Shown: positions 1 to 64,000 of the stretch, piece by piece
Position numbering within the stretch: position 1 is the first letter of the stretch
Layout of the letters: every line of letters starts with the position of its first letter
Assembly: GCA_029933125.1 (NCBI GenBank)
Contig: JAOZOU010000009.1
Coordinates: 1-64,000 of the forward strand
Direction of reading: 5' to 3'
Length of the DNA stretch: 64,000 nt
Source of the DNA: a bacterium
GTDB lineage: Bacteria; Arandabacterota; Arandabacteria; Arandabacterales; Arandabacteraceae
Program-made: the position numbers and the translations under genes
Notes under the pieces: model-generated
What the model saw: only the letters and a program-made list of their open reading frames with translations
Told to the model about the DNA's origin: nothing
Databases searched by the model: none

Positions 1-71
1 CCCACGACCGGACTCGAACCGGTGACCTTTTGCTTACCATGCAAATGCTCTACCTGCTGAGCTACGCGGGC
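1..71 (-). tRNA. tRNA-Thr (GGT), lacks its last base at the window edge
   Basis: On the minus strand the sequence folds as a cloverleaf: acceptor GCCCGCG, D arm GCTC..GAGC, anticodon stem TTTGC/GCAAA around loop ATGGTAA (anticodon GGT), and T arm ACCGG-TTCGAGT-CCGGT. The 3' acceptor strand reads CGTGGG and its seventh base lies just outside the window. It is the last of four tRNA genes transcribed leftward. Confidence 0.95.
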
Positions 72-108
72 TTTCAATTCCCATCTTATCAAAGCCAACC
101 TTCACTGG

Positions 109-181
109 AGCGGGAAACGGGATTCGAACCCGCGACCCTCAGCTTGGAAGGCTGATGCTCTACCCACTGAGCTATTCCCGC
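109..181 (-). tRNA. tRNA-Gly (TCC)
   Basis: The acceptor stem GCGGGAA/TTCCCGC, D arm GCTC..GAGC, anticodon stem TCAGC/GCTGA with loop CTTCCAA (anticodon TCC), and T arm GCGGG-TTCGAAT-CCCGT form a complete cloverleaf. The discriminator base is T and CCA is not encoded. It is third in the tRNA cluster. Confidence 0.96.
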
Positions 182-227
182 ACACATGCGGTTGGCATCT
201 CAAGCCTTCACTGCTCAACAAGCATGG

Positions 228-309
228 TGGGGAGGGGAGGATTCGAACCTCCGAAGGCATCGCCGACAGATTTACAGTCTGTTCCCTTTGACCGCTCGGG
301 AACCTCCCC
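228..309 (-). tRNA. tRNA-Tyr (GTA), long variable arm
   Basis: The acceptor GGGGAGG/CCTCCCC, anticodon stem CAGA/TCTG around CTGTAAA (anticodon GTA), and T arm GGAGG-TTCGAAT-CCTCC are intact. The 82-base length with an extended variable arm (around GGCGATGCC) is the class II form expected for bacterial tRNA-Tyr. Discriminator A. Confidence 0.96.
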
Positions 310-361
310 ATCTCCGCCAATCTATTCAATTGTAAAATGCAAAATATCCAGTTGCGTTATC

Positions 362-436
362 TGGAGCTGGCGAAGGGATTTGAACCCCCAACCTCCTCAT
401 TACAAGTGAGATGCTCTACCGTTGAGCTACGCCAGC
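362..436 (-). tRNA. tRNA-Thr (TGT), CCA encoded
   Basis: The acceptor GCTGGCG/CGCCAGC is followed by discriminator T and an encoded CCA (positions 364-362). The anticodon loop CTTGTAA gives anticodon TGT, and the T arm is TGGGGG-TTCAAAT-CCC-like. It is the first gene of the leftward cluster. The order Thr(TGT)-Tyr-Gly(TCC)-Thr(GGT) is the same as the E. coli thrU-tyrU-glyT-thrT unit that precedes tufB. Confidence 0.96.
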
Positions 437-884
437 GATAAAATTCAGTCCCTCTCCGTCCGAAACTCCTCGGCTGCGCCTCCCGAAAAACATGCATTCA
501 CCCATAGCGCCGCCTCAGTGGACGTTTGAGACGACTTATCGGGTGTTATCCACCTTTCTGTTGTTCGTCAGAACAAGATACAACCAGTCGGCAACTCTGT
601 CAAGCTTTTTTTGTCGGTTTATGGGGAATGGGGAGAGAGGATGTGGCATTTCAGTTCCTCTCACATTTTCTTCTTATACTGCCTGGAATCAAGAACATCC
701 CAAGCAAACTTTCAATCCCGATCATAGGAGTCCTCACGACCATGAATGCAAGCCTGAAGTAAATCCATCGAACTCTCAAAGCCTCAACCAAACTCTCACG
801 CTCAAACCTGTGGTTTCGACTTATGAGTTGCCGCTGTCACCGCATGGATTGCCAACCTGCCTGCCAACCACCCTATTCAAATCC
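437..884. other. Gene-free stretch upstream of the tRNA cluster
   Basis: Apart from the tRNA promoter at 575-603, no protein gene is convincing here. Two plus-strand frames are open, but they lack ribosome-binding sites and recognisable composition. The stretch is probably leader and spacer DNA. Confidence 0.5.
575..603 (-). promoter_or_regulatory. Promoter of the tRNA cluster (TTGACA-N17-TATCTT)
   Basis: Reading leftward, TTGACA (603-598) is followed by 17 bases and TATCTT (580-575). A run of seven A residues lies directly upstream of the -35 box (604-612 on the complementary strand), as in an UP element of a stable-RNA promoter. Transcription would begin near 568, about 130 bases before the first tRNA. 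Confidence 0.75.
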
Positions 885-916
885 GGGCGACACCATAGTT
901 AATCGTGGGCACTTGC
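885..916 (+). repeat. Imperfect direct repeat, copy A, upstream of the beta-helix gene
   Basis: The sequence shares the pattern GGG(C)GACA-CA-AGTTAAT--TGGGCACT-GC with 3096-3126 (about 26 of 31 positions equal). The two copies bracket the secreted beta-helix gene. Function is unknown; it could be a degenerate mobile palindromic repeat. Confidence 0.55.
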
Positions 917-929
917 TTTGGAGATTTGG

Positions 930-959
930 TTGACAAGCGCCCAAGAAGTGTGGTAACAT
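930..959 (+). promoter_or_regulatory. Promoter of the beta-helix protein gene (TTGACA-N18-TAACAT)
   Basis: A perfect -35 box TTGACA at 930-935 is followed by 18 bases and TAACAT at 954-959. Transcription would start near 966, about 70 bases before the ATG at 1037. Confidence 0.6.
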
Positions 960-1036
960 CGGCTACGGTAGGGGCTGTGGGGCTCACATTCCTATCACGC
1001 AGACACAAGTTGTCTGCCTTTCAAAGGAGATTGCCA

Positions 1037-3055
1037 ATGCGAAGATCTCTTGTTCTGTGTATCGTATTGTTGATTGTTGTTAATGCACAGGTGGTAATGG
1101 CTCGAACATGGCAGATATTCCCTGATGGATCTGGGGATGCTCCGACGATTCAGGCAGGACTTGATTCGGCTGCCACTGGAGACACAGTTCTCGTCATGCC
1201 CGGGACTTACTACGAGAATCTCTTCTGGCCATTTCGCAATGGAATAGCGCTTGTCGGAGGTGGGATGGAGAATACAATCGTCGTTGGAGATGGAGTCGAG
1301 ACTGTGCTTTATATGGTGGGCACCACCTCATCTGGAGGTGGCCCTGGTGAGGCAAGTCTTGCATTTGCTTCGGAGCACCGGAAGATTTCCGATGCTCTTC
1401 TGCTTGCCGTGCCCCTTGACTCGAGCACGGTGGTGAAGGGGCTTACTTTTCGTGGGGGAGGAGATGCGGGTGTGGTGCTCTATGGTGCATCCCCCATCGT
1501 TGAGTTCTGCAGGGTCGATAGCACCGACCCGGGACCTGGGATTCATGCAATGTCGGGATCATGGGTACAGATTCGCCAATGCGAAGTTGTCTCAAACAAG
1601 GGTAGTGGAATCAGGCTTACCGAATGCGGCACACTCCTTACGATTAGCGGTAGCACCATAACCGCAAACTCAGCAGCTGCCGATGGCGGCGGAATCTCCT
1701 GCGACTACTCCTCACCAACAATCACCAGCAATACCATAACCGCAAACTCAGCATCGGACTATGGCGGCGGAATCGCCTGCGACCACTCCTCGCCAACAAT
1801 CACTAGCAATACCATAACCGGAAACTCAGCTAACGATGGCGGCGGAATCTCCTGCTACTCCTCCTCACCAATAATCACCAGCAATACCATAATCGGAAAC
1901 TCAGCTAACTATGGCGGCGGAATCTCCTGCTACTACTACTCCTCGCCAATAATCTCCAGCAATGCCATAACCACAAACTCAGCTAACTACTATGGCGGCG
2001 GAATCTACTGCTACTACTCCTCGCCATCAATCACTAGCAATCCCATAACCGCAAACTCAGCTAACTATGGCGGCGGAATCTCCTGCGGGCACTACTCCTC
2101 GCCCACAATCACCACGAACTCCATCATCCGTAATATTGCCACATCCAAAGGTGGAGCCTTCTCTTGCACTTTCAACAGCAATCCTTCGGTTTCCCTCAAT
2201 ACGATAACCGAGAATGCTGCTCCGCTTGGAGATGCAATCTATACCAAGGATTCAAAGCCAACAATCTCCCACTCCAACATAGCATTCAATGGTTGGGGCA
2301 TGCACAACGCTAGCTACGGCACTGTCCCTGTGGCTCAGAATAACTGGTGGAGGCACCCATCAGGTCCCTGGCACCGGGGGGGCAATCCAGGTGGGCAGGG
2401 AGATTCTCTTTCCACCTATGCCTGGGACTTTGTCCCATGGCTTGCGGATGCAGACACAACTGCACCACCAATTCCGCCTCAGGATCTTGTAGTTGTGGGA
2501 GTTTGGCATGTTAGCGTTACGCTTTCCTGGCAACCTGTTCCCCTCGCTGACCTTGCGGGCTATAAGGTCTATTTTGACACCGATACGACCGAATGGTATG
2601 GTGAGAGTGTGGATGTTGGAAATGTGACTGAGTTCACATTGGAGGACCTTGAGAGTGACACAACTTACTATTTTGCGGTCACCTGTTATGACAGTAGTGG
2701 CAATGAGAGTTGGTATTCGGCTCAGGTAAGCGCAACGACAGGGGATGTAAGTGGGGTGCCCAAGGGTGATAGGTTTGCCGAGTTTCGTATCACATCTCTC
2801 AAGCCTAATCCATTCAACTCACAAGTCGTGTTGGAATATCTCTTGCCTGACGCAAGGCGTGCCCGTGTTACCGTGCATGATGTTCGGGGAAGACAGATCA
2901 GGATGCTGAGAGACGGTGTTGAGCCGGCTGGTTTGGGCACATCCTTCTGGGATGGAAAGGACTCATTCGGAATGGTCTGCTCACCGGGGATTTACTACAT
3001 TCGCATTGAGTCAGGCAAGGAGGTGGCAACCTCCAAGGTAGTTCTGATACGATAG
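1037..3055 (+). CDS. Secreted parallel beta-helix protein with FnIII and FlgD-like C-terminal domain
   Basis: A 672-residue predicted extracellular protein. The start at 1037 is chosen because an AAAGGAG site lies 8 bases upstream and the protein then opens with a signal peptide (MRRSLVLCIVLLIVV..MA). A pectate-lyase-like right-handed beta-helix follows, first a DUF1565-like opening segment and then about seven copies of a GGGI-C-SSPTI-N-I--NSA rung repeat (roughly residues 200-380). A fibronectin type III-like domain comes next (residues about 475-570, starting near PPIPPQDL), and a C-terminal FlgD-like/T9SS-like domain (LKPNPFNSQV ... VRGRQI). Such C-termini mark secreted or surface-anchored proteins in FCB-type bacteria. 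No enzyme active site is recognised, so a polysaccharide-binding or adhesive role is only a guess. The frame is also open upstream to 905, but that part contains the promoter. Confidence 0.85.
   Translation: MRRSLVLCIVLLIVVNAQVVMARTWQIFPDGSGDAPTIQAGLDSAATGDTVLVMPGTYYENLFWPFRNGIALVGGGMENTIVVGDGVETVLYMVGTTSSGGGPGEASLAFASEHRKISDALLLAVPLDSSTVVKGLTFRGGGDAGVVLYGASPIVEFCRVDSTDPGPGIHAMSGSWVQIRQCEVVSNKGSGIRLTECGTLLTISGSTITANSAAADGGGISCDYSSPTITSNTITANSASDYGGGIACDHSSPTITSNTITGNSANDGGGISCYSSSPIITSNTIIGNSANYGGGISCYYYSSPIISSNAITTNSANYYGGGIYCYYSSPSITSNPITANSANYGGGISCGHYSSPTITTNSIIRNIATSKGGAFSCTFNSNPSVSLNTITENAAPLGDAIYTKDSKPTISHSNIAFNGWGMHNASYGTVPVAQNNWWRHPSGPWHRGGNPGGQGDSLSTYAWDFVPWLADADTTAPPIPPQDLVVVGVWHVSVTLSWQPVPLADLAGYKVYFDTDTTEWYGESVDVGNVTEFTLEDLESDTTYYFAVTCYDSSGNESWYSAQVSATTGDVSGVPKGDRFAEFRITSLKPNPFNSQVVLEYLLPDARRARVTVHDVRGRQIRMLRDGVEPAGLGTSFWDGKDSFGMVCSPGIYYIRIESGKEVATSKVVLIR
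1640..2140 (+). repeat. Coding tandem repeats of the beta-helix rungs
   Basis: Units of about 70-80 bases recur with little divergence. Each contains a GGCGGCGGAATC core, a TACTCCTC(A/G)CC segment and an ATCACCAGCAATACCATAACC segment (given here in pieces). The high DNA identity implies recent unit duplication or ongoing homogenisation, and unit number probably varies between strains. Confidence 0.8.
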
Positions 3056-3095
3056 CATCAATTGATCCTGGGCTCATCCCGTTATGTTGAATCAC

Positions 3096-3126
3096 GGGGA
3101 CAGCAGAGTTAATTCTGGGCACTCGC
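3096..3126 (+). repeat. Imperfect direct repeat, copy B, downstream of the beta-helix gene
   Basis: This is the partner of 885-916, reading GGGGACAGCAGAGTTAAT then TCTGGGCACTCGC. It begins about 40 bases after the stop codon of the beta-helix gene. Confidence 0.55.
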
Positions 3127-3701
3127 ATCGCAATTGATATTGTATCCAGATTGATTTCGGGAATGGCACACTTAGCGGTGGCCTCAGGGTTTGCGATTCA
3201 TATTGCCACCAGGGGGCAAGAACTCTGAGACTCATAGCACCTTGATACCCTACCGAATAATCAAGCGTGGAATCCGAGGAAACCCAAACCACACATATGA
3301 GACCTCTTCTCCGAAGATGACTACACTACATGCAAAGATCTCATCACAACGGCCTGGTGGCACAAAGTAAAGATATGGGCTTACTGGCCCATGCCTAACT
3401 ATCTCCACATAACTGCTGTGCATCAATCACAGGAATCACAAGATTGCTTACAAGCCGCAACGAGAGAAGATTACCCGGGATATATCAGGCGTATAAACCT
3501 TCGTCAAACCTCGAGAGGTTATCTATGGGGGCAGATCTCTCCCATCTCCCAAGGATGAGAATTGCCTTCCTAACCCACTAAGGCGTGCGGAACTCAACCC
3601 AGTACCCACTCGTACTGTAAGAGCCCCAGGGAATATAGGGAGGAAGCAAGCAAATAGACAGAATTAAACATGATGCCCACAGAACCCCACCACTTCAAAA
3701 C
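3127..3701. other. Gene-free stretch
   Basis: No open frame with a ribosome-binding site or recognisable protein is visible. The region may hold decayed sequence next to the broken gene at 3702-4063, but I could not identify a parent family. Confidence 0.4.
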
Positions 3702-4063
3702 TCACCTTATCTCTTCCTCCACCAAATACAGCTTATCACCTTTTTTGAGTGCAAGGTAATGAAGTCTATCAGGTGAGTCAAAAACAATCCCTCCTCCTCC
3801 GATAGCAACAATCCCATCGCAGTGCTCACCCTCTCTATCATCCACAACCACAAACTGCTTATCGCCTGCCCAAGCCACGTAAGCAACACGCCAACTGTCG
3901 GAACTTACCTTGAACGACTCTAGTATGCATGAGGAAAAATCAATCTGAGTGATAAGTCTTTCATATATACTATCCTCTCTGGTGGTCTTTGCTGAGCAAA
4001 GCATGTTATACAACTGCCCACAAGAAATACAGCCACACACAACGCTATCCCTTTCCTCAACAT
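3702..4063 (-). pseudogene. Remnant of a secreted WD40-like propeller protein
   Basis: At 4063 an ATG preceded by a GGAGGGGAGG-type site opens a clear signal peptide (MLRKGIALCVAVFLVGSC..CFAQQ). That frame ends at a TAG after about 47 codons. A second frame (to 3702) continues with one beta-propeller blade, WRVAYVAWAGDKQFVVVDD, then GIVFDSPDRLHYLALKKGD and the ending YLVEEEIR. Blades with a VVVDG/D-x-EG motif occur many times in intact members of this family. Here the signal peptide and a single C-terminal blade are left, out of frame, so the simplest reading is an internal deletion plus a frameshift. A sequencing error could explain the frameshift but not the missing blades. Confidence 0.7.
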
Positions 4064-4236
4064 GTCAACCTCCCCTCCTTCTTTAGCAACCAATCCCCCT
4101 GAATGTCTCAGTTCGGGAACAGAGAATACAATCGGGTGTGTTACTTAATCTTGCGCTGCTTAACTATCTTGATCGGACCTGTGTTGCATGAGTATCAGAA
4201 ATTCTCGCCTGAGTCAAGTTGTTTCCCTTTGAAGGC

Positions 4237-4256
4237 GTGGATGTTCTTGCATCCAC
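4237..4256 (-). other. Stem-loop immediately after the cysS stop codon
   Basis: On the minus strand GTGGATG-CAAGAA-CATCCAC forms a perfect 7-base-pair stem directly after the cysS TAG. No T-run follows, so it is not a standard intrinsic terminator. It may stabilise the 3' end of the long operon transcript. Confidence 0.4.
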
Positions 4257-5693
4257 CTACTTGCGGACCACTGTGCCCTCGGGGCGATCCTCGAGATGAT
4301 AGCCCATACTTGCAAGTTGAGTGCGAATGGTGTCAGCTGTTGCCCAATCTTTTGCCTTGCGTGCCTTGGCTCGCTCTTCAACAAGCTGCCTGACCTCCTG
4401 GGGTAGATCCTCGAGTCTTATTATTTCACCACCAAGGCTTTTGAAAAGCCCGAGTACTTCGCCGAGCTCTTTTATCTTCTCAAGAGCCCTTGCAAGAGTG
4501 AGTTTCTTGCCCGGGGTCTCAGGTGCACTCAAGAAAAGATTGACTTCACGAGCAATCTCGAAGATCTGGGCGATCGCACCTGCAGAGTTAAAATCATCAT
4601 CCATCGCCTTGCGAAAGAGACCTTCCCTCTCTTGAACCTTCTTCCAGAACTCAGCATCCTTTCCCGTGAGCTCATCCAAAGAACCCTTAGGTTTATAGTC
4701 ACCGAGGTATGCTTCAACGGATCTAAATGTGTTAGCCATCCTTCCGACAGCTGCGCGTGACTCAGCTAGACGTTCGCGGCTAAACTCCATTGGACTCCTG
4801 TAGTGAGAGCTCAAGAGATAAAATCTTACAACATCAGGCTCAAACTCTTTCACAATGTCCTCAATGGCAAAGAAGTGCCCAGTTGACTTCGACATCTTCT
4901 CGCCAACAAGATTCAGGAGCCCATTGTGTGTCCAGTAGTTGACAAACTTCTTGCCAGTTGCTGCTTCAGATTGAGCTATCTCATTTTCATGGTGGGGGAA
5001 GATGAGATCCTCGCCTCCGCCGTGGATATCAACCGTTTCTCCAAGATATTTCGTTGACATCACAGAGCACTCAATAGACCAGCCAGGCCGCCCCTTTCCC
5101 CAGGGGCTTTCCCAGTATGGCTCCCCCTCCTTGGCAGCTTTCCACAAGGCAAAATCAAGTGGGCTTCGCTTATGCTCGCCAACCTCAACACGTGCACCGG
5201 CCTTGAGTTCATCAATGTTCTTCTTCGAAAGCATCCCATAGCGTGGAAACTTAGCGATCTCATAGTAGACATCGCCACCAGCCTCATAGGCAAAACCCTT
5301 CGAGATTAGGGCCTCAATCATCTCTATGATCTCTTTTATGTGATCAGTCGCCTTGGGATGAACACTTGCGCGCTTTATGTTGAGCATATCTGCATACTTG
5401 AAGTACTCTTTTGTGTAGCGCTCTGCGATTACTCGATAATCAACACCTTCAGCATTGGCACGCGCAATGATCTTATCATCCACATCTGTGAAATTCTGAA
5501 TGTAGGTGACCTCAAAACCCTTGTATTCAAGGTAGCGCCTTATCATGTCACCACAGACGAAGGCAAGCATGTGCCCCACATGAGGTCTATCCTGAACGGT
5601 CATGCCGCACATGTACATCCCCACGTGTCCTTCCCTCACGGGGACAAATTTCTTCTTCTTCGCATCAAAGGTATCGTAAACAACTAAATCCAC
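4257..5693 (-). CDS. cysS: Cysteinyl-tRNA synthetase
   Basis: This 478-residue class I aminoacyl-tRNA synthetase charges tRNA-Cys with cysteine in the cytoplasm. It shows the HIGH-type motif PHVGH, the zinc-binding Cys of MYMCGMTVQDRP and of WSIECSVMS, the family segment DIHGGGEDLIFPHHENEIAQ, and the KMSKS motif (GEKMSKSTG). Length is typical. The start is GTG at 5693, inside the end of the upstream gene (10-base overlap), with GAGGGGGTG as ribosome-binding site; this implies translational coupling. It is the last gene of the 17-gene string that begins with yicC. Confidence 0.97.
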   Translation of the reverse strand: MDLVVYDTFDAKKKKFVPVREGHVGMYMCGMTVQDRPHVGHMLAFVCGDMIRRYLEYKGFEVTYIQNFTDVDDKIIARANAEGVDYRVIAERYTKEYFKYADMLNIKRASVHPKATDHIKEIIEMIEALISKGFAYEAGGDVYYEIAKFPRYGMLSKKNIDELKAGARVEVGEHKRSPLDFALWKAAKEGEPYWESPWGKGRPGWSIECSVMSTKYLGETVDIHGGGEDLIFPHHENEIAQSEAATGKKFVNYWTHNGLLNLVGEKMSKSTGHFFAIEDIVKEFEPDVVRFYLLSSHYRSPMEFSRERLAESRAAVGRMANTFRSVEAYLGDYKPKGSLDELTGKDAEFWKKVQEREGLFRKAMDDDFNSAGAIAQIFEIAREVNLFLSAPETPGKKLTLARALEKIKELGEVLGLFKSLGGEIIRLEDLPQEVRQLVEERAKARKAKDWATADTIRTQLASMGYHLEDRPEGTVVRK

Positions 5694-6514
5694 TTCTTCT
5701 TTGACACCCCCTCAAGAATCTTCTCAAATTCCTTCAGGCGCTTTGGATCAAGGGGCTGACCGGCAACACCATCCTCCCTGAGAAAGCTGCTCACAATAAA
5801 ACCGTCACAGATCTCTAAAAATCTACTAGCATTCGCAGGGGTGATGCCACTGCCCACGAGCAAAGGCATCTCTATATGACTTTCTTCGAGCTTTACCCTT
5901 ACGCGCTTTAGATCTTCAGGTGCAGGTGGGCTCCCTGTACGTCTCCCTGTTATTATGAGGCAATCGGCTTTGCCTCGTTCGGCAACATCAAGAGCATCTT
6001 CATCTATCTCAGTATCACCGATTCTATAGGCATGCTTCACCATGACATCGGCAAATATGAGAATCCCGGGATTAAGCATTTGCCTTAAGCGATGCACCTC
6101 ACCCGGTCTCCCCTCGACTATGCCTTCAGGCGTTATGTATCCACCAACAAGCACATTCAAGCGTATGAAGGCTGAGTTACTAACACTGGCAACAGCAAGA
6201 GCTGCCTGGTAATCATTCCGCAGCACATTGACTCCAACTGGAATTGTGACAGCATCTGCAATCTGGCGAGTGGCAATCGCCATCGAAGCAATTGTTACTG
6301 CATCAACTCTGTCTTTGAGGAAGGGAATATCACCGAAGTTCTCGACTATGAGTCCCCCGAACCCTGCTTCCTCAAGCATCCTTGCTTCATTCACACCACG
6401 CTCAACAACGCTCTCGAGGTTGCCACCATAGCCAGGACTCCCCGGAAGAGGCATAAGATGGATGACTCCGATTGCGACCTTCGGTTGCCTGAAGACTTCT
6501 TTGAAGTTTGTCAT
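5684..6514 (-). CDS. BtpA/SgcQ-family TIM-barrel protein
   Basis: A 276-residue protein of the BtpA family (named for a cyanobacterial protein linked to photosystem I accumulation; also SgcQ). Family features seen are the N-terminal GVIHLMPLPGSPGYGG, the GLIVENFGDIPF segment, the GVNVLRNDYQAALAVA segment and the C-terminal LLVGSGITPANASRF phosphate-binding-like loop. The fold is expected to be a (beta/alpha)8 barrel; the substrate in non-photosynthetic bacteria is unknown. It follows the M42 peptidase gene by 45 bases and overlaps cysS by 10 bases. Confidence 0.88.
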   Translation of the reverse strand: MTNFKEVFRQPKVAIGVIHLMPLPGSPGYGGNLESVVERGVNEARMLEEAGFGGLIVENFGDIPFLKDRVDAVTIASMAIATRQIADAVTIPVGVNVLRNDYQAALAVASVSNSAFIRLNVLVGGYITPEGIVEGRPGEVHRLRQMLNPGILIFADVMVKHAYRIGDTEIDEDALDVAERGKADCLIITGRRTGSPPAPEDLKRVRVKLEESHIEMPLLVGSGITPANASRFLEICDGFIVSSFLREDGVAGQPLDPKRLKEFEKILEGVSKKKWI

Positions 6515-6559
6515 AATATCTATGGATACTTATCCCGATGATCTTCCTAAAAGGTTTCC

Positions 6560-7624
6560 CTAAAGTGACGCTACCCTCTTTTTGTCCAGCACCTTTATAA
6601 CCTCTGTCACAAGCTTTACTGCATTGTCATAGTCGTCACGATGCAATATGCCTGTGTGACTGTGGATGTAGCGTGTTGGGACACCTATGACGATCGAAGG
6701 TACACCAGCTCTATTGAGATGTATCCTGCCTGTATCTGTCCCACCTCTTGCAATCGATGCCAGGTGGAAGGGGATGCGCTTCTTCTTGGCAACATCCAAA
6801 ACCAGATCAAGAAGGTTTCTGTTAGGTATCATGGTGCGGTCATAAACCAGTATCGCCGGACCCGCTCCGAGCGCTTCGGCTTCATCGGTTCCAAAACCTG
6901 GCGTATCATGCGCAATCGAGACCTCAAGAGCGAATGCCACATCGGGATCAACAACCGCCGCACTTGTCTGGGCTCCACGCAGTCCAACCTCTTCTTGAAC
7001 TGTCCCAACAGCATATACAGTATTGGGGTGCTTGGTGCGTGAGAGTTTTCTTATGACATCTATCATCATTGCACAGCCAACCCTGTCGTCCCATGCCTTT
7101 GCCAAGAAGGTCTTGGGATTTGCCATAGGCTGAAAAGGACTCCATGGTATGATGGGATCACCGACTCTTATGCCAAGCTTCTTTTCGACATCAAACTTGC
7201 GTGTTGCACCTACGTCGATATGCATATCATCAATGTCAATTACTTTACGTCGATCTTCCTCTTTGATCTCATGGGGAGCCTTCGAGCCCACAACACCGAT
7301 TACCTCTCCTTTGCGAGTCTTGACAATCACACGATGACCGAGGACGACGTGACTCCACCAGCCACCCACAGGCAGAAACTTGAGGAAACCCTCTTTTGTT
7401 ATGCGCTTGACGATGAAGCCAACTTCATCCATGTGGGCAGCGAGCATCACCCTCGGAGTCGATGAAGTTCCCTCCTTCTTACAGATGATGCTTCCAAGGC
7501 GGTCACGCGTGATTTGTGTAAGTGGCGCAAGGTGCTTCTCAATCACCCTTGCAACCTCTTTTTCAAAACCAGAAATCCCGTTCACCTCCGTAAGATCCTT
7601 CAACAGCTCCAATGTTGCATCCAT
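6560..7624 (-). CDS. M42-family metallopeptidase (aminopeptidase/endoglucanase-like)
   Basis: A 354-residue member of the M42 family of dinuclear-metal aminopeptidases, which form large dodecameric (TET) particles and degrade peptides in the cytoplasm. Metal and catalytic segments visible are MLAAHMDEVGFIVK, AWDDRVGCA, GTVQEEVGLRGA, and the C-terminal IARGGTDTGRIHLNRAGVPS with IHSHTGILHRDD. The ATG at 7624 (MDATLELLKDLTEVNG) is preferred over the longer frame because it starts the conserved family N-terminus and lies 4 bases after the ddl stop. The gene sits between ddl and btpA in the long operon. Confidence 0.93.
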   Translation of the reverse strand: MDATLELLKDLTEVNGISGFEKEVARVIEKHLAPLTQITRDRLGSIICKKEGTSSTPRVMLAAHMDEVGFIVKRITKEGFLKFLPVGGWWSHVVLGHRVIVKTRKGEVIGVVGSKAPHEIKEEDRRKVIDIDDMHIDVGATRKFDVEKKLGIRVGDPIIPWSPFQPMANPKTFLAKAWDDRVGCAMMIDVIRKLSRTKHPNTVYAVGTVQEEVGLRGAQTSAAVVDPDVAFALEVSIAHDTPGFGTDEAEALGAGPAILVYDRTMIPNRNLLDLVLDVAKKKRIPFHLASIARGGTDTGRIHLNRAGVPSIVIGVPTRYIHSHTGILHRDDYDNAVKLVTEVIKVLDKKRVASL

Positions 7625-7628
7625 TGAC

Positions 7629-8588
7629 CTAACCCCCGGATTTATGCCTGACTGCAAGTGCTCTGCCGATAGCACCTTCAACTATTTGCTCTACAAGGTC
7701 TGCAAAACCGATTCCAGCAGCTTGGGCTGCCATTGGTACAAGGCTCGTCTCCGTCATGCCAGGGATGGTGTTGATCTCAAGAAAATAGGCAACTCCATTC
7801 TCATCAAGCCTCAGGTCAACTCTTGCAAAGTCATTGCACCCGAGTATCTCATATGCCTTAAGAGCCTCTTGCTGGATGCTCAACGTTAGTGATTCTTCAA
7901 GTGGTGCTGGGCAATGATAAGTCGTCATTCCCTTGGTGTATTTTCGAGTATAGTCATAAAAGCCTTCTTTAGGTCTTATCTCAACGATAGGTAGAGCCGC
8001 CTTATCAAGAATAGGTACGCTTAGTTCACGACCATAAATGTATCTTTCGAATAATACCCTCGGAGAATACCTGTGGGCAAGGTCTATCGCTTCGCCAAGC
8101 GATTCGAGCCCGTGAACAATCGAGACACCAATCGTTGAGCCCTGATCTGAAGGCTTAACGACAATGGGAAAACCCCCTATGCCCTCGATCCTCTCGACAA
8201 TTGCTTTGGAATCAAAATCTTCTTTGACAGAAAACCATGGCGGTGTTGCTATAGCGTGGTGTTCGAAAAAGATCTTGGTTGCGATCTTGTCCATGCAGAT
8301 GGCACTTGAACGAACACCTGAGCCTGTATATGGAACATTCAAAAGCTCAAGAAACGCCTGAATCGTGCCATTTTCACCAGCTCCTCCATGAAGCGCAATG
8401 AAGACCACATCTATTGCGTTGGTAAGATGATTAAGAAGATCTGCAATGTCCCTTCCCTCGTGAGGATTGAGATCGTATTCAACAACCTCATGCCCCTTGG
8501 ATCTTAAGCCCCTTGCAACCGATGCTCCTGTGCTAAGCGAGACTTCGCGCTCGCTCGAACTCCCTCCCATAAGAACGAGAATTTTCAT
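7629..8588 (-). CDS. ddl: D-alanine--D-alanine ligase
   Basis: A 319-residue ATP-grasp enzyme that joins two D-alanines for peptidoglycan precursors in the cytoplasm. It has the N-terminal MKILVLMGGSSSEREVSL, ALHGGAGENGTIQ, GSGVRSSAICMDK, the ATP-grasp segment GFPIVVKPSDQGSTIGV and the metal/substrate loop YFLEINTIPGMTETSLVP. Two ATGs are adjacent. The second (8588) is 5 bases after AAGGAGG, so I place the start there. It follows ispF after a 145-base gap, the largest gap in this operon. Confidence 0.95.
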   Translation of the reverse strand: MKILVLMGGSSSEREVSLSTGASVARGLRSKGHEVVEYDLNPHEGRDIADLLNHLTNAIDVVFIALHGGAGENGTIQAFLELLNVPYTGSGVRSSAICMDKIATKIFFEHHAIATPPWFSVKEDFDSKAIVERIEGIGGFPIVVKPSDQGSTIGVSIVHGLESLGEAIDLAHRYSPRVLFERYIYGRELSVPILDKAALPIVEIRPKEGFYDYTRKYTKGMTTYHCPAPLEESLTLSIQQEALKAYEILGCNDFARVDLRLDENGVAYFLEINTIPGMTETSLVPMAAQAAGIGFADLVEQIVEGAIGRALAVRHKSGG

Positions 8589-8733
8589 CATGACCTCCTT
8601 GAAGCTTCCCTATCTCCTACGACGCCTCAGGAAGCCTCATGCGGACAGAGATGAACTGATCGGCAGGGAGGTCTCCGAAACAAAACCGTTTTTGAAGCTA
8701 CCGCCCGAAATAATGCCAAACCAGCTTTCCCTT

Positions 8734-9204
8734 CTAAAGGTCAACAAGAGCAACACTATAGGCTTCAATGGCTCCACCTTCGCCAACTACTCCCAAGCCC
8801 TCAGCTGTCTTTGCCTTGATCGATATCTTGTCAGAGTCTATCTTGAGTGCCTCACCAATGTTTGCCTTCATTTTCTGGATGTGAGAAGCAAGTTTAGGCC
8901 TCTCAGCAATAAGTGTGCAATCAATGTGCATGATTCTTCCCATCTTCGATACAAGATCATGAACCTTGGAAAGCAACTTCAGACTTGAGATATCCTTGTA
9001 GCGAGGATCATCATCTGGGAAATGTTGACCTATGTCACCCCGGGAACATGCGCCCAGGATTGCATCGATTATTGCATGAATGAGGACATCACCATCACTA
9101 TGACCAAGAAGCCCCTTCTCATACTCGATCTCGACACCACCTATGATGAGTTTTCTCCCTTGCTCGAGCCTATGGATGTCATATCCAAAACCAATCTTGA
9201 GCAA
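8734..9204 (-). CDS. ispF: 2-C-methyl-D-erythritol 2,4-cyclodiphosphate synthase
   Basis: A 156-residue enzyme of the non-mevalonate isoprenoid pathway. It cyclises the CDP-methylerythritol 2-phosphate product to MEcPP with release of CMP. The N-terminal RIGxGYDIH signature appears as KIGFGYDIHRLE, with the zinc ligands in GYDIH and in GHSDGDVLIHAI, and the family segments DIGQHFPDDDPRY and KAKTAEGLGVVGEGGAIEA. The start is TTG at 9204, 9 bases after AAGGAGG inside the end of ispD; no ATG fits. ispD-ispF adjacency is classical, and ispG is at 39297 in this window. Confidence 0.96.
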   Translation of the reverse strand: MLKIGFGYDIHRLEQGRKLIIGGVEIEYEKGLLGHSDGDVLIHAIIDAILGACSRGDIGQHFPDDDPRYKDISSLKLLSKVHDLVSKMGRIMHIDCTLIAERPKLASHIQKMKANIGEALKIDSDKISIKAKTAEGLGVVGEGGAIEAYSVALVDL

Positions 9205-9207
9205 GAC

Positions 9208-9972
9208 CTAGCGCCTCCTTGAGCGTTGCCTTTGCGCCCTTGTATGTCTGCGTTTAGGGCGCTTGGTTTGCGATGCAGCAAGCTTCACACGATTTTCCTG
9301 CTTAAGGAAATACTCAAAGACTGGAAGATCCTCGGGTGAGGTTATCTTGAAGTTATTATAACTTCCAACGGCAACAGTAACCTTTGCGCCGTATTTTTCA
9401 ACAAGCGATGCATCATCAGTTGCCTCAAAGCGTTCCTCCGCTGCCCGCCTGTGGGCTTCGAGAATAAGGTCGTAGCGGAAGCATTGAGGTGTCTGAGCAA
9501 GCCAGAGTAAGCGCCTATCGAGAGTCCCAACGATCTGGCCACTTTCAACCTGCTTTACAGTGTCGCGTGCAGGTACGCCTGTTATCGCTGCTCCAGTCTT
9601 GTGTGCAGCATCAATAACTCGCCTTATGAGCAGATCAGTTACAAGGGGACGCACAGAATCATGAATAACCACAAGATCTGTCTTTGGATCGAGTGCTTTA
9701 AGCCCACTGAATACAGATTGCTGCCTTGTCTCACCCCCGCCAACAACAGCACTTACCTTCTTGAAGTCATATGCTTCAACCACTTCCTTTTTCATCCAGT
9801 CAATTGAATCCCTTGGGACAACCGCTACAATCTGATCAACCAACTTTGAAGCCTCGAAAACCTCAAGCGTATAAGCAATGATGGGCTTGCCTGCAACTTT
9901 GGTAAACTGCTTCCTCCCGCTTCCACCCATCCTTCTCCCTTCGCCTGCTCCTACAATTACTGCGCCAACCAT
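9208..9972 (-). CDS. ispD: 2-C-methyl-D-erythritol 4-phosphate cytidylyltransferase
   Basis: A 254-residue nucleotidyltransferase of the MEP isoprenoid pathway. Recognised segments are GAVIVGAGEGRRMGGSGRKQ (nucleotide loop), GGETRQQSVFSGL, VVIHDSVRPLV, TPQCFRYDLILEAH and the TDDASLVEKYG/PEDLPVFEYFL C-terminal region. The protein carries a basic tail of about 25 residues (KRPKRRHTRAQRQRSRRR) beyond the usual length, and its codons also contain the ribosome-binding site of ispF. It lies between the PIN/TRAM gene and ispF, the same order as yacL-ispD-ispF of Firmicutes. Confidence 0.96.
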   Translation of the reverse strand: MVGAVIVGAGEGRRMGGSGRKQFTKVAGKPIIAYTLEVFEASKLVDQIVAVVPRDSIDWMKKEVVEAYDFKKVSAVVGGGETRQQSVFSGLKALDPKTDLVVIHDSVRPLVTDLLIRRVIDAAHKTGAAITGVPARDTVKQVESGQIVGTLDRRLLWLAQTPQCFRYDLILEAHRRAAEERFEATDDASLVEKYGAKVTVAVGSYNNFKITSPEDLPVFEYFLKQENRVKLAASQTKRPKRRHTRAQRQRSRRR

Positions 9973-10000
9973 TTTCCCCTCTCCAAATCATTTTGAGATC

Positions 10001-10969
10001 CTAAGCCTTAACCTTTGAGAAAATCATTCTGCCAACCGCAGTCTGGAGTACACTGGTTATGACAACGCTTACATTCCTGTTGAGCAGCTGGCTCCCACCT
10101 TCAACAACGACCATAGTGCCGTCGTCAAGGTAACCAACACCCTGATCAGGTTCCTTGCCGCGCTTCATTATTCTGACGCTTATCTCCTCTCCTGGAAGGA
10201 CAACTGGCTTAAGGGCATTTGCCAGCTCATTAACATTCAAAACCCTTATTCCATGAAGCTGAGCAACTTTGTTGAGATTGAAATCATTGGTTATAATCTT
10301 GGCATGTCGCTGACGTGCAAGGCGAACGAGTTTGGCATCGACTTCTGTCTCCCCGGGCGGATCATAGTCATCGATTATAACGACGAGATCCTTGCGAAGC
10401 TGCATTCTTCTCAGCACATCAAGTCCCCGCCTACCCCGATTCCTCTTTATGGGATCTGCTGAGTCAGCAATTTGCTGAAGCTCATCAAGCACGAACTTGG
10501 GAATGATTATCTTGCCCTCGATGAAGTGGCTCTCGCATATGTCTGCAATGCGTCCGTCAATGATGACACTGGTATCGAGTACCTTGGGAATCCCGTCTTC
10601 CCCGTGGTGCCAGCTTGCAAGCCTGAGCTCACCACGCTTCCTTATTCCTACAACTGCTCCCATGTAGCCCAGGACCAAGGCTATTACTATGATGACGAAG
10701 TAACGATACTGATATTCGTTGACCGCCGGGATTTGAAGCAAGAACCATCCAAGGAGCATGGCAACTATGAGTCCCAGGATAAGACCGAGTACACCAGCCA
10801 AAATCTCCCTGCCTGAACGCCCCTGTAACTTGATTTCGCCGAGGATTATGGCTGATGCGATTCCGAAGCCAACTCCCAGGCCTACGACAGGATACCAGCC
10901 CTGGGACCTAAAGAAATAATAGCCTGCAAGGCTAAAAAGTGCTAGCAAAACCATTCGGATTATTATCAC
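10001..10969 (-). CDS. Membrane-anchored PIN-TRAM domain protein (YacL-like)
   Basis: About 322 residues with four hydrophobic segments in the first 120 residues, then a PIN nuclease-like domain starting at IPKVLDTSVIIDGRIADI with acidic residues at DTS, LDEL and ITNDFNLNK, and a C-terminal TRAM RNA-binding domain (SVRIMKRGKEPDQGVGYLDDGTMVVV). This is the YacL architecture found beside ispD in many bacteria; the biological role is not established. The longer frame begins with TTG at 10999. I prefer GTG at 10969 because GGAGGTAGGAG lies just upstream and the protein then begins directly with a membrane segment. Confidence 0.9.
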   Translation of the reverse strand: MIIIRMVLLALFSLAGYYFFRSQGWYPVVGLGVGFGIASAIILGEIKLQGRSGREILAGVLGLILGLIVAMLLGWFLLQIPAVNEYQYRYFVIIVIALVLGYMGAVVGIRKRGELRLASWHHGEDGIPKVLDTSVIIDGRIADICESHFIEGKIIIPKFVLDELQQIADSADPIKRNRGRRGLDVLRRMQLRKDLVVIIDDYDPPGETEVDAKLVRLARQRHAKIITNDFNLNKVAQLHGIRVLNVNELANALKPVVLPGEEISVRIMKRGKEPDQGVGYLDDGTMVVVEGGSQLLNRNVSVVITSVLQTAVGRMIFSKVKA

Positions 10970-11005
10970 CGCCGCTCCTACCTCCCGGACCACCCACAAG
11001 CCAGG

Positions 11006-11887
11006 CTAGAATATCTCAATGGTGACATAGCGCTCGGGGTGTTCCCTAATGTCTTCAATTAGTAAGTTAAGATTCTCAAGCGCTGAGTCCAGCTCTTCAT
11101 ACAACTTTTTCTCTTTGATGAGCTTTCCCAGACTTCCCTCACCACGATCAATACCATCTGTTATCTCCTTCAATGTGATTGTGAGGGAATCCAGCCTGCT
11201 AGCTGCTCTCGAGAATCTCTCAATTCCCATCTTGATCTCATCTTTCCTGGTACCGACTATGTCATTGAGACCTTCAGACGCACTTCGCATGTTCTCAGCT
11301 GTCGCCCTTATGTCATCACGCGTCTCCCTAAGAAGCCTCACAGCCTCTCTTAACATTTCATCGAGATTGGCAAGACTCTCCCCAAGACCCCGACTTTGCT
11401 CTTTACTCCCAAAGACATTCTGCAAGACAGCAACCAATTGCTTCACATCTTGCATCATCTCACCTGTGCCTGCAACAACCTCTGTAAGCCCTGGGCGATA
11501 CTTTCCTTCAACAGCTGAGCCCGGTTTGAGGACCTCGCCGGTCTTGCCAGGAAGGATATGAATATATTTCTCCCCCATTAGCCCAATACTGCGTATCTCA
11601 ACTGAGCAGTCCTTTCTGAGGACAACCCCCTGCTGGATAAGAAGATCAGCCCTTACCCTGCCATTCTCTAGTGTGATCTTGCCAACCTTGCCAAGCTCAA
11701 GGCCTGAGACATCGACAGGATCGCCAACCTCGAGCCCACCAACCTGGTCAAAATAGACCGAATAGGTTTCCCAACGACGATTCCATCTCACCTCACCAAT
11801 CCACATTACCCCAACAACGAGAATTACAGCACCGAGGATCACGGCTATCCCGACCTGAATCTCAGTTCTGCGTGTAGTCGTAGCCAT
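11006..11887 (-). CDS. mlaD: MlaD-family MCE-domain lipid transport protein
   Basis: A 293-residue periplasmic protein anchored by one N-terminal helix (about residues 9-30). It has an MCE domain (roughly residues 38-115, with VYFDQVGGLEVGDPVDVSGL and IRSIGLMGEKYIHI) and a long helical C-terminal part rich in coiled-coil heptads. In the Mla/Mce systems such subunits form the hydrophobic ring or tube that carries phospholipids between inner and outer membranes. It begins 4 bases after mlaF, whose last codons hold the GAGGGG ribosome-binding site. Confidence 0.93.
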   Translation of the reverse strand: MATTTRRTEIQVGIAVILGAVILVVGVMWIGEVRWNRRWETYSVYFDQVGGLEVGDPVDVSGLELGKVGKITLENGRVRADLLIQQGVVLRKDCSVEIRSIGLMGEKYIHILPGKTGEVLKPGSAVEGKYRPGLTEVVAGTGEMMQDVKQLVAVLQNVFGSKEQSRGLGESLANLDEMLREAVRLLRETRDDIRATAENMRSASEGLNDIVGTRKDEIKMGIERFSRAASRLDSLTITLKEITDGIDRGEGSLGKLIKEKKLYEELDSALENLNLLIEDIREHPERYVTIEIF

Positions 11888-11891
11888 TTAT

Positions 11892-12659
11892 CTACCCCTC
11901 GTAAATGGGAATTGGACCTTCAGCTCTGCCCTCGACAAACTGACGGACAACTGGATCTTGAGTCGCCTTGACTTCCTCTGGTGTGCCTTCGAAAACGATT
12001 CTGCCACCGTAGAGCATCGCCAGCCTGTCGCCTATCTTCATTGCACTATTCATATCATGAGTTACAGCAATTGAGGTGACTTGAAGGGTTGTCTGGAGTC
12101 GCCTTATGAGCTGGTTTATGACATCAGCCATAATTGGGTCAAGCCCCGTTGTGGGCTCATCGTAGAGAACAACAGGTGGATCCATTGCAATTGCTCTTGC
12201 AAGCCCCACCCTTTTCTTCATGCCACCGCTGAGCTCGGAAGGCCGAAGATCTTCAACCTGAGTAAGCCCAACAAGCTCGAGCTTCTCCCTTGCAATCCTT
12301 CGAACCTCGTTCTCGTCAAGATCGGTATGTTCAAGAAGCCCGAGTCCAACGTTTTCCCAAACAGAAAGTGAATCGAAAAGAGCCGAACTCTGGAAAAGCA
12401 TTCCAAAGCGCTTCCTGAACTCTATGAGCTCCTCACCAGCCAGAGCTGTTACCTCTACCCCATCAACAACGATTCTGCCGCTATCAGGTTTCATAAGCCC
12501 GATTATGTGCTTGAGCAAAACGCTCTTGCCACACCCACTTCTGCCGATGACGACGACTGTCTCGCCCCGGCGTACCCGAAGGTTAACACCTTTCAAGACA
12601 GCATTGTCTCCAAAACCTTTTTTAAGATCCGTAATCTCTATCATCACTTGATCCATCAT
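11892..12659 (-). CDS. mlaF: Mla-type ABC transporter ATP-binding protein
   Basis: A 255-residue ATPase that powers lipid transport by the inner-membrane MlaE permease. Walker A GRSGCGKS, Q-loop MLFQSSALFDSLSV, signature LSGGMKKRVGLARA, Walker B VVLYDEPTTGLDP and the H-switch VTHDMNSA are all present. The start codon overlaps the TGA stop of mlaE (CGATGATG), indicating coupled translation. Confidence 0.95.
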   Translation of the reverse strand: MMDQVMIEITDLKKGFGDNAVLKGVNLRVRRGETVVVIGRSGCGKSVLLKHIIGLMKPDSGRIVVDGVEVTALAGEELIEFRKRFGMLFQSSALFDSLSVWENVGLGLLEHTDLDENEVRRIAREKLELVGLTQVEDLRPSELSGGMKKRVGLARAIAMDPPVVLYDEPTTGLDPIMADVINQLIRRLQTTLQVTSIAVTHDMNSAMKIGDRLAMLYGGRIVFEGTPEEVKATQDPVVRQFVEGRAEGPIPIYEG

Positions 12660-13441
12660 CGGGAAAAGACCCCTCTGAAAAGCAGTGAGGCAAGCACATA
12701 GTCAGTTATGAGAACAAGAAGACAGGAGGAGACTACTGCACGCGTTGTTGCAAGTCCAACCCCTTCTGCTCCACCTTCGGTTCTGAGTCCATGATGTGAG
12801 CCCATCATAGCGATGATTATTCCAAAAAAGATCGCCTTGATGAGGCCGCTAAAGACATCGAGGGTATCCAGGAAAAGCTTGAGACTTGAAAAATAGACAT
12901 GCGAGGTTATCCCCAACCCGATGAGGGCAACCACATAGCCTCCCATGATTGCAATGAAGTCAGAAAAAATCGTTATGACAGGGAGCATGATGATCCCTGC
13001 AATAAGCCTTGGCGTGACAAGATAGCGAATGGGGTCAATTGCAAGAGTCTCGAGTGCATCTATCTGTTCAGTCACTTTCATTGTGCCAAGCTCGGCAGCA
13101 ATCGAAGCACCGACTCTTCCCCCAACAACAAGTGCTGTGAGAACGGGACCAAGCTCGATTACAACAGACTTGCCTATGACACTACCAAGATAGCGAAGTG
13201 GCACATAGTTCTGAAACTGGTATGCAGCCTGTACAGCTGCGACACCACCCGTGAAGACTGAGGTTACAAGCACGAGAGGGATTGAACCTACACCGATCCT
13301 GAGCATCTGCTCAACGACGAGGTGCTTCTGCTTGAGCGCTTTTGGAATCCGCCTGGCAGCTGAGCAGAGCAAGATGAAAACCGCACCCACCTCAGCGACA
13401 GAAAAACCAACGCTTCTTCCAACATACTGGGCTAAGTTCAT
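12656..13441 (-). CDS. mlaE: MlaE-family ABC transporter permease
   Basis: A 261-residue inner-membrane permease with about five to six hydrophobic segments and the family segments GGVAAVQAAYQFQ, ELGPVLTALVVGGRVGASIAAELGTMKVTEQIDALET and MMGSHHGLRTEGGAEGVG. It forms the membrane core of the phospholipid transporter with MlaF and MlaD. It follows dnaB with a 9-base gap. No MlaB or MlaC gene is adjacent. Confidence 0.95.
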   Translation of the reverse strand: MNLAQYVGRSVGFSVAEVGAVFILLCSAARRIPKALKQKHLVVEQMLRIGVGSIPLVLVTSVFTGGVAAVQAAYQFQNYVPLRYLGSVIGKSVVIELGPVLTALVVGGRVGASIAAELGTMKVTEQIDALETLAIDPIRYLVTPRLIAGIIMLPVITIFSDFIAIMGGYVVALIGLGITSHVYFSSLKLFLDTLDVFSGLIKAIFFGIIIAMMGSHHGLRTEGGAEGVGLATTRAVVSSCLLVLITDYVLASLLFRGVFSR

Positions 13442-13450
13442 GTCACCTGA

Positions 13451-14839
13451 TCACTCGGTTTCAATACGGGATTTATCCTCAAAGCGCGTATATTCTTGGA
13501 AGAAAAGGAGCTCGACTTTGCCAGTTGGCCCATTGCGTTGCTTGCCAATGATGATTTCAGCAAGGCGCTTCTCCTCAAGCTGCTCGTGGTCAATTGCATC
13601 GGGTGGAAGCTCATCGGTGTGCTTGTAAACCGCTGGACGATAGATGAAAAGTACAACATCAGCATCCTGCTCAATTGCACCAGATTCTCTCAGATCCGAA
13701 AGAATGGGACGCTTCTCTTTGCGCTCACGCTGCTCGACAGCTCTTGAAAGCTGTGAGAGGGCAACAACCGGAATATTGAGCTCCTTTGCTAGTGCCTTGA
13801 GCGATCTTGAGATGTGGGATATCTCCTGCTGCCTGTTCTCAGCTCTGCCATGCCCCCTTATGAGCTGAAGATAATCAACAATCACAAGACCGAGATCCAC
13901 CTCAGACTTAAGCCTGCGAGTCTTCGCTCTCATCTCAAGCACATTAAGATCGGGACTATCATCAATAAAGATCGGCGCATCGTGGAGGACTCCGGCTGCC
14001 GTTGTGAGTCTTCCCCAATCCTGCTTGCTTACGTATCCACGCCTCACACTCTCAGCCTTCACCCTTGCTTCCGAACACAGCATTCGAAGCATGAGCTGTT
14101 CCTTCGTCATCTCGAGACTGAAGATGGCAACGGGGATCTTATGACGCAGAGCCACATGACCGGCAATGTTTAGGGCGAAGGATGTCTTACCCATCGAGGG
14201 TCTTCCAGCAATGACTATGAACTCACCTCGTTGCAAACCGCTTGTTTTGGTATCAAGATCCTTGAAACCTGTTTCAAGACCTGTGACATATCTTTTCTGC
14301 TGATAAAGCTGCTCAACTGTCTCAAAGCTGTCCTTAACGATGTCTTGCATCGCAACAAAGCCCTGCCTGAGCTTAGAATCCGATATGGCAAAGATCTTGC
14401 GCTCAGCACGATCGATTATCTCACTGACATCAGCCTGGCCGTTGTAGGCTTCATGAATTATCTGGGTAGAAGCATCGATGAGCTTTCTCAAGGTTGCCTT
14501 CTCAAGTACAATCTTGGCATGATGTTCGATGTTTGCTGATGTCGCAACACTACTCAAAAGATTTTCAAGATAGACAGCTCCACCGAGGGATTCAAGCTCT
14601 CCGCGCTTTCTTAATTCCTCCGTGAGTGTGATGAGATCAACGGCTTCATTTCGATCATAAATCGAAAGAATACAACTGAAGATCTTAGCATGCTGATTCA
14701 AGTAGAAACATGATTCATCCAGTATCTCTATGGCTTTAGCGATTGCATCTCTGTCAAGCATCATTGCACCGAGAACTGCCATCTCAGCTTCAATTGCCTG
14801 AGGGGGTATCTGATCAGCACTGGCTCTTACTTGCGCCAT
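13451..14839 (-). CDS. dnaB: Replicative DNA helicase DnaB
   Basis: A 462-residue hexameric helicase that unwinds DNA at the replication fork. The N-terminal DnaB domain (IPPQAIEAEMAVLGAMMLD) is followed by a RecA-like ATPase with Walker A AGRPSMGKTS, Walker B-type LGLVIVDYLQLI, the arginine-finger region ALSQLSRAVEQRERKEKRP and LRESGAIEQDADVVLFI. No intein interrupts it. Its start overlaps the uracil-DNA glycosylase gene by 26 bases. Confidence 0.97.
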   Translation of the reverse strand: MAQVRASADQIPPQAIEAEMAVLGAMMLDRDAIAKAIEILDESCFYLNQHAKIFSCILSIYDRNEAVDLITLTEELRKRGELESLGGAVYLENLLSSVATSANIEHHAKIVLEKATLRKLIDASTQIIHEAYNGQADVSEIIDRAERKIFAISDSKLRQGFVAMQDIVKDSFETVEQLYQQKRYVTGLETGFKDLDTKTSGLQRGEFIVIAGRPSMGKTSFALNIAGHVALRHKIPVAIFSLEMTKEQLMLRMLCSEARVKAESVRRGYVSKQDWGRLTTAAGVLHDAPIFIDDSPDLNVLEMRAKTRRLKSEVDLGLVIVDYLQLIRGHGRAENRQQEISHISRSLKALAKELNIPVVALSQLSRAVEQRERKEKRPILSDLRESGAIEQDADVVLFIYRPAVYKHTDELPPDAIDHEQLEEKRLAEIIIGKQRNGPTGKVELLFFQEYTRFEDKSRIETE

Positions 14840-15527
14840 TGTGCATCACTCCTTGTATTGGCAAACCAAGAAATTTCATTACCTGTTTGATGTCTTCCCA
14901 GACAAGCTTCTTGATTGCTGGCTTGCGTAGGCAAGCAGCTGGGTGGAATGTAGGCATTACAGGGATTCCAAGATACTCATGGAATCTCCCACGCAGGGAA
15001 GTGATACCATTATGTCTTCCCGTTAGAGTCTGAGCTGCCACTGATCCCAGAGCACAAATTACCTTAGGTTTTACAAGCTCAATTTGCTTTTCAAGATAAG
15101 GGAGACATTCGGTTATCTCATCAAGCTGAGGATTGCGATTGCCTGGAGGACGACACTTGACAATATTGGCAATGTAAACATCCTCTCGCCTCAATCCCAT
15201 AGCTTTGATGATCTTTGTCAGAAGCATGCCTGCCCTGCCGACAAATGGACGTCCCTGGAGATCTTCATCTCTACCAGGTCCCTCACCGATAAACATGAGA
15301 TCGGCCCTGGGATTACCTTCTCCAAAAACAACATTCGTGCGCGTCTTGTGGAGATCACATCGCGTGCAACCTCTCACAAGGCGGCTAAGATCCTCAAGTG
15401 TAGGCTTGAAGACATCGTCGATTGGAAGATAGACTTCCTTTATACCACATGCATCAATAAGACCAAGTAGGTTGCAAATCTCATCTCTCAAGTTTGCTCT
15501 ATGAGAAGGATTCAAGCCTCTGCTCAT
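14814..15527 (-). CDS. Type-4 (family 4) uracil-DNA glycosylase with 4Fe-4S cluster
   Basis: A 237-residue DNA repair enzyme that removes uracil from DNA. The four expected cluster cysteines are visible in GCTRCDL and in IVKCRPP..ITECLPY. Active-site segments are FIGEGPGRDEDLQGRPFVG and the C-terminal TFHPAACLR. Members of this family are thermostable in thermophiles but also occur in mesophiles. It starts 7 bases after coaBC and overlaps dnaB. Confidence 0.94.
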   Translation of the reverse strand: MSRGLNPSHRANLRDEICNLLGLIDACGIKEVYLPIDDVFKPTLEDLSRLVRGCTRCDLHKTRTNVVFGEGNPRADLMFIGEGPGRDEDLQGRPFVGRAGMLLTKIIKAMGLRREDVYIANIVKCRPPGNRNPQLDEITECLPYLEKQIELVKPKVICALGSVAAQTLTGRHNGITSLRGRFHEYLGIPVMPTFHPAACLRKPAIKKLVWEDIKQVMKFLGLPIQGVMHNGASKSQC

Positions 15528-15534
15528 TACTGAC

Positions 15535-16719
15535 TTAGCCTCTTGCCTTAAGATCAGAGGTTACAGCATCTATGATCTTGCGAGCAAGATCACGTTTTGA
15601 CATAAGCGGTATTTCTTCAACCTTGCCATGCTTGTCAATCAGGTAGCCGCAGTTGGTTTCACTTCCAAAGCCAGCTCCAGAGACAAGTGGATTGTTGACC
15701 ATCACGTAGTCGAGGTTCTTTGAGAGAAGCTTCTGCTTGCCCCGCTCGACCTCGTCTTGAGTTTCAAGGGCAAATCCAACAACGATTCGCTCGCCTTTCT
15801 CAGAGGCAAGTTCGGCAAGAATATCAGTGGTCGCCTCAAGATCGAGTTTGAGTCCCGTATCTCGCTGTAGCTTGCCCTCGTGGGTCTTTCTCGGTCTGAA
15901 ATCGCAAACAGCAGCAGCCATGATGAGGCAGTCAGCATCCTGCCACTCAGCCTGAAGCTCCTTACGCATCTCATCGGAGGTTTCAACCTCGACTACCTTG
16001 ACACCGTATGGATAGGCTATTGCGATAGGCCCAGTTACAAGAACAGTCTCGGCACTCCTCGAAGCTGCCTCTGCCGCAAGTGCAACTGCCATCTTGCCAG
16101 TCGATCTGTTAGAGATGAATCGCACATCATCGATTGGCTCAAGTGTTGGGCCACCACTCACAACAACCTTCCTACCCTCAAGGTCATGTGTTTTTCTTGC
16201 AGCCTCAAAGATAGCCTCAACAATCTTCTTAGGATCTGCAAGCCTCCCCTTTCCCTCTTTTCCGCATGCAAGCCATCCACTCTCCGGTTCGACAATGTAG
16301 AAGCCTCGCCTGTTGAGTATTGCGAGATTCTCCTGCACTGCCGGATTGAAATACATAGCCTCATTCATTGCAGGAGCAATGACTACAGGAGCAGTTGTTG
16401 AAAGCACAATTGTCGAGAGGAGATCATCACAGATACCACCTGCCACCTTGCCAATAAAGTTTGCTGTTGCAGGTGCTATGGCTACCACATCCTGACTCGT
16501 CGCAAGATCAATGTGAACTGGTTGGCGTGTGCCTGGTTCGAAAAGATCCACTCGGACATCATTACCCGTTAGCCCTCGAAAGGTTGCCTCTCCAATCAAG
16601 CTGATAGCATGTTTCGTCATAACAACTAAGACCTCAGCCTGCGCCTTTACAAGCTGGCTCACTATCTCGGCTGCCTTATAAGCTGCTATTGAGGCTGTAA
16701 CTCCAACGAGTACTTTCAT
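15535..16719 (-). CDS. coaBC: Bifunctional phosphopantothenoylcysteine decarboxylase/synthetase
   Basis: A 394-residue enzyme of coenzyme A synthesis. The N-terminal flavoprotein CoaC half shows GVTASIAAYKAAEI, the catalytic region around PVHIDLA and the substrate segment IAPAMNEAMYFNP. The CoaB half begins near residue 185 with VVVSGGPTLEPIDDVRFISN and RSTGKMAVALA, and contains MAAAVCDFRP. The ATG overlaps the stop of rpoZ (ATGA). Confidence 0.96.
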   Translation of the reverse strand: MKVLVGVTASIAAYKAAEIVSQLVKAQAEVLVVMTKHAISLIGEATFRGLTGNDVRVDLFEPGTRQPVHIDLATSQDVVAIAPATANFIGKVAGGICDDLLSTIVLSTTAPVVIAPAMNEAMYFNPAVQENLAILNRRGFYIVEPESGWLACGKEGKGRLADPKKIVEAIFEAARKTHDLEGRKVVVSGGPTLEPIDDVRFISNRSTGKMAVALAAEAASRSAETVLVTGPIAIAYPYGVKVVEVETSDEMRKELQAEWQDADCLIMAAAVCDFRPRKTHEGKLQRDTGLKLDLEATTDILAELASEKGERIVVGFALETQDEVERGKQKLLSKNLDYVMVNNPLVSGAGFGSETNCGYLIDKHGKVEEIPLMSKRDLARKIIDAVTSDLKARG

Positions 16720-17063
16720 GCGGTTTTCTTCCTGCGCCTTGTCCTGGGCCTTGCCTTAGGCTCCGTCTCTTCAATCTCGTATTCCACCTTGCCCTCAACA
16801 AAATTCTCCACAGCCTTTGGAACGGCTTTCTCGCCATCCTCGAGGAAAACTCCCGGAACAGCATTGAGTCGCCTGGCTTCCTTCGATATGGCTACAACTG
16901 CTTCATAAAGACTCGAAGCGCGTTTGAGCAGCTGCTCTCTGTCGATTACTGGTTTCTCATTCTCCCCCACTGGTTTCGTCTTGCAAGTTGCACATCTACG
17001 CCCGTCAATCACTGCCTTCCCTTCATCGATCACAGGTTTTCCCACATCTTGAGTCTTGTTCAA
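16716..17063 (-). CDS. rpoZ: RNA polymerase omega subunit (RpoZ-like) with Cys-containing N-terminal extension
   Basis: A 115-residue protein placed between gmk and coaBC, the usual location of rpoZ. Residues about 43-95 fit an omega core (LLKRASSLYEAVVAISKEAR ... AVENFVEGKVEYEI), followed by a basic tail. The first 42 residues are unusual: three short repeats KPVID/KAVID/KPVID and a C-x2-C (RRCATCKTK). The start is TTG at 17063, overlapping the gmk stop (AGTTGA), with AGGGGGGTG upstream. Identification rests on position plus moderate core similarity. Confidence 0.8.
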   Translation of the reverse strand: MNKTQDVGKPVIDEGKAVIDGRRCATCKTKPVGENEKPVIDREQLLKRASSLYEAVVAISKEARRLNAVPGVFLEDGEKAVPKAVENFVEGKVEYEIEETEPKARPRTRRRKKTA

Positions 17064-17704
17064 CTTTTCACCCCCCTCTCATCGAGACCGAGAAGCTGGC
17101 GCCAGGTTATACCTTCGAGGATACGATCCCGCCGCAATCTTTCAGCTCGAACGATGCTATGCATCTTCTCCACGGCTGCACCGACCGTATCATTGACAAC
17201 GACATAGGTGTACTTGGTGATGTAGTCCATCTCGCCAAGTGCATTTTCGAGGCGTAACCTCAAAACCTCCTCAGTCTCGCTACCACGGTTCCGTAGCCTT
17301 TCCTCAAGAATCTTGAAAGAAGGTGGGATGATAAAAATCGAAACACTTCCGGGATAAGCCCTCATTATCTGAGTCCCGCCCTGGACATCTATATCCAGGA
17401 GAATACTTATCCCGCGATTAAGTTGCTCGTCCATCCACCTCTTGGGTGTACCATAGTAGTGCCCATGAACATAAGCCCATTCTGCAAGTTCCCCTTCCTT
17501 CTTCATGCGTTCAAACTCATCCTGACTTACAAAGAAATAATCCTTACCGTCCACCTCGGTTGCTCTTGGCGGACGGGTGGTCGCGGAGATTGAGAAAGCC
17601 AGTTGGTCATCTTTCTCGAGAAGGTGATGGCAAAGTGTTGTCTTGCCCACGCCTGATGGTCCTGAAACTACGATAGGAAAAGATACCAACCCTGTTCTAC
17701 TCAT
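17060..17704 (-). CDS. gmk: Guanylate kinase
   Basis: A 214-residue kinase that converts GMP to GDP. P-loop VVSGPSGVGKTTLCHHLL, GMP-binding SISATTRPPRATEVDGKDYF, the lid region and the LLDIDVQGGTQI segment are present. The longer frame begins at a TTG (17728). I use the ATG at 17704, which overlaps the stop of the remA-like gene (GATGAGTAG) and leaves a typical N-terminus. Confidence 0.96.
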   Translation of the reverse strand: MSRTGLVSFPIVVSGPSGVGKTTLCHHLLEKDDQLAFSISATTRPPRATEVDGKDYFFVSQDEFERMKKEGELAEWAYVHGHYYGTPKRWMDEQLNRGISILLDIDVQGGTQIMRAYPGSVSIFIIPPSFKILEERLRNRGSETEEVLRLRLENALGEMDYITKYTYVVVNDTVGAAVEKMHSIVRAERLRRDRILEGITWRQLLGLDERGVKS

Positions 17705-17957
17705 CCTGGTCACCGCTGACTTTCTCAAGGCGCTGCGTTATTGTTTCTGCACCTATTGCTGAGAGCACTATATGGTCACTGTCCATCACGATTATCGAGC
17801 GGGTTCTCCGTCCCTGGGTAGCATCAACCAGCTTTCCCATCTTGCGAGCATGATCTTTGAGTCTGCGGATTGGTGACGATCCAGGGGTGATTATAGCAAC
17901 TATCCTGTGACTGGCGACAACGTTACCGAAGCCTATATTGATAAGATGACCTTTCAA
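17697..17957 (-). CDS. remA: RemA-like regulatory protein (DUF370)
   Basis: An 86-residue DUF370 protein. The family includes Bacillus RemA, a DNA-binding activator of matrix genes. The N-terminal NIGFGNVVASHRIVAIITPG and the GKLVDATQGRRTRSIIVMDSD segments are typical. The yicC-remA-gmk-rpoZ-coaBC order matches Firmicutes and many candidate phyla. The start is TTG (17957) after GGGGGTGAC. What it regulates here is unknown. Confidence 0.9.
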   Translation of the reverse strand: MKGHLINIGFGNVVASHRIVAIITPGSSPIRRLKDHARKMGKLVDATQGRRTRSIIVMDSDHIVLSAIGAETITQRLEKVSGDQDE

Positions 17958-17970
17958 AACGTCACCCCCG

Positions 17971-18849
17971 TTACTCGATGTTCTGAACTTGTTCCCTTAT
18001 CTTCTCTAATTCTTCTTTTATCAACACAACATTTGTTGAGACGGTTGCGTCAGATGCTTTTGCCCCCATTGTGTTGACTTCTCTTGCCATCTCCTGAAGC
18101 AGGAAATTTAGCTTTCTTCCGACTGCACCTCCTTCGGAAAGATAACGCTTAAAGTTATTGAGGTGAACACGATAGCGAACGCACTCCTCAGTAAAATCTG
18201 TCCGTTCAGCAAAGAGAACCACTTCCTGAGCAAGCAGGGCATCATCATATTCGCCCTTTTCAGTCAACTCAGCAATCTTTGCCTTGAGACGCTGGCGAAG
18301 CTCTTCCACACGCCGAGGTAAGCGACTTTCTATTTTCTCAAGGTAGCTCAGGGTTTGGTCCACGCGATTCTCAATGTCTTTTGCGATTGCTTGTCCCTCT
18401 CTCGATTTCATCTCAAGAAGATCATCAAGCGCAATCGAGACTGCTTCCTTCACAAAGGGCAGAGCTCTTGCTGGTTCCCATTCTTCAGCCTCGCGCTTGA
18501 AAAGATCAGGCAGCAGGGCGAAGGTCTGGAGGTCAACCTTGCCTGGAAGATTGTAGCGCTGTCTGAGATTTTCAAAGAGGGCGTAATAACGATCCGCAAC
18601 TTCCTCATCGAGCTTTATTACCTCAGCAAGCCCCTCGGTATCGTCCCAGCTCACGTTTGCAAGAATTCGACCTCTCGAGATCTTTTCTTGAATCATGCTC
18701 TTTATCTCTGGCTCAAGGGGAGTCAGAAACTTGGGAAGCTTCATTGTCATCTCAAGGAAGCGATTGTTGAAAGATCTGAGTTCTACTGTGACTCTCACCC
18801 CCTTCTCTTCAATTTCGCCCCGACCATAACCAGTCATGCTACGGATCAC
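17971..18849 (-). CDS. yicC: YicC-family endoribonuclease
   Basis: A 292-residue YicC-family protein (endoribonuclease acting on RNA in the cytoplasm). It begins VIRSMTGYGRGEIEEKG and ends with the DUF1732 region LNFLLQEMAREVNTMGAKAS. GTG at 18849 is chosen over the longer frame (to 18957): GAGGAG lies 8 bases upstream, the family normally starts M-IRSMTGYG, and the promoter for this gene lies inside the longer frame. It is the first gene of the 17-gene string ending with cysS. Confidence 0.93.
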   Translation of the reverse strand: MIRSMTGYGRGEIEEKGVRVTVELRSFNNRFLEMTMKLPKFLTPLEPEIKSMIQEKISRGRILANVSWDDTEGLAEVIKLDEEVADRYYALFENLRQRYNLPGKVDLQTFALLPDLFKREAEEWEPARALPFVKEAVSIALDDLLEMKSREGQAIAKDIENRVDQTLSYLEKIESRLPRRVEELRQRLKAKIAELTEKGEYDDALLAQEVVLFAERTDFTEECVRYRVHLNNFKRYLSEGGAVGRKLNFLLQEMAREVNTMGAKASDATVSTNVVLIKEELEKIREQVQNIE

Positions 18850-18924
18850 TTCTGTACTCCTCACGCCTTCGTAGTTGTCTAAAGGAGGGACTACTGAGCC
18901 CCCACCCCGCATCCCACTCAATTG

Positions 18925-18953
18925 AGAATAAACCCAAAAAGGGGTGGTGTCAA
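18925..18953 (-). promoter_or_regulatory. Promoter of the yicC-to-cysS gene string (TTGACA-N17-TATTCT)
   Basis: A perfect TTGACA (18953-18948), a 17-base spacer and TATTCT (18930-18925) face leftward. Transcription would start near 18918, about 70 bases before the yicC GTG. No equally good promoter was noticed inside the following 14.5 kb. Confidence 0.75.
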
Positions 18954-19019
18954 TCAATTCGATCGAGAGCCGCTTATTCTCAGGGCTGTAGCGTGTTTGG
19001 CTCCCTTGGAATCAGCTGG

Positions 19020-19048
19020 TTGACACAGAAGTTGAGTGCGGGGATAAT
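19020..19048 (+). promoter_or_regulatory. Promoter of the aldo/keto reductase gene (TTGACA-N17-GATAAT)
   Basis: TTGACA at 19020-19025, 17 bases, then GATAAT at 19043-19048. The leader would be close to 195 bases, longer than for other promoters here. It is divergent from the yicC promoter 67 bases away. Confidence 0.72.
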
Positions 19049-19248
19049 GACTGTGGAACGCGAATTGTAGTACATCAGGCTCAGACCACTTTGCTATCCA
19101 GCGCTACCTCTTGCAATTGGATTGATATCTCGAGGTCGGTTGAGAGAAAAGCCTTGTAGAGCGACGAAATCTGACTTTCTTCTGTGGATTAACGATCCAA
19201 GGTGTGGTTCAAGACCATCTTGCTTCTGAGAGTTTGAGGAGGGTAGCT

Positions 19249-20430
19249 GTGGAGTATCGCAGGCACAAGGACTTGAGGATCTCGGAGGTTGGAGTTGGTT
19301 GCTATGCTCTGAGTGGAGCTTACGGGAAAAAAGATGTTGATGAGTTCAAGCGAATGCTAAGGCGTGCGTATGAGCTTGGCGTCAACTTTTTCGATACAGC
19401 TGAAGCATACGGCAATGCAGAAAAGATTCTGGGGGATGCCATCAAACCCTTTCGATCAGAAGTGCACGTTGCCACCAAGGTGGGTATTCGTAAGGGAGTC
19501 GAGCCCAATCTTTCGAAATCGTATGTAACTGCGGCATGTGAGGAAAGTCTCAGGCGGCTTGATACCGACTATATCGACCTCTACCAGGTTCACTTTGACG
19601 ATCCCAAGACACCCGTTGAGGAAACCGTCGAGGCTCTTGAAGGGCTGAAGGCTGCAGGCAAGATACGTCACTACGGGCTTGGACATCTGCCTGCCGAGAA
19701 GGTCAAGCAGTACATGTCAGTTGGAGAAGTCTTCTCTGTGCTTGTCGAGCTCAGTGCCGTTGCAACTGACGCTCGCAACAAGATGCTACCACTATGCAGG
19801 AGCAAGCAGGTTGGTGTCATTGCCTTCAGCGTAACAGGAAGAGGATTGCTTACGGGTAGATTCAAGCAGCACCCCGAGTTTGAACCCCAGGACATCCGTA
19901 ACGTCGATCCCTTGTTCAGGCGAGAGCGTTTTGAATCCGGGCTGCGCGTAGCAAGCGAGCTCACCAACATTGGCAAACGGTATGGCAAGACCCCAGCTCA
20001 GGTGGCGATTGCCTGGGTGCTTGCTCAGGCGGGCATCATCTGTGCACTTTGTGGTCCTTCGACTGTTGCTCATCTTGAAGAGAACGTTGGCGGGAGCGGC
20101 TGGCAACTGACCGATGAGGATCTTGCCAGGCTTGAAGACTTACTTGAGCACGAAGCAGCCTTTGTCACAGAACAGCAGAGGGTTGGGATTAAGGAGATTC
20201 TTTCGGGTCGGCTACCAGACGAACCACACCAGGCCTTTAGCGATCTTATCTATGCAATTGAGACAGCAGTCTCGCTTGACCTGACAACCGAGGCGGAGGT
20301 GCTGCCTACCTTCAAAGAACTCTACGCGCTCCGGGGTAAGCTCGATGAGAGCAGCCGTTCCAAACTTGAAGAAGTTCAGGACAGGTTGCGCAGTCTCATT
20401 GGCTTTGTTGACGGAGACACCAATCCGTGA
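19249..20430 (+). CDS. Aldo/keto reductase
   Basis: A 393-residue NADPH-dependent oxidoreductase of the aldo/keto reductase superfamily. The tetrad region is visible: Asp and Tyr in NFFDTAEAYGNAEKIL, Lys in VHVATKVG, and His in LYQVHFDDP. The cofactor end is ALCGPSTVAHLEENVG. The normal barrel ends near residue 320. The last 70 residues (from GIKEILSGRLPD) are an additional helical tail also seen in some bacterial homologues. GTG at 19249 is preferred because GAGGAGGGT precedes it and it gives the typical VEYRRHKDLRISEVGVG start. The substrate is unknown. A composite repeat begins 6 bases after the stop. Confidence 0.92.
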   Translation: MEYRRHKDLRISEVGVGCYALSGAYGKKDVDEFKRMLRRAYELGVNFFDTAEAYGNAEKILGDAIKPFRSEVHVATKVGIRKGVEPNLSKSYVTAACEESLRRLDTDYIDLYQVHFDDPKTPVEETVEALEGLKAAGKIRHYGLGHLPAEKVKQYMSVGEVFSVLVELSAVATDARNKMLPLCRSKQVGVIAFSVTGRGLLTGRFKQHPEFEPQDIRNVDPLFRRERFESGLRVASELTNIGKRYGKTPAQVAIAWVLAQAGIICALCGPSTVAHLEENVGGSGWQLTDEDLARLEDLLEHEAAFVTEQQRVGIKEILSGRLPDEPHQAFSDLIYAIETAVSLDLTTEAEVLPTFKELYALRGKLDESSRSKLEEVQDRLRSLIGFVDGDTNP

Positions 20431-20436
20431 GCCCTC

Positions 20437-20576
20437 GGGGTCGGAGCTAAAAATCGGCAAATCCCCCCAATTGGGGTCGGAGCTAAAAATCTGCATTCCA
20501 GCTTCTTTGGCACGGTCTGTGCAATTGCAAGTTAGGTGCCAGCCACGCCTTCGTGCACGTTTTTAGCTCCGACCCC
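20437..20576. repeat. Composite palindromic repeat, cluster 1 (two direct copies and one inverted copy)
   Basis: The 17-mer GGGGTCGGAGCTAAAAA occurs at 20437-20453 and 20473-20489 (period 36), and its exact inverse complement at 20560-20576. Between the direct copies lies the perfect palindrome CCCCAATTGGGG. The last direct copy and the inverted copy could pair over 17 bases around a 70-base loop that starts and ends near TGCA. The element fills the gap between the stop of the aldo/keto reductase gene and the start of rqcH. The arrangement resembles REP/BIME elements moved by RAYT transposases (inference). No transposase gene is nearby. Confidence 0.85.
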
Positions 20577-20603
20577 GGAGGCCGGGTGTGGTATGATGGA
20601 GGT

Positions 20604-22304
20604 ATGGCGATTGGGCTGGATTCGTTTGGCGTAACCTTTCTCGCAAGAGACCTTAAGCAAGCAATAGTCGACCTTGAAATTGGCGGCGTTCTGCTTGCTG
20701 GCGATAGGCTGCTGACACTAAACCTCAGTGGACGATCCCGACTCGACCTACGCATCCTTCTCGATCCAACCTTACCACTGGCTTGTGCTGGTCCAGCCTC
20801 CAAGCGCAACACCAAACACGAAGACCCCCCTCATGTGCAGAGGTTTGAAGAGCACCTCTTGGGAACAACCATCGTCGATGTCTCCCAGATAGACCTTGAT
20901 CGCATTCTGCTACTTACAGTTGAAACCGAAAGGGCGAGACTGCGGCTCTATGTCGAGCTCATTCCTCCATTCCCCAACGTGTTCTTGACCGACACTAACG
21001 ATATACTCATAGAGCCTTTGTTTAAGACTGGAATGCGGACGCGGAGGCGAGCGCTTTCAAGAGGTAAGCCCTATGTCGTCCCTGAGCCCACCGCCAAGAT
21101 TCATCCGAGTGACGCTGACGACACCTTGCTCGAAAAGATTGGCTCAAACGCTGACCCCGAGATTCTGAGCAAGCAAATAGTCGGCATAAGCCCCTTTGTG
21201 TCTCGTGAGATAGTTACTCGCAGCAAGGCATCGAGTCTCGGTCGGGCTTTGAAGGAGTTGCTTTCATCCTATAGGTCTGCCTCGATTGAGCCGTGTATCT
21301 TCGAGACTGTACCTGAGCTCAGTCCCAACCCACCGCATCTTGGGATAGCCTGGTTTAGACCAAGGCTTGATGGCGTAAGCAACGTAAGACGAGTCGGCTC
21401 AATGAATGAAGCCACGTGCCGGCTGCTCGAGCACTACCTCGAAACTACCCAGCTTGAACGCCAGCGAGCACATCTTGCAAGGCTTATAGGTCGAGAGATC
21501 AAAAGGCTCGAACACAAACTCAGAGAGATCCCACCGAGAGAGGCTGAGCTGGCAAAGGCTGATTCATATCGCAAGCTCGGAGAACTCCTCGTCGCTAACC
21601 TCAATAGGGTCAAGAAGGGTGACGCCAAGATAAGTGTGATTGACCTCTATGATCCGGATCAGAAGGCAGTTGACATTCCGCTTGAGCCAGCCTTGAGCCC
21701 CCAGGAAAATGTCGAACTCTATTTCAAGAAGGCGAGAAAGGCAAGGCGACGGGCTGAGATGGCTGACATGAGGCGAACCGAGATAACCAAGCGCATCACC
21801 CAACTTGGCCACCTGCTCGATGCGCTCAAGCAAGCCAGTATTTCAGAGCAACATCTCCAGGGTATCGCCTCCAGGGTCGAGCGCAAAAAGCACGGAGTGA
21901 AGCAGGAAGCAAAGGATATCGATGCCAGAGCCTTGAGCCTTGGGATTCGCCCTCGCCGCTATGTCGTAAGTGGCAGCTGGACGGTACTTGTCGGAAGATC
22001 TGCCAAGGAAAATGACATCCTCACCCATAAGTATGCTCGGCCCTCAGACCTTTTCTTCCATGCTCGCCAGGCTCAAGGCTCACATGTGATTCTTAAAAAG
22101 GGTAAGACCAAGACCGAGGTCTCAAAAGAGGCAATCCTTGAGGCTGCTGCAATCGCTGCCTACTACAGCAAGGCTCGCACCTCAAAGCATGTGCCGGTCT
22201 CCTATACTGAGAAACGCTATGTCAAGAAGGTGAGAAAAGGTCCACCCGGACTCGTCACCCTCCTCAGAGAAAAGGTCGTCTTCGTCGATCCCACCCTCCC
22301 CTGA
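20604..22304 (+). CDS. rqcH: RqcH/NFACT-family ribosome quality control protein
   Basis: A 566-residue NFACT protein (RqcH, formerly fibronectin-binding protein A). RqcH binds stalled 50S-peptidyl-tRNA complexes and adds C-terminal alanine tails that mark the peptide for degradation. NFACT-N comes first, the central coiled coil starts around residue 290 (LEHYLETTQLERQRAHLARL), and NFACT-R is near residue 460 (ENDILTHKYARPSDLFFHAR, GSHVILKKGK). ATG at 20604 is preferred because GGAGG precedes it; the longer frame runs through the repeat. It ends 10 bases before the convergent propeller gene. Confidence 0.92.
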   Translation: MAIGLDSFGVTFLARDLKQAIVDLEIGGVLLAGDRLLTLNLSGRSRLDLRILLDPTLPLACAGPASKRNTKHEDPPHVQRFEEHLLGTTIVDVSQIDLDRILLLTVETERARLRLYVELIPPFPNVFLTDTNDILIEPLFKTGMRTRRRALSRGKPYVVPEPTAKIHPSDADDTLLEKIGSNADPEILSKQIVGISPFVSREIVTRSKASSLGRALKELLSSYRSASIEPCIFETVPELSPNPPHLGIAWFRPRLDGVSNVRRVGSMNEATCRLLEHYLETTQLERQRAHLARLIGREIKRLEHKLREIPPREAELAKADSYRKLGELLVANLNRVKKGDAKISVIDLYDPDQKAVDIPLEPALSPQENVELYFKKARKARRRAEMADMRRTEITKRITQLGHLLDALKQASISEQHLQGIASRVERKKHGVKQEAKDIDARALSLGIRPRRYVVSGSWTVLVGRSAKENDILTHKYARPSDLFFHARQAQGSHVILKKGKTKTEVSKEAILEAAAIAAYYSKARTSKHVPVSYTEKRYVKKVRKGPPGLVTLLREKVVFVDPTLP

Positions 22305-22314
22305 GCCAACTGCA

Positions 22315-25300
22315 TCAGCGCATAAGAACCACCTTAGCAGTCGCCGACTGCCTGCCAGATGAGATTCTTACAAAATAGATACCAGCCGAGACGGCTCTCT
22401 CATTCCTTGACATACCGCTCCAGACCAAGGAGTGCATACCAGGTGATAGATGCCCTGCCTCGCTCTCCCACACCAGCCTACCTGCAACGTCATAAACAGA
22501 GACCCGTACATCACCAAAGGTCGGAATTGTAAAAGATATCTGGAAATTCTCGTGGCTCGGGTTGGGTACAATTTTGGCGATGCCAAAGGCGAGGTGCTGG
22601 CCCCCACCTTGAGAAACACCCGCTATGTCAACATCTCCCTCCCACCGCCGTGCATATATCTCAGGATTACCATCCCTCTCATCCCGCCACACAACGGCTA
22701 TCTTGCCTAAGGCATCGGCAGCCACAGAAGGCAAAGCACAAGAGCCGCTCTCGGATGACAGCCTCGCCTCCCTTGACCAAATCGAAGTGTACGACTTGTA
22801 GTAGATTGCCTCAGCCTCGTCATAGGTGTCCTCCCAGACCAAATGAAAGCGGCCCCTTCCATCACCACAGATATTGGGCGTCGTGCCAGTACCAAAAATT
22901 TCACCCAGGTCAGTCCACGACCCGCCTTCGTAAAGCATCCCCCGTATGGATGTATCACTCCCATCTTGCTCCTCCCACACCACCATTACCCTGCCACCGT
23001 CGTCGCAGCCAACCGATGGACGCGTCGAGAGACCCGGAGTCGCTACCAGCCTAGTAGAACTGCTCCACACCGAACCATCCCAGACCTTGTAGTAAATCTC
23101 ACTATTGCCATCACGTGTATCTTCCCAGACCACGTAGACATTGCCAAGGCTGTCAGCTGCCCCAGCCGGATAGCGTGACACTGCCCCATCGCTGGTGAGC
23201 CTTTCTTCAGTCCACCCTAAACCATCCCATCTAACGCAGTATATCTCCCAGTTGCCATCACGACTGTCCTGGAAGAATATGAATGGCTCATCACCCGCAC
23301 TCACTGCCAACGAAGGATAGTCTGACACACCACTATTGCTGGTCAGTCTTCGATTTGCCTCCCAGATTAAGCCATCATAGTGCTTATAGTATATCTCCCA
23401 GTTGCCATCACGACTGTCCTTCCAGCACAAGTGGAGCTCGTCACCCACCCCACCACAAATTGAAGGGAGCTGGGATGAAGCCGCATCATAAGTCAGCCGC
23501 GTCTCCGGTAGCCAGCTCACTCCATTCCACTTGCGGTAGTAAATCTCATAATTGCCATCACGATTGTCATACCAGACAACATGCACGTGACCACTTGCCT
23601 CCCTTACAACACACTTACTGTTGTTCCACGAAGTTGTCGATGAGTAAGTATCGAAGCTTACGCGCTCTTCTTCACCCCAAGGTGTGTCAATGATGAGAAT
23701 GGCGTCAGCGAGGAACGCCTCCTGCAGGTCAGAATCGGAATTCTTAAGCCAGACCTGCCAGTAGCCCGGCTCTGCCCCGCAGAGATCAAAATCACATTTG
23801 ATGTAAGAGTCCGAAAGCCTTGTCACATTCTGTGCAAAAATCGGTTCCTCACCCACCCGCTCGAGCCAGACTGAGGGATTGCCAGCAAAACCGGTCCCTG
23901 TTAGAACGGCATTTACAGGGAAGACGTTGCCAGCTTCCGTTGGGGAAAACCTCGCTATAGCTGCACGTGTCTCACTAGCTGACCAATGCTTATAGTATAT
24001 CTCACTGTTGCCGCCGCCTTGATCATGGCACCAGACGACGTGCACATTCCCGACCGCATCAGTATCCAGGCGACCGGCTTCATCGCGGGTCGAATTATAT
24101 GTCAACCGCTCATCCGGCCACCATCTCACGCCGTCGTACCGCTTGTAATATATCTCATAGTTACCATCACGGCCATCTTGCCACACCACATGCACATTAC
24201 CACTTCCATCAGTCGCTACTGACGGAGCCTCAGAACTGCCTGAAGCATTCGTCAGTCGCTCATCTGGCCCCCAACTCACACCGTCATACCGCTTGTAATA
24301 AATCTCATAGTTACCATCACGGCCATCTTGCCACACCACATGCACATTACCACTTCCATCAGTCGCTACTGATGGATGCCAGGAGTCGCCTGAAGCATCA
24401 GTCAAACGCTCATCTGCTCCCCAACTCACACCATCATAAATTTTATGGTATATCTCCCAGTTACCGTCACGATAATCTTGCCACACAACATGGATGTTCC
24501 CACTAGTGTCCACGGTCACCTCAGGCATTCGAGATTCGCCTGAAGCAACAGTCAATCGCTCATCCGGCCCCCAACTTGCACCATCATAAACTTTGTGGTA
24601 TATCTCCCAGTTACCATCACGGCTCTCTTCCCATACAACGTGCTGATTGCCATCGCTATCCACGGCAACCGCAGCCCACTCAGAATTGCCAGGATCGTTC
24701 GTCAACCGCTCATCCGGCCCCCAACTTACACCATCATAAACTTTGTGGTATATCTCCCAGTTGCCGTCGCGATAATCCTTCCAGAAAACGTGTAAGTTTC
24801 CGCCGAGGTCTCTTAGTAGCCGTGGATGGAACGAGCTCCCCGAAGCATTAGTTAAGCGTTCATCTGGCCCCCAGGTCACGCCATCATAGCGCTTATAGTA
24901 TATCTCTCCATTCCCATCTCGCTCATCCCACCACACAACATGGAGACAGACCCCATCGACGAGTACCCGAGGAGATTGGGAACTGTCATTAGCATAGGTA
25001 AGCTGCTCTTCAGGTAGCCACTCCCCAGCTGGCATAACATAGAAACCGAAGGGGAGCGTGTCTGGCTGTCCATCTGGATTCTTGACAATAACATCCCAGT
25101 AGCCAGGGGCAGCGTTCTCGAGATCTGCGGTACAGGTTAGCCTGTCAGAACTCTCAACGCGGATGTTATGACACACGATCCGGGGTTCACCAGGCTTTTC
25201 AAGCCAGACAGAATCAGGAAAGAAAAAGCCAGAACCCGATAGATTTGTGATGCGCACTAATTCATGGCTGTAGCCTTCATCGGGTTCAATCGAGTTAATC

Positions 25301-26472
25301 TGCGGCTTCTCAAGTGTGCCGTTATACCATTCCTTCCAGTATAGCTCCCAGCCGCCATCACGGTTGTCATACCACGCAACATGCACGTTCCCACTTTCAT
25401 CCGTCACTACTGATGGATACCAGGAGTCGCCCGAAGCAACAGTCAAACGCTCATCCGGTCCCCAACTCGCCCCATCATACCGCTTATAATAAATCTCATA
25501 GTTACCATCACGATTGTCATACCACACCACATGCACGTTACCGCCGGTGTCCGTTCCTACAGAAGGGCTATATGAGTCTCCTGAGGCATTTGTCAACCGC
25601 TCATCTGGTCCCCAGCTCATACCATCATACCGCTTGTAGTATATCTCATAGTTGCCATCACGATTGTCATGCCACACAACATGCACATTACCACTTCCAT
25701 CAGTCGCCACTGATGGATACCGAGAGTAGCCCGAAGCAACTGTCAATCGCTCATCAGAACCCCAACTCATACCATCATACCGCTTGTAATAAATCTCATA
25801 GTCGCCATCACGATTGTCATGCCACACAACATGCACATTACCACTTCCATCAGTCGCTACTGATGGATACCGAGAGTAGCCCGAAGCAACTGTCAATCGC
25901 TCATCAGAACCCCAACTCACACCATCATACCGCTTATAGTATATCTCTGAGTCGCCATCCCGATGATCCCACCACACCACATGTACATTCCCGCTCATAT
26001 CGACTGCGACCGAGGGATCCTGGGAGAGCCCAGCTGAGTTCGTCAACCGCTCATCTGCCCCCCAACTAACACCGTCATATCGCTTATAGTAAATCTCCCA
26101 GTCGCCATCACGATAGTCCTCCCACACGATATGAACATTACCACTTACGTCCGCAGCCATCCACGCACCCCTAGACTGTCCACCTGCATTCGTCAAGCGT
26201 TCAACAGGGCTCCAACCCGTCCCATCGTAACGCTTGTAGTAAATCTCATCGCTGCCATCGCGAGTGTCCTCCCACACCACATGCACGTTACCAAACAAGT
26301 CCGTGGTCACACACCTACCCATTTCAGCCGAAACCTGGGAAGTGGGTGGATCAGTCAGACGCCAGTCAAAGAACCAGCCAGCAGCTGCCCGACTTGCAAA
26401 GCACAGACCCAGTGCTATCAAGATCGCAAAAGACCAACCGAACGCTTCGCTTGTGGGTCTATCACGACGCAT
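22315..26472 (-). CDS. Giant secreted protein with three 7-bladed propellers and FlgD-like C-terminus
   Basis: About 1385 residues. A signal peptide (FAILIALGLCFASRAAAGW) is followed by 21 repeats of about 50 residues with consensus GNVHVVWxDxRDGNxEIYYK, then YDGVSWGPDERLT. The repeats fall in three blocks of exactly seven. Blocks are separated by two TIG/IPT-like domains of about 105 residues (SIEPDEGYSHELVRITNLSG... and RFSPTEAGNVFPVNAVLTGT...). The end is a FlgD/T9SS-like domain (AKIVPNPSHENFQISFTIP ... VYDVAGRLVW). This predicts three sialidase-like 7-bladed beta-propellers on a string, secreted or on the surface. No catalytic residues are recognised. The start is placed at 26472, 7 bases after AAGGGGG. 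Confidence 0.88.
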   Translation of the reverse strand: MRRDRPTSEAFGWSFAILIALGLCFASRAAAGWFFDWRLTDPPTSQVSAEMGRCVTTDLFGNVHVVWEDTRDGSDEIYYKRYDGTGWSPVERLTNAGGQSRGAWMAADVSGNVHIVWEDYRDGDWEIYYKRYDGVSWGADERLTNSAGLSQDPSVAVDMSGNVHVVWWDHRDGDSEIYYKRYDGVSWGSDERLTVASGYSRYPSVATDGSGNVHVVWHDNRDGDYEIYYKRYDGMSWGSDERLTVASGYSRYPSVATDGSGNVHVVWHDNRDGNYEIYYKRYDGMSWGPDERLTNASGDSYSPSVGTDTGGNVHVVWYDNRDGNYEIYYKRYDGASWGPDERLTVASGDSWYPSVVTDESGNVHVAWYDNRDGGWELYWKEWYNGTLEKPQINSIEPDEGYSHELVRITNLSGSGFFFPDSVWLEKPGEPRIVCHNIRVESSDRLTCTADLENAAPGYWDVIVKNPDGQPDTLPFGFYVMPAGEWLPEEQLTYANDSSQSPRVLVDGVCLHVVWWDERDGNGEIYYKRYDGVTWGPDERLTNASGSSFHPRLLRDLGGNLHVFWKDYRDGNWEIYHKVYDGVSWGPDERLTNDPGNSEWAAVAVDSDGNQHVVWEESRDGNWEIYHKVYDGASWGPDERLTVASGESRMPEVTVDTSGNIHVVWQDYRDGNWEIYHKIYDGVSWGADERLTDASGDSWHPSVATDGSGNVHVVWQDGRDGNYEIYYKRYDGVSWGPDERLTNASGSSEAPSVATDGSGNVHVVWQDGRDGNYEIYYKRYDGVRWWPDERLTYNSTRDEAGRLDTDAVGNVHVVWCHDQGGGNSEIYYKHWSASETRAAIARFSPTEAGNVFPVNAVLTGTGFAGNPSVWLERVGEEPIFAQNVTRLSDSYIKCDFDLCGAEPGYWQVWLKNSDSDLQEAFLADAILIIDTPWGEEERVSFDTYSSTTSWNNSKCVVREASGHVHVVWYDNRDGNYEIYYRKWNGVSWLPETRLTYDAASSQLPSICGGVGDELHLCWKDSRDGNWEIYYKHYDGLIWEANRRLTSNSGVSDYPSLAVSAGDEPFIFFQDSRDGNWEIYCVRWDGLGWTEERLTSDGAVSRYPAGAADSLGNVYVVWEDTRDGNSEIYYKVWDGSVWSSSTRLVATPGLSTRPSVGCDDGGRVMVVWEEQDGSDTSIRGMLYEGGSWTDLGEIFGTGTTPNICGDGRGRFHLVWEDTYDEAEAIYYKSYTSIWSREARLSSESGSCALPSVAADALGKIAVVWRDERDGNPEIYARRWEGDVDIAGVSQGGGQHLAFGIAKIVPNPSHENFQISFTIPTFGDVRVSVYDVAGRLVWESEAGHLSPGMHSLVWSGMSRNERAVSAGIYFVRISSGRQSATAKVVLMR
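24100..26300 (-). repeat. About 150-base coding tandem repeats of propeller blades
   Basis: Blade-coding units recur every 150 bases or so. The pairs around 25640-25790/25790-25940 and 24130-24280/24280-24430 are nearly identical, which indicates recent unit duplication or gene conversion within the propeller gene. Confidence 0.8.
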
Positions 26473-26612
26473 AGCCATTCCCCCTTTTGAAAGCCTTTGA
26501 AGCATTCTACTCAAAAACATAGCGGCCAACCCGCAGCCACGAACAAAAACCCGGAGAGACGCTCACAATGTCACAGCAGCCCAGCCTGCGCCAACATTGG
26601 AACCAATTAGCC

Positions 26613-26641
26613 ATTATAGCACACAAGATGCGCTATTTCAA
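26613..26641 (-). promoter_or_regulatory. Promoter of the three-propeller gene (TTGAAA-N17-TATAAT)
   Basis: TTGAAA (26641-26636), 17 bases and a perfect TATAAT (26618-26613) face leftward. Transcription would start near 26606, giving a leader of about 130 bases. Confidence 0.75.
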
Positions 26642-26699
26642 CACCTTCTCGTACTTTTGCGGGGAATGGGTGGGGAGAACCCGCTTTCGATGAAACTGT

Positions 26700-26728
26700 T
26701 TTACATCCTCCACTTCGTTTGATAAAAT
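26700..26728 (+). promoter_or_regulatory. Promoter of the FG-GAP protein gene (TTTACA-N17-TAAAAT)
   Basis: TTTACA at 26700-26705, 17 bases and TAAAAT at 26723-26728, divergent from the propeller gene promoter. The leader would be about 150 bases and contains the stem-loop at 26794-26832. Confidence 0.65.
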
Positions 26729-26793
26729 GGGCGGCCGGCAAGAGAATCTTAACCAAAGGCTGCTGATTGTTCTGCGGGTCTGTCCGAGAGTGC

Positions 26794-26832
26794 AGGAAGG
26801 GCTAGGGATAGCAGCTACCCAAATCCCTTCCT
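26794..26832 (+). promoter_or_regulatory. Candidate structured RNA leader of the FG-GAP gene
   Basis: AGGAAGGG (26794-26801) pairs perfectly with CCCTTCCT (26825-26832). Inside, GGG-A-TAG (26805-26811) pairs with CTA-CCC (26815-26820) around loop CAG with one bulged A. No T-run follows and a ribosome-binding site lies about 40 bases on. I do not recognise a riboswitch class. Confidence 0.4.
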
Positions 26833-26883
26833 CACGGTTGATGGGAAATATCGCTTCTGCCTTTCAATTGGGGGTGATTTTCC

Positions 26884-29346
26884 ATGGCGCGCCTTGACTG
26901 TCCCCGGTTGGTGCTGCCACTTGCGGTTCTTATTTTCACATTGGTGTCCCCTCCAACGCCTGTGCTGGGTGATTGGCTCTTTAGCACGAGACAGGATTTT
27001 GCGGTGGGTAGCAGACCTTCACAAGCTGCCCTCCATGACTTCAATAATGATTTCATACTCGACGCTGTCGTCGCCAACAGTGAGAGTGACAACGTATCCA
27101 TCCTCATTGGAAGAGGTGATGGGACATTTACCAGAGCGGAGGACGTAGACGTGGGGGATTACCCTGCCTCCATTTTGGCAACCGATGTTGACCTTGATCA
27201 GGATTGCGACCTTGTCGTAGCCAACACGTGGAGTAATACCATCTCGGTCCTCCTTGGTCATGGCGACGGAACATTCACCCCATCAGCGGAGATTCTTGTT
27301 GGTGGAGGACCTTGTTTCGTCATCGGTGGCGACTTTAACTGCGACTGGATCCCTGACTTTGCTGTTGCCAACATGTACAGTGATGATATCTCCGTCGTGT
27401 TAGGCAATGGGGATGGAACATTTGATGCCCCGATACGCTTTCCTGTTGGCGGGTACCCGAACTCAATGGTTTCGGGCATGCTGAATGCAGACGGGTTTTC
27501 CGACATCGCTGTAACATGCTATTACGACAACAAAGTCTCAATCCTCTTCGGAAACGGTGATGGCACATTCACAAAGGCAGCCGACCATCCTGTTGACCAC
27601 CCAAACGAAGTCTCAACTGGAGACTTTGATTCGGACGGCGATCTTGATCTTGTAGTGGTCAGAGTGTCTTCGACAAACCAATCGGTCCTCGTCTTCCTAA
27701 ATGACGGCAATGGAACATTTCAGCCACCGGTTGCATATGAGGCTTACAACTACGGGATCTCAGTTGCTGTATCAGATGTTAATCTTGACGGACATCAGGA
27801 CTTGGCAGTCGGTGATTTCAACGAGTCATTCTACATTCTCCTGGGAAACGGGGATGGCACTTTCCAGTCGTCGATTTACCACGATGCTGGGAACTCCGTC
27901 GTCTGCATCCGAGTGGGAGACCTGGACAGAGACGGGCTACCGGATATCCTCGCTGTCAATAGGTATGAGGATACGGTCTCAAGCATCATAGGAAACGGAG
28001 ACGGCACGTTCAAAGTCGCACCGTGGTACATGTGTGATTCCGGACTCTGCTCCGTGGCACTAGGCTATCTCAACGCCGATTCATTTCTCGACATCGTTAC
28101 TGGTAATGCTGACGCCCGCAATGTTTCAGTGCTCATTGCAAACGGTGATGCCACCTTTATGCCTGCTGTCAGCTACTTGATTGGGCTCGGTCTGAGCTGG
28201 GTAGTCATCGACGATTTTGGCGGCGACGCAGTTATGGATCTGGCTGTCTCCAGTGATATGCGCTATGTCGCTGTACTTATGGGAAACGGTGATGGCACCT
28301 TCCAGGATCCAGTGACCTACTGGGTAAAGGGAGGTGCTGCGCATCTCGCCTCCGGCGATGTGGATGGCGACGGCGATGCAGATCTAGCTGTCGCAATCAA
28401 AGACAGTGGCGAGGTAGCGCTCCTACTTAACAACGGTGATGGCACCTTCGCTCCGGCAGTTGGCTACGCGGCTGATGGTGGCACCAATTGTGTCTGCCTC
28501 GATGACTTTGATTGTGACGGTGATCTAGATATCGCTACGGCCAATTGCTATGGGGATAATGTCTCTATCCTGCTGGGCAATGGGGACGGGACCTTCGCTG
28601 CAGCCGTGAACTACCCTGCATCCTTTGGTCCTTGCAGCGTGGTCTCAAACTATCTCGATGGAGATTCTCTTCCAGACCTTGCGGTCGTAAACGAATATAG
28701 CGACAATGTCTCAATACTACTCGGCAACGGTGACGGGACGTTTGACCTGGCCCGAAACTACCCTGTAGCCAACTCTCCTCTCTCACTTGCTACAGGAGAC
28801 TTCAATCGTGACTGCGTACCAGATCTTCTGGTCGTGCATCAGTTCCACTACTTTGTCTCTGTCCTTCTCGGAAACAGAGACGGTACTCTCAGGGAGCCAG
28901 TACTGTATGGCGCTCATATTTTCCCGCGGGCTGCAGCAGTCGGTGACCTAAACGCCGATGGGTCGGATGATGCTGTTGTTGCCAATCAGGGCTGCCTCAG
29001 CGTTTCGGTCCTTCTGGGGGAAATTTGCGCTGGTGTACCTATCGATGGAGACAGGAAACAAGCAGACTCAATTTGCCAGCTGAGGGTCGCGCCAAATCCA
29101 TGCACTGGCAGTGCCGCGATTTGGTTCGACATTCCGTCAGAGCAATCTCTAAGAAGTGTCGCTGTCTATGATGTTTCAGGTGCTCTGGTCCGGCAATGGG
29201 TGTTGGAAGCGACGATAAGTAATGGAAACTGTGTTATCTGGGACTGCAGAGACAATTACGGAAGGCGTGTCGCACCGGGCGTTTACTTCGCAAGTATCCA
29301 AAGCGAAGGCGTGTTGGCCACACGCAAGCTCATAGTACTTCGCTAG
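26884..29346 (+). CDS. Secreted FG-GAP/VCBS repeat protein with FlgD-like C-terminus
   Basis: An 820-residue protein with a signal peptide (LVLPLAVLIFTLVSPPTPVLG) and 14 FG-GAP-type repeats of about 47 residues, each with a calcium-loop-like DxNxDxxxD and a VSILLGNGDGTF strand. Fourteen repeats fit two 7-bladed propellers. It ends with a FlgD/T9SS-like domain (RVAPNPCTGSAAIWFDIP ... YDVSGALVRQW). Such proteins are exported and often bind ligands or matrix; the ligand is unknown. GGGGGTGA precedes the ATG. It is divergent from the three-propeller gene, with which it shares the type of C-terminal domain. Confidence 0.88.
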   Translation: MARLDCPRLVLPLAVLIFTLVSPPTPVLGDWLFSTRQDFAVGSRPSQAALHDFNNDFILDAVVANSESDNVSILIGRGDGTFTRAEDVDVGDYPASILATDVDLDQDCDLVVANTWSNTISVLLGHGDGTFTPSAEILVGGGPCFVIGGDFNCDWIPDFAVANMYSDDISVVLGNGDGTFDAPIRFPVGGYPNSMVSGMLNADGFSDIAVTCYYDNKVSILFGNGDGTFTKAADHPVDHPNEVSTGDFDSDGDLDLVVVRVSSTNQSVLVFLNDGNGTFQPPVAYEAYNYGISVAVSDVNLDGHQDLAVGDFNESFYILLGNGDGTFQSSIYHDAGNSVVCIRVGDLDRDGLPDILAVNRYEDTVSSIIGNGDGTFKVAPWYMCDSGLCSVALGYLNADSFLDIVTGNADARNVSVLIANGDATFMPAVSYLIGLGLSWVVIDDFGGDAVMDLAVSSDMRYVAVLMGNGDGTFQDPVTYWVKGGAAHLASGDVDGDGDADLAVAIKDSGEVALLLNNGDGTFAPAVGYAADGGTNCVCLDDFDCDGDLDIATANCYGDNVSILLGNGDGTFAAAVNYPASFGPCSVVSNYLDGDSLPDLAVVNEYSDNVSILLGNGDGTFDLARNYPVANSPLSLATGDFNRDCVPDLLVVHQFHYFVSVLLGNRDGTLREPVLYGAHIFPRAAAVGDLNADGSDDAVVANQGCLSVSVLLGEICAGVPIDGDRKQADSICQLRVAPNPCTGSAAIWFDIPSEQSLRSVAVYDVSGALVRQWVLEATISNGNCVIWDCRDNYGRRVAPGVYFASIQSEGVLATRKLIVLR

Positions 29347-29597
29347 GGTCCTAAATCCAGAAGCAGAGCCCGACAAGTAGCCCGCTGTGATGGTGTCAAT
29401 TCCACCCCGCAGATGTGGCCTAAGCATTACTCGAAGGTGAGGGCACTTTCACATTCCCCTTAAGTGCAACTAGGCCGGTAACAGCCGGCATCACAAGAAT
29501 AGGGTCGGTCCTGCAATCACGCGGTACTGATGGCATCTCCCTTTAACATGCCTTGCTTGCTGTGTTCCATCGACAGTGCCCCAAGCTGCGATACAAG

Positions 29598-30839
29598 CTA
29601 GTCCGCCGGGTTCACGAGGCGCCCCATGAAGAGGATGGTGCCGGTTGTGTTCTCCTTTATAAGGAAAATGAAAGGATGATCGGCTCGAAATGTCTTGGCT
29701 GGCGTAGGTGCCATCGCGAGCGCCATGGTAACCCCTGTTGCCGCAGCTGCCTCTGTCCCACGCTCATTCACATCGACATATGCTTTGTGCACAACAGCTG
29801 AGATGAAAAGATCACGCTTGCCTGTCATACCTGAGAAATCCGCTCTTGTTGGCTCGAATGCATCCTTCATGCCAAGTTCTTCAAGAGCTCCATCAACCCG
29901 AAACTTAGTCTCGAGCTTAAAACGCGGAAGGCTTATGTCCACCCGCTCAGGCGCAAGACGCCCAAGCCAGGCGGAAAGGGAATCAGGGGCAAGCCCCGCC
30001 TCGAGCCCTTTGAGCCCCTCAACCTTCCTTGGAAGCAGAATCACCATTGAAAGATCTCCACCCTTGTAGGGGAGCTCAAGTGCCTGAAAGTCATCTCTCT
30101 CAAAATAGTGAAAGTGTCCTTCCTGATGCATCATGGGAATGGTGACCGTCGTTGTGTCATCTACATGGAAGGGCTCATCCGAGGTGCGCTTCTCCTTGAA
30201 AGGATGCTCCCAGTTGCCCAGAAAATAGATGGCGTTGGTAAGCACAAGCCTTACGTCGGGGGTAAGAAGCCCCCTGCCTATGAGCTCCTGTATCTTGCCC
30301 TCAGTCTTCTCAGACACCCACTCATTTATGCGCTCCCTTGCACCAGCGGCATCATTGGCAAAATCAACCTGAAAAAGGCCTGCCCCATAGTATTTTTTGG
30401 TTAAACCTATGAACTCAGCCTCAAACTCATAGCCCTCCTGTGCCCAAAGTGCATTCGCCACACTGAGCTTGAAGTTGCCTTTCCTACCAAGGGCATTGAG
30501 TGAATCTGTAAGCTCCCCAAATGCCTTGTGGATACCCTCACCACCTACCCCACCAAGCCCACCAAAATGCAATGCCCGAGCCATCTCCTCAGCAGTCTTA
30601 CCCCGCGCTCCTGCATATGTCATCGCAAGCGCACTTGAGATGCTGTATGGGGAAAAGAATAGATTTCCTTCCCCAAGTTGCTGGTAAAGATCAAGCGCAA
30701 AAGCATTGTTTCTTGCCGCAAGTGTGTCCATCGTAACCTCTTGTGTTGGCTTTGCCTGGTCGCTTCCACAGCTAGATGCTCCCATCAGCGACATTCCGAT
30801 AAGCATTACCGCTATGAATCGCCAATCTCGCAGTCCCAT
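29598..30839 (-). CDS. Serpin (serine protease inhibitor), probable lipoprotein
   Basis: A 413-residue serpin. It begins with a signal peptide ending in a lipobox-like MGASSC at about residue 24, so it is probably attached to a membrane. Serpin-fold segments are NLFFSPYSISSALAMTYAGA, LTNAIYFLGNWEHPF, the hinge NERGTEAAAATGVTMA and the end FRADHPFIFLIKEN..GRLVNP. By counting from the hinge, the P1 region is small/hydrophobic (ALAMAPTP), which suggests elastase- or subtilisin-like targets (inference). The start at 30839 follows AAGGAGGAG. The longer frame is ruled out by the promoter at 30871-30899. Confidence 0.94.
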   Translation of the reverse strand: MGLRDWRFIAVMLIGMSLMGASSCGSDQAKPTQEVTMDTLAARNNAFALDLYQQLGEGNLFFSPYSISSALAMTYAGARGKTAEEMARALHFGGLGGVGGEGIHKAFGELTDSLNALGRKGNFKLSVANALWAQEGYEFEAEFIGLTKKYYGAGLFQVDFANDAAGARERINEWVSEKTEGKIQELIGRGLLTPDVRLVLTNAIYFLGNWEHPFKEKRTSDEPFHVDDTTTVTIPMMHQEGHFHYFERDDFQALELPYKGGDLSMVILLPRKVEGLKGLEAGLAPDSLSAWLGRLAPERVDISLPRFKLETKFRVDGALEELGMKDAFEPTRADFSGMTGKRDLFISAVVHKAYVDVNERGTEAAAATGVTMALAMAPTPAKTFRADHPFIFLIKENTTGTILFMGRLVNPAD

Positions 30840-30870
30840 CCTTCTCCTCCTTCCTATGTACCCAACCCCC

Positions 30871-30899
30871 ATATTATGATAACCACTCTCCAAGGTCAA
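30871..30899 (-). promoter_or_regulatory. Promoter of the serpin gene (TTGACC-N17-TAATAT)
   Basis: TTGACC (30899-30894), 17 bases and TAATAT (30876-30871) face leftward. The start would be near 30864, leaving a 25-base leader that carries AAGGAGGAG. Confidence 0.75.
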
Positions 30900-31058
30900 A
30901 ACCAAACCTTCGGGGGAGATTCCCTCGAAGACCACATACCAGACGCGTGAAATGCATCGCTCGAGGGTATGCTGAGATCTCATGTGTGGTTCCTTCAGCC
31001 CAGATGGAACCTTCTACGCCAATTTGAGAATTTTAGAGTGGAGAGAAGGAGGGTGAGA

Positions 31059-32258
31059 ATGAAACACAAGAATCCTGATCGCTATACCAAAATTGCATTC
31101 TGCCTGACAGTCACTCTTGTTGCAGGGCTCGTCGGGGCTTTGAGTTTTCTCGGTGACCATGCTGTCGCCTATGCACTTGAGAATTCGAAAGCCTCATTTG
31201 GTACCAGCTACACTACTACCTGCCTTTTTGAAGGCTTCGAAGATGGTTGCCGCCTCAACCCCCCAATCACCACTGCCCGAGATATCAATCTCCTTGGCAC
31301 ATCCCATAGTCACATTCGTTCACACGAGCTGGTTGGGTTGGTGTCTTCCTCTTCATATGCGGCAGGCTCAGAAGGCTTTGTCCCCCAGCTGGAATCGGGT
31401 TCCACCGCTTCCTCTGCTGCTCAACTAAGGCTAGCCTCTGCCGAACAATCCTCAATTTCGCCTGCGAATCTGCGTGCCGCCAAAGCCACCTACATCGTGT
31501 GGCCAACTCACCTGGATTTTGGGACCATAAGCACTTACAGCTACGCCGATAGGACATTCATGATAAAGAACAAGGGATCGACGAAACTCAGCGGTACAGT
31601 TCAGGCATCGCTACCATTTGTGGTTATAGAAGATAATCACTTCGATCTGGATCCAGGGCAGTGGAAGCATTTCACAATCAGGTTTCTCCCTATCCTGCCT
31701 GGGAGTTCCACCTGCATGGTGACGCTTGGAGATAGCGTAGATACTAAAGTAATCTGCACCGGCAAGGGGAAACCTCGACCGTTCTCTGGCATACTCTACC
31801 TCGAGTTCTTAGCATCCCTTCTCGCTGCTCACGATGGGGCTCTTATCTTCTCCAGTAATGCTTTTGTGCAGGCTGATTCTTGCAAAATAGAGGAAAGGCT
31901 TGCCAGATACGCAAAGGCTTGCGACGCCGCCAAGTGGATCTATGACGCCAGATCCATGTATAGAGATGATCATCATACACCGACTACTCCCACATGGCAC
32001 AGCGACTTCCCAACATGGCACAACGACTTCCCAACATGGGGTGGACATTCAACCCATCAGAGTGGCTCAAATACCTCTCACATCAGCATTGGAGAGATGA
32101 ACTGGACACATCATGTGCCCTCAGCGATAGTTGCGCCACTCCCTGTCGCAACCCCACCTTCCTGGCATGCCACGATACCAACCGCTGGTATTTCCTCCTC
32201 GATGTCCCATACATCGGATAGACGTCACCATATATCGCACCCACGTGTCCACCACTAG
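31059..32258 (+). CDS. Secreted or membrane-anchored protein with ASH-type domain and His-rich C-terminus
   Basis: A 399-residue protein of unrecognised function. One N-terminal hydrophobic segment (IAFCLTVTLVAGLVGALSFL) acts as signal peptide or anchor. Residues about 165-250 resemble an ASPM-SPD2-hydin (ASH/DUF1573-like) Ig domain, with THLDFGTISTYSYADRTFMI and FTIRFLPILPGSSTCMVTLG. The C-terminal 90 residues are rich in His, Ser, Thr and Pro, with a short repeat TWHSDFPTWHNDFPTW and an end HHISHPRVHH. AAGGAGGGTGAGA precedes the ATG at 31059. Metal binding by the tail is possible but only inferred. Confidence 0.7.
   Translation: MKHKNPDRYTKIAFCLTVTLVAGLVGALSFLGDHAVAYALENSKASFGTSYTTTCLFEGFEDGCRLNPPITTARDINLLGTSHSHIRSHELVGLVSSSSYAAGSEGFVPQLESGSTASSAAQLRLASAEQSSISPANLRAAKATYIVWPTHLDFGTISTYSYADRTFMIKNKGSTKLSGTVQASLPFVVIEDNHFDLDPGQWKHFTIRFLPILPGSSTCMVTLGDSVDTKVICTGKGKPRPFSGILYLEFLASLLAAHDGALIFSSNAFVQADSCKIEERLARYAKACDAAKWIYDARSMYRDDHHTPTTPTWHSDFPTWHNDFPTWGGHSTHQSGSNTSHISIGEMNWTHHVPSAIVAPLPVATPPSWHATIPTAGISSSMSHTSDRRHHISHPRVHH
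31992..32033 (+). repeat. 21-base coding tandem duplication
   Basis: ACATGGCACA(G/A)CGACTTCCCA occurs twice in tandem with a third partial copy (ACATGGGG). It encodes the TWH(S/N)DFP repeat of the His-rich protein. Confidence 0.8.
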
Positions 32259-32301
32259 CCATGCCAAACAGGAATTGTAAGTCTGCAGGTGAGCTGATCT
32301 C

Positions 32302-32330
32302 TTGACCGTAACTTCCCCTAGTGGTATGAG
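32302..32330 (+). promoter_or_regulatory. Promoter of the single-propeller gene (TTGACC-N17-TATGAG, extended -10)
   Basis: TTGACC at 32302-32307, a 17-base spacer ending in TGG, and TATGAG at 32325-32330. Transcription would start only about 11 bases before the ATG at 32348. Confidence 0.55.
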
Positions 32331-32347
32331 TTCAAATCAAAGGTGCC

Positions 32348-33553
32348 ATGAGGAAAAGATCGCTTCTTTCGACAATTCTCTTGATCACGATAGGTGGCTC
32401 TGGGCTATTGTTAGCCCCCCTTGCCCGAGCTGCCGCTGGCTGGACTCCTGCAATCCGGCTGACTAATAGCGATGGCTCCCTAACGCTTTCGGGTCCCCCC
32501 GGACTTAAGCAGATAGCTGCAGGCCCTGACGGGAGGATACATGTAGTTTGGGCTGATAACCGAGATGGGATGTATCACATCTATTACAAGTGCTTTGATG
32601 GAAAAGCTTGGAGCAAAGACGAATGCATAAGCCAGGGCTATGGCTTAGACCCCAGTATCTCGCTCCTTCCTCACGGTCGGATACTGGTAGCGTGGTACTG
32701 GTTCGGCTACGACACCTTTGCTCGGATCTTCGACGGGTCAAGATGGCAGAACGAGACCAAGCTCAGCGATTGCACACCGATCAATAGCACCTGGCCTTCT
32801 ACGGTGACCGACGCTGCAGGACGTGCCCACGCATTCTGGCCAGTCTCAAGCTTCTGTGAGGCGTTCCTAATGCATCGTGTCTATGATGGCCAAAGGTGGC
32901 TTCCCTGTGACACGATACCAGGCACCACAGGTAACCCCATGCTGACGGCTGCTGCGTGTGATAGCAAGGGAAATCTTCATCTCGTGTGGACGGATGGAAG
33001 AGATGGCAACTTTGAAATCTACTACACGACGTATGATGGCTCGCGGTGGGGTGCTTTTCAAAGACTCACGAGTGACCCAGCAGCATCAGAGCTTCCGGAT
33101 GTTGCAATCTCCTCAAAGGATGTCATCTATGTGGTTTGGCAGGACTCTCGTACAGGAGTCCCTGAGGTCTATCTTAAGACATTCAACGGCAAATGGTCTC
33201 CTGATCAGAGACTTTCAGCAGACGACGGCAGACTATCGGGCAATCCCAAGATAGCTATAGATTCAATGGACAGGGTACACATCGTTTGGGGAGAGCAAAG
33301 GCATGAGAAGATCAAGTTCCATGACATCTATTACCGCAGGTCGCGTCCCAGGGGTAAGCTATGGTCGCCCCCTGTAAGACTGACAAGTGATGCAGCAATC
33401 CCGAAATACTACTCCCTCTGTGTTGACTCTGCTGGTAACGCCTATGTGGTTTGGATGGATTTCCGCAATTTCAGGTGGGATATCTATTTCAAAACTCAGT
33501 GTAAATCCAACGACCCTGCCTTCTGGACAAGGGGGCTCACCCAGGCCAATTAA
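32348..33553 (+). CDS. Secreted single 7-bladed propeller protein
   Basis: A 401-residue protein with a signal peptide (LLSTILLITIGGSGLLLAPLARA) and seven blades of the same family as the giant propeller protein (for example GRIHVVWADNRDGMYHIYYK, GNLHLVWTDGRDGNFEIYYT, GNAYVVWMDFRNFRWDIYFK). It has neither a TIG domain nor a FlgD-like C-terminal domain, so it may be periplasmic or released. It has its own promoter and is convergent with the CHAT gene 27 bases away. No enzymatic motif is recognised. Confidence 0.85.
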   Translation: MRKRSLLSTILLITIGGSGLLLAPLARAAAGWTPAIRLTNSDGSLTLSGPPGLKQIAAGPDGRIHVVWADNRDGMYHIYYKCFDGKAWSKDECISQGYGLDPSISLLPHGRILVAWYWFGYDTFARIFDGSRWQNETKLSDCTPINSTWPSTVTDAAGRAHAFWPVSSFCEAFLMHRVYDGQRWLPCDTIPGTTGNPMLTAAACDSKGNLHLVWTDGRDGNFEIYYTTYDGSRWGAFQRLTSDPAASELPDVAISSKDVIYVVWQDSRTGVPEVYLKTFNGKWSPDQRLSADDGRLSGNPKIAIDSMDRVHIVWGEQRHEKIKFHDIYYRRSRPRGKLWSPPVRLTSDAAIPKYYSLCVDSAGNAYVVWMDFRNFRWDIYFKTQCKSNDPAFWTRGLTQAN

Positions 33554-33580
33554 TCTTCAACTGCGAAGGATATGGGTCAC

Positions 33581-36500
33581 CTACCTCCAGTCACCAGAGG
33601 AAACAAAAGCAGCCCATCGTACCGGATGATCTATCATTCCATGCGAGCGCAGTTCTTTGAGCACTTTGAGCTCAACCGCGTTAAGGGTGAATGCAATATT
33701 CTCTGGGGGCGTGCTGTAGATGGCACTACAAACTTCGGCAGCAAGTCTGTCAGACACTGGCCACATTGCACCGATTATTGTGCGCGCCCCAGCCAGCCGA
33801 AAGGCACGCACGGGGCCATAAACGCCTTCGGCATCTTCAAGCTCGCCAGTTGCGGTTTCGCACCCCGAAAGCACCACGAGATCGGTTCCTCTGAGATCAA
33901 GGGCAAGGATCTCCTCAGAGGTAAGTGTGCCATCATCAATCATTGGGTTCTCAAAGCCTCTACCATGGAGATTTGCTCGAGCCAGAAAAAGCCCTGATAA
34001 GACCAGGGGATTGAGACTATCAGGGTTGATACTTACCCTATCTGCTGAAGGGTAGATCTTCCCCGGCGAGCAAGATGCCAGGTGATAACCATGGGTTGCA
34101 AGGTGAAGCACGCGCTTCCCAGGAGCATCAGCTTTTACCCTTTCCTCAGTTGCGTCTTTGCCGACATAGATATACGCGGGCTCACCTGTGACCTCGCGCC
34201 ACCTATGAGCTACAGCTTCTACCTCACGGCGGCTCTCAGGGAGAGGTGGAACAACAATGTTGAACCGTTCCTTGCAGGGAATCGATGTCTGACCATGCTC
34301 AAGTAAGTCAAGCTCAGGCTTGAGGGCACCCCTCTCAGGTAAGGCATCGTAGTCGGGGGCACCAATTGCCAGAAGCCCCTTACCCCGCTTAGGATTTTTC
34401 CCAAGCGCAAGGAGGTCGCGAGCAGCTGCGATGTAGTGTACGGGATAATGTTCGATAAGATACTTGCCATCACCTGCTATCAAGCCTGCAAAGGAAATGC
34501 GCGAAATCTCAGCATCAGAGCAAATGATCACAAGATCCGAACCCTCGAGGTGACCTTCAATCGGCTCAACAAGGATCTCATAGAGCCTTCTTCCAAGCCT
34601 TGTGTAGTATTCCATATCCTCAAGTGTGGGACCTGACCTGGAATCAGCTAACTTCCTCATGTGGTGGCAATAAAGGCGGACAGCAAAGTCGATGTCAGCA
34701 GCATCGCCCAGCTGTACAATACGCACCTCGGAATCACTGGTTAGCACGAGCGCAAGGTATCTGAAAAAGTAGCCGTTAGGCTCAACCCAGTACTGATACT
34801 TGAAATACTCAACAACTGTAGTTCTCATAGGAAATCTTCTCAGGGCACTGAGCACCTTGGCTACACTGGTGTCAAGTACCTGCGCTGCGTCGGCATGATC
34901 AGCTATCAAACTGGCAAGTCTTCGCTCAAGGCGCTCCTTTCGCTTTCTGAGATTTTTGAGCATTGTCTCTAAGTCTTTGCTGCTGGGGATCTCAGAAGTG
35001 TAGAGCACCGAGATTTGCTGGTGAATGAGGCTAAGGGAATCCACAACCGCAGTTGCATAATCTGTCGTTCCACGTAAGGCGTGTCTTTGAGCAAGGAGAT
35101 CAGTGACACCGCCTTTGGACTGCAATACGGCATCTGCAACCTCGAGCGTGGCATGCTCTTCCCTTTCGGGGAGATCGAAGTAAGTAGTAAGTAGCCTATC
35201 CACACAGGCGAGCTGAACCTCTCGATACTTAAGAGCCTCTCTTTCCGGCATTAGCAGAATCTGATCCGCTACGGTTTGCCATCCGAGCTCGAGTGTCTCC
35301 AGGGCAGCGTCCCAGGCCGCCCGGACGTCACCTCTCATCCTATGAAATCTGCTGAGATCCAGGAGATTCATGGTTGCATCTGGACCAAGCGAACCGAGTG
35401 CTTTCTGCATAGCAATTGCCTTCTCATACATTGGCATTGCTTCACCATAGCGCCGCTCATCTCGATAGCAATTTGCGAGGGTCATCAAAATGGAAACAAT
35501 TGCCGGGCTCGCCGTCTCAGCCTCCGTCTCGCAGGAAGCTATTGCTGAAGCACACAGGCTTTCAGCCCTGCTATAGTCATGGATGTAGCGGTAGACAGTT
35601 GCAAGGGCTGCGATTGCCCGTAGGAGAGCGGGATGCTGAGGACTAAAGGGCTTATTTAAAATTGCAATAGCACGTTCCAGGTTGTCTATAGCCATTCTAA
35701 TGTACTTTGTGTGGTTATTGCTACGCAGCTCGTAGTTCAGGGATCCGAGCTCGGCAAGTACCATACCAATGCCTGGATGATTCGGTCCAAGACCTACCTC
35801 ACCTCTCCCGAGAGCATCCTTGAGCACAACATGTGCCTGATCAAACCGCTGGGATGCAACGAGCACTCTTGCAAAACCGAGCATTGCCTCAAGACGGTGG
35901 GTATTCATAGCAGGTGACGTGCGATCAAAAATGGCAAGAGCCTCTTCATAAAGCCTTTCAGCCTCGACAAGGTTGGCTTGACAATATCTGAGGCGTGCCA
36001 TATTGGTGATTGTTGAGGCAACGAAAGGGTGCCAGTAACCAAGGCTGATGCCGAGCAATCTTCTGGCCTCAAGCAAGTGGTATTCTGCCGAAAGATAATC
36101 CAGTTTGTAAGTATCTATCAACCCTTGCAGGTTCAGGGTATGCGCTAATGTAACACTGTCGGCCCTGTCCGATATCTCAAGAAGGAAGCGTGACTCATCA
36201 AGCCAATCTTGAGCCCTGGTATAGTAACCCTGGGCAACCGCGAGATGAGCAAGAGCGAGATCGATGTGTGCTTCCCAGCAAGGGTCGGGGTAGTTCTGAG
36301 AAAGATAGCGAGCCTGAGATAGATAGCCTTGCGCTTCAGCATAGTGTCCCAGCTCAGTTCCTATCTCACCAAGGTAGGTAAGAAGTGGCAGGGCCTGCTC
36401 GCGCAATTCCGAAGGGGGAGTTCGGGTGATTAATCGCTCCAGCTTCCCGTACAGGCTTGAAAGTTCTTCGTGACCACCATACTGGAGATAGAACGCAGCC

Positions 36501-36757
36501 AAGACTGCAATCTGTGAAGGGAGGGATTGAAATTCCCTTCCCTCACCAATCGACCTCAATGTCCTTGCTAGCTTGGCCTGGGCATCACGGTAACTTTCAT
36601 ACTTTAAGAGTCGAGTCGATCCGCATTGGGAATCTACAACAACAATCGGCAGGTAGCCCCCACCAACACTTGACGGAGACCCTCCAGCAAGCCTAATTAA
36701 CCCAAGAGTGCACACTGCTGCGAGGAGGACCTGATTGACTTTCGATGAATCCATTCC
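33581..36757 (-). CDS. CHAT-domain protein with TPR repeats, probably exported
   Basis: About 1058 residues. An N-terminal hydrophobic stretch (VLLAAVCTLGLIRLAGG) looks like a signal peptide. A long array of TPR-like helical repeats follows (for example AEAQGYLSQARYLSQ, AERLYEEALAIFD, YGEAMPMYEKAIAMQKAL). The C-terminal CHAT (caspase-HetF-associated) domain holds the likely catalytic His in HLATHGYHL and Cys in VVLSGCETATG. CHAT proteins are caspase-like proteases or scaffolds, some activated by partner proteins. ATG at 36757 is used because AGGGAGG and a promoter lie just upstream. The longer frame to 37210 runs antisense into the sigma gene. Divergent ECF sigma and anti-sigma genes suggest co-regulation. 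Confidence 0.88.
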   Translation of the reverse strand, partial: GMDSSKVNQVLLAAVCTLGLIRLAGGSPSSVGGGYLPIVVVDSQCGSTRLLKYESYRDAQAKLARTLRSIGEGREFQSLPSQIAVLAAFYLQYGGHEELSSLYGKLERLITRTPPSELREQALPLLTYLGEIGTELGHYAEAQGYLSQARYLSQNYPDPCWEAHIDLALAHLAVAQGYYTRAQDWLDESRFLLEISDRADSVTLAHTLNLQGLIDTYKLDYLSAEYHLLEARRLLGISLGYWHPFVASTITNMARLRYCQANLVEAERLYEEALAIFDRTSPAMNTHRLEAMLGFARVLVASQRFDQAHVVLKDALGRGEVGLGPNHPGIGMVLAELGSLNYELRSNNHTKYIRMAIDNLERAIAILNKPFSPQHPALLRAIAALATVYRYIHDYSRAESLCASAIASCETEAETASPAIVSILMTLANCYRDERRYGEAMPMYEKAIAMQKALGSLGPDATMNLLDLSRFHRMRGDVRAAWDAALETLELGWQTVADQILLMPEREALKYREVQLACVDRLLTTYFDLPEREEHATLEVADAVLQSKGGVTDLLAQRHALRGTTDYATAVVDSLSLIHQQISVLYTSEIPSSKDLETMLKNLRKRKERLERRLASLIADHADAAQVLDTSVAKVLSALRRFPMRTTVVEYFKYQYWVEPNGYFFRYLALVLTSDSEVRIVQLGDAADIDFAVRLYCHHMRKLADSRSGPTLEDMEYYTRLGRRLYEILVEPIEGHLEGSDLVIICSDAEISRISFAGLIAGDGKYLIEHYPVHYIAAARDLLALGKNPKRGKGLLAIGAPDYDALPERGALKPELDLLEHGQTSIPCKERFNIVVPPLPESRREVEAVAHRWREVTGEPAYIYVGKDATEERVKADAPGKRVLHLATHGYHLASCSPGKIYPSADRVSINPDSLNPLVLSGLFLARANLHGRGFENPMIDDGTLTSEEILALDLRGTDLVVLSGCETATGELEDAEGVYGPVRAFRLAGARTIIGAMWPVSDRLAAEVCSAIYSTPPENIAFTLNAVELKVLKELRSHGMIDHPVRWAAFVSSGDWR

Positions 36758-36782
36758 TCCCTGCCTTTGCTTTTCGAGAAAA

Positions 36783-36811
36783 CGCATACCATGCACTATT
36801 TGGGATGTCAA
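36783..36811 (-). promoter_or_regulatory. Promoter of the CHAT gene (TTGACA-N17-TATGCG, extended -10)
   Basis: A perfect TTGACA (36811-36806), 17 bases ending in TGG, and TATGCG (36788-36783) face leftward. The start would be near 36776, about 20 bases before the ATG at 36757. Confidence 0.6.
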
Positions 36812-36875
36812 GCCTGCCAACTCGGATGTGCCCGTCCCAACGCCATAAACAATATTGCACTCCATGCGATTAAGC

Positions 36876-36904
36876 TTGAAGATATGGCGTTCGTGAGGTA
36901 ACAT
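36876..36904 (+). promoter_or_regulatory. Promoter of the ECF sigma/anti-sigma genes (TTGAAG-N17-TAACAT)
   Basis: TTGAAG at 36876-36881, 17 bases, and TAACAT at 36899-36904. The start would be near 36911, followed by GGAGGG at 36955-36960. Autoregulation by the sigma factor is possible but cannot be judged from one site. Confidence 0.5.
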
Positions 36905-36967
36905 TTGCAGTAGCACACGGTTCCTGCTCGGATCTGCTACGAAAGAGAGCTGGCGGAGGGCAGACTC

Positions 36968-37510
36968 ATCGACTTCTCGCTCGAAGATAAGGACACCCGG
37001 GAAACCGTCAGGCAATGGATTCAGCCTGTGGTAAGAAGTCCAAGGTGGTATCAGCGCATCAAGCACGAAGAGCAGGATATTTACAATGAAGTTATGTTGA
37101 GATTCCTGATTGCATGTCAGAAAGGCCGCGTCGATACTGCAAGAGATCCCAGGCCTTATGTTCAGAAAATTGCCTTTCACGTCTGCGTTGACTGGATCAG
37201 GCGTAACCATCGAGAGGTCCCTTTCGACGACATCACCGAAGAGATTAGCAGGAAGCTTTTCAGGCGTGAGCCCAGTATTCTCGAAAAGCTCACACGTGAT
37301 GAAACGGTTGAGGTTCTAGTGGAGCTGATTGGAACCTTGCCTGAGAAATGCCGAAATATATTACGGATGACATTTTATGAAGAAAAATCAGAGAAGGCGA
37401 TTGCAGATGCTCTTGGTGTACCCGTTGGAACCGTAAAATCTAGAAAGTCGAGATGCCTCGACAAGCTCAGGCATCTCTTGAAAGGAAAAGACAATCAAGC
37501 TATGGATTAG
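36968..37510 (+). CDS. ECF-family RNA polymerase sigma factor, start codon uncertain
   Basis: About 180 residues. Region 2 is visible as DIYNEVMLRFLIACQ and VQKIAFHVCVDWIRRNHRE, and region 4 as LPEKCRNILRMTFYEEKSEK with the helix-turn-helix AIADALGVPVGTVKSRKSR. The only standard start in frame is GTG at 37028, but it has no ribosome-binding site and cuts into region 2. The frame stays open back to 36914 and encodes sigma-like residues (DFSLEDKDTRETVRQWIQPV). GGAGGG at 36955-36960 points to an ATC codon at 36968, so I place the start there tentatively. The gene is followed by an anti-sigma gene and is divergent from the CHAT gene. Confidence 0.8.
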   Translation: MDFSLEDKDTRETVRQWIQPVVRSPRWYQRIKHEEQDIYNEVMLRFLIACQKGRVDTARDPRPYVQKIAFHVCVDWIRRNHREVPFDDITEEISRKLFRREPSILEKLTRDETVEVLVELIGTLPEKCRNILRMTFYEEKSEKAIADALGVPVGTVKSRKSRCLDKLRHLLKGKDNQAMD

Positions 37511-37586
37511 AAAACGATCGGAATTGAGGATCGATGCTTTGTAGAAGGAGCATTCATGGCGTGAGAATCTGAAGTGAGGTTGGGAT

Positions 37587-38669
37587 GTGTATGCGCAGGG
37601 TAGCAGGCATGTAGCAGATTTACTTGACGATTACATCAATAGAAAACTCAATGATTCTCAATCCAAAGTGGTCGAGGCCCATGTAGCTACCTGTAAGGCC
37701 TGTGCCGTTGAGCTTGCCTTCAGGCTGGCAGTAGCCAAAGCCACGAAAAGGTACTATGCGAGGCAATCTCTCGACCACGTGGATACCGCCATTCTGGCAG
37801 ATCTTGCCCTGGGAGGGCATAATCTCAGCCCCGAATCGAAGAACAAAGCTCTCGAGCATATCGCCTCATGCCCCCAGTGCCGGAAACACTATGAGACAGC
37901 AAAGGGTGTTGCCGATGATCTTAATCTGGAGCCGATCCCGTCTCCCAGTGAGTCCCATCCCGGGCCTGACCTTGCGAAGGAATCTGAGATGCGGCGTGGC
38001 CTCATGGTAAGAAACTTCTTTTTGTTTCTATTCGGAAGATGGCGTTATGCTGCCGTAGCCTTTGCCGCTGCTTTCTTAACCTTTGCAATCATCGAACTAA
38101 GCAAGCCATCGTATCCTCCAGGGATAACATCCAGCCCTTCCCTTGGGGAAGGCTCCTCACAGCCCTTTGCAACATCACAGGTCCGAGGAGTAAAGTCCCC
38201 GCCTGAGAAGGCTCTCTCTGAGACAGGTGCGGCTACTTCTCCTACCTCAACGATCGGAGCCACCTTGCCCCCAAGAGTGCTATACTTTGATGCGGGAACA
38301 AAGGTGGGACCCGACGAAGAACTTGACTTAGCCAGACTGGAGGTAACAGCTCGGGTGGTTACACTCGCAAGGCAAGAGAATCTGCTTCTTATAATCGAAC
38401 GCCCACGAGAGCTTGTAGGCAAGACCATCGGCTGTGTTCAGATCTACAAAGTCGAAGGCTCGGCAGCCATCTTAGAAACTGAGTGGAGTAAGTTTGCGAT
38501 TCCAAGGGAAGGGAAAATCCCCCTGATGATACCCTCAGAAATTCTTCAACCCGGCACTTACGCAATCTCAGTCCAGCCTACCGAACCAGACCAGACTGCA
38601 ACCTTCTTCCCTGTCAAGGTGAACCTGGAGTCGGCATATTCTTCCGAACAGAAGGAATCCTCAAAGTAA
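37587..38669 (+). CDS. Transmembrane anti-sigma factor with two zinc-finger (zf-HC2-like) domains
   Basis: A 360-residue protein directly after the ECF sigma gene. The cytoplasmic N-terminus has two His-x3-Cys-x2-Cys modules (EAHVATCKACAVEL near residue 37 and LEHIASCPQCRKHY near residue 97), the pattern of zinc-binding anti-sigma domains that hold ECF factors. One membrane helix follows (YAAVAFAAAFLTFAIIEL, near residue 155). The C-terminal part of about 190 residues is probably periplasmic, with a Ser/Pro-rich linker and a beta-rich sensor-like domain (ARLEVTARVVTLARQENLLL). The start is GTG at 37587. The 3' end overlaps convergent mobB by 56 bases. Confidence 0.85.
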   Translation: MYAQGSRHVADLLDDYINRKLNDSQSKVVEAHVATCKACAVELAFRLAVAKATKRYYARQSLDHVDTAILADLALGGHNLSPESKNKALEHIASCPQCRKHYETAKGVADDLNLEPIPSPSESHPGPDLAKESEMRRGLMVRNFFLFLFGRWRYAAVAFAAAFLTFAIIELSKPSYPPGITSSPSLGEGSSQPFATSQVRGVKSPPEKALSETGAATSPTSTIGATLPPRVLYFDAGTKVGPDEELDLARLEVTARVVTLARQENLLLIIERPRELVGKTIGCVQIYKVEGSAAILETEWSKFAIPREGKIPLMIPSEILQPGTYAISVQPTEPDQTATFFPVKVNLESAYSSEQKESSK

Positions 38670-39300
38670 GTTCAATTGTCTCAGGTTTCTCAATCCGCTT
38701 TAGAGTGGTAACGAAGCCTGTGATGACACCAGTTAGTGACTTTTGCACAAAGTCATTCATAGCCACTGGCTTCCCATTGACGATAAGATTTATATGGCCC
38801 CCTTTGGGCTTAAGGATTCCCCGCTTGAGAAGAAATTCCCCGAGTGCGTCAATTTCGTCAAAACCGAAACTTTCGTGCTCCCCTTGCTGCTTAGACTCAG
38901 TGACAACGGCAACAATCTGACTGAGGCCCTCGGGAGCGCTTTGACCACTCTTTACGAGAATCTTGGGCATCTCCTCCTGCTTGAAGCCCTCAATTATCAC
39001 GAGATCATATATGCCAAGAAACCTCGAGACAGCTTCCTGCCAGTCAAGCGATTCGGGTATGAAGACGAGAGAAACATTTTCGGATACCACAATAGAAGCG
39101 CGAGCTCCAGCAGCGAGATGCCTTTCTGAATCTGTTGAGCGATTGAGCTTAAGATCTTCAGTCGTGTGTTTTAGCGTCCCCACCCTGAGCCCCTTCCTGT
39201 TAAAGAACCCAACCAGTCCCTCGACTACCCTGGTCTTGCCACTGTCCTTCCAGCCAACTACTCCTATCACTCTTCCCTCAAGCGTGGATAGCATCTTCAC
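38614..39300 (-). CDS. mobB: MobB-like molybdopterin-guanine dinucleotide GTPase with C-terminal extension
   Basis: A 228-residue protein. P-loop GVVGWKDSGKTRVVEGLVGF, then GTLKHTT, and YDLVIIEGFKQEEMPKI fit MobB, which binds GTP and assists MGD cofactor synthesis. Beyond the usual length of about 165 there is an extra module (GGHINLIVNGKPVAMNDFVQ). GTG at 39300 overlaps the ispG stop (GGTGA) with GAGGAG upstream. No other molybdenum cofactor gene is in the window. Confidence 0.85.
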   Translation of the reverse strand: MKMLSTLEGRVIGVVGWKDSGKTRVVEGLVGFFNRKGLRVGTLKHTTEDLKLNRSTDSERHLAAGARASIVVSENVSLVFIPESLDWQEAVSRFLGIYDLVIIEGFKQEEMPKILVKSGQSAPEGLSQIVAVVTESKQQGEHESFGFDEIDALGEFLLKRGILKPKGGHINLIVNGKPVAMNDFVQKSLTGVITGFVTTLKRIEKPETIELTLRIPSVRKNMPTPGSP

Positions 39301-40394
39301 CGTCTCCTCGGCTTGCCCCTCCGTTTGACAACCTGCTTCATCTCTTTGAGCAATGCATCAACAGCCTTAGATGGTGTTACCTTCTTTATGATCTCACCTT
39401 TTCTAAAGATTAGAGCTGTGCCCTTGCCAGCTGCAATCCCGACATCGGCTTCACGAGCCTCACCAGGCCCGTTTACCACGCACCCCATGATTGCAACAAC
39501 CGTTGGCTCCTTGACTTTGGCAAGTTTCTTCTCAACCTGCCTCACAATTCTCATAAGATCTATTTCGCATCTGCCGCATGTTGGGCATGAGATTATGATT
39601 GGACCTTTCTGGCGAAGCATTAGTGCTTTGAGTATCTCATGGCCAACCTTGACCTCTTCCTCTGGTGGAGCTGTGAGACTCACCCTGATAGTGTCCCCAA
39701 TCCCCTCGGCAAGCAGCGTTCCAATTCCAACAGCTGATCTTATGATGCCCGATGGCGGAGGACCAGCCTCGGTAACACCAACATGAAGAGGATAGCGGAA
39801 GCGGTTGGCTATCATCCGATAGGTTTCAATTGTGACCTGAACACGCGATGACTTGGCCGATAGGATGATTTCAGTAAAACCAATATCCTCAAGTAGGCTC
39901 ACTGTTCGTGAGATACTTTCAACAAGAGCTTCCGGGATTGGAGTACCATATTTCTGTAAGAGCGGCTTCTCAAGCGAGCCTGCATTGACACCGACCCTTA
40001 CAGGGACCCCATGGCGTCTTGCAGCTTCAACAGTTCTTATGATGTGTTCACGGCCACCAATGTTGCCAGGGTTTATTCTTATGCAGTCGACACCCGCCTC
40101 AAGTGCCATAAGCGCAAGCTTATAGTTGAAATGGATGTCAGCAATTATCGGAATCTTCACCTTCTGCTTTATCGCAGCAAGCGCCTCGGCTGCTTCATAG
40201 TCAGGTACAGCTATACGCACCATATCACAGCCTACTTTCTCAAGACTCTTTATCTGCCTTAGCGTCGCCTTGACATCGCGTGTATCAGTCTTGGTCATCG
40301 TTTCAACGGCGATAGGCGAACCACCACCAATTGGTACATCACCAACGTAAACCGTCCTTGTCATTCTTCTCACATATGATTCTCTCAGATGCAA
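39297..40394 (-). CDS. ispG: 4-hydroxy-3-methylbut-2-en-1-yl diphosphate synthase
   Basis: A 365-residue 4Fe-4S enzyme of the MEP isoprenoid pathway converting MEcPP to HMBPP. It has the barrel start VGDVPIGGGSPIAVETMTKT, DIHFNYKLALMALEAGVDCI, RINPGNIG, and the cluster cysteines in ISCPTCGRCEID and IMGCVVNGPGEA. The start is TTG at 40394, 7 bases after AAGGAGG. It lies 16 bases after thiL and overlaps mobB. With ispD and ispF it shows that this organism uses the MEP route. Confidence 0.96.
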   Translation of the reverse strand: MHLRESYVRRMTRTVYVGDVPIGGGSPIAVETMTKTDTRDVKATLRQIKSLEKVGCDMVRIAVPDYEAAEALAAIKQKVKIPIIADIHFNYKLALMALEAGVDCIRINPGNIGGREHIIRTVEAARRHGVPVRVGVNAGSLEKPLLQKYGTPIPEALVESISRTVSLLEDIGFTEIILSAKSSRVQVTIETYRMIANRFRYPLHVGVTEAGPPPSGIIRSAVGIGTLLAEGIGDTIRVSLTAPPEEEVKVGHEILKALMLRQKGPIIISCPTCGRCEIDLMRIVRQVEKKLAKVKEPTVVAIMGCVVNGPGEAREADVGIAAGKGTALIFRKGEIIKKVTPSKAVDALLKEMKQVVKRRGKPRRR

Positions 40395-40410
40395 TTTGCT
40401 ACCTCCTTAG

Positions 40411-41415
40411 TCAGGCTCGCTTGAAGTGATCAAATCCCTTAGGCTCGAGCAGCTGCGCTCCGCCTTTTGAGCTGAGTTTTACGCCTTCGCCCTTGACGGT
40501 CACCGTTCCAATTGGAGTCACCGCCAGATTGAGCTCATCGGCTAAACGGTCAATCTTTGCCTCTGAAGCTTTGGGCAGTGTAAAGAGAAGCTCGTATTCC
40601 TCACCGCTTGATAGGGCATGAGAAAGAGCCTCATCACGCTTGCCGAAATATTCCATCACACCTTCACCAACGGGTATGGCTTCGGCATCAAGCACGGCTC
40701 CAACTCCACTCGCATCGAGAATATGCCAGAGATCGGAGAGTAAACCGTCGCTTATATCTATCATCGAGGAAGGATTGAGTTCGGCAATTATCTTGCGAGC
40801 CTCAGTGAGGCGCGGTCTGGGTCTACGAAAATGCTCAATTGCTTTTCTGGCAGCATCGCTTTCAACCTGTGCGTTCTCCTCAAGATAGTGCAGCCCAAGC
40901 CAAGCATCACCAAGCGTACCTGTCACTACAATAAGATCCCCATGGCGAGCTCCTGACCGCAGAACAATCTCATCACGTTCACATGTGCCTGAGAGTGTTA
41001 CCGAGATGGCAAATGGACCGATAGTATGCACAATGTCACCGCCAACGATAGTTACCTCATAGGCGCTGGAAAGTTCATCCATGCCATCATAGATTTCATC
41101 CACCTGCTTTGCTGTAAAGTCATCGGGCAGAAACAAGGTTACAAGAGCATGCCTTGGAAGAGCACCCGTTGCAGCTATGTCACTTACATTTACGGCGAGC
41201 ACCTTCCAACCGACATCCCTCATAGTCAACCAGCCTGACTTAAAGTGGGTTCCTTCTACAAGGCAGTCGGTTGTAAGAACCTCGAGAATCTCACCACGCC
41301 TTATGACGGCGCAGTCATCACCAATGCCTACGATAACATCCTCATCAGGATGTGTCTGCCTCGCCTTGATACGATCGATAAGCCCAAATTCGCCAATCTC
41401 GCTTATCTTGCCCAT
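40411..41415 (-). CDS. thiL: Thiamine-monophosphate kinase
   Basis: A 334-residue PurM/ThiL-fold kinase that makes thiamine diphosphate. It has GIGDDCAVIRRGE, VLTTDCLVEGTHF, VNVSDIAATGALPRHALVTL, VTGTLGDAWLGL, SMIDISDGLLSDL and SSGEEYELLF. Length is typical. The ATG follows GAGGCTAAA. It belongs to the acpS-nnr-M20-thiL-ispG-mobB string. Confidence 0.95.
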   Translation of the reverse strand: MGKISEIGEFGLIDRIKARQTHPDEDVIVGIGDDCAVIRRGEILEVLTTDCLVEGTHFKSGWLTMRDVGWKVLAVNVSDIAATGALPRHALVTLFLPDDFTAKQVDEIYDGMDELSSAYEVTIVGGDIVHTIGPFAISVTLSGTCERDEIVLRSGARHGDLIVVTGTLGDAWLGLHYLEENAQVESDAARKAIEHFRRPRPRLTEARKIIAELNPSSMIDISDGLLSDLWHILDASGVGAVLDAEAIPVGEGVMEYFGKRDEALSHALSSGEEYELLFTLPKASEAKIDRLADELNLAVTPIGTVTVKGEGVKLSSKGGAQLLEPKGFDHFKRA

Positions 41416-41536
41416 TTTAGCCTCTTGTTCCCATTTGACCGGGCTCTTTGCAAGCCGGAAGCCGCCACGATTGCATTTCCTATCGACTTAACTTCAGACC
41501 TCATGCGGCGAACTCCATCCCTTTCACAAGCAAGCC

Positions 41537-42748
41537 TCAAGACGAAGATTCGAGCCATCTATAGGCAGAGTAAGCCAGGGCAGTCACCCCAACCCTTAAG
41601 GCACTTTCATCAATGTCAAACCTGGGATGGTGGAGCTCGAAAACTTTCCCTTTGCGCCGGTTCATGATGCCAACAAAGAGCACTGTCCCTGGCACCTTCC
41701 GAGCATAGTAGGCAAAATCCTCTCCACCCATTTCAAATTCAGTCGTTTGCTTGACATTTGCCTTCCCCAAAAGATCGCGACATGCCTGCTCGGAAAGTTG
41801 AGTTAGTGCGTCGTCGCAGACAACCGCTGGATAACCACAGATGTAGTCGAGCTTGGCCTTGGCACCAAAACTTGCACATGTTGCATCGAGAATCTGTGAA
41901 AGCATGCGTCGAACCTTCCTACGCATCCTCTCACTTCGCGTACGGACAGTTCCCTCGAGGTGTACAGTGTCTGCAATGATGTTGTCACGATAGCCGCCCG
42001 CAATCTTTCCGATCGATACGACAACACTTTCAAGGGCTGAGACCCTTCGCGAGACGATTGTCTGCACATGGGTCATGAAATAAGCTGCAACAACGATGGC
42101 ATCAATTCCTGAATGAGGCGAAGAGCCATGCCCGCCCTTTCCTTTGATGGTTATCTTGAAGTCATCAGCCGCAGCTGAGATCGCTCCGCGATTGAATCCA
42201 ACCTTGCCCGATGGGATTGATGCACTCACGTGGGTACCGATTATCGCATGCACCACGGGTTTCTCGAGTACACCTCTTCTTATGAGTTCGAGAGCGCCAC
42301 CAGGTGGACTCTCCTCGGCTGGCTGGAAGATGAGCTTTATCCTACCTGGAAGATCCTTTCCCAATTGTTTAAGCAGCCAGCCAGCACCCCATACCATCGT
42401 CATGTGAGCATCATGACCACAGGCGTGCATGTAGCCCTTGTTGCGAGACTTAAAAGGTAGATCAGTTTGCTCATCCATACTCAAGGCATCCATGTCAGCA
42501 CGAAGAGCTATAGTTTTTCTCCCACTGCCTTCGACAATGCCAACGACGCCTGTCGTTCCAGCAATACGCTCGTGCGGTATGCGCACCTGTTTGAGCAAGG
42601 AGCAGATCTTTGCCTGGGTCTTGTGCTCCTCAAATGAAGGCTCGGGTATTTGGTGTAGAGCTCTTCTTGTTGCAATGAACTTTGCCTCAAGGTTCTTGCT
42701 AAGGCTTAGTAGCCTCTCCTTCACATCATCTTTACCGGCTTTTCTCAT
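41537..42748 (-). CDS. M20-family metal-dependent amidohydrolase
   Basis: A 403-residue M20D-type peptidase/amidohydrolase, similar to N-acyl-L-amino acid amidohydrolases. It has the metal ligands in YMHACGHDAHMTMV, the Glu pair in FQPAEESPPGGA, TIKGKGGHGSSPHSGIDAI in the dimerisation domain, and MGGEDFAYYARKVPGT near the end. GGAGAG precedes the ATG, which lies 2 bases after the nnr stop. The substrate is unknown. Confidence 0.93.
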   Translation of the reverse strand: MRKAGKDDVKERLLSLSKNLEAKFIATRRALHQIPEPSFEEHKTQAKICSLLKQVRIPHERIAGTTGVVGIVEGSGRKTIALRADMDALSMDEQTDLPFKSRNKGYMHACGHDAHMTMVWGAGWLLKQLGKDLPGRIKLIFQPAEESPPGGALELIRRGVLEKPVVHAIIGTHVSASIPSGKVGFNRGAISAAADDFKITIKGKGGHGSSPHSGIDAIVVAAYFMTHVQTIVSRRVSALESVVVSIGKIAGGYRDNIIADTVHLEGTVRTRSERMRRKVRRMLSQILDATCASFGAKAKLDYICGYPAVVCDDALTQLSEQACRDLLGKANVKQTTEFEMGGEDFAYYARKVPGTVLFVGIMNRRKGKVFELHHPRFDIDESALRVGVTALAYSAYRWLESSS

Positions 42749-42750
42749 TC

Positions 42751-44304
42751 TTAACTCTCCGGTGAAAGAATCGATGCTATCGCATTGGGAATGCGCTCGG
42801 CAAGCTCTCCTGCCAGGAAACCATAGTAGCCCTTCTCATCCAGCAGCATGTCTCCAAGGAGACCATGGATGAAAACACCTGCGCAGGCAGCTTCAAGTGG
42901 AACGGTCCCCTGCGCAAGCAATCCAGCGATAATTCCTGTAAGTACATCGCCTGAACCCGCTGTTGCAAGTCCCTGATTACCGGTTGGATTTATGAAGACG
43001 TAGCCATCGGGTGAGGCTATGAAACTCGGTGCACCTTTGAGAACAAGAATCAAGCCAAGTTCCTCGGCAACTTTGCGTGAGAACTCAATCGGGCCAGCCA
43101 GAATTTCGCTCTTTTCTTTGCCGAGAAGCCTGGCTGCTTCACCTGCATGGGGCGTGAGCACAAGAGGAAAATCAAGGCCTTTGAGAAGCTCGCTTTGTCC
43201 AGCAAATGCATTGATCCCATCCGCATCCAGCACACATGGCTTACCTAGAGTGGGAACGATTTCTCTTATGAGCTCAGCCGTCTCAGCATTCTGCGACAGC
43301 CCAGGACCGATTGCTACCGCATCTGCTCTTGCAACAAAATCGAGAAGCTTGGACTTGGCTCTCTCCGCAAGCGTACCCTCGTGTGTTTCCTCAACAGGTA
43401 AGGTCATCACCTCAGTTAGTTTGACCTCAAGAATTGTATTGAGACTTTTGGGCACAGCGAGTGTAACAAGACCTGCACCAGCCTTGAGCGCCGATATAGA
43501 GGTCAGGGTTGCGGCGCCTGTAAAACCAGTTGAGCCGCAAATTGCCGCGACGAATCCACATGTCCACTTGTGAGCCTGAGGAGATCGATCGGGCAGAGCG
43601 GTAACAACATCTGAGCGCGTGAGGATAAAAGTCTTAAGCCCCGCCTTCACGATGACCTCGGGAGGAACACCGATGTCATGAACAATTACTTCACCAGTAA
43701 GAGACCTTCCAGGGAAGAGCAGGTGTCCTCGTTTGGGTAGCGCCATTGTAACAGTGAGATCTGCTCCAACTGCAAGTGACGCCTCCCCGGTTGAAGAGTT
43801 GACTCCTGATGGAACATCGATGGCAACCTTTATCCCTGGCGCCGCGTTTATCATCTCTATAGCCTGCCTTGCAAGCCCTCGCGGCTCCCCCTCGAAGCCG
43901 GTGCCGAAGATGGCATCCACAACAAGAGCAGCTTTCTGGAGGGAGGCTTCGAGATCGCTCAGATTGTCCTTATCCACTTCCCTGACTTTCACACCTGAAT
44001 TCTGGCATTTCTTCAAATGGAAAGCAGCATCACCTTTAACATCCTTTATCTTCCCAAGAAGATAGGTCTTTACAGCATAGCCCTTACGCTTAAGAAGGCG
44101 CGAGACAACGAAGCCGTCACCACCATTGTTGCCCTTGCCGCACACAACGACAATAGATAATCGCTTCTTTGGCTTGAAACTTCGGATTATCTCCTCAGCC
44201 ACACCTCGGCCCGCATTGTCCATGAGTTTGGAACCTGGCACGAAGTCCCGAATTGTCTCTTCATCGATCCTTCGCATCTCTTGAGCAGTTACAACAGGGA
44301 TCAA
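42751..44304 (-). CDS. nnr: Bifunctional NAD(P)H-hydrate epimerase/dehydratase
   Basis: A 517-residue repair enzyme. The N-terminal NnrE half epimerises damaged NAD(P)HX (GKGNNGGDGFVVSRLLKRKG, AIDVPSGVNSSTGEA). The C-terminal NnrD half dehydrates S-NAD(P)HX with ADP or ATP (GSTGFTGAATLTSISALKAG, AIGPGLSQN, LDADGINAFAG, LTPHAGEAARLL, GLATAGSGDVLTGIIAGLLA). The start is TTG at 44304 after GGAGGTGCAAAG, overlapping the acpS stop (AGTTGA). Confidence 0.96.
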   Translation of the reverse strand: MIPVVTAQEMRRIDEETIRDFVPGSKLMDNAGRGVAEEIIRSFKPKKRLSIVVVCGKGNNGGDGFVVSRLLKRKGYAVKTYLLGKIKDVKGDAAFHLKKCQNSGVKVREVDKDNLSDLEASLQKAALVVDAIFGTGFEGEPRGLARQAIEMINAAPGIKVAIDVPSGVNSSTGEASLAVGADLTVTMALPKRGHLLFPGRSLTGEVIVHDIGVPPEVIVKAGLKTFILTRSDVVTALPDRSPQAHKWTCGFVAAICGSTGFTGAATLTSISALKAGAGLVTLAVPKSLNTILEVKLTEVMTLPVEETHEGTLAERAKSKLLDFVARADAVAIGPGLSQNAETAELIREIVPTLGKPCVLDADGINAFAGQSELLKGLDFPLVLTPHAGEAARLLGKEKSEILAGPIEFSRKVAEELGLILVLKGAPSFIASPDGYVFINPTGNQGLATAGSGDVLTGIIAGLLAQGTVPLEAACAGVFIHGLLGDMLLDEKGYYGFLAGELAERIPNAIASILSPES

Positions 44305-44690
44305 CTTTGCACCTCCGGAAGAAGCAAGACCATCGCCACTGCATAGTCACCATCATGGGAAATACTCAGCAATGCTTGCCTGTCACCGAGAGCATCTTTG
44401 GCTGCACCTCGAAGATGAAGTACGGGCAAGCCCTTCTCGGTGAGCACAACTTCTATTGTGCGATGAGTGATTTTAGGAGTCTGGTGAGTTGCAAGAGCTT
44501 TGAAAAAAGCCTCTTTTGCTGCGAATCTTGCAGCCAGAGCCTCAGCAGGCACAGGGCGGGCAAGGCTGTAAGCTATTTCGCTCTGGGTGTAGATGCGTTC
44601 GAGAAAGCGTCTTCCCCAACGATCGAGGAGGCGCCTGATGCGAGGCACTGCAACAAAGTCGATTCCTATGCCCACATGTGCATACGGCAT
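44301..44690 (-). CDS. acpS: Holo-[acyl-carrier-protein] synthase
   Basis: A 129-residue phosphopantetheinyl transferase that activates acyl carrier protein. It has the magnesium-binding GIGIDFVAVPRI, FAAKEAFFKAL and LLSISHDGDYAVAMVLL. ATG at 44690 is chosen because GGAGG lies 5 bases upstream. The longer frame from a TTG at 44708 would start inside the -10 box. acpS-nnr adjacency is common. Confidence 0.95.
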   Translation of the reverse strand: MPYAHVGIGIDFVAVPRIRRLLDRWGRRFLERIYTQSEIAYSLARPVPAEALAARFAAKEAFFKALATHQTPKITHRTIEVVLTEKGLPVLHLRGAAKDALGDRQALLSISHDGDYAVAMVLLLPEVQS

Positions 44691-44707
44691 GGCATCCTCC
44701 GCACGCA

Positions 44708-44736
44708 ATCATATGCAAGTGGGCTTGAGGATTCAA
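44708..44736 (-). promoter_or_regulatory. Promoter of the acpS-to-mobB string (TTGAAT-N17-TATGAT)
   Basis: TTGAAT (44736-44731), 17 bases and TATGAT (44713-44708) face leftward. The start would be near 44701, a leader of about 11 bases that still includes GGAGG. Confidence 0.7.
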
Positions 44737-44871
44737 GAAGGATATACGTTGTGATTGACCGTCTCGAAGACGCTCAGGCTGCACCCTGGCAAAATACGGT
44801 CCTGCTTGCTTAGTTGGGTTGCTTTAGCAAACTTTCTCTCGCAACTCCTTTCACAGGGGCTAGTCTTGGAC

Positions 44872-45063
44872 CTACTTCATGGACTGGCCAATCGTCCGCC
44901 CAACGCTTATCTCACCATTGTCTATCCTGAGATTGAACCCACACTCAGGATTGGAGCATACCCAGGCCTTGTAAGTAATTGGTGCCCCTTCACGACCGTA
45001 GTCGGAAAGAGGAATAAGGACACCATCATGACACTTCCTACATTTAGGGAATGATCCTTCCAT
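44872..45063 (-). CDS. Small zinc-ribbon protein
   Basis: A 63-residue protein with two Cys pairs, PKCRKCHDG and VCSNPECGF, spaced as in a zinc ribbon, and a short C-terminal tail. It has its own promoter (45153-45182) and a GGGAGG site 8 bases before the ATG at 45063; the longer frame is not supported. Function unknown. Confidence 0.75.
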   Translation of the reverse strand: MEGSFPKCRKCHDGVLIPLSDYGREGAPITYKAWVCSNPECGFNLRIDNGEISVGRTIGQSMK

Positions 45064-45152
45064 TACGCTAACCTCCCATCCCTTCGCATTCACAATACAA
45101 ACCCTCCGCGGTGAAAGCCCACACAACTTTGCCGGGCCAGTCCTTGTCTTAC

Positions 45153-45182
45153 AATATAGCACTCGCTGAGGAAGTTAGTCAA
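45153..45182 (-). promoter_or_regulatory. Promoter of the zinc-ribbon gene (TTGACT-N18-TATATT, extended -10)
   Basis: TTGACT (45182-45177), an 18-base spacer ending in TGC, and TATATT (45158-45153) face leftward. The leader is about 80 bases. Confidence 0.65.
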
Positions 45183-45456
45183 GCCATCCCATAGACTCAT
45201 GAATCAATCTCGCCACCTGTTGGGATCATAAACAATTGTATTGTAGTGAACAATTGCTTCTTGGGGTGAGCTCTGTCATCCTCTTCTTCCCGAATCCACT
45301 ACACATGCATCCAAGAGTCACATTATCAACGAATGTTACGTGTGCAATAAGCAGAGCGCGCCACTTTCGCAGTGCGGAGCCTTAGTCTGGAACTTCATAG
45401 CCACAGCGAACCACATCTCAGGTTGAGCTTAGTCTGCCAGAATCACGCTGCCGCTA
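45183..45456. other. Spacer between the endonuclease V homologue and the zinc-ribbon promoter
   Basis: No gene is seen. Two CAATTG-centred motifs (ACAATTGT and AACAATTGC) lie about 20 bases apart near 45233-45267; their role is unknown. Confidence 0.35.
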
Positions 45457-46113
45457 TCATCTTTCCCTTACATTTAGACGGCACCACTCTCGTTCCCAAG
45501 CTCTCACCCTCATCCCGGCTCCCCGCAGAGGAGCAGGCAAGCGCGCATCCTTAGCCAGTGCTTTGACTATATTCTGAGCATCTTTGAAAGTCACAAGATT
45601 ACCTGCAACAACTGCAATTGGAGTGCGATGGCCTGCTATCTTGACTGGACCAGAAATCTTGATTCCATCATGCCCCTTCCTGCCCTTGAATCCTGAGCCC
45701 CTTTCACTCACACCTATTGTTGGCTTCCCAGCTATAACTCCAACATAAGCTGCAAGAGGGATCTCATCCCTTAACGATAACTCTTTCACAAGAATCACAT
45801 CAGGATTGCGTTTGAGCATCTTGAGAACATTCATTATGAGTGGGACAAAAATGGGGTTGCCAACATCCGCGTAGAGCACTCTATCGATCTCATCTGTGGC
45901 AATTGCTTCTTCAAGCACTTGCATCTTGGGGAAGGATACCAGACAGGCAGCAGCATGAGCCTTGCCAGCCTGGAGAGTTGTCACAACATCGACTCCCACA
46001 ACTCTCCTCATGCGTTTGGGGGCTGGCTTAAACTTTAGGCGCTTTAGCACGCGCTCCCTTAACTGGCTGAATTCTGTGAGTCTTAGCTTTCGCAGTGCTT
46101 CAATCTCAACCAT
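45457..46113 (-). CDS. Endonuclease V homologue, probably catalytically inactive
   Basis: A 218-residue protein with the overall endonuclease V pattern: VVGVDVVTTLQAGKAHAAAC (first acidic residue kept), a central region, AAYVGVIAGKPTIGVSERG, RTPIAVVAGNLVTFKDA and RLPAPLRGAG. Two catalytic positions are changed. The Glu of the FREGP-type motif is absent (VGNPIFVPLIMN), and the Asp of the VDGxG motif is replaced (DVILVKELSL). The normal AHRLA-type His is also missing. It may bind inosine- or damage-containing nucleic acid without cutting, or have a new function. ATG at 46113 follows GGAGGAAGG and overlaps the radical SAM gene by 8 bases. Confidence 0.85.
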   Translation of the reverse strand: MVEIEALRKLRLTEFSQLRERVLKRLKFKPAPKRMRRVVGVDVVTTLQAGKAHAAACLVSFPKMQVLEEAIATDEIDRVLYADVGNPIFVPLIMNVLKMLKRNPDVILVKELSLRDEIPLAAYVGVIAGKPTIGVSERGSGFKGRKGHDGIKISGPVKIAGHRTPIAVVAGNLVTFKDAQNIVKALAKDARLPAPLRGAGMRVRAWEREWCRLNVRER

Positions 46114-47254
46114 TGCCTTCCTCCAGCTCACGCGACCAACGGCGATAATCTCTAAGATAGAAATCCATTCTCCCACCCCTGCCCATCGCTAAATCCTGTA
46201 TGCCACAGCGCGCATCAGTGCACCTGAGACAAGCACCATCACATGATGCCGCTGGCTCAAACTTCTCCCCTCTCTTCACATAAACCGGTACATCAATTCC
46301 TTCACAGTTTACAGAGCTCATAAATTCCCTGTTCAACCCAACCGCGACACCATCGACGAGCTCGTATTCCATACAAAGAGCGAAAGTCACACCAAGCCTG
46401 TCACAAATGTTGCGCATCTTATCGAAGATGCGTTTGCGGTAGTCGATCCCTGCATGGAGATAACCATCTATACGCTCGACGTACAAGCGCTCGAGGTCGT
46501 AAACGAATCCTACACCAAAGCGCCGAAATTTTGCAAACACTTCCGTTGCGATCTTCATCGGAATGTCCATAACGCTTCCTATGATGTGCCTCGCTCCGCA
46601 ATCAATGCCCCTTGTAATCATCGCCCGAAGTTCATCGTCTGAATCGGTAAGGAAGGGAATAACGGGATCAACTCTTAAGACGACAGGAATGCCACTGGAA
46701 GCGCAAGCACTCATTGAGCTAAACAGCTCATCGAGAGTTGCTCCACGCGCCATGAGTCGCTTGCGAACCTCCTCCCTCGATGTAGAAACGGAGAATTGCC
46801 CGAAGGAGTGCTTCTGCTTCTTAAGCAATCCTATGACATCCCCCGGAACTTCACACTTGGTTATGAATTCTATTGGGATATTTCGCTCGATGAACTCACG
46901 AATTACCTTCTCTGAAAGTTGGTAGCGCCTGTTCACCTCCTGAAATGGATCACAAACGGGGGAAAGATAACCGCATGATGCAACTCTGATGGAATCGAGC
47001 TGATGGGCGACCACTTTGTCAAAATCTTTAAAGACTGTGACTATGCCTTTCTCATTGAAGAGTCTGAAATAGTGTGCTGGAAGAGCTCGTGCATAGCAGA
47101 AGATGCAAGCCACGGAACAGCCATTGTAAGGATTTATGAGCATCCTCTCGCCCGTGCATTCACGCTTTCCCTTCCACCAGCCGTGGAGCTCCTTTTTTGA
47201 AGAGACGATTATGTGAGGATAGGGTTCTCTGATTACTTCCTGCGCTTCCACCAC
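46106..47254 (-). CDS. Radical SAM protein of the SplB-like group
   Basis: A 382-residue protein with the radical SAM cluster motif in NPYNGCSVACIFCYARALPA (C-x3-C-x2-C), GYLSPVCDPFQEVN, and SPL-like segments VSTSREEVRKRLMARGATLD and VVLRVDPVIPF. A second cysteine set near the C-terminus (CDGACLRCTDARC) could hold a further cluster. The family includes spore photoproduct lyase relatives, but the product here cannot be named. GTG at 47254 shares a base with the stop of the upstream gene. It is coupled to the endonuclease V homologue by an 8-base overlap. Confidence 0.88.
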   Translation of the reverse strand: MVEAQEVIREPYPHIIVSSKKELHGWWKGKRECTGERMLINPYNGCSVACIFCYARALPAHYFRLFNEKGIVTVFKDFDKVVAHQLDSIRVASCGYLSPVCDPFQEVNRRYQLSEKVIREFIERNIPIEFITKCEVPGDVIGLLKKQKHSFGQFSVSTSREEVRKRLMARGATLDELFSSMSACASSGIPVVLRVDPVIPFLTDSDDELRAMITRGIDCGARHIIGSVMDIPMKIATEVFAKFRRFGVGFVYDLERLYVERIDGYLHAGIDYRKRIFDKMRNICDRLGVTFALCMEYELVDGVAVGLNREFMSSVNCEGIDVPVYVKRGEKFEPAASCDGACLRCTDARCGIQDLAMGRGGRMDFYLRDYRRWSRELEEGNG

Positions 47255-48804
47255 TATCTCCCGAAGACGCTTAGAATCCTTGCACCATCGACTCTGATTG
47301 TGTAGAGCTCTTTACCTCGAGGCTTACCACGTTCCCATCTGAAGTTGGTTATATAGTATTGAGCCGCATTGGGGTTGGCAACAAAGATAAGCCGTCTGCG
47401 GTCGGGAGCTTTGAGAATGTAAGCATTGTATCTACCAGGAGCCGTTGCAGCATGAATGAGGATCTGGTCGGCGCTATCGTTTGCTGCAATCCATTCAAGT
47501 CCCTGTCTGTATGAAAGTCCCCAGTAGTCAAGTTCAAACTTGCCCTGAGCTCCTCTGACACCATGAGTGAGTGCATTAAAGTAAACATTCTCATGGGGAT
47601 GATTGCGAATTACAAAGAATGTGATTGCTGTGAGATTGATTATTAGCGCTGAAGCTAATAGCCCAATGAGGCTCGTTCGCAACAGGCGCTTCCCCGATGG
47701 TATCCATGTGACAATCCTTTCTATGGTGAAAACCGAAGCAAGTACCATCGCCGGATAGATAAAAAAGGCATGACGCCACGCATCATAGAGCACAACTCTC
47801 GCAAACATGAGATAGCTTAAGGGAACCCAGAACCATAAGAGGATAACAAGAGCGCTTATCCGGATAAGCCCTGGCTCCTGCCTGCTTGCAATCTTCCAGG
47901 CAAGCAATATGAAGCCAATGGTGCCAAGTGCGATTACGATAGGCGGTGAAGATACCCCTATCCAGACTGGAAGATAATACCAGGGTAGATTTGTTGACCA
48001 GACCTCGCGCCCGAGGAAAAGAACCGGGGCCTCCCAGGGAAAGCTTCGCATTACCTCAAAGCTATGAACAAAATTGCTTAAAGGGTGCCGCCAAAGAGTG
48101 GGCCACATAATAATTGTAAGACCGATCAAAGAACCGAGGTATGTTCCAAGGGATGAAATTGCGCGGCCGAGTGACTGTGACCGATAGTCGCTGAGTAAGG
48201 CGAGAAGCGTTGCGATGAGCGTAATTACCACAATCAAGATTCCAATGATACGGATGTCAAGGAGAAGAGCGCAGATAAAGCCATGCAAAATCGCTGACCT
48301 CAGGCTTCTTTTCTCAAGAAAATGCACAAGGCTGTAGATGCCAACAACAAAGACAACCATGAAGGGAATATCTTTTGTGTTGTAGAAACCATGAGCAAGG
48401 ATGCGTGGACTCATGAAAAGCAGAATTGGTGAGAGGAGGGCAATTCGCCAGTCAGCGATGAGGCGCTTTGTAAGTTTATAGAGAAAGATAAGGCCAATCC
48501 ACGATATGAGAAAGGTGGCAAGGTGACGCATGAGGTAAACTTTTCTTATATCTCTAAGTGACAGAATCTGCTCAAGCCAGTAGAGAAAGCTCTCGACCAC
48601 TGGTCCGTAGTAGCGATGACGATCCCTGAAGAGCTCTTCATCATGGCTTGTCAGGAAGTTGTATACCTTAGCTCCGTACTCACGCTGAACAGGTTCGTCC
48701 CAGGAGATACCATAATCGTCATAGGCAAAAAGACCAATAACAAGTAGTGCCACAAAAAAGATAGGGACAACAGCAGAGGTTTTGGTGACTTGCATTGCCG
48801 CCAT
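47254..48804 (-). CDS. GT39-like integral membrane glycosyltransferase
   Basis: About 516 residues with a chain of ten or more hydrophobic segments. The first extracytoplasmic loop holds the acidic motif typical of ArnT/PMT-type (GT39/GT-C) enzymes (DDYGISWDEPVQREYG). A later luminal domain follows (NPHENVYFNALTHG-like, YWGLSYRQGLEWI). Such enzymes use polyprenyl-phosphate sugars to modify surface molecules. The frame opens further upstream, but it overlaps the arylsulfotransferase-like gene; ATG at 48804 begins just before the first helix. Acceptor unknown. Confidence 0.8.
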   Translation of the reverse strand: MAAMQVTKTSAVVPIFFVALLVIGLFAYDDYGISWDEPVQREYGAKVYNFLTSHDEELFRDRHRYYGPVVESFLYWLEQILSLRDIRKVYLMRHLATFLISWIGLIFLYKLTKRLIADWRIALLSPILLFMSPRILAHGFYNTKDIPFMVVFVVGIYSLVHFLEKRSLRSAILHGFICALLLDIRIIGILIVVITLIATLLALLSDYRSQSLGRAISSLGTYLGSLIGLTIIMWPTLWRHPLSNFVHSFEVMRSFPWEAPVLFLGREVWSTNLPWYYLPVWIGVSSPPIVIALGTIGFILLAWKIASRQEPGLIRISALVILLWFWVPLSYLMFARVVLYDAWRHAFFIYPAMVLASVFTIERIVTWIPSGKRLLRTSLIGLLASALIINLTAITFFVIRNHPHENVYFNALTHGVRGAQGKFELDYWGLSYRQGLEWIAANDSADQILIHAATAPGRYNAYILKAPDRRRLIFVANPNAAQYYITNFRWERGKPRGKELYTIRVDGARILSVFGR

Positions 48805-48814
48805 CCGATTCTTG

Positions 48815-50248
48815 TCAGCTTCCTTGAATGGTATGGCCCTGTCTAAGGAGCGGCTCAACAACTTCAGGAGATAGCCTGATCATGCGATAAATCTGGACTC
48901 GGTGCATACGCTGCTTCCTCGGATTGATCCACTCCCAAACTATTTCACCGTCCGGAGTAACCTCAAATGCACGGCCTCGATCGCCCTCACAGATGAGGGT
49001 GTTGCCATTGGCGAGGCGCTGGGCAGAGCCTTTCTCATAGGAGTAGAAACTCTCAGGTGGATCCCCAACATACTGCCATACGATCTCATAGGTGACCGGA
49101 TCAAGCTCGATGACTCTTGAATAGCCTCTAACTGGTCCATTGTCAAAGATGAGGATGTGCCCATTGGCTAGCATTGTCGGATGGTGTGGCCACTGGAGCT
49201 CGCCTTCTCCCCAAACCCAAAGAATCTCACGTGTATCCTTATCAAGAATTGCAATTTGATTTACATTTCGAAAGCATATGAGAAGATTCCCTGGCTTGAA
49301 TCTTCTATCCTTAGCCAGAGCATTCTCTGGAAGCACCGTGACCGTATTCATGTGAAAATAATCGTAGATGTTCTTACCACTGCGTTTATAGACCTCGAGT
49401 TTGCCAGGGACCGTTGCCTTGAAGGAATCAATACCCCCACGTCCTGATAGACTATCAATCAGATTGTCAAGGAAGGATCGTGTATCGAAGGCTTGCTTTA
49501 TCTCATCAAGATGGTCATATGTTGACCAGCGACCAATCTCCTTACCATCGAGGGTGAGGTGAAGAATAGCTGCAAATCTGACCTGAAGTCCTCGATAGTT
49601 CTTGATGTCGCGTACAATTGTGTAAATTGTGCTATCCGGAGCAAGTGATGCCTCATGATGGGCAATGGCATCGACCTTCCAGATAAGATTTGAATTCCAA
49701 TCGAGACGCTTGATGTCCCTCATTCTGCTTACAACAATGACATCGCCATTGGGTAGCATGAGCGCAGGTGCCCATACCCAGTGACGCTTACGCTTCTCAG
49801 GGTAGTACCACCTGTGAACCATTTTCCCATACATGTCCATAAGATAGACCTCTGGCGAGATGGCTGAGCAAAAAATCTGATAACCGCGCCATGAGCGGAG
49901 GCTGTCATAGACAGTAACTCCCGAAGGGCCGCTCACTTTCTGGGGAGTCATCGTTGTATAAGGGATTGAGCGAAGACGTTCGAGCTTTCGCTTCAGATTC
50001 TGATCATTGTTAGTCTCACGAGGTGTGTTGCGGGCTAGGGATAGGATAATCACAGCTGCCAGACCCGATGCAACTGCAAGTGAGCCTATGAGCAGTCGTC
50101 TTCTCATTCTGCCTGGAGCCTCTCCTTTCAGGCGAATCTCGCTGAGATTTTCACTGATAACTTCGACAACTTCATAGCCAACTTCATCAAGAAGTTTCTG
50201 GCGAACTTTACCAAAATCATACCATTTGGAGCTAGCTGGTTTAAACAT
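48815..50248 (-). CDS. Arylsulfotransferase-like membrane-anchored propeller protein
   Basis: A 477-residue protein with one membrane anchor (LLIGSLAVASGLAAVIIL, about residues 51-69) and an exported domain resembling the arylsulfotransferase (ASST)/PQQ-like propeller family. Segments seen are GYQIFCSAISPEVYLMDMYG, APALMLPNGDVIVV, HHEASLAPDSTIY, HMNTVTVLPEN, QWPHHPTMLANGHILIFDNG, SAQRLANGNTLICEGDRGR and FEVTPDGEIVWEWINP. Conserved His residues in these loops fit the family, but activity is not assured. An alternative start (ATG at 50107) would place the anchor at the N-terminus. It lies between two GT39-like genes. Confidence 0.82.
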   Translation of the reverse strand: MFKPASSKWYDFGKVRQKLLDEVGYEVVEVISENLSEIRLKGEAPGRMRRRLLIGSLAVASGLAAVIILSLARNTPRETNNDQNLKRKLERLRSIPYTTMTPQKVSGPSGVTVYDSLRSWRGYQIFCSAISPEVYLMDMYGKMVHRWYYPEKRKRHWVWAPALMLPNGDVIVVSRMRDIKRLDWNSNLIWKVDAIAHHEASLAPDSTIYTIVRDIKNYRGLQVRFAAILHLTLDGKEIGRWSTYDHLDEIKQAFDTRSFLDNLIDSLSGRGGIDSFKATVPGKLEVYKRSGKNIYDYFHMNTVTVLPENALAKDRRFKPGNLLICFRNVNQIAILDKDTREILWVWGEGELQWPHHPTMLANGHILIFDNGPVRGYSRVIELDPVTYEIVWQYVGDPPESFYSYEKGSAQRLANGNTLICEGDRGRAFEVTPDGEIVWEWINPRKQRMHRVQIYRMIRLSPEVVEPLLRQGHTIQGS

Positions 50249-50409
50249 TTCATTAGCACGGGGCTGTGAAGCAGCCGAATGCTTAGGATCTTAGTTCTTG
50301 TGAGCCAATTGCTATGGTCGGGATCTTTATAACATCTGAGGTGGTAAGTAAATAGGTGGTTACGAGTGCGAGGGGTTATGGGATGGCTTCGGTTAAGGGT
50401 ACCAAGGGG

Positions 50410-50443
50410 GCGCAGGATGCCAAGGAGCGCAGGATGCCAAGGA
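50410..50443. repeat. 17-base tandem duplication
   Basis: GCGCAGGATGCCAAGGA occurs twice without a gap in the noncoding space between the two membrane-protein genes. No coding role. Confidence 0.8.
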
Positions 50444-50468
50444 GCATGCGACCTCTAGGGTGGTGGGG

Positions 50469-52220
50469 TTATGGAGTGTGAGGGTATGAGGTGCCTGAGC
50501 AGTCTCTTGTGTCCTTGATATCGTCACGAGGTTTAAGTTCGAAGATCACATAGGAATATCCTATGTGATCCACGGGTTCATAGTTCTCTCTAAGCCACTT
50601 GTAGCGGTCGGGATCAAAGATACCAACAAGGTTGTTTACACTAACGACTATCTTGCCCGAATCAGGAAACTCAGGATGTAAGTACTTCTCGCTGAAGCGC
50701 CTGCGGACGCGTTTCATCCACCATTCTCCCTTCTCATAGTATGCATCTGGATGTTCTCGCAGATAGCGTTGGAGAGCATTTCTGTCCTGCCCCCAATCTA
50801 TATTCGAATCAGCAAGCACTTTGTATGCCTTCTTGCGGTCCCAGACGAGTTCATTGAAGTAAGGGATGTAGTGAGGGAAATAGGAAAGAACCGAAACTGT
50901 CTGATAACAAATAAGAACGCCAAGCGCTGCAGTAAGCTTTGCTTGCCTCGGCAAGCCCTGCTTGAGCAAGCTTCCGCAGAAGACGTGCAGCAGGGGCAAA
51001 ACGATCAGGAAGTGCCGAATGCCTATCTGGAGTTTGAAGAAGAAATTGAAATAGATGGCGAAGAAGACCATGGGAGCGACGAGGAAGAGCTCATCTTCGA
51101 GAAAGCGATAGCGTTTTCGCCTTTTTGTATAGGCGACCATGGCGATTATGGCGATGGCCTGGGTAGCAAGGGGAACCTTAAAGAGATACGCAAAGAAATA
51201 GTAACCCTTGAAGCCACCAATTTCTTTGAGTCGCCCGAGAAGATACATCTTACCGAAGCCTTTGCCGGTTTCGGTCCGATAGATTCCCCAATCTATTCCT
51301 TCGAGATAGGGATATGGCAAAGGGAGAGGAAGTCTTGCAAGTTCTCCGAGGCGAGAGCGTAGGCTTTTGAAGGCGTCACTTCGCAGGGCATAGTCGTCGA
51401 GAGAGCTAAACGTACGGTTGAAGAGAAAAGCTGCATTTATGATAAGGATGCTTACAGCAATGAAAACAACTGTATAGAGCAAGGTGCGAAGCAAACCCTT
51501 TCGCATGGCTTTAAGATCTGCCTGCCTTGCCTGTCTCAGAATCTCAGGACTGTAGCGAATCGCAAGGATGATAGCCTCAAGGGGATAGAGAAGGATGCAA
51601 ACATATTTAGAGATCTGACCCATCCCCAGAGCAACTGCTGCAAGGATGCCCCTTCGTGGTGAAGGATGTTTGGTGAATCTCCAGAGTGTCCATAGGGAAA
51701 CAAGTACCATACCTGCTGCATAGACATCTGTAGTTATGAGGCGTGCATGGGCAATCATATTGGGGCTTAAGGCAAAGAGTGTGAGTGAGAGGATTGCTCC
51801 CTTTGTTCCGTAAAGTTCTCTACTCCAGGTGAAAACAACGAGAGCCACGATGACGCTAAGGATAATTGTTACATATCTGCCCGTGGGAACGGATTTTAGA
51901 AACGCCTGGTATCTTGCTGCCGCCTTGAGCTCACCTATTTCGGCCGGCAATGCGTTTAGGGCTGTTATGGGCATCGTTCCATCAACGAAACGAGAGGAAT
52001 TGCCCGATAGGATGCTGGCGCCATAGCGAAAGTGCCAGGGTTCATCCTGGGTAAGGGACTTATGGCGTATGCTAAGAACCTCAAGAGCAACCATAAAGGA
52101 TAAGAGACCAATTACGACCAGGATTGTTGATGTGGGAATGCGGTCTGCGAACTTTGCGTCGGAGAGGTCGCTGTTGTTCATAACAATATGAAGGTAAGCC
52201 AAAGCAAGGACATCTTTCAA
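50469..52220 (-). CDS. GT39-like integral membrane glycosyltransferase
   Basis: A 583-residue multi-spanning protein. The early loop motif SLTQDEPWHFRYG carries the acidic pair expected in GT39/PMT-type enzymes. Further hydrophobic helices follow, then a soluble end (DSNIDWGQDRNALQRYLREH, GKIVVSVNNLVGIFDPDRY) that is common in bacterial members. The start is TTG at 52220 after AAGGAAG; ATG at 52181 is possible. It is divergent from the sulfatase-fold gene and upstream of the ASST-like gene. Confidence 0.82.
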   Translation of the reverse strand: MKDVLALAYLHIVMNNSDLSDAKFADRIPTSTILVVIGLLSFMVALEVLSIRHKSLTQDEPWHFRYGASILSGNSSRFVDGTMPITALNALPAEIGELKAAARYQAFLKSVPTGRYVTIILSVIVALVVFTWSRELYGTKGAILSLTLFALSPNMIAHARLITTDVYAAGMVLVSLWTLWRFTKHPSPRRGILAAVALGMGQISKYVCILLYPLEAIILAIRYSPEILRQARQADLKAMRKGLLRTLLYTVVFIAVSILIINAAFLFNRTFSSLDDYALRSDAFKSLRSRLGELARLPLPLPYPYLEGIDWGIYRTETGKGFGKMYLLGRLKEIGGFKGYYFFAYLFKVPLATQAIAIIAMVAYTKRRKRYRFLEDELFLVAPMVFFAIYFNFFFKLQIGIRHFLIVLPLLHVFCGSLLKQGLPRQAKLTAALGVLICYQTVSVLSYFPHYIPYFNELVWDRKKAYKVLADSNIDWGQDRNALQRYLREHPDAYYEKGEWWMKRVRRRFSEKYLHPEFPDSGKIVVSVNNLVGIFDPDRYKWLRENYEPVDHIGYSYVIFELKPRDDIKDTRDCSGTSYPHTP

Positions 52221-52300
52221 TCGCTTCCTTATACGGTCTCTACGAAAATCCCCCTCTCCGCTCTTCCCTTTGCTTCATCTCTGGCCCCCTACTGGCAGGA

Positions 52301-52329
52301 TTGACCCATCCCAAGAGCTATGTTAGATT
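52301..52329 (+). promoter_or_regulatory. Promoter of the sulfatase-fold gene (TTGACC-N17-TAGATT)
   Basis: TTGACC at 52301-52306, 17 bases, and TAGATT at 52324-52329. It lies inside the longer open frame and shows that translation begins downstream, at 52373. Confidence 0.6.
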
Positions 52330-52372
52330 GGGAATTGGAGAGGATCAGTGTTTATACTCGAAGGGGGAAGTT

Positions 52373-53734
52373 TTGCGCAGATGGTTCTGGATTCTCGTTG
52401 TACTGGCGATTCTAACCTGCGCACGTGAGCCCAAGCCCAATGTGGTCATCGTTACGATCGATACACTTCGTGCCGATCATCTGAGCTGCTATGGTTATTC
52501 CAAGCCTACGAGCCCACGCATAGATGACTTCGCAGGCAGGGCTATCCTCTTTGAGAAAGCATTCTCACAGGCACCCCAAACGCTTCCATCGCATGCGTCC
52601 ATCTTTACAGGCCTGCATCCCCGCCACCACAAATCAATCACGCATGAAAGTCCTCTTGCCGATGATGTAACGACCCTCGCTGAGATTCTCAAACATAAGG
52701 ATTACGAGACTGCTGCCTTCATTAGCAGTCATGCCCTCGACAGCAAGTACAATCTGACTCAGGGATTCAATACCTATTGGGAGATTCAAAGGGAATACAG
52801 TGTCCCGGAACGCCAGAATGCACACCACTGGGGCAAGGATCTTACCACCGATGCTGTTCTTCGCTGGCTCAAGGAGCACCACAGCGACCGCTTCTTCCTC
52901 TGGGTACACTGGTTTCATCCTCATCGGCCTTACAATCCCCCAGAAGATTATCGAACGAGATTTGCTGGTCCCTATGAGGGCGATGCTAACAGTTCGCCCG
53001 ATTTTATTATCACTGTGTGGCAAAACAAGATTGAACTCGCTGATGAAGATGTGGCTTACCTGAGAGGATGTTATGATGGGGAGGTAGCCTTCACTGATTA
53101 TCAGGTAGGAAGATTACTTGATGAGCTCACCTCACTCGGGCTCATGAACAATACAATAATCATTCTAACATCCGATCATGGTGAGATCCTTTATGAGCAT
53201 GAATATTACTTCGGACACGATATCGGACTTTATGATGAGTGTCTTTGGGTTCCTCTCATCTTCTATGGACCCGGCATTCTGGATGAGCATAAACGTATAG
53301 ATAAGCCTGTTGAGACAATCGACATCATGCCAACTGTGCTGGATCTCCTTGAGATAGCAAAGCCGCAAGGCATGGATGGTAAGAGCTTGCTTCCCCTCAT
53401 TGCAGGTGGAAAGTTTGAGGGGTGCACCTATTTCTTCTCAGAGACATTTCCCTTCCCCGAGAAATCCTTGCCACGTCATGCAGTAAGAACGAGAACCGCT
53501 AAACTGATCTGGCGCGAGACAGCGACCGGTGGAATTGAGAAGCATTTCTTTGATCTTGTAAAGGATCCAGAGGAAACTGAGAACGTCTATGACGTGAGCA
53601 ATCCTGCCTGTGCACGCCTCGATTCAGTGCTTGGTGAATGGATCAAACCGGAGGGTCTTCATCCCGCACGCATCCCGAGTGCCCGCGAGTCGGGAAGGTG
53701 GCGCATCCTCAAAAGCCTCGGCTACGTCAACTAA
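52373..53734 (+). CDS. Sulfatase-fold (alkaline phosphatase superfamily) hydrolase with Thr at the nucleophile site
   Basis: A 453-residue exported protein. The N-terminus WFWILVVLAILTCAREP is a signal peptide or possible lipobox. Sulfatase-superfamily segments follow: NVVIVTIDTLRADHLSCYGY, SQAPQTLPSHASIFTGLHPR, FLWVHWFHPHRPYNPPEDYR, IILTSDHGEILYEHEYYFGH and PTVLDLLEIA. At the position of the formylglycine Cys/Ser there is Thr (QTLPSHAS), as in phosphatase-like or phosphotransferase members, so sulfate ester hydrolysis is not assured. The start is TTG at 52373, 5 bases after AAGGGGG. The composite repeat begins 1 base after the stop codon. Confidence 0.87.
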   Translation: MRRWFWILVVLAILTCAREPKPNVVIVTIDTLRADHLSCYGYSKPTSPRIDDFAGRAILFEKAFSQAPQTLPSHASIFTGLHPRHHKSITHESPLADDVTTLAEILKHKDYETAAFISSHALDSKYNLTQGFNTYWEIQREYSVPERQNAHHWGKDLTTDAVLRWLKEHHSDRFFLWVHWFHPHRPYNPPEDYRTRFAGPYEGDANSSPDFIITVWQNKIELADEDVAYLRGCYDGEVAFTDYQVGRLLDELTSLGLMNNTIIILTSDHGEILYEHEYYFGHDIGLYDECLWVPLIFYGPGILDEHKRIDKPVETIDIMPTVLDLLEIAKPQGMDGKSLLPLIAGGKFEGCTYFFSETFPFPEKSLPRHAVRTRTAKLIWRETATGGIEKHFFDLVKDPEETENVYDVSNPACARLDSVLGEWIKPEGLHPARIPSARESGRWRILKSLGYVN

Positions 53735-53735
53735 C

Positions 53736-53925
53736 GGGGTCGGAGCTAAAAACCTCCAAATCACCCATTTTGGGGTCGGAGCTAAAAAAACGCAAATCAC
53801 CCAAAATGGGGTCGGAGCTAAAAAAATGCAAATTGGCTGGAATTGCCTCTTCCACAAGGCCCATGGCTCCTTAACTCATTTACACACAAAGGGATACGCG
53901 TGTGCAGATTTTTAGCTCCGACCCC
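53736..53925. repeat. Composite palindromic repeat, cluster 2 (three direct copies and one inverted copy)
   Basis: GGGGTCGGAGCTAAAAA occurs at 53736-53752, 53772-53788 and 53808-53824 (period exactly 36), and its inverse complement at 53909-53925. Spacers share a CAAATCACCC pattern and end in CCC-ATTT-TGGG or CCC-AAAA-TGGG palindromes across the unit junctions. The left end abuts the stop codon of the sulfatase-fold gene. The right end supplies the last codons and the TAA stop of the DUF89 gene (53912-53914). Confidence 0.88.
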
Positions 53926-54784
53926 GGGTGAGGAGGTTGGAGGCGGTGGGGACGCCAAGACGTTCAGCAACTATGGGGCATTTGGCTTTGAGGATAAAGA
54001 AGATTTGGCGCTCAGCGTCATCGAGAGTCTCATAATTTGCCTGCCCCTTGGATATCACCACACCAGCCTTAAAGAAAACATCCTTAAACTGGTCACTACA
54101 TTCGCCGAGGATAATGCCGAGACTATCTGAGCCTGTCTCAATTATCTTTATCGGCTCACCAATTCCTGCTCTGATTGCATCTTCGTAAGTTGCGTCATTG
54201 AGAATGCCTCGGCTTTTCACACTCACATAGACATCCTTTCCACGACGCACGAACTCATCGAGCAGAAATCGGTCGAAGACGATCTCACCGGCATTGTCAC
54301 TTATGAGCAATATGTTCCTGGAGGCGATAACAGCTTCTAAGAGCTCCTCAGATTCATCAACCACAAGCTCCCCACTTATTGTTTCCCTGAGAGTTTTCTC
54401 AAGATCAAATTCGCTGCCGACACCAAAATCTATAATGTTACCCGCCGCAGCAAGCTTAACACAGAGCTTTATTCTGCCTACCTCATCAAGTTGCAAGAAT
54501 CTCTTTTGAATTTCAGGCTTGATATGCTCGTACATCGCAAGAGCTTCGACAGTGGTTTCCCACTTTAGCTTCTCAAATGGATCAACATTGCTGAGCAAGT
54601 GATCACCTGAGCGAATTGCCCTTGTCGCAAGAATCGCCGGGGGCACACCGTGGTCGAGATCCATTAAGGCTTCCATCGCCTTACGAGCAATCTCAACCTG
54701 GCTATTCTCATCAAGTCCAGCAATCCTTGCTGTCCGTATAGCCTGTCTGACTGAACACGGAATGCACTCAGGGGAAGATTTCAC
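53912..54784 (-). CDS. DUF89-family (ARMT1-like) damage-control phosphatase
   Basis: A 290-residue DUF89 protein, a metal-dependent phosphatase family that hydrolyses damaged or surplus phosphorylated metabolites. It begins with the cysteine-containing SSPECIPCSVRQAIRTAR and has the catalytic-region segment LLISDNAGEIVFDRFLLDEF and VSVKSRGILNDATYEDA. GTG at 54784 follows GAGGAG. The C-terminal residues RGRS and the stop codon are encoded by the inverted copy of the composite repeat, so the original end may have been altered by the repeat. Confidence 0.9.
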   Translation of the reverse strand: MKSSPECIPCSVRQAIRTARIAGLDENSQVEIARKAMEALMDLDHGVPPAILATRAIRSGDHLLSNVDPFEKLKWETTVEALAMYEHIKPEIQKRFLQLDEVGRIKLCVKLAAAGNIIDFGVGSEFDLEKTLRETISGELVVDESEELLEAVIASRNILLISDNAGEIVFDRFLLDEFVRRGKDVYVSVKSRGILNDATYEDAIRAGIGEPIKIIETGSDSLGIILGECSDQFKDVFFKAGVVISKGQANYETLDDAERQIFFILKAKCPIVAERLGVPTASNLLTRGRS

Positions 54785-54794
54785 TTCTTGCTCC

Positions 54795-56078
54795 TCACGT
54801 TTTTTGTTGCTTCTTACGAGCCGCAGGGAAGAGAACGTTGTTTAGAATCAGCCGATAGCCAGGGGAATTCTTATGAAGTGCAAGATCCGTCGGTGGATCT
54901 CCAATCATATGCTGATAATCCTCGGGGTCATGGCCCCCATAAAATGTGAAGGTGCCACGTCCATAGGTTCCATGAAGATACTTGACCTCATCTTGCCCTT
55001 CGGTCTCAGCCAGAATCGTGACTGTTTTCTTTATCAGGTGCTTCTCGTATCCAGTTGTCTGCCCCATGAAACCCTTTATGACCGAGACATGATTCTGCGT
55101 CAGCATAGTTGGAATGGGATCGTGTTTGGCTGAGAATTCAAAAAGTGTGAAGTAATCATTTGCCTGACCTCGCCTTGCCGCACGCGGGCTGGTATCAATA
55201 TCGGAATATTCGTAGACAAACGGATTGGGTATAACTTTAAAACCCGTGAAGCAAAGTGTTTTGGAATAGTCGAGTTTCTCCTGATAGTTGGGATCTGGTG
55301 GATCACCATCAAAAACACTATCAACGATATCGTCATTTTCTGCAGCGAGAGCGATATCATAGGAATCGGTTGCTGAACACATCGCAAAAAGGAAGCCGCC
55401 CCTCGCCACATAATCTTTTATCCTCCTTGCAACAGCCTTCTTGAGTTCTGAAACTTTGCTAAAGCCCAGCTTATGGGCAAGCGCCTCAGATGTAGCCACC
55501 CGTTTCTTATACCAATCTGCATTACGATAGCTCGCATAGAATTTCCCATATTGACCCGTGAAATCCTCATGATGAAGGTGCAGCCAATCATATTCGTCTA
55601 GTTTGCCAGCAAGTACTTCTTCATCATAGACGATGTCATAAGGTATCTCAGCATAGTCGAGTGCAAGTCTTACAGCATCATCCCATGGCTCACGATCTGG
55701 TGGGACATAGACGGCAATAGCAGGAGCTTTCTCAAGAAGCACGACTTCCATATTCTCCTCTTCAATTGTTCTATATATCTTGGCAGCGTCACCTTCTGAT
55801 ATCACACTGTAACTAACGCCCATTAGGGTTGCCTTCCTCGCCATTACATCCCTTGCATCCACCATGAAGGATCCACCGCGATAGTTGAGCAACCACTCAA
55901 CGTTGAAGCCTTGCTCGAGACACCAATAGGCAAGCCCATAGGCTTTGAGGTGATCTGTCTGATTGAGATCCATATAGATAAGGATACGATCGGCTACCGC
56001 TGTCGCTGCAAGACCGAGGACAATGAAACAGACAAGAAGGACTTTAAGAATCTGATGATTGACTTGATCTAAGGCCAT
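54795..56078 (-). CDS. Secreted protein of unknown function (family sometimes labelled asparagine synthetase B)
   Basis: A 427-residue protein with a signal peptide (VLLVCFIVLGLAATAVA) followed by RILIYMDLNQTDHLKAYGLA, a start shared by a family common in Bacteroidetes-like genomes. No asparagine synthetase catalytic features are visible. Segments like EYDWLHLHHEDFTGQYGKFY and ARGGFLFAMCSATDSYDIAL look like a glutamine-amidotransferase-like fold (inference). GAGGAGGAAG precedes the ATG, which overlaps the TPR gene by 35 bases. It belongs to the DUF4159-DUF4175 string. Confidence 0.75.
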   Translation of the reverse strand: MALDQVNHQILKVLLVCFIVLGLAATAVADRILIYMDLNQTDHLKAYGLAYWCLEQGFNVEWLLNYRGGSFMVDARDVMARKATLMGVSYSVISEGDAAKIYRTIEEENMEVVLLEKAPAIAVYVPPDREPWDDAVRLALDYAEIPYDIVYDEEVLAGKLDEYDWLHLHHEDFTGQYGKFYASYRNADWYKKRVATSEALAHKLGFSKVSELKKAVARRIKDYVARGGFLFAMCSATDSYDIALAAENDDIVDSVFDGDPPDPNYQEKLDYSKTLCFTGFKVIPNPFVYEYSDIDTSPRAARRGQANDYFTLFEFSAKHDPIPTMLTQNHVSVIKGFMGQTTGYEKHLIKKTVTILAETEGQDEVKYLHGTYGRGTFTFYGGHDPEDYQHMIGDPPTDLALHKNSPGYRLILNNVLFPAARKKQQKT

Positions 56079-57867
56079 CTATCTTCCTCCTCGCCTCACC
56101 TGCCGCAACACTTTCGGGAAAGCGCAGAATAAGATCCTCATATGTCTCCTTCGCCTTTTCAATCTCATCAAGCTCAACATAGATGTCAGCAATTGCCTCA
56201 AGTGCAGCTGGTGCTATATGACTTGCGAGGCTGTCAGCTATTACTCTGTAGATCGCGATCGCCAGGTTGGGGTTACCAGCCCTACGATAGATCTCAGCTA
56301 GTCTTCTCAGACTTTCAACCTTGATAGGTTTCAATTGAATCTTGCTAAGACTAAGATATCTATCCTTTGCCTCCTCGATGCGTCCCCGCCTCTCGAGAAG
56401 ATAAGCCTGCGCGAGTTGTCCAAGCTCCTGGGGGTACTTCTCGCCAGCCTTGCTTGCCCTTATCAGCATCAGCCTTTCAATGCAGTCGTTGGCAAGATCC
56501 TCCTGGGGATATTGCCTCAAAGCGACATTGTAATAGGATACTGCTTCATCAAACTTTCCCTCATACAAACTTATCTCGCCAAGATTGTAGAATGCCTCCT
56601 GAGCAAGTGCGCCTTGCCATTCAATCTCAACAAGATCATATGTCTCGAAAGCTTTCTCAAGATCACCAAGTTTTACAAGGCAGTCCCCTTTGATATTGAC
56701 AGCCCTCGCAAGCAACTCAGGTGATCTGGTATTGCTTATAACCTTATCAGCCTCCTTAACTGCATTTTGAAAATTGTCACTGTTGTAATAGATATCAGCG
56801 CGAGCAAGCACAGCATCCCATGCCCACTTGGTTCCCACAAAACGGTCTACCAGATCTTGATACGTCTTCAAGGCGTCCTCAACATCATTGCCAAGGTACT
56901 CACATTGCGCTTTCTTGAGAAGAACATCAGCCAGATTTAGGCCGGATTGCTTAAGCTTTGCAACCAGTTCATATGCCTTAGCACACTCCTCAAAACAGCC
57001 TCTCCTCGTTGCCTCTCGAGCAAACAGGGGCAGACTGCGCGCTAACTCGCGTTCGTTGCCAGCGCCGGCTTGGATCTCCTCAAGCGCAGCCTTGCAGTTG
57101 CCATCCAGAAGATAAAGTTGCCAGAGTACTCGACTGACGACGTCTGCAAATTCCTTGCGAGATTTTTCAGCAACAAGAGCACTTATGACCTCAGCCCTGG
57201 CTTCATCATCACTGGCAAGATCAAGAATCTTCTGAGCAAACCTTTGAGGTACCCCCTTCTCACCTCCTCGGTTCTCGCTTGCAAATCGCAGCAGATACTC
57301 ATGGACTGCATCACCAACCCTGCCTGCGTCGATATAAAGACGAATAGCTTCAGGCCCGAAAAGGGTGGAATCCCCGGTCGCCTTCCGAGCTCTTGTGATA
57401 ATATCTATCACACCTTCCCTATCCCCGATCTCCGCAAGCACATTCATTGCAAGGGTGTAAGTCCATTCCTCATCGGGTGCAGTCGAGATTATTTTCTCAA
57501 GAATCTCCATCCCCCTTTTCGTGTTACCCTTGAGGAAGCTTACAAGTGCAAGTTTTGCTTTCAGCGCATTCTCATTGGGGTGATTCTTAAGAAAAGAGGA
57601 GAGTATCTTTTCAGCCTTTGAATAGTTGTGTGTCTCTATCAGAACATCTGCGTAGACTCTGACAACCGTAGCATCATCACTTGCTTTCCTGTAAAGTGCG
57701 TCCAGCTCGGCGAGAGCCTTATCAATCTTGCCCTCAGAAAGGTACCTTCGCGCAGTTGCTAAGCTGCGATCCCTTGTCTGCGGTGTAACATCAGCCGCCA
57801 GGCAAGTCCCAACAGCAAGCAAGACAAAAGCAAATGTAAGAGTGGCACAAAACAATTTCTTCATCAC
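56044..57867 (-). CDS. Secreted TPR protein
   Basis: A 607-residue protein with a signal peptide (FCATLTFAFVLLAVGTCLAA) and many TPR-type helix pairs (for example IDKALAELDALYRKA, NYSKAEKILSSFLKNHPNE, FDEAVSYYNVALRQYPQE, EIEKAKETYEDLILRFPES). It is expected to be a periplasmic scaffold. The start overlaps the DUF4175 stop by 4 bases. Confidence 0.85.
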   Translation of the reverse strand: MMKKLFCATLTFAFVLLAVGTCLAADVTPQTRDRSLATARRYLSEGKIDKALAELDALYRKASDDATVVRVYADVLIETHNYSKAEKILSSFLKNHPNENALKAKLALVSFLKGNTKRGMEILEKIISTAPDEEWTYTLAMNVLAEIGDREGVIDIITRARKATGDSTLFGPEAIRLYIDAGRVGDAVHEYLLRFASENRGGEKGVPQRFAQKILDLASDDEARAEVISALVAEKSRKEFADVVSRVLWQLYLLDGNCKAALEEIQAGAGNERELARSLPLFAREATRRGCFEECAKAYELVAKLKQSGLNLADVLLKKAQCEYLGNDVEDALKTYQDLVDRFVGTKWAWDAVLARADIYYNSDNFQNAVKEADKVISNTRSPELLARAVNIKGDCLVKLGDLEKAFETYDLVEIEWQGALAQEAFYNLGEISLYEGKFDEAVSYYNVALRQYPQEDLANDCIERLMLIRASKAGEKYPQELGQLAQAYLLERRGRIEEAKDRYLSLSKIQLKPIKVESLRRLAEIYRRAGNPNLAIAIYRVIADSLASHIAPAALEAIADIYVELDEIEKAKETYEDLILRFPESVAAGEARRKIDGLRSSQSSDS

Positions 57868-60800
57868 TTCGCCTCTTTCCCCGCCGCAATTGCCTCAAGG
57901 TAGGCTCTTATGAGATTCTCATATTCAGGTGGATAGTAGCCCTTCTTGCGATAGAGCATGTCCTGAAGAAACCTTTCTCTTTCCTCAAGCGAAAGCTCTG
58001 GCGGCGGTTTAATCTCATATTCTCCACCAGGTCTCGATTGACGCCTCCTCGAATAGTCTCTTCGCCTCAATGATTTTTGTGCATTGAGCAATCGGGTGAG
58101 AATCTTCTCCTGACGGCGTATTGTTTCCTCATCCACATGTTGATTCTTAAGATCATCAACAACTTTACGAGCTTCCTCTGCAAGATCGTCCAATCTGCCA
58201 AGGATCTCACTTCGACCCCTAAGCTCCCGAGCAATATCTTCGATCCCTTTTCTCACAGTCTCCTGCTCCGCTGCAAGCCGAGCCATCTGAGCACGCTGCT
58301 CCATAGAGAGCCCTCCCTGACTCAGATCCTGCAACTGCTGTGTCCCCATGTTGATTCCCATCTGCATGCAACACATGCTCTCAAGATTCTTGAAGGTTTC
58401 GCACAATCCACTCGGCGATGAGCAACTACTTGCCTGATCCATTGCATCCATGAGTGCTGTAACAAGCTGATTCATCTTACCCAGAGCAGCTCTACCTTGC
58501 TGCCTGGCAAGTCCGGGCTTCTGCTGAGCAATGATTTCAGATGTACTCTCAAGATCTTTTGCTATCTGAAGAACAGCTCCGCCAAGGCGTGGACCGATAA
58601 AGAGACTCTTGCGGGCTGCCTTGAAAATGTGATCGGCAACACGATCAAGCGCTTCCTTGTAGATAACCTCACGTCTGGCAAGATCCGAAAGCCTCTTCCC
58701 ACGAGTTGTATCAATCTCAGCAAGGACCTCTTCATGGCGTTGCGATACATCTCTAAGTACATCGATGGCATTTCTGAGAGCTTCCATGAGGGCCCTCTTA
58801 TCCTCACCCATAAGAGCATCGCGTGTGGTTTGAAGCATCATGGCGAGTTTAGCCATATCGACTTCAGCCTGCTTACCTTGTGCACTCGCTTCAGCCTGAT
58901 TGCCAGCCTGCATCGCGGACATAGCCATTGACATCGAGCCCGAAATGTTTTGGGCCTTCAGGAATTCGCCCGCCTTGCGGATCTCTCCCTCGAGAGGATT
59001 ACCCTGCTCCTTGAGAAGTTCGGCGAGCTGGTTCATCATCTCCTCAAGCGCATTTGTCTTATCAATTAGAGCCTTCTCCTTTGAAGCCGCCTCCTTAAGA
59101 TCGCCACCCTCTTCAATCTTCTTGTTGAGCCCGCTCTGCTCATCTGCTATCTGCTTTGCAAGATTGGTGACGGCCTCCATCCTTTGTTGTAATTTCATCT
59201 TCTTCAGGAGCTCAATTGTCCTATCGAGACGCCGCAGAAGATCCTCCTGAGATATGTTGAAGTTCTCCATCGCCTGTCTTATTTCCTCAGGTGAGAGCTG
59301 CTGGAGGGCTTGCTGCATCTTCTCAATAGCCTTGAGTAATTCCTCAGACGCAACCTCATTTATGAGCTGCCTCACCTCTTCCATCTTCTCAATTATTTCA
59401 AAAGTGATGAGATTATTTTCGTTCATGCGGTTGAGTGTTTCATCGAGAGATGCTGAAATATCCTCGAGGCGATCAAGAAGTTCCTTGTGCTTCTCAAGAT
59501 TCTGCTCGAGGGCTTGTTGCTCCTCCCATCCAACTTCTGACTTGCGCTTCATGTTTTCGATGAGATTGTCGATTTCCTCCTTAAGCTCGGAAGCTTCATC
59601 AGCAACCTCTTCCAGCTCACCGATATCCTGCTCCTGCTCATTCTCAATAGCCTGGTAAATCTCATGGATGGCCGGAACCTTGAATGTATGGACATCGCTC
59701 TTTGCATACTTGGGACCTTTGAGAGCATCGTTGTCAGCCACAGCAACCCAATAGGTCACAACGTCTCCAGGGAAAAGATTCAGTTCACTCACATTCCAAT
59801 CAAGATCTGCTCTTGCATGAGTGGTGCCTTTGAAATCGAGGGCTATGGATGAAGTCTCTGAAGGCGCAGCATAGTGAAGTCGCATCTGCGATATGCCATA
59901 GTCATCAACAGCCACAACTGAAAGGGGGACAAGCATGTCAGCCTCAAGCATCATCTCTTCCTGCGGGCTTTCGATGCGAACGTAGGGTGGATCATCAGGG
60001 ACAACATTGATCGTGTGAGGCCCGTGGGGCTCGGAACTAAGCCCACCGGCTGCAAGGTTAATGGTGTATGATAGGTTCTCATGTATGGTCACCGAGATTG
60101 CCAGGGAGTCTTTGCGCTCGACGAGCTTCAGACGGTGCTGCTTCGGCTTGTTATCTTCTATTGTGAGCCAAGCGCTGTCAGGTTCACAATTGGCTTCAAG
60201 CAGGAATTGGACACGTGTACCATAGGGAGCAGTTATATCCCAGATTCCTTTGGGGAGGATCTGTTCATCTCTACCTGTGTAGGCTGGATAAGTGAGTTTA
60301 ACTATGCCTCCGACTATTCTGGGTTTCTCATAGACTGAGATTGCATAGGTCGTACTCCTCTCATCTCCGTAAGTGACAAAGTAAGCTATGTCCCTGTCAA
60401 CGCTTGGCAAGATGGTTGCGAAAACTCGCTTAGCCTTGCCCTCGGATTCAGCGAGATTCATTTCAAAGGCTGTCTCTGCACCATCTTGAAGCATGTGAAG
60501 CGTGGCTCTTCCTGGGGTGAAGCCTGTAATCTCAGCCGAAACTGTGAGGCTATCGCCGGCAAGCATCTTGTGGTTACCAGGGCTTACCCGGAGTTCAATT
60601 CCACTTGAAGGCGTAAGAGCAAGGAAATATCCGAATCGCTCAAGGGAGTAGGAAAGAGTTGGGGAATCGTAGCTTCTCCAGGCAGCTGCAAATGCAACTG
60701 TGGCGAGCAAGGGAATAGCCCAGAGAAGCAATCTCTTCTGACTTGCTATTACATCAATGCGCACACTTTCTATCTTCTGGTTTATATCCTCAAGCACTCG

Positions 60801-61184
60801 CTTGATGAGGATATTGGAATAGCCAAGGCGCTCACTATCAACCTCACTGAGCTCAAGAGCGGTTAAGACATCGTGCCCGATCTCTCGGAGCTCAGAAGCT
60901 ATGCGAGCAGCATAGGCTTTTAGGGAATGGGAAACGGAAAAAACCCTTACCATCCCATAGACAAGCCCCGCAAATGCGCTGACTGCCGAGACAAGGGCAA
61001 GCAATCTCAACCACATCCTCGCAATTCCAAAGCCTAAGTCAAGAAAACTTGTCACAAGCCACCCGAAGCCCAAGATGGTGCAAGCGATGACAATCGCAGT
61101 TGCAACTGCAATGAGAATGCTTTTAAGCCTGACCCTCTCAAGTCTGGAAACTATTTTCTCGATCGGTCCGTAGCGGGTTGGCAT
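57864..61184 (-). CDS. DUF4175-type large membrane protein with coiled coil
   Basis: A 1106-residue protein. Two N-terminal membrane helices (about residues 21-47 and 58-80) and a third near residue 150 (LLLWAIPLLATVAFAAAW) are followed by Ig-like exported segments up to about residue 500 (for example YISPGNHKMLAGDSLTVSAE-like region, DDYGISQMRLHYAAP). A very long alpha-helical, Gln/Glu/Met-rich coiled-coil part occupies the C-terminal half (EQEQDIGELEEVADEASELK onwards). The layout matches DUF4175 proteins, which occur beside DUF4159 and MoxR/DUF58-type genes. Role unknown; a cell-envelope complex is inferred. GAGG precedes the ATG. Confidence 0.82.
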   Translation of the reverse strand: MPTRYGPIEKIVSRLERVRLKSILIAVATAIVIACTILGFGWLVTSFLDLGFGIARMWLRLLALVSAVSAFAGLVYGMVRVFSVSHSLKAYAARIASELREIGHDVLTALELSEVDSERLGYSNILIKRVLEDINQKIESVRIDVIASQKRLLLWAIPLLATVAFAAAWRSYDSPTLSYSLERFGYFLALTPSSGIELRVSPGNHKMLAGDSLTVSAEITGFTPGRATLHMLQDGAETAFEMNLAESEGKAKRVFATILPSVDRDIAYFVTYGDERSTTYAISVYEKPRIVGGIVKLTYPAYTGRDEQILPKGIWDITAPYGTRVQFLLEANCEPDSAWLTIEDNKPKQHRLKLVERKDSLAISVTIHENLSYTINLAAGGLSSEPHGPHTINVVPDDPPYVRIESPQEEMMLEADMLVPLSVVAVDDYGISQMRLHYAAPSETSSIALDFKGTTHARADLDWNVSELNLFPGDVVTYWVAVADNDALKGPKYAKSDVHTFKVPAIHEIYQAIENEQEQDIGELEEVADEASELKEEIDNLIENMKRKSEVGWEEQQALEQNLEKHKELLDRLEDISASLDETLNRMNENNLITFEIIEKMEEVRQLINEVASEELLKAIEKMQQALQQLSPEEIRQAMENFNISQEDLLRRLDRTIELLKKMKLQQRMEAVTNLAKQIADEQSGLNKKIEEGGDLKEAASKEKALIDKTNALEEMMNQLAELLKEQGNPLEGEIRKAGEFLKAQNISGSMSMAMSAMQAGNQAEASAQGKQAEVDMAKLAMMLQTTRDALMGEDKRALMEALRNAIDVLRDVSQRHEEVLAEIDTTRGKRLSDLARREVIYKEALDRVADHIFKAARKSLFIGPRLGGAVLQIAKDLESTSEIIAQQKPGLARQQGRAALGKMNQLVTALMDAMDQASSCSSPSGLCETFKNLESMCCMQMGINMGTQQLQDLSQGGLSMEQRAQMARLAAEQETVRKGIEDIARELRGRSEILGRLDDLAEEARKVVDDLKNQHVDEETIRRQEKILTRLLNAQKSLRRRDYSRRRQSRPGGEYEIKPPPELSLEERERFLQDMLYRKKGYYPPEYENLIRAYLEAIAAGKEAK

Positions 61185-61396
61185 CGGCTACCTCTGTTGT
61201 TATATCTGGCTGCTACCGCTGTTGGCCAGCCCCTTGGGCGTGTCTATTACCAGGCCTTATAGATACCTCTCTAGCATATGTCCATTGGTCATTGAGTGCT
61301 TCATCGGTGCCACACAGGCGCACCTTAAAATTAGTGGTCTCGCATGAAATCTGTGCCCGTGCTTCACCAAACTCCTCTAAGATGCACCTAACCTAT

Positions 61397-62065
61397 CTAA
61401 TGAGTGAGTGCATAGGCGACTATGTTGATTGCCATCTTCATCGCAGCTTCACGCTTCTCAGGTGGATCGTGGTGAACCTCAGCATCCTCGAGCCCACAGC
61501 CTATGTCAGTATTATACGAGTAGAAAACGACAAGCCTGCCGTTGTGGATGATACCATAACCATGCGGTGGACCGCCATGGTGCTCATGTATTTTAGGAAG
61601 TCCTGAGTTGAAGTCGTAGACCATGTGATAGATTTCATGGTCAAAAGGCAATTCAACGAGCTCGTCATCTGGGAAGACCTTGCGGATCTCACGCCGGAAA
61701 TACTCATCCATACCATAGCAATCATCCGCCCACAGGAACCCTCCTGATTCAAGATAAAGCCTGAGTTTGGCAGCTTCCTCACCCGAAAATTTCACCTTAC
61801 CATGACCAGTCATGTAGATGAAGGGATAAGCGAAAAGGTGTTCGTCGAGAAGGGTTACTCGAGCCTCTTCACCAGTCGGTATTCCTAGGACCTTTTCAAC
61901 CTGAGTAAGGAGATTGGGAAGCGATGTGGGATCGGTATACCAATCGCCACCACCCCGGTACTTGACCCTCGCAATTGTGAACTCGCCGGGACGGGCCTCT
62001 GCCATGGCAGCTTGAGATGTGGTGAGCAAGAGCAAGATGGCCGCTACAACGAATTTTCTTAGCAT
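61397..62065 (-). CDS. DUF4159-family secreted protein
   Basis: A 222-residue protein with a signal peptide (FVVAAILLLLTTSQAAMAEA) and the DUF4159 core: ARVKYRGGGDWYTDPTSLPN, the amidotransferase-like strand PFIYMTGHGKVKFSGEEAAK, GGFLWADDCYGMDEYFRREI and a C-terminal histidine-rich loop (PKIHEHHGGPPHGYGI). It has its own promoter at 62100-62129 and is first in the string leading to DUF4175, TPR, the secreted protein and DUF89. A 211-base gap separates it from DUF4175. Confidence 0.88.
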   Translation of the reverse strand: MLRKFVVAAILLLLTTSQAAMAEARPGEFTIARVKYRGGGDWYTDPTSLPNLLTQVEKVLGIPTGEEARVTLLDEHLFAYPFIYMTGHGKVKFSGEEAAKLRLYLESGGFLWADDCYGMDEYFRREIRKVFPDDELVELPFDHEIYHMVYDFNSGLPKIHEHHGGPPHGYGIIHNGRLVVFYSYNTDIGCGLEDAEVHHDPPEKREAAMKMAINIVAYALTH

Positions 62066-62099
62066 CTGCTACAGTTAAACCCCTTAAATAGCCTACCTC

Positions 62100-62129
62100 A
62101 ATATAATTTGATGTTTGGAACTAAGTCAA
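62100..62129 (-). promoter_or_regulatory. Promoter of the DUF4159 string (TTGACT-N18-TATATT)
   Basis: TTGACT (62129-62124), 18 bases and TATATT (62105-62100) face leftward, the same boxes and spacing as the zinc-ribbon gene promoter at 45153-45182. The leader would be about 28 bases. Confidence 0.7.
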
Positions 62130-63058
62130 CCAGCGTGAATCCACATTGTGTCTTCCCGAATTATGAAACCCCTGAAGGAGAACAAGCGTTCCCGTGGTTG
62201 GCGTTTCGGTCCTTTCGGTGAGATTCGCTGGCTGGGGTGCGGCTGGGTGAATCAGACTTGCCGGAGGCTAGCTGGAGACCTGGGGCTTGCGGACTGGGTG
62301 GATCAGGCTTGCTGGAGCTGCCCGGGATAAGCGGCTGAGTTACGAGGGATGCGCCTCCTATACCATTGCCGTACTGTCTTGGCTCGTCCAATTCTCCCCT
62401 TTTCGTATCTCATCCATTTTGCTGTCTCATCTCTTCCTTCCGCCTCATCTTCTCCATTCCACCCTCCCCAATATATCACCTTTTGCCTCTCGTCCTTTCT
62501 CGTGTCATCTTGCCATCCTTTATCATCTTGCCTCTCTCTGTTGTGCAAGCCAATTGTCATCCTGGCAAACTCAACTCATGGCTCCTTTCGGCCTCGTCCT
62601 TTTGCAATTGTCCTCTTGCCACGCGCCCTCCCCAGCGCCCTCCCCCCGACCTCCACGCTCTCATCCTCTTGCCCTCGTCCGACTGAGCAGTACCAGCCTG
62701 GCTCTAATGCTTAACACCCTGGTTTGAATGGCTTAGCCAGCAATCATGAGCCAGTGCTCGCGCAATCACCATCCAGCAATTGCCACCTATGCCATCCAAA
62801 TGTAGCGAATTGGCTCCACCGCATGAATGCACCTCGCACCCCATCCGTCTTGAGAAAGCAAGAATGAGACCTGTGACAGGTTAGCGGTTAGCCAGGGTCT
62901 TGGACAGTAATCAGATTCGCAGGTGGATAACCCTTGGAAAAGCCTTAATGTCGAGCAAAAGCCATCGAATGCAATCTAAAAATTCATAACACGATCCGGG
63001 TGGCACGGAAGGGGGGCAAGAACATGCCCTCAGCCACAGCCTAAAGCCTCCAGATAGC
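62130..63058. other. Gene-poor stretch with low-complexity DNA
   Basis: No convincing gene. It contains an imperfect direct repeat at 62229-62320 with period 51 (CTGGGTGAATCAGACTTGCC versus CTGGGTGGATCAGGCTTGCT) and a strongly pyrimidine-rich plus strand at about 62380-62700, with TCATCTTGCC-like motifs recurring. Several overlapping frames are open there only because of the composition. Confidence 0.5.
62229..62320. repeat. Imperfect 51-base direct repeat
   Basis: The segments starting at 62243 and 62294 match closely over about 28 bases, within a G-rich context. Noncoding. Confidence 0.55.
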
Positions 63059-63289
63059 CTAAAACAGGCCCTGATCATCCTCAGTATCGAGGAGATCCAT
63101 CAACTCCATGTCGATGTAATCTTCTGATTCTAAGTCCTTCTCGCTTTCCTCCAATTGATCCCTTTCATTGTAGCAATCTTCACAATAAATCTCTCCAGCC
63201 TCCTCGATCTGACAAAGTTTGCACAGTGGCACTCCACAAACACAACAGATAGAGTCGGCATCTGCTTTCGGATGAAAGTGACACTTCAC
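63059..63289 (-). CDS. Small B-box-type zinc-finger protein
   Basis: A 76-residue protein. The first half is a B-box-like zinc-binding module (KCHFHPKADADSICCVCG, VPLCKLC, IYCEDC), and the second half is very acidic (EESEKDLESEDYIDMELMDL). GTG at 63289 lies 8 bases after GAGGGGG. A TTGACA box (63370-63365) with a weak -10 (TAATGG, 63347-63342) lies inside the longer frame, which supports the short start. Function unknown. Confidence 0.75.
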   Translation of the reverse strand: MKCHFHPKADADSICCVCGVPLCKLCQIEEAGEIYCEDCYNERDQLEESEKDLESEDYIDMELMDLLDTEDDQGLF

Positions 63290-63462
63290 GTTGCCCACCC
63301 CCTCAGGCGGTGCCACCTCGGCACCTGGTTTTCTCGCAATCCCATTAATACCAACCCCATCGCTTGTCAAGAGGAATATTTTGCTCGGTTTTGGGCTGCT
63401 TAGCGAGGCTTAGCAATCACATGGGGCGATGGGAAGGAGTCTGCGGGATTCAAAGCTCGGCC

Positions 63463-64000
63463 TCAGGCTTTTCCTGCGATGACAAGATAGTGGTAGGAGC
63501 TAATCTCGAGGTTTTTCTCTACCGAAAAGGAGGCTGCTTCTAGATATGCTGTCAGCTCATCTGGCGAGATTCTCACCCCGAGTGGTGGACCAGGGGGCCC
63601 CTCTATCTTCTTAAACTCGACTATCATGAATCTCCCAGATGGCTTGAGAATTCTCGAAACCTCTCTCACCGTTGAGATGCGATCTCCATCTTGGAGAATG
63701 TCATGGAGCACTGTGAAAGCAAGAGCAACATCGATGCTTCCGTCACTCAGGGGAATTCGCGATCTTATATCAGCGACAATTGGTATCACATTCTCAACAC
63801 AATTGCGAGCCATCTTCTCCTTCAACATCCTAATTCCTTCCTCCCAGAGATCGATGGCAAATACAAGGGCACGTCCCGATAGGTTTCGAGCAACAGCGAG
63901 TGCGTATTCTCCAACGCCGCACCCAAGATCTGCAACCTTAAGATCCTTGCCGATGGCGAGCTCGGCGAGCAAGCGCTCGGAGTCGATCAGACCAAAACTG
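63463..64000 (-). CDS. Class I SAM-dependent methyltransferase, 5' end outside the window
   Basis: The visible 179 codons run off the right edge: the frame is open to 64000 and reads SFGLIDSERLLAEL before the core. It shows the SAM-binding motif I VADLGCGVGEYALAVARN, AIDLWEEGI, IVADIRSRIPLSDGSIDVAL, and the post-motif region VSRILKPSGRFMIVEFKKI, as in UbiE/Methyltransferase-11-type enzymes. The substrate cannot be deduced. Confidence 0.88.
   Translation of the reverse strand, partial: SFGLIDSERLLAELAIGKDLKVADLGCGVGEYALAVARNLSGRALVFAIDLWEEGIRMLKEKMARNCVENVIPIVADIRSRIPLSDGSIDVALAFTVLHDILQDGDRISTVREVSRILKPSGRFMIVEFKKIEGPPGPPLGVRISPDELTAYLEAASFSVEKNLEISSYHYLVIAGKA

Follow-up and report, generated by a model that had tools for sequence, protein, structure and literature searches.

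The window, a 64,000-nucleotide stretch of contig JAOZOU010000009.1, carries a gene whose product strings together 21 beta-propeller blades in three blocks of seven, separated by two Ig-like spacers and followed by a C-terminal sorting domain (Table 1). Taken as one claim, this architecture, the predicted closure of each block into a ring and export by type IX secretion are highly probable in our judgement. The protein belongs to known families; it is a new example of a neat, recurring architecture, unusual but recognisable.

Table 1. Features of the three-propeller gene and of a single-propeller neighbour, in window coordinates.
Feature	Position	Strand	Basis
Whole gene, ATG at 26472 to stop	22315..26472	-	ORF listing
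Signal peptide-like N-terminus (RRDR...FAILIALGLCFASRAAA)	26380..26472	-	read from sequence
Propeller 1: lone D strand, six full blades, seventh without D strand	25318..26376	-	profiles, model, CylK superposition
Spacer 1, Ig-like, likely TIG/IPT-type, 91 aa	25033..25305	-	homologous modules; strands in model
Propeller 2, seven blades	23980..25023	-	profiles, both models, superpositions
Spacer 2, homologue of spacer 1	23692..23964	-	spacer alignment
Propeller 3, seven diverged blades	22636..23685	-	profiles, second model
Type IX secretion C-terminal sorting domain (Por_Secre_tail; overlaps FlgD_ig)	22318..22584	-	domain profiles
Neighbour gene, single propeller of the same blade type	32348..33553	+	blade profile; seven blades, two weak

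The reading frame is open upstream to a TTG at 26529, from which it encodes 1404 amino acids to the stop at 22315; residue numbers of the window protein are TTG-based throughout (stop-to-stop frame). The ATG at 26472 (MRRDRPTS...) is the likely start of the gene, as GGGGGA lies before it and a signal-like N-terminus comes after.

Blades were counted with profiles, because a strict motif search skips three of the 21 (629, NQHVVW; 1081, PFIFF; 1276, KIAVVW), all of which are in register. A profile derived from the blades themselves gave 21 matches at 48-98 bits, seven each at residues 80-415, 526-861 and 978-1309 (stop-to-stop numbering). The count was again 7/7/7 with a broader profile, iterated over 166 blades from the window protein and its relatives. 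Both profiles uphold the 7 + 7 + 7 hand count of the initial annotation, which had also suggested a blade-profile search, and no block deviates from seven. Motifs start (TTG numbering) at residues 82, 132, 182, 232, 282, 332 and 382 in propeller 1, at 529, 579, 629, 679, 729, 779 and 829 in propeller 2, and at 982, 1032, 1081, 1131, 1181, 1228 and 1276 in propeller 3. Blade 19 (start 1181) is degenerate in its second half, where the RDG..EIYY part is lost. At the DNA level, a tandem array with a 150-bp period is seen. The protein scores 131.1 bits against the NCBIfam beta-propeller repeat TIGR04275, far above chance (curated cut-off 85), and 69 bits against Pfam BNR_4 (cut-off 27).

The way in which the blocks begin and end bears on ring closure. 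Each blade consists of strands A (PSVATD), B (NVHVVW), C (EIYYKRYDG) and D (WGPDERLT). Every block opens with a lone D strand (DWRLT, WLPEEQLT and WGEEERVS) and stops after strand C of its seventh blade, where the D strand is absent. A lone D strand and a three-strand last blade are the 1+3 "Velcro" closure signature, which is evident here in the sequence itself; among the relatives, most complete blocks likewise end in a truncated blade. We modelled the protein with AlphaFold in two overlapping parts, from alignments of only 7 and 9 rows. Residues 48-865 (pLDDT 86.0) and 497-1404 (pLDDT 84.0) had pTM values of only 0.55 and 0.52, respectively, so the mutual placement of the propellers cannot be read from the models. 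In both models, triplets of A, B and C strands recur alongside short D strands, with seven such sets per block.

Solved seven-bladed propellers, among them that of CylK, superpose with propellers 1 and 2 along their whole length. In the first model, propeller 1 lies on CylK (7fh6) with Z 41.6 and 2.2 A over 341 residues; in the second, propeller 2 does so with Z 39.4 and 2.5 A over 342 residues. Propeller 2 also superposes on the Photorhabdus lectins PLL2/PLL4 (Z about 32, 2.2 A, about 300 residues), which belong to the seven-bladed PLL lectins (PMC6943638). A sequence search against solved structures, with the whole protein and the spacers as queries, yielded nothing useful. For propeller 3, modelled at pLDDT mostly 78-94, the blade count and the model confidence make a closed seven-bladed ring the best reading. 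Given the A-B-C sets in the models, the superpositions of propellers 1 and 2 and the 1+3 block ends, the predicted fold is best read as a string of three closed propellers, each of seven blades, with Ig-like spacers between them, as the initial annotation had proposed.

The two spacers (residues 409-499 and 856-946, each about 91 aa) separate the three blocks. They are 37% identical to each other, both align with ten modules from relatives, and Ig-like strands are modelled in them. Neither of the window's own spacers directly matched Pfam TIG (PF01833), while four of the 12 homologous modules did (best E 6.4e-4). The spacers are therefore likely to be of TIG type by way of their homologues, in line with the earlier TIG/IPT-like label.

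The C-terminal domain, previously called FlgD-like, does match FlgD_ig, which explains that name, but type IX sorting domain is the more fitting term. It scores 37.5 against TIGR04183 (cut-off 23) and 31.4 against PF18962 (Por_Secre_tail; cut-off 27). The protein thus ends in a type A sorting domain, as type IX cargo does. The genome encodes SprA, PorV and PorU homologues, each above its own cut-off; there are several PorV-family genes, one of which, on C120, adjoins PorU. Dozens more proteins of the genome end in this sorting domain. The sorting domain and the secretion components together suggest that the window protein is very probably type IX cargo. Literature searches found no precedent for a type IX-secreted multi-propeller protein.

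The same genome encodes a second 7+7+7 protein on C42 (L020, 1289-5539) and a 7+7 protein on C89 (L021, 207-3089). In the neighbouring single-propeller gene of the window (32348..33553), no sorting domain was found. Further 7+7 proteins occur in L052, L053 and L054 of the same family, and related sequences are present in all eight genomes that represent the phylum in the collection; the phyla of two further matches are small. Among delimited and well-scored blocks, 27 have seven blades, including some on contigs labelled Bacteroidetes, Aegiribacteria and Ignavibacteriae, and four have six (L055, where the ORF ends early, L056, L061 and L065). Weakly scored proteins were left out of this count. 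A further comparison adds four weaker blocks with seven blades, one with six and two with fewer detected. The four six-bladed blocks indicate that seven is preferred and not obligatory. Relatives carry one spacer between propellers (L020, L021, L052), two (L054) or three (both L053 proteins), so that spacer number varies while blades rarely depart from seven. The six-bladed protein of L065 (3600-5282), from another phylum, has six similar blades, and five more proteins of that genome have seven.

Internal blade identity drops along the chain, from 69 to 62 to 35% in the window protein, from 78 to 69 to 48% in the 7+7+7 paralogue and from 57 to 39% in the two-propeller protein. Likeness by blade position extends across the last propellers of different proteins (excess 3.9 points, 0 of 2000 permutations) and across the first propellers of other species (excess 6.5 points, 0 of 2000 permutations). 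Middle propellers showed no positional correspondence with those of other species, and W1, W2, P1 and P2, whose blades are alike, retain only a weak positional trace among themselves (1.15 points, 69 of 2000 permutations). From this pattern of positional likeness across proteins, the propeller next to the sorting domain appears old and stable, while those upstream appear re-amplified or homogenised, though still with seven blades. We also considered, and rejected, the simple account that propellers 1 and 2 arose by duplication of a whole propeller; likeness at equal positions was a weak trace at most (W1-W2, p = 0.08; P1-P2, p = 0.49).

Within propeller 1, identity at fourfold sites is 0.46 against 0.26 expected, and blades 4 and 5 share 97% DNA identity across the 39 codons compared. 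Synonymous sites have already diverged, which limits how recent most of the amplification can be; much of the protein-level likeness of the blades therefore reflects purifying selection. Across 24 blades of W1, W2, P1 and P2, the scaffold is near invariant and variation concentrates in columns 2, 3, 10, 20, 22 and 28 (2.7-3.2 bits). Variable columns chosen in the window protein were chosen again in the paralogue (Spearman 0.71). Columns 2-3 fall in the D-A loop and columns 20, 22 and 28 around the B-C hairpin, all on one propeller face; column 10 lies on the opposite face. Among the closest disjoint pairs, dN/dS is 0.67-0.86 at five variable columns compared to 0.13-0.14 at other positions, and positive selection at the variable columns was not supported (Fisher p 0.78-0.99). 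Because dN/dS at these sites is near neutral, unconstrained surface loops account for them equally well.

We modestly favour a role as a multivalent putative binding protein, which would be displayed on the surface or secreted. A putative signal peptide would take the protein to the periplasm, and the type IX system, via the sorting domain, would carry it across the outer membrane, after which it would be kept on the surface or released. The first strand of each block would complete the last, three-stranded blade, so that each propeller could close on its own. The three propellers would then probably bind a glycan or protein as a multivalent array, with a scaffold fixed by purifying selection and a few residues per blade, mostly on the D-A loop and B-C hairpin face, free to vary.

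A structural or surface-layer-like role, in which the propellers would be spacers or units of a lattice and would have no specific ligand, is the strongest alternative, though a rather unlikely one. It fits the near-neutral evolution of the variable sites and the naming of TIGR04275 for Methanosarcina (beta_prop_Msarc), and arrays of propellers and Ig-like domains are reportedly found in archaeal surface-layer proteins, in work ascribed to Jing and colleagues in 2002. However, the variable positions cluster by face, and three multi-propeller genes alongside many other tagged proteins in one genome suggest a varied surface set and not one lattice protein. Catalysis by one or more propellers, as in sialidases, polysaccharide lyases and CylK, which share the fold, seems improbable. 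The BNR_4 matches point towards it, and the top Foldseek and VIA matches include sialidases, bacterial glycoside hydrolases, ulvan and rhamnose-glucuronate lyases and CylK; yet sequence identity to the solved enzymes is 9-17%, the window protein contains no Asp-box (SxDxGxTW), strict or relaxed, and its blades are near copies, whereas unlike residues surround the centre of catalytic propellers. That the 21 blades instead make up solenoids that stay open, or rings with some other number of blades, or reflect misassembly of near-identical repeats, is very hard to credit despite the near-identity of blades 4 and 5 (an assembly risk) and the few six-bladed relatives, because spacers bound every block at seven, each block has the half-blade offset that closure requires, 7+7+7 recurs in the paralogue and seven in independent genomes, and propellers 1 and 2 as modelled superpose on closed rings of seven blades.

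The putative binding array can be compared with several known systems. Proteins of TIGR04275 and Pfam BNR_4 share its blade family by curated cut-off; the window protein differs in its three delimited propellers, Ig-like spacers and type IX sorting domain. The LRP5/6 ectodomain likewise strings complete propellers together with small spacer domains, and LRP6 chains appear in the Foldseek list. LRP5/6 is an animal receptor with six-bladed YWTD propellers and EGF spacers; the likeness is of architecture only, and we claim no homology. The PLL/PHL lectins of Photorhabdus (PMC6943638) form a seven-bladed ring of repeated blades, like propeller 2, with which they were compared in fold, but they are single-propeller proteins with 15-18% identity to the window protein. 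The highly repetitive beta-propellers described by Pereira and Lupas (2022; PMC9218822) include WRAP, in which two seven-bladed rings stand in tandem. They share with the window protein single-blade amplification, high internal identity and tandem rings per chain; that set spans a continuum of blade numbers (PMC9218822), whereas here the rings are delimited by spacers and have seven blades each.

Positive selection in the HNWD repeats of Podospora falls on two sites of the d-a loop and two of the b-c turn (PMC1805685). The WD-repeats of HNWD/HET-E thus vary at D-A loop and B-C turn residues on one face, in the same geometry as the window blades. They differ in serving intracellular fungal non-self recognition under positive selection (PMC1805685), whereas the sites in the window protein are neutral at most. 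It is conceivable, though doubtful, that this small lineage uses its multi-propeller proteins as a repertoire for recognition at the surface, and that they are secreted bacterial counterparts of HNWD. Blades would then be exchanged and homogenised within and between propellers, a few residues on one face would diversify and ring closure would enforce seven blades each time.

These proteins offer a clean natural test of how beta-propellers hold their blade number, as one chain combines two propellers of alike blades with an older, diverged one, all seven-bladed. Fast convergence on a lineage's preferred blade count has been proposed (Pereira and Lupas, 2022; PMC9218822), and spacer-delimited strings allow such convergence to be measured ring by ring. 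They also show that a lineage which has received little study has a set of multi-propeller proteins with type IX tags.

Several other features of the window were observed. An NFACT (RqcH-like) gene (20553-22304, +) lies tail to tail with the propeller gene, and the divergent neighbour on its other side (26884-29346, +) encodes a propeller protein of 820 aa that has FG-GAP repeats and a type IX sorting domain, the latter weak. Further along are a serpin gene (29598-30983, -; E 6.5e-130), uncommon among bacteria, and a gene for a 1209-aa TPR-CHAT protein of caspase-like architecture (33581-37210, -). Near the start of the window, a protein with beta-helix, fibronectin III and sorting domains (905-3055, +) contains an internal 78-bp tandem repeat at 1655-2114, and a short tandem repeat of 36 bp in 2.7 copies is found at 53736-53833.
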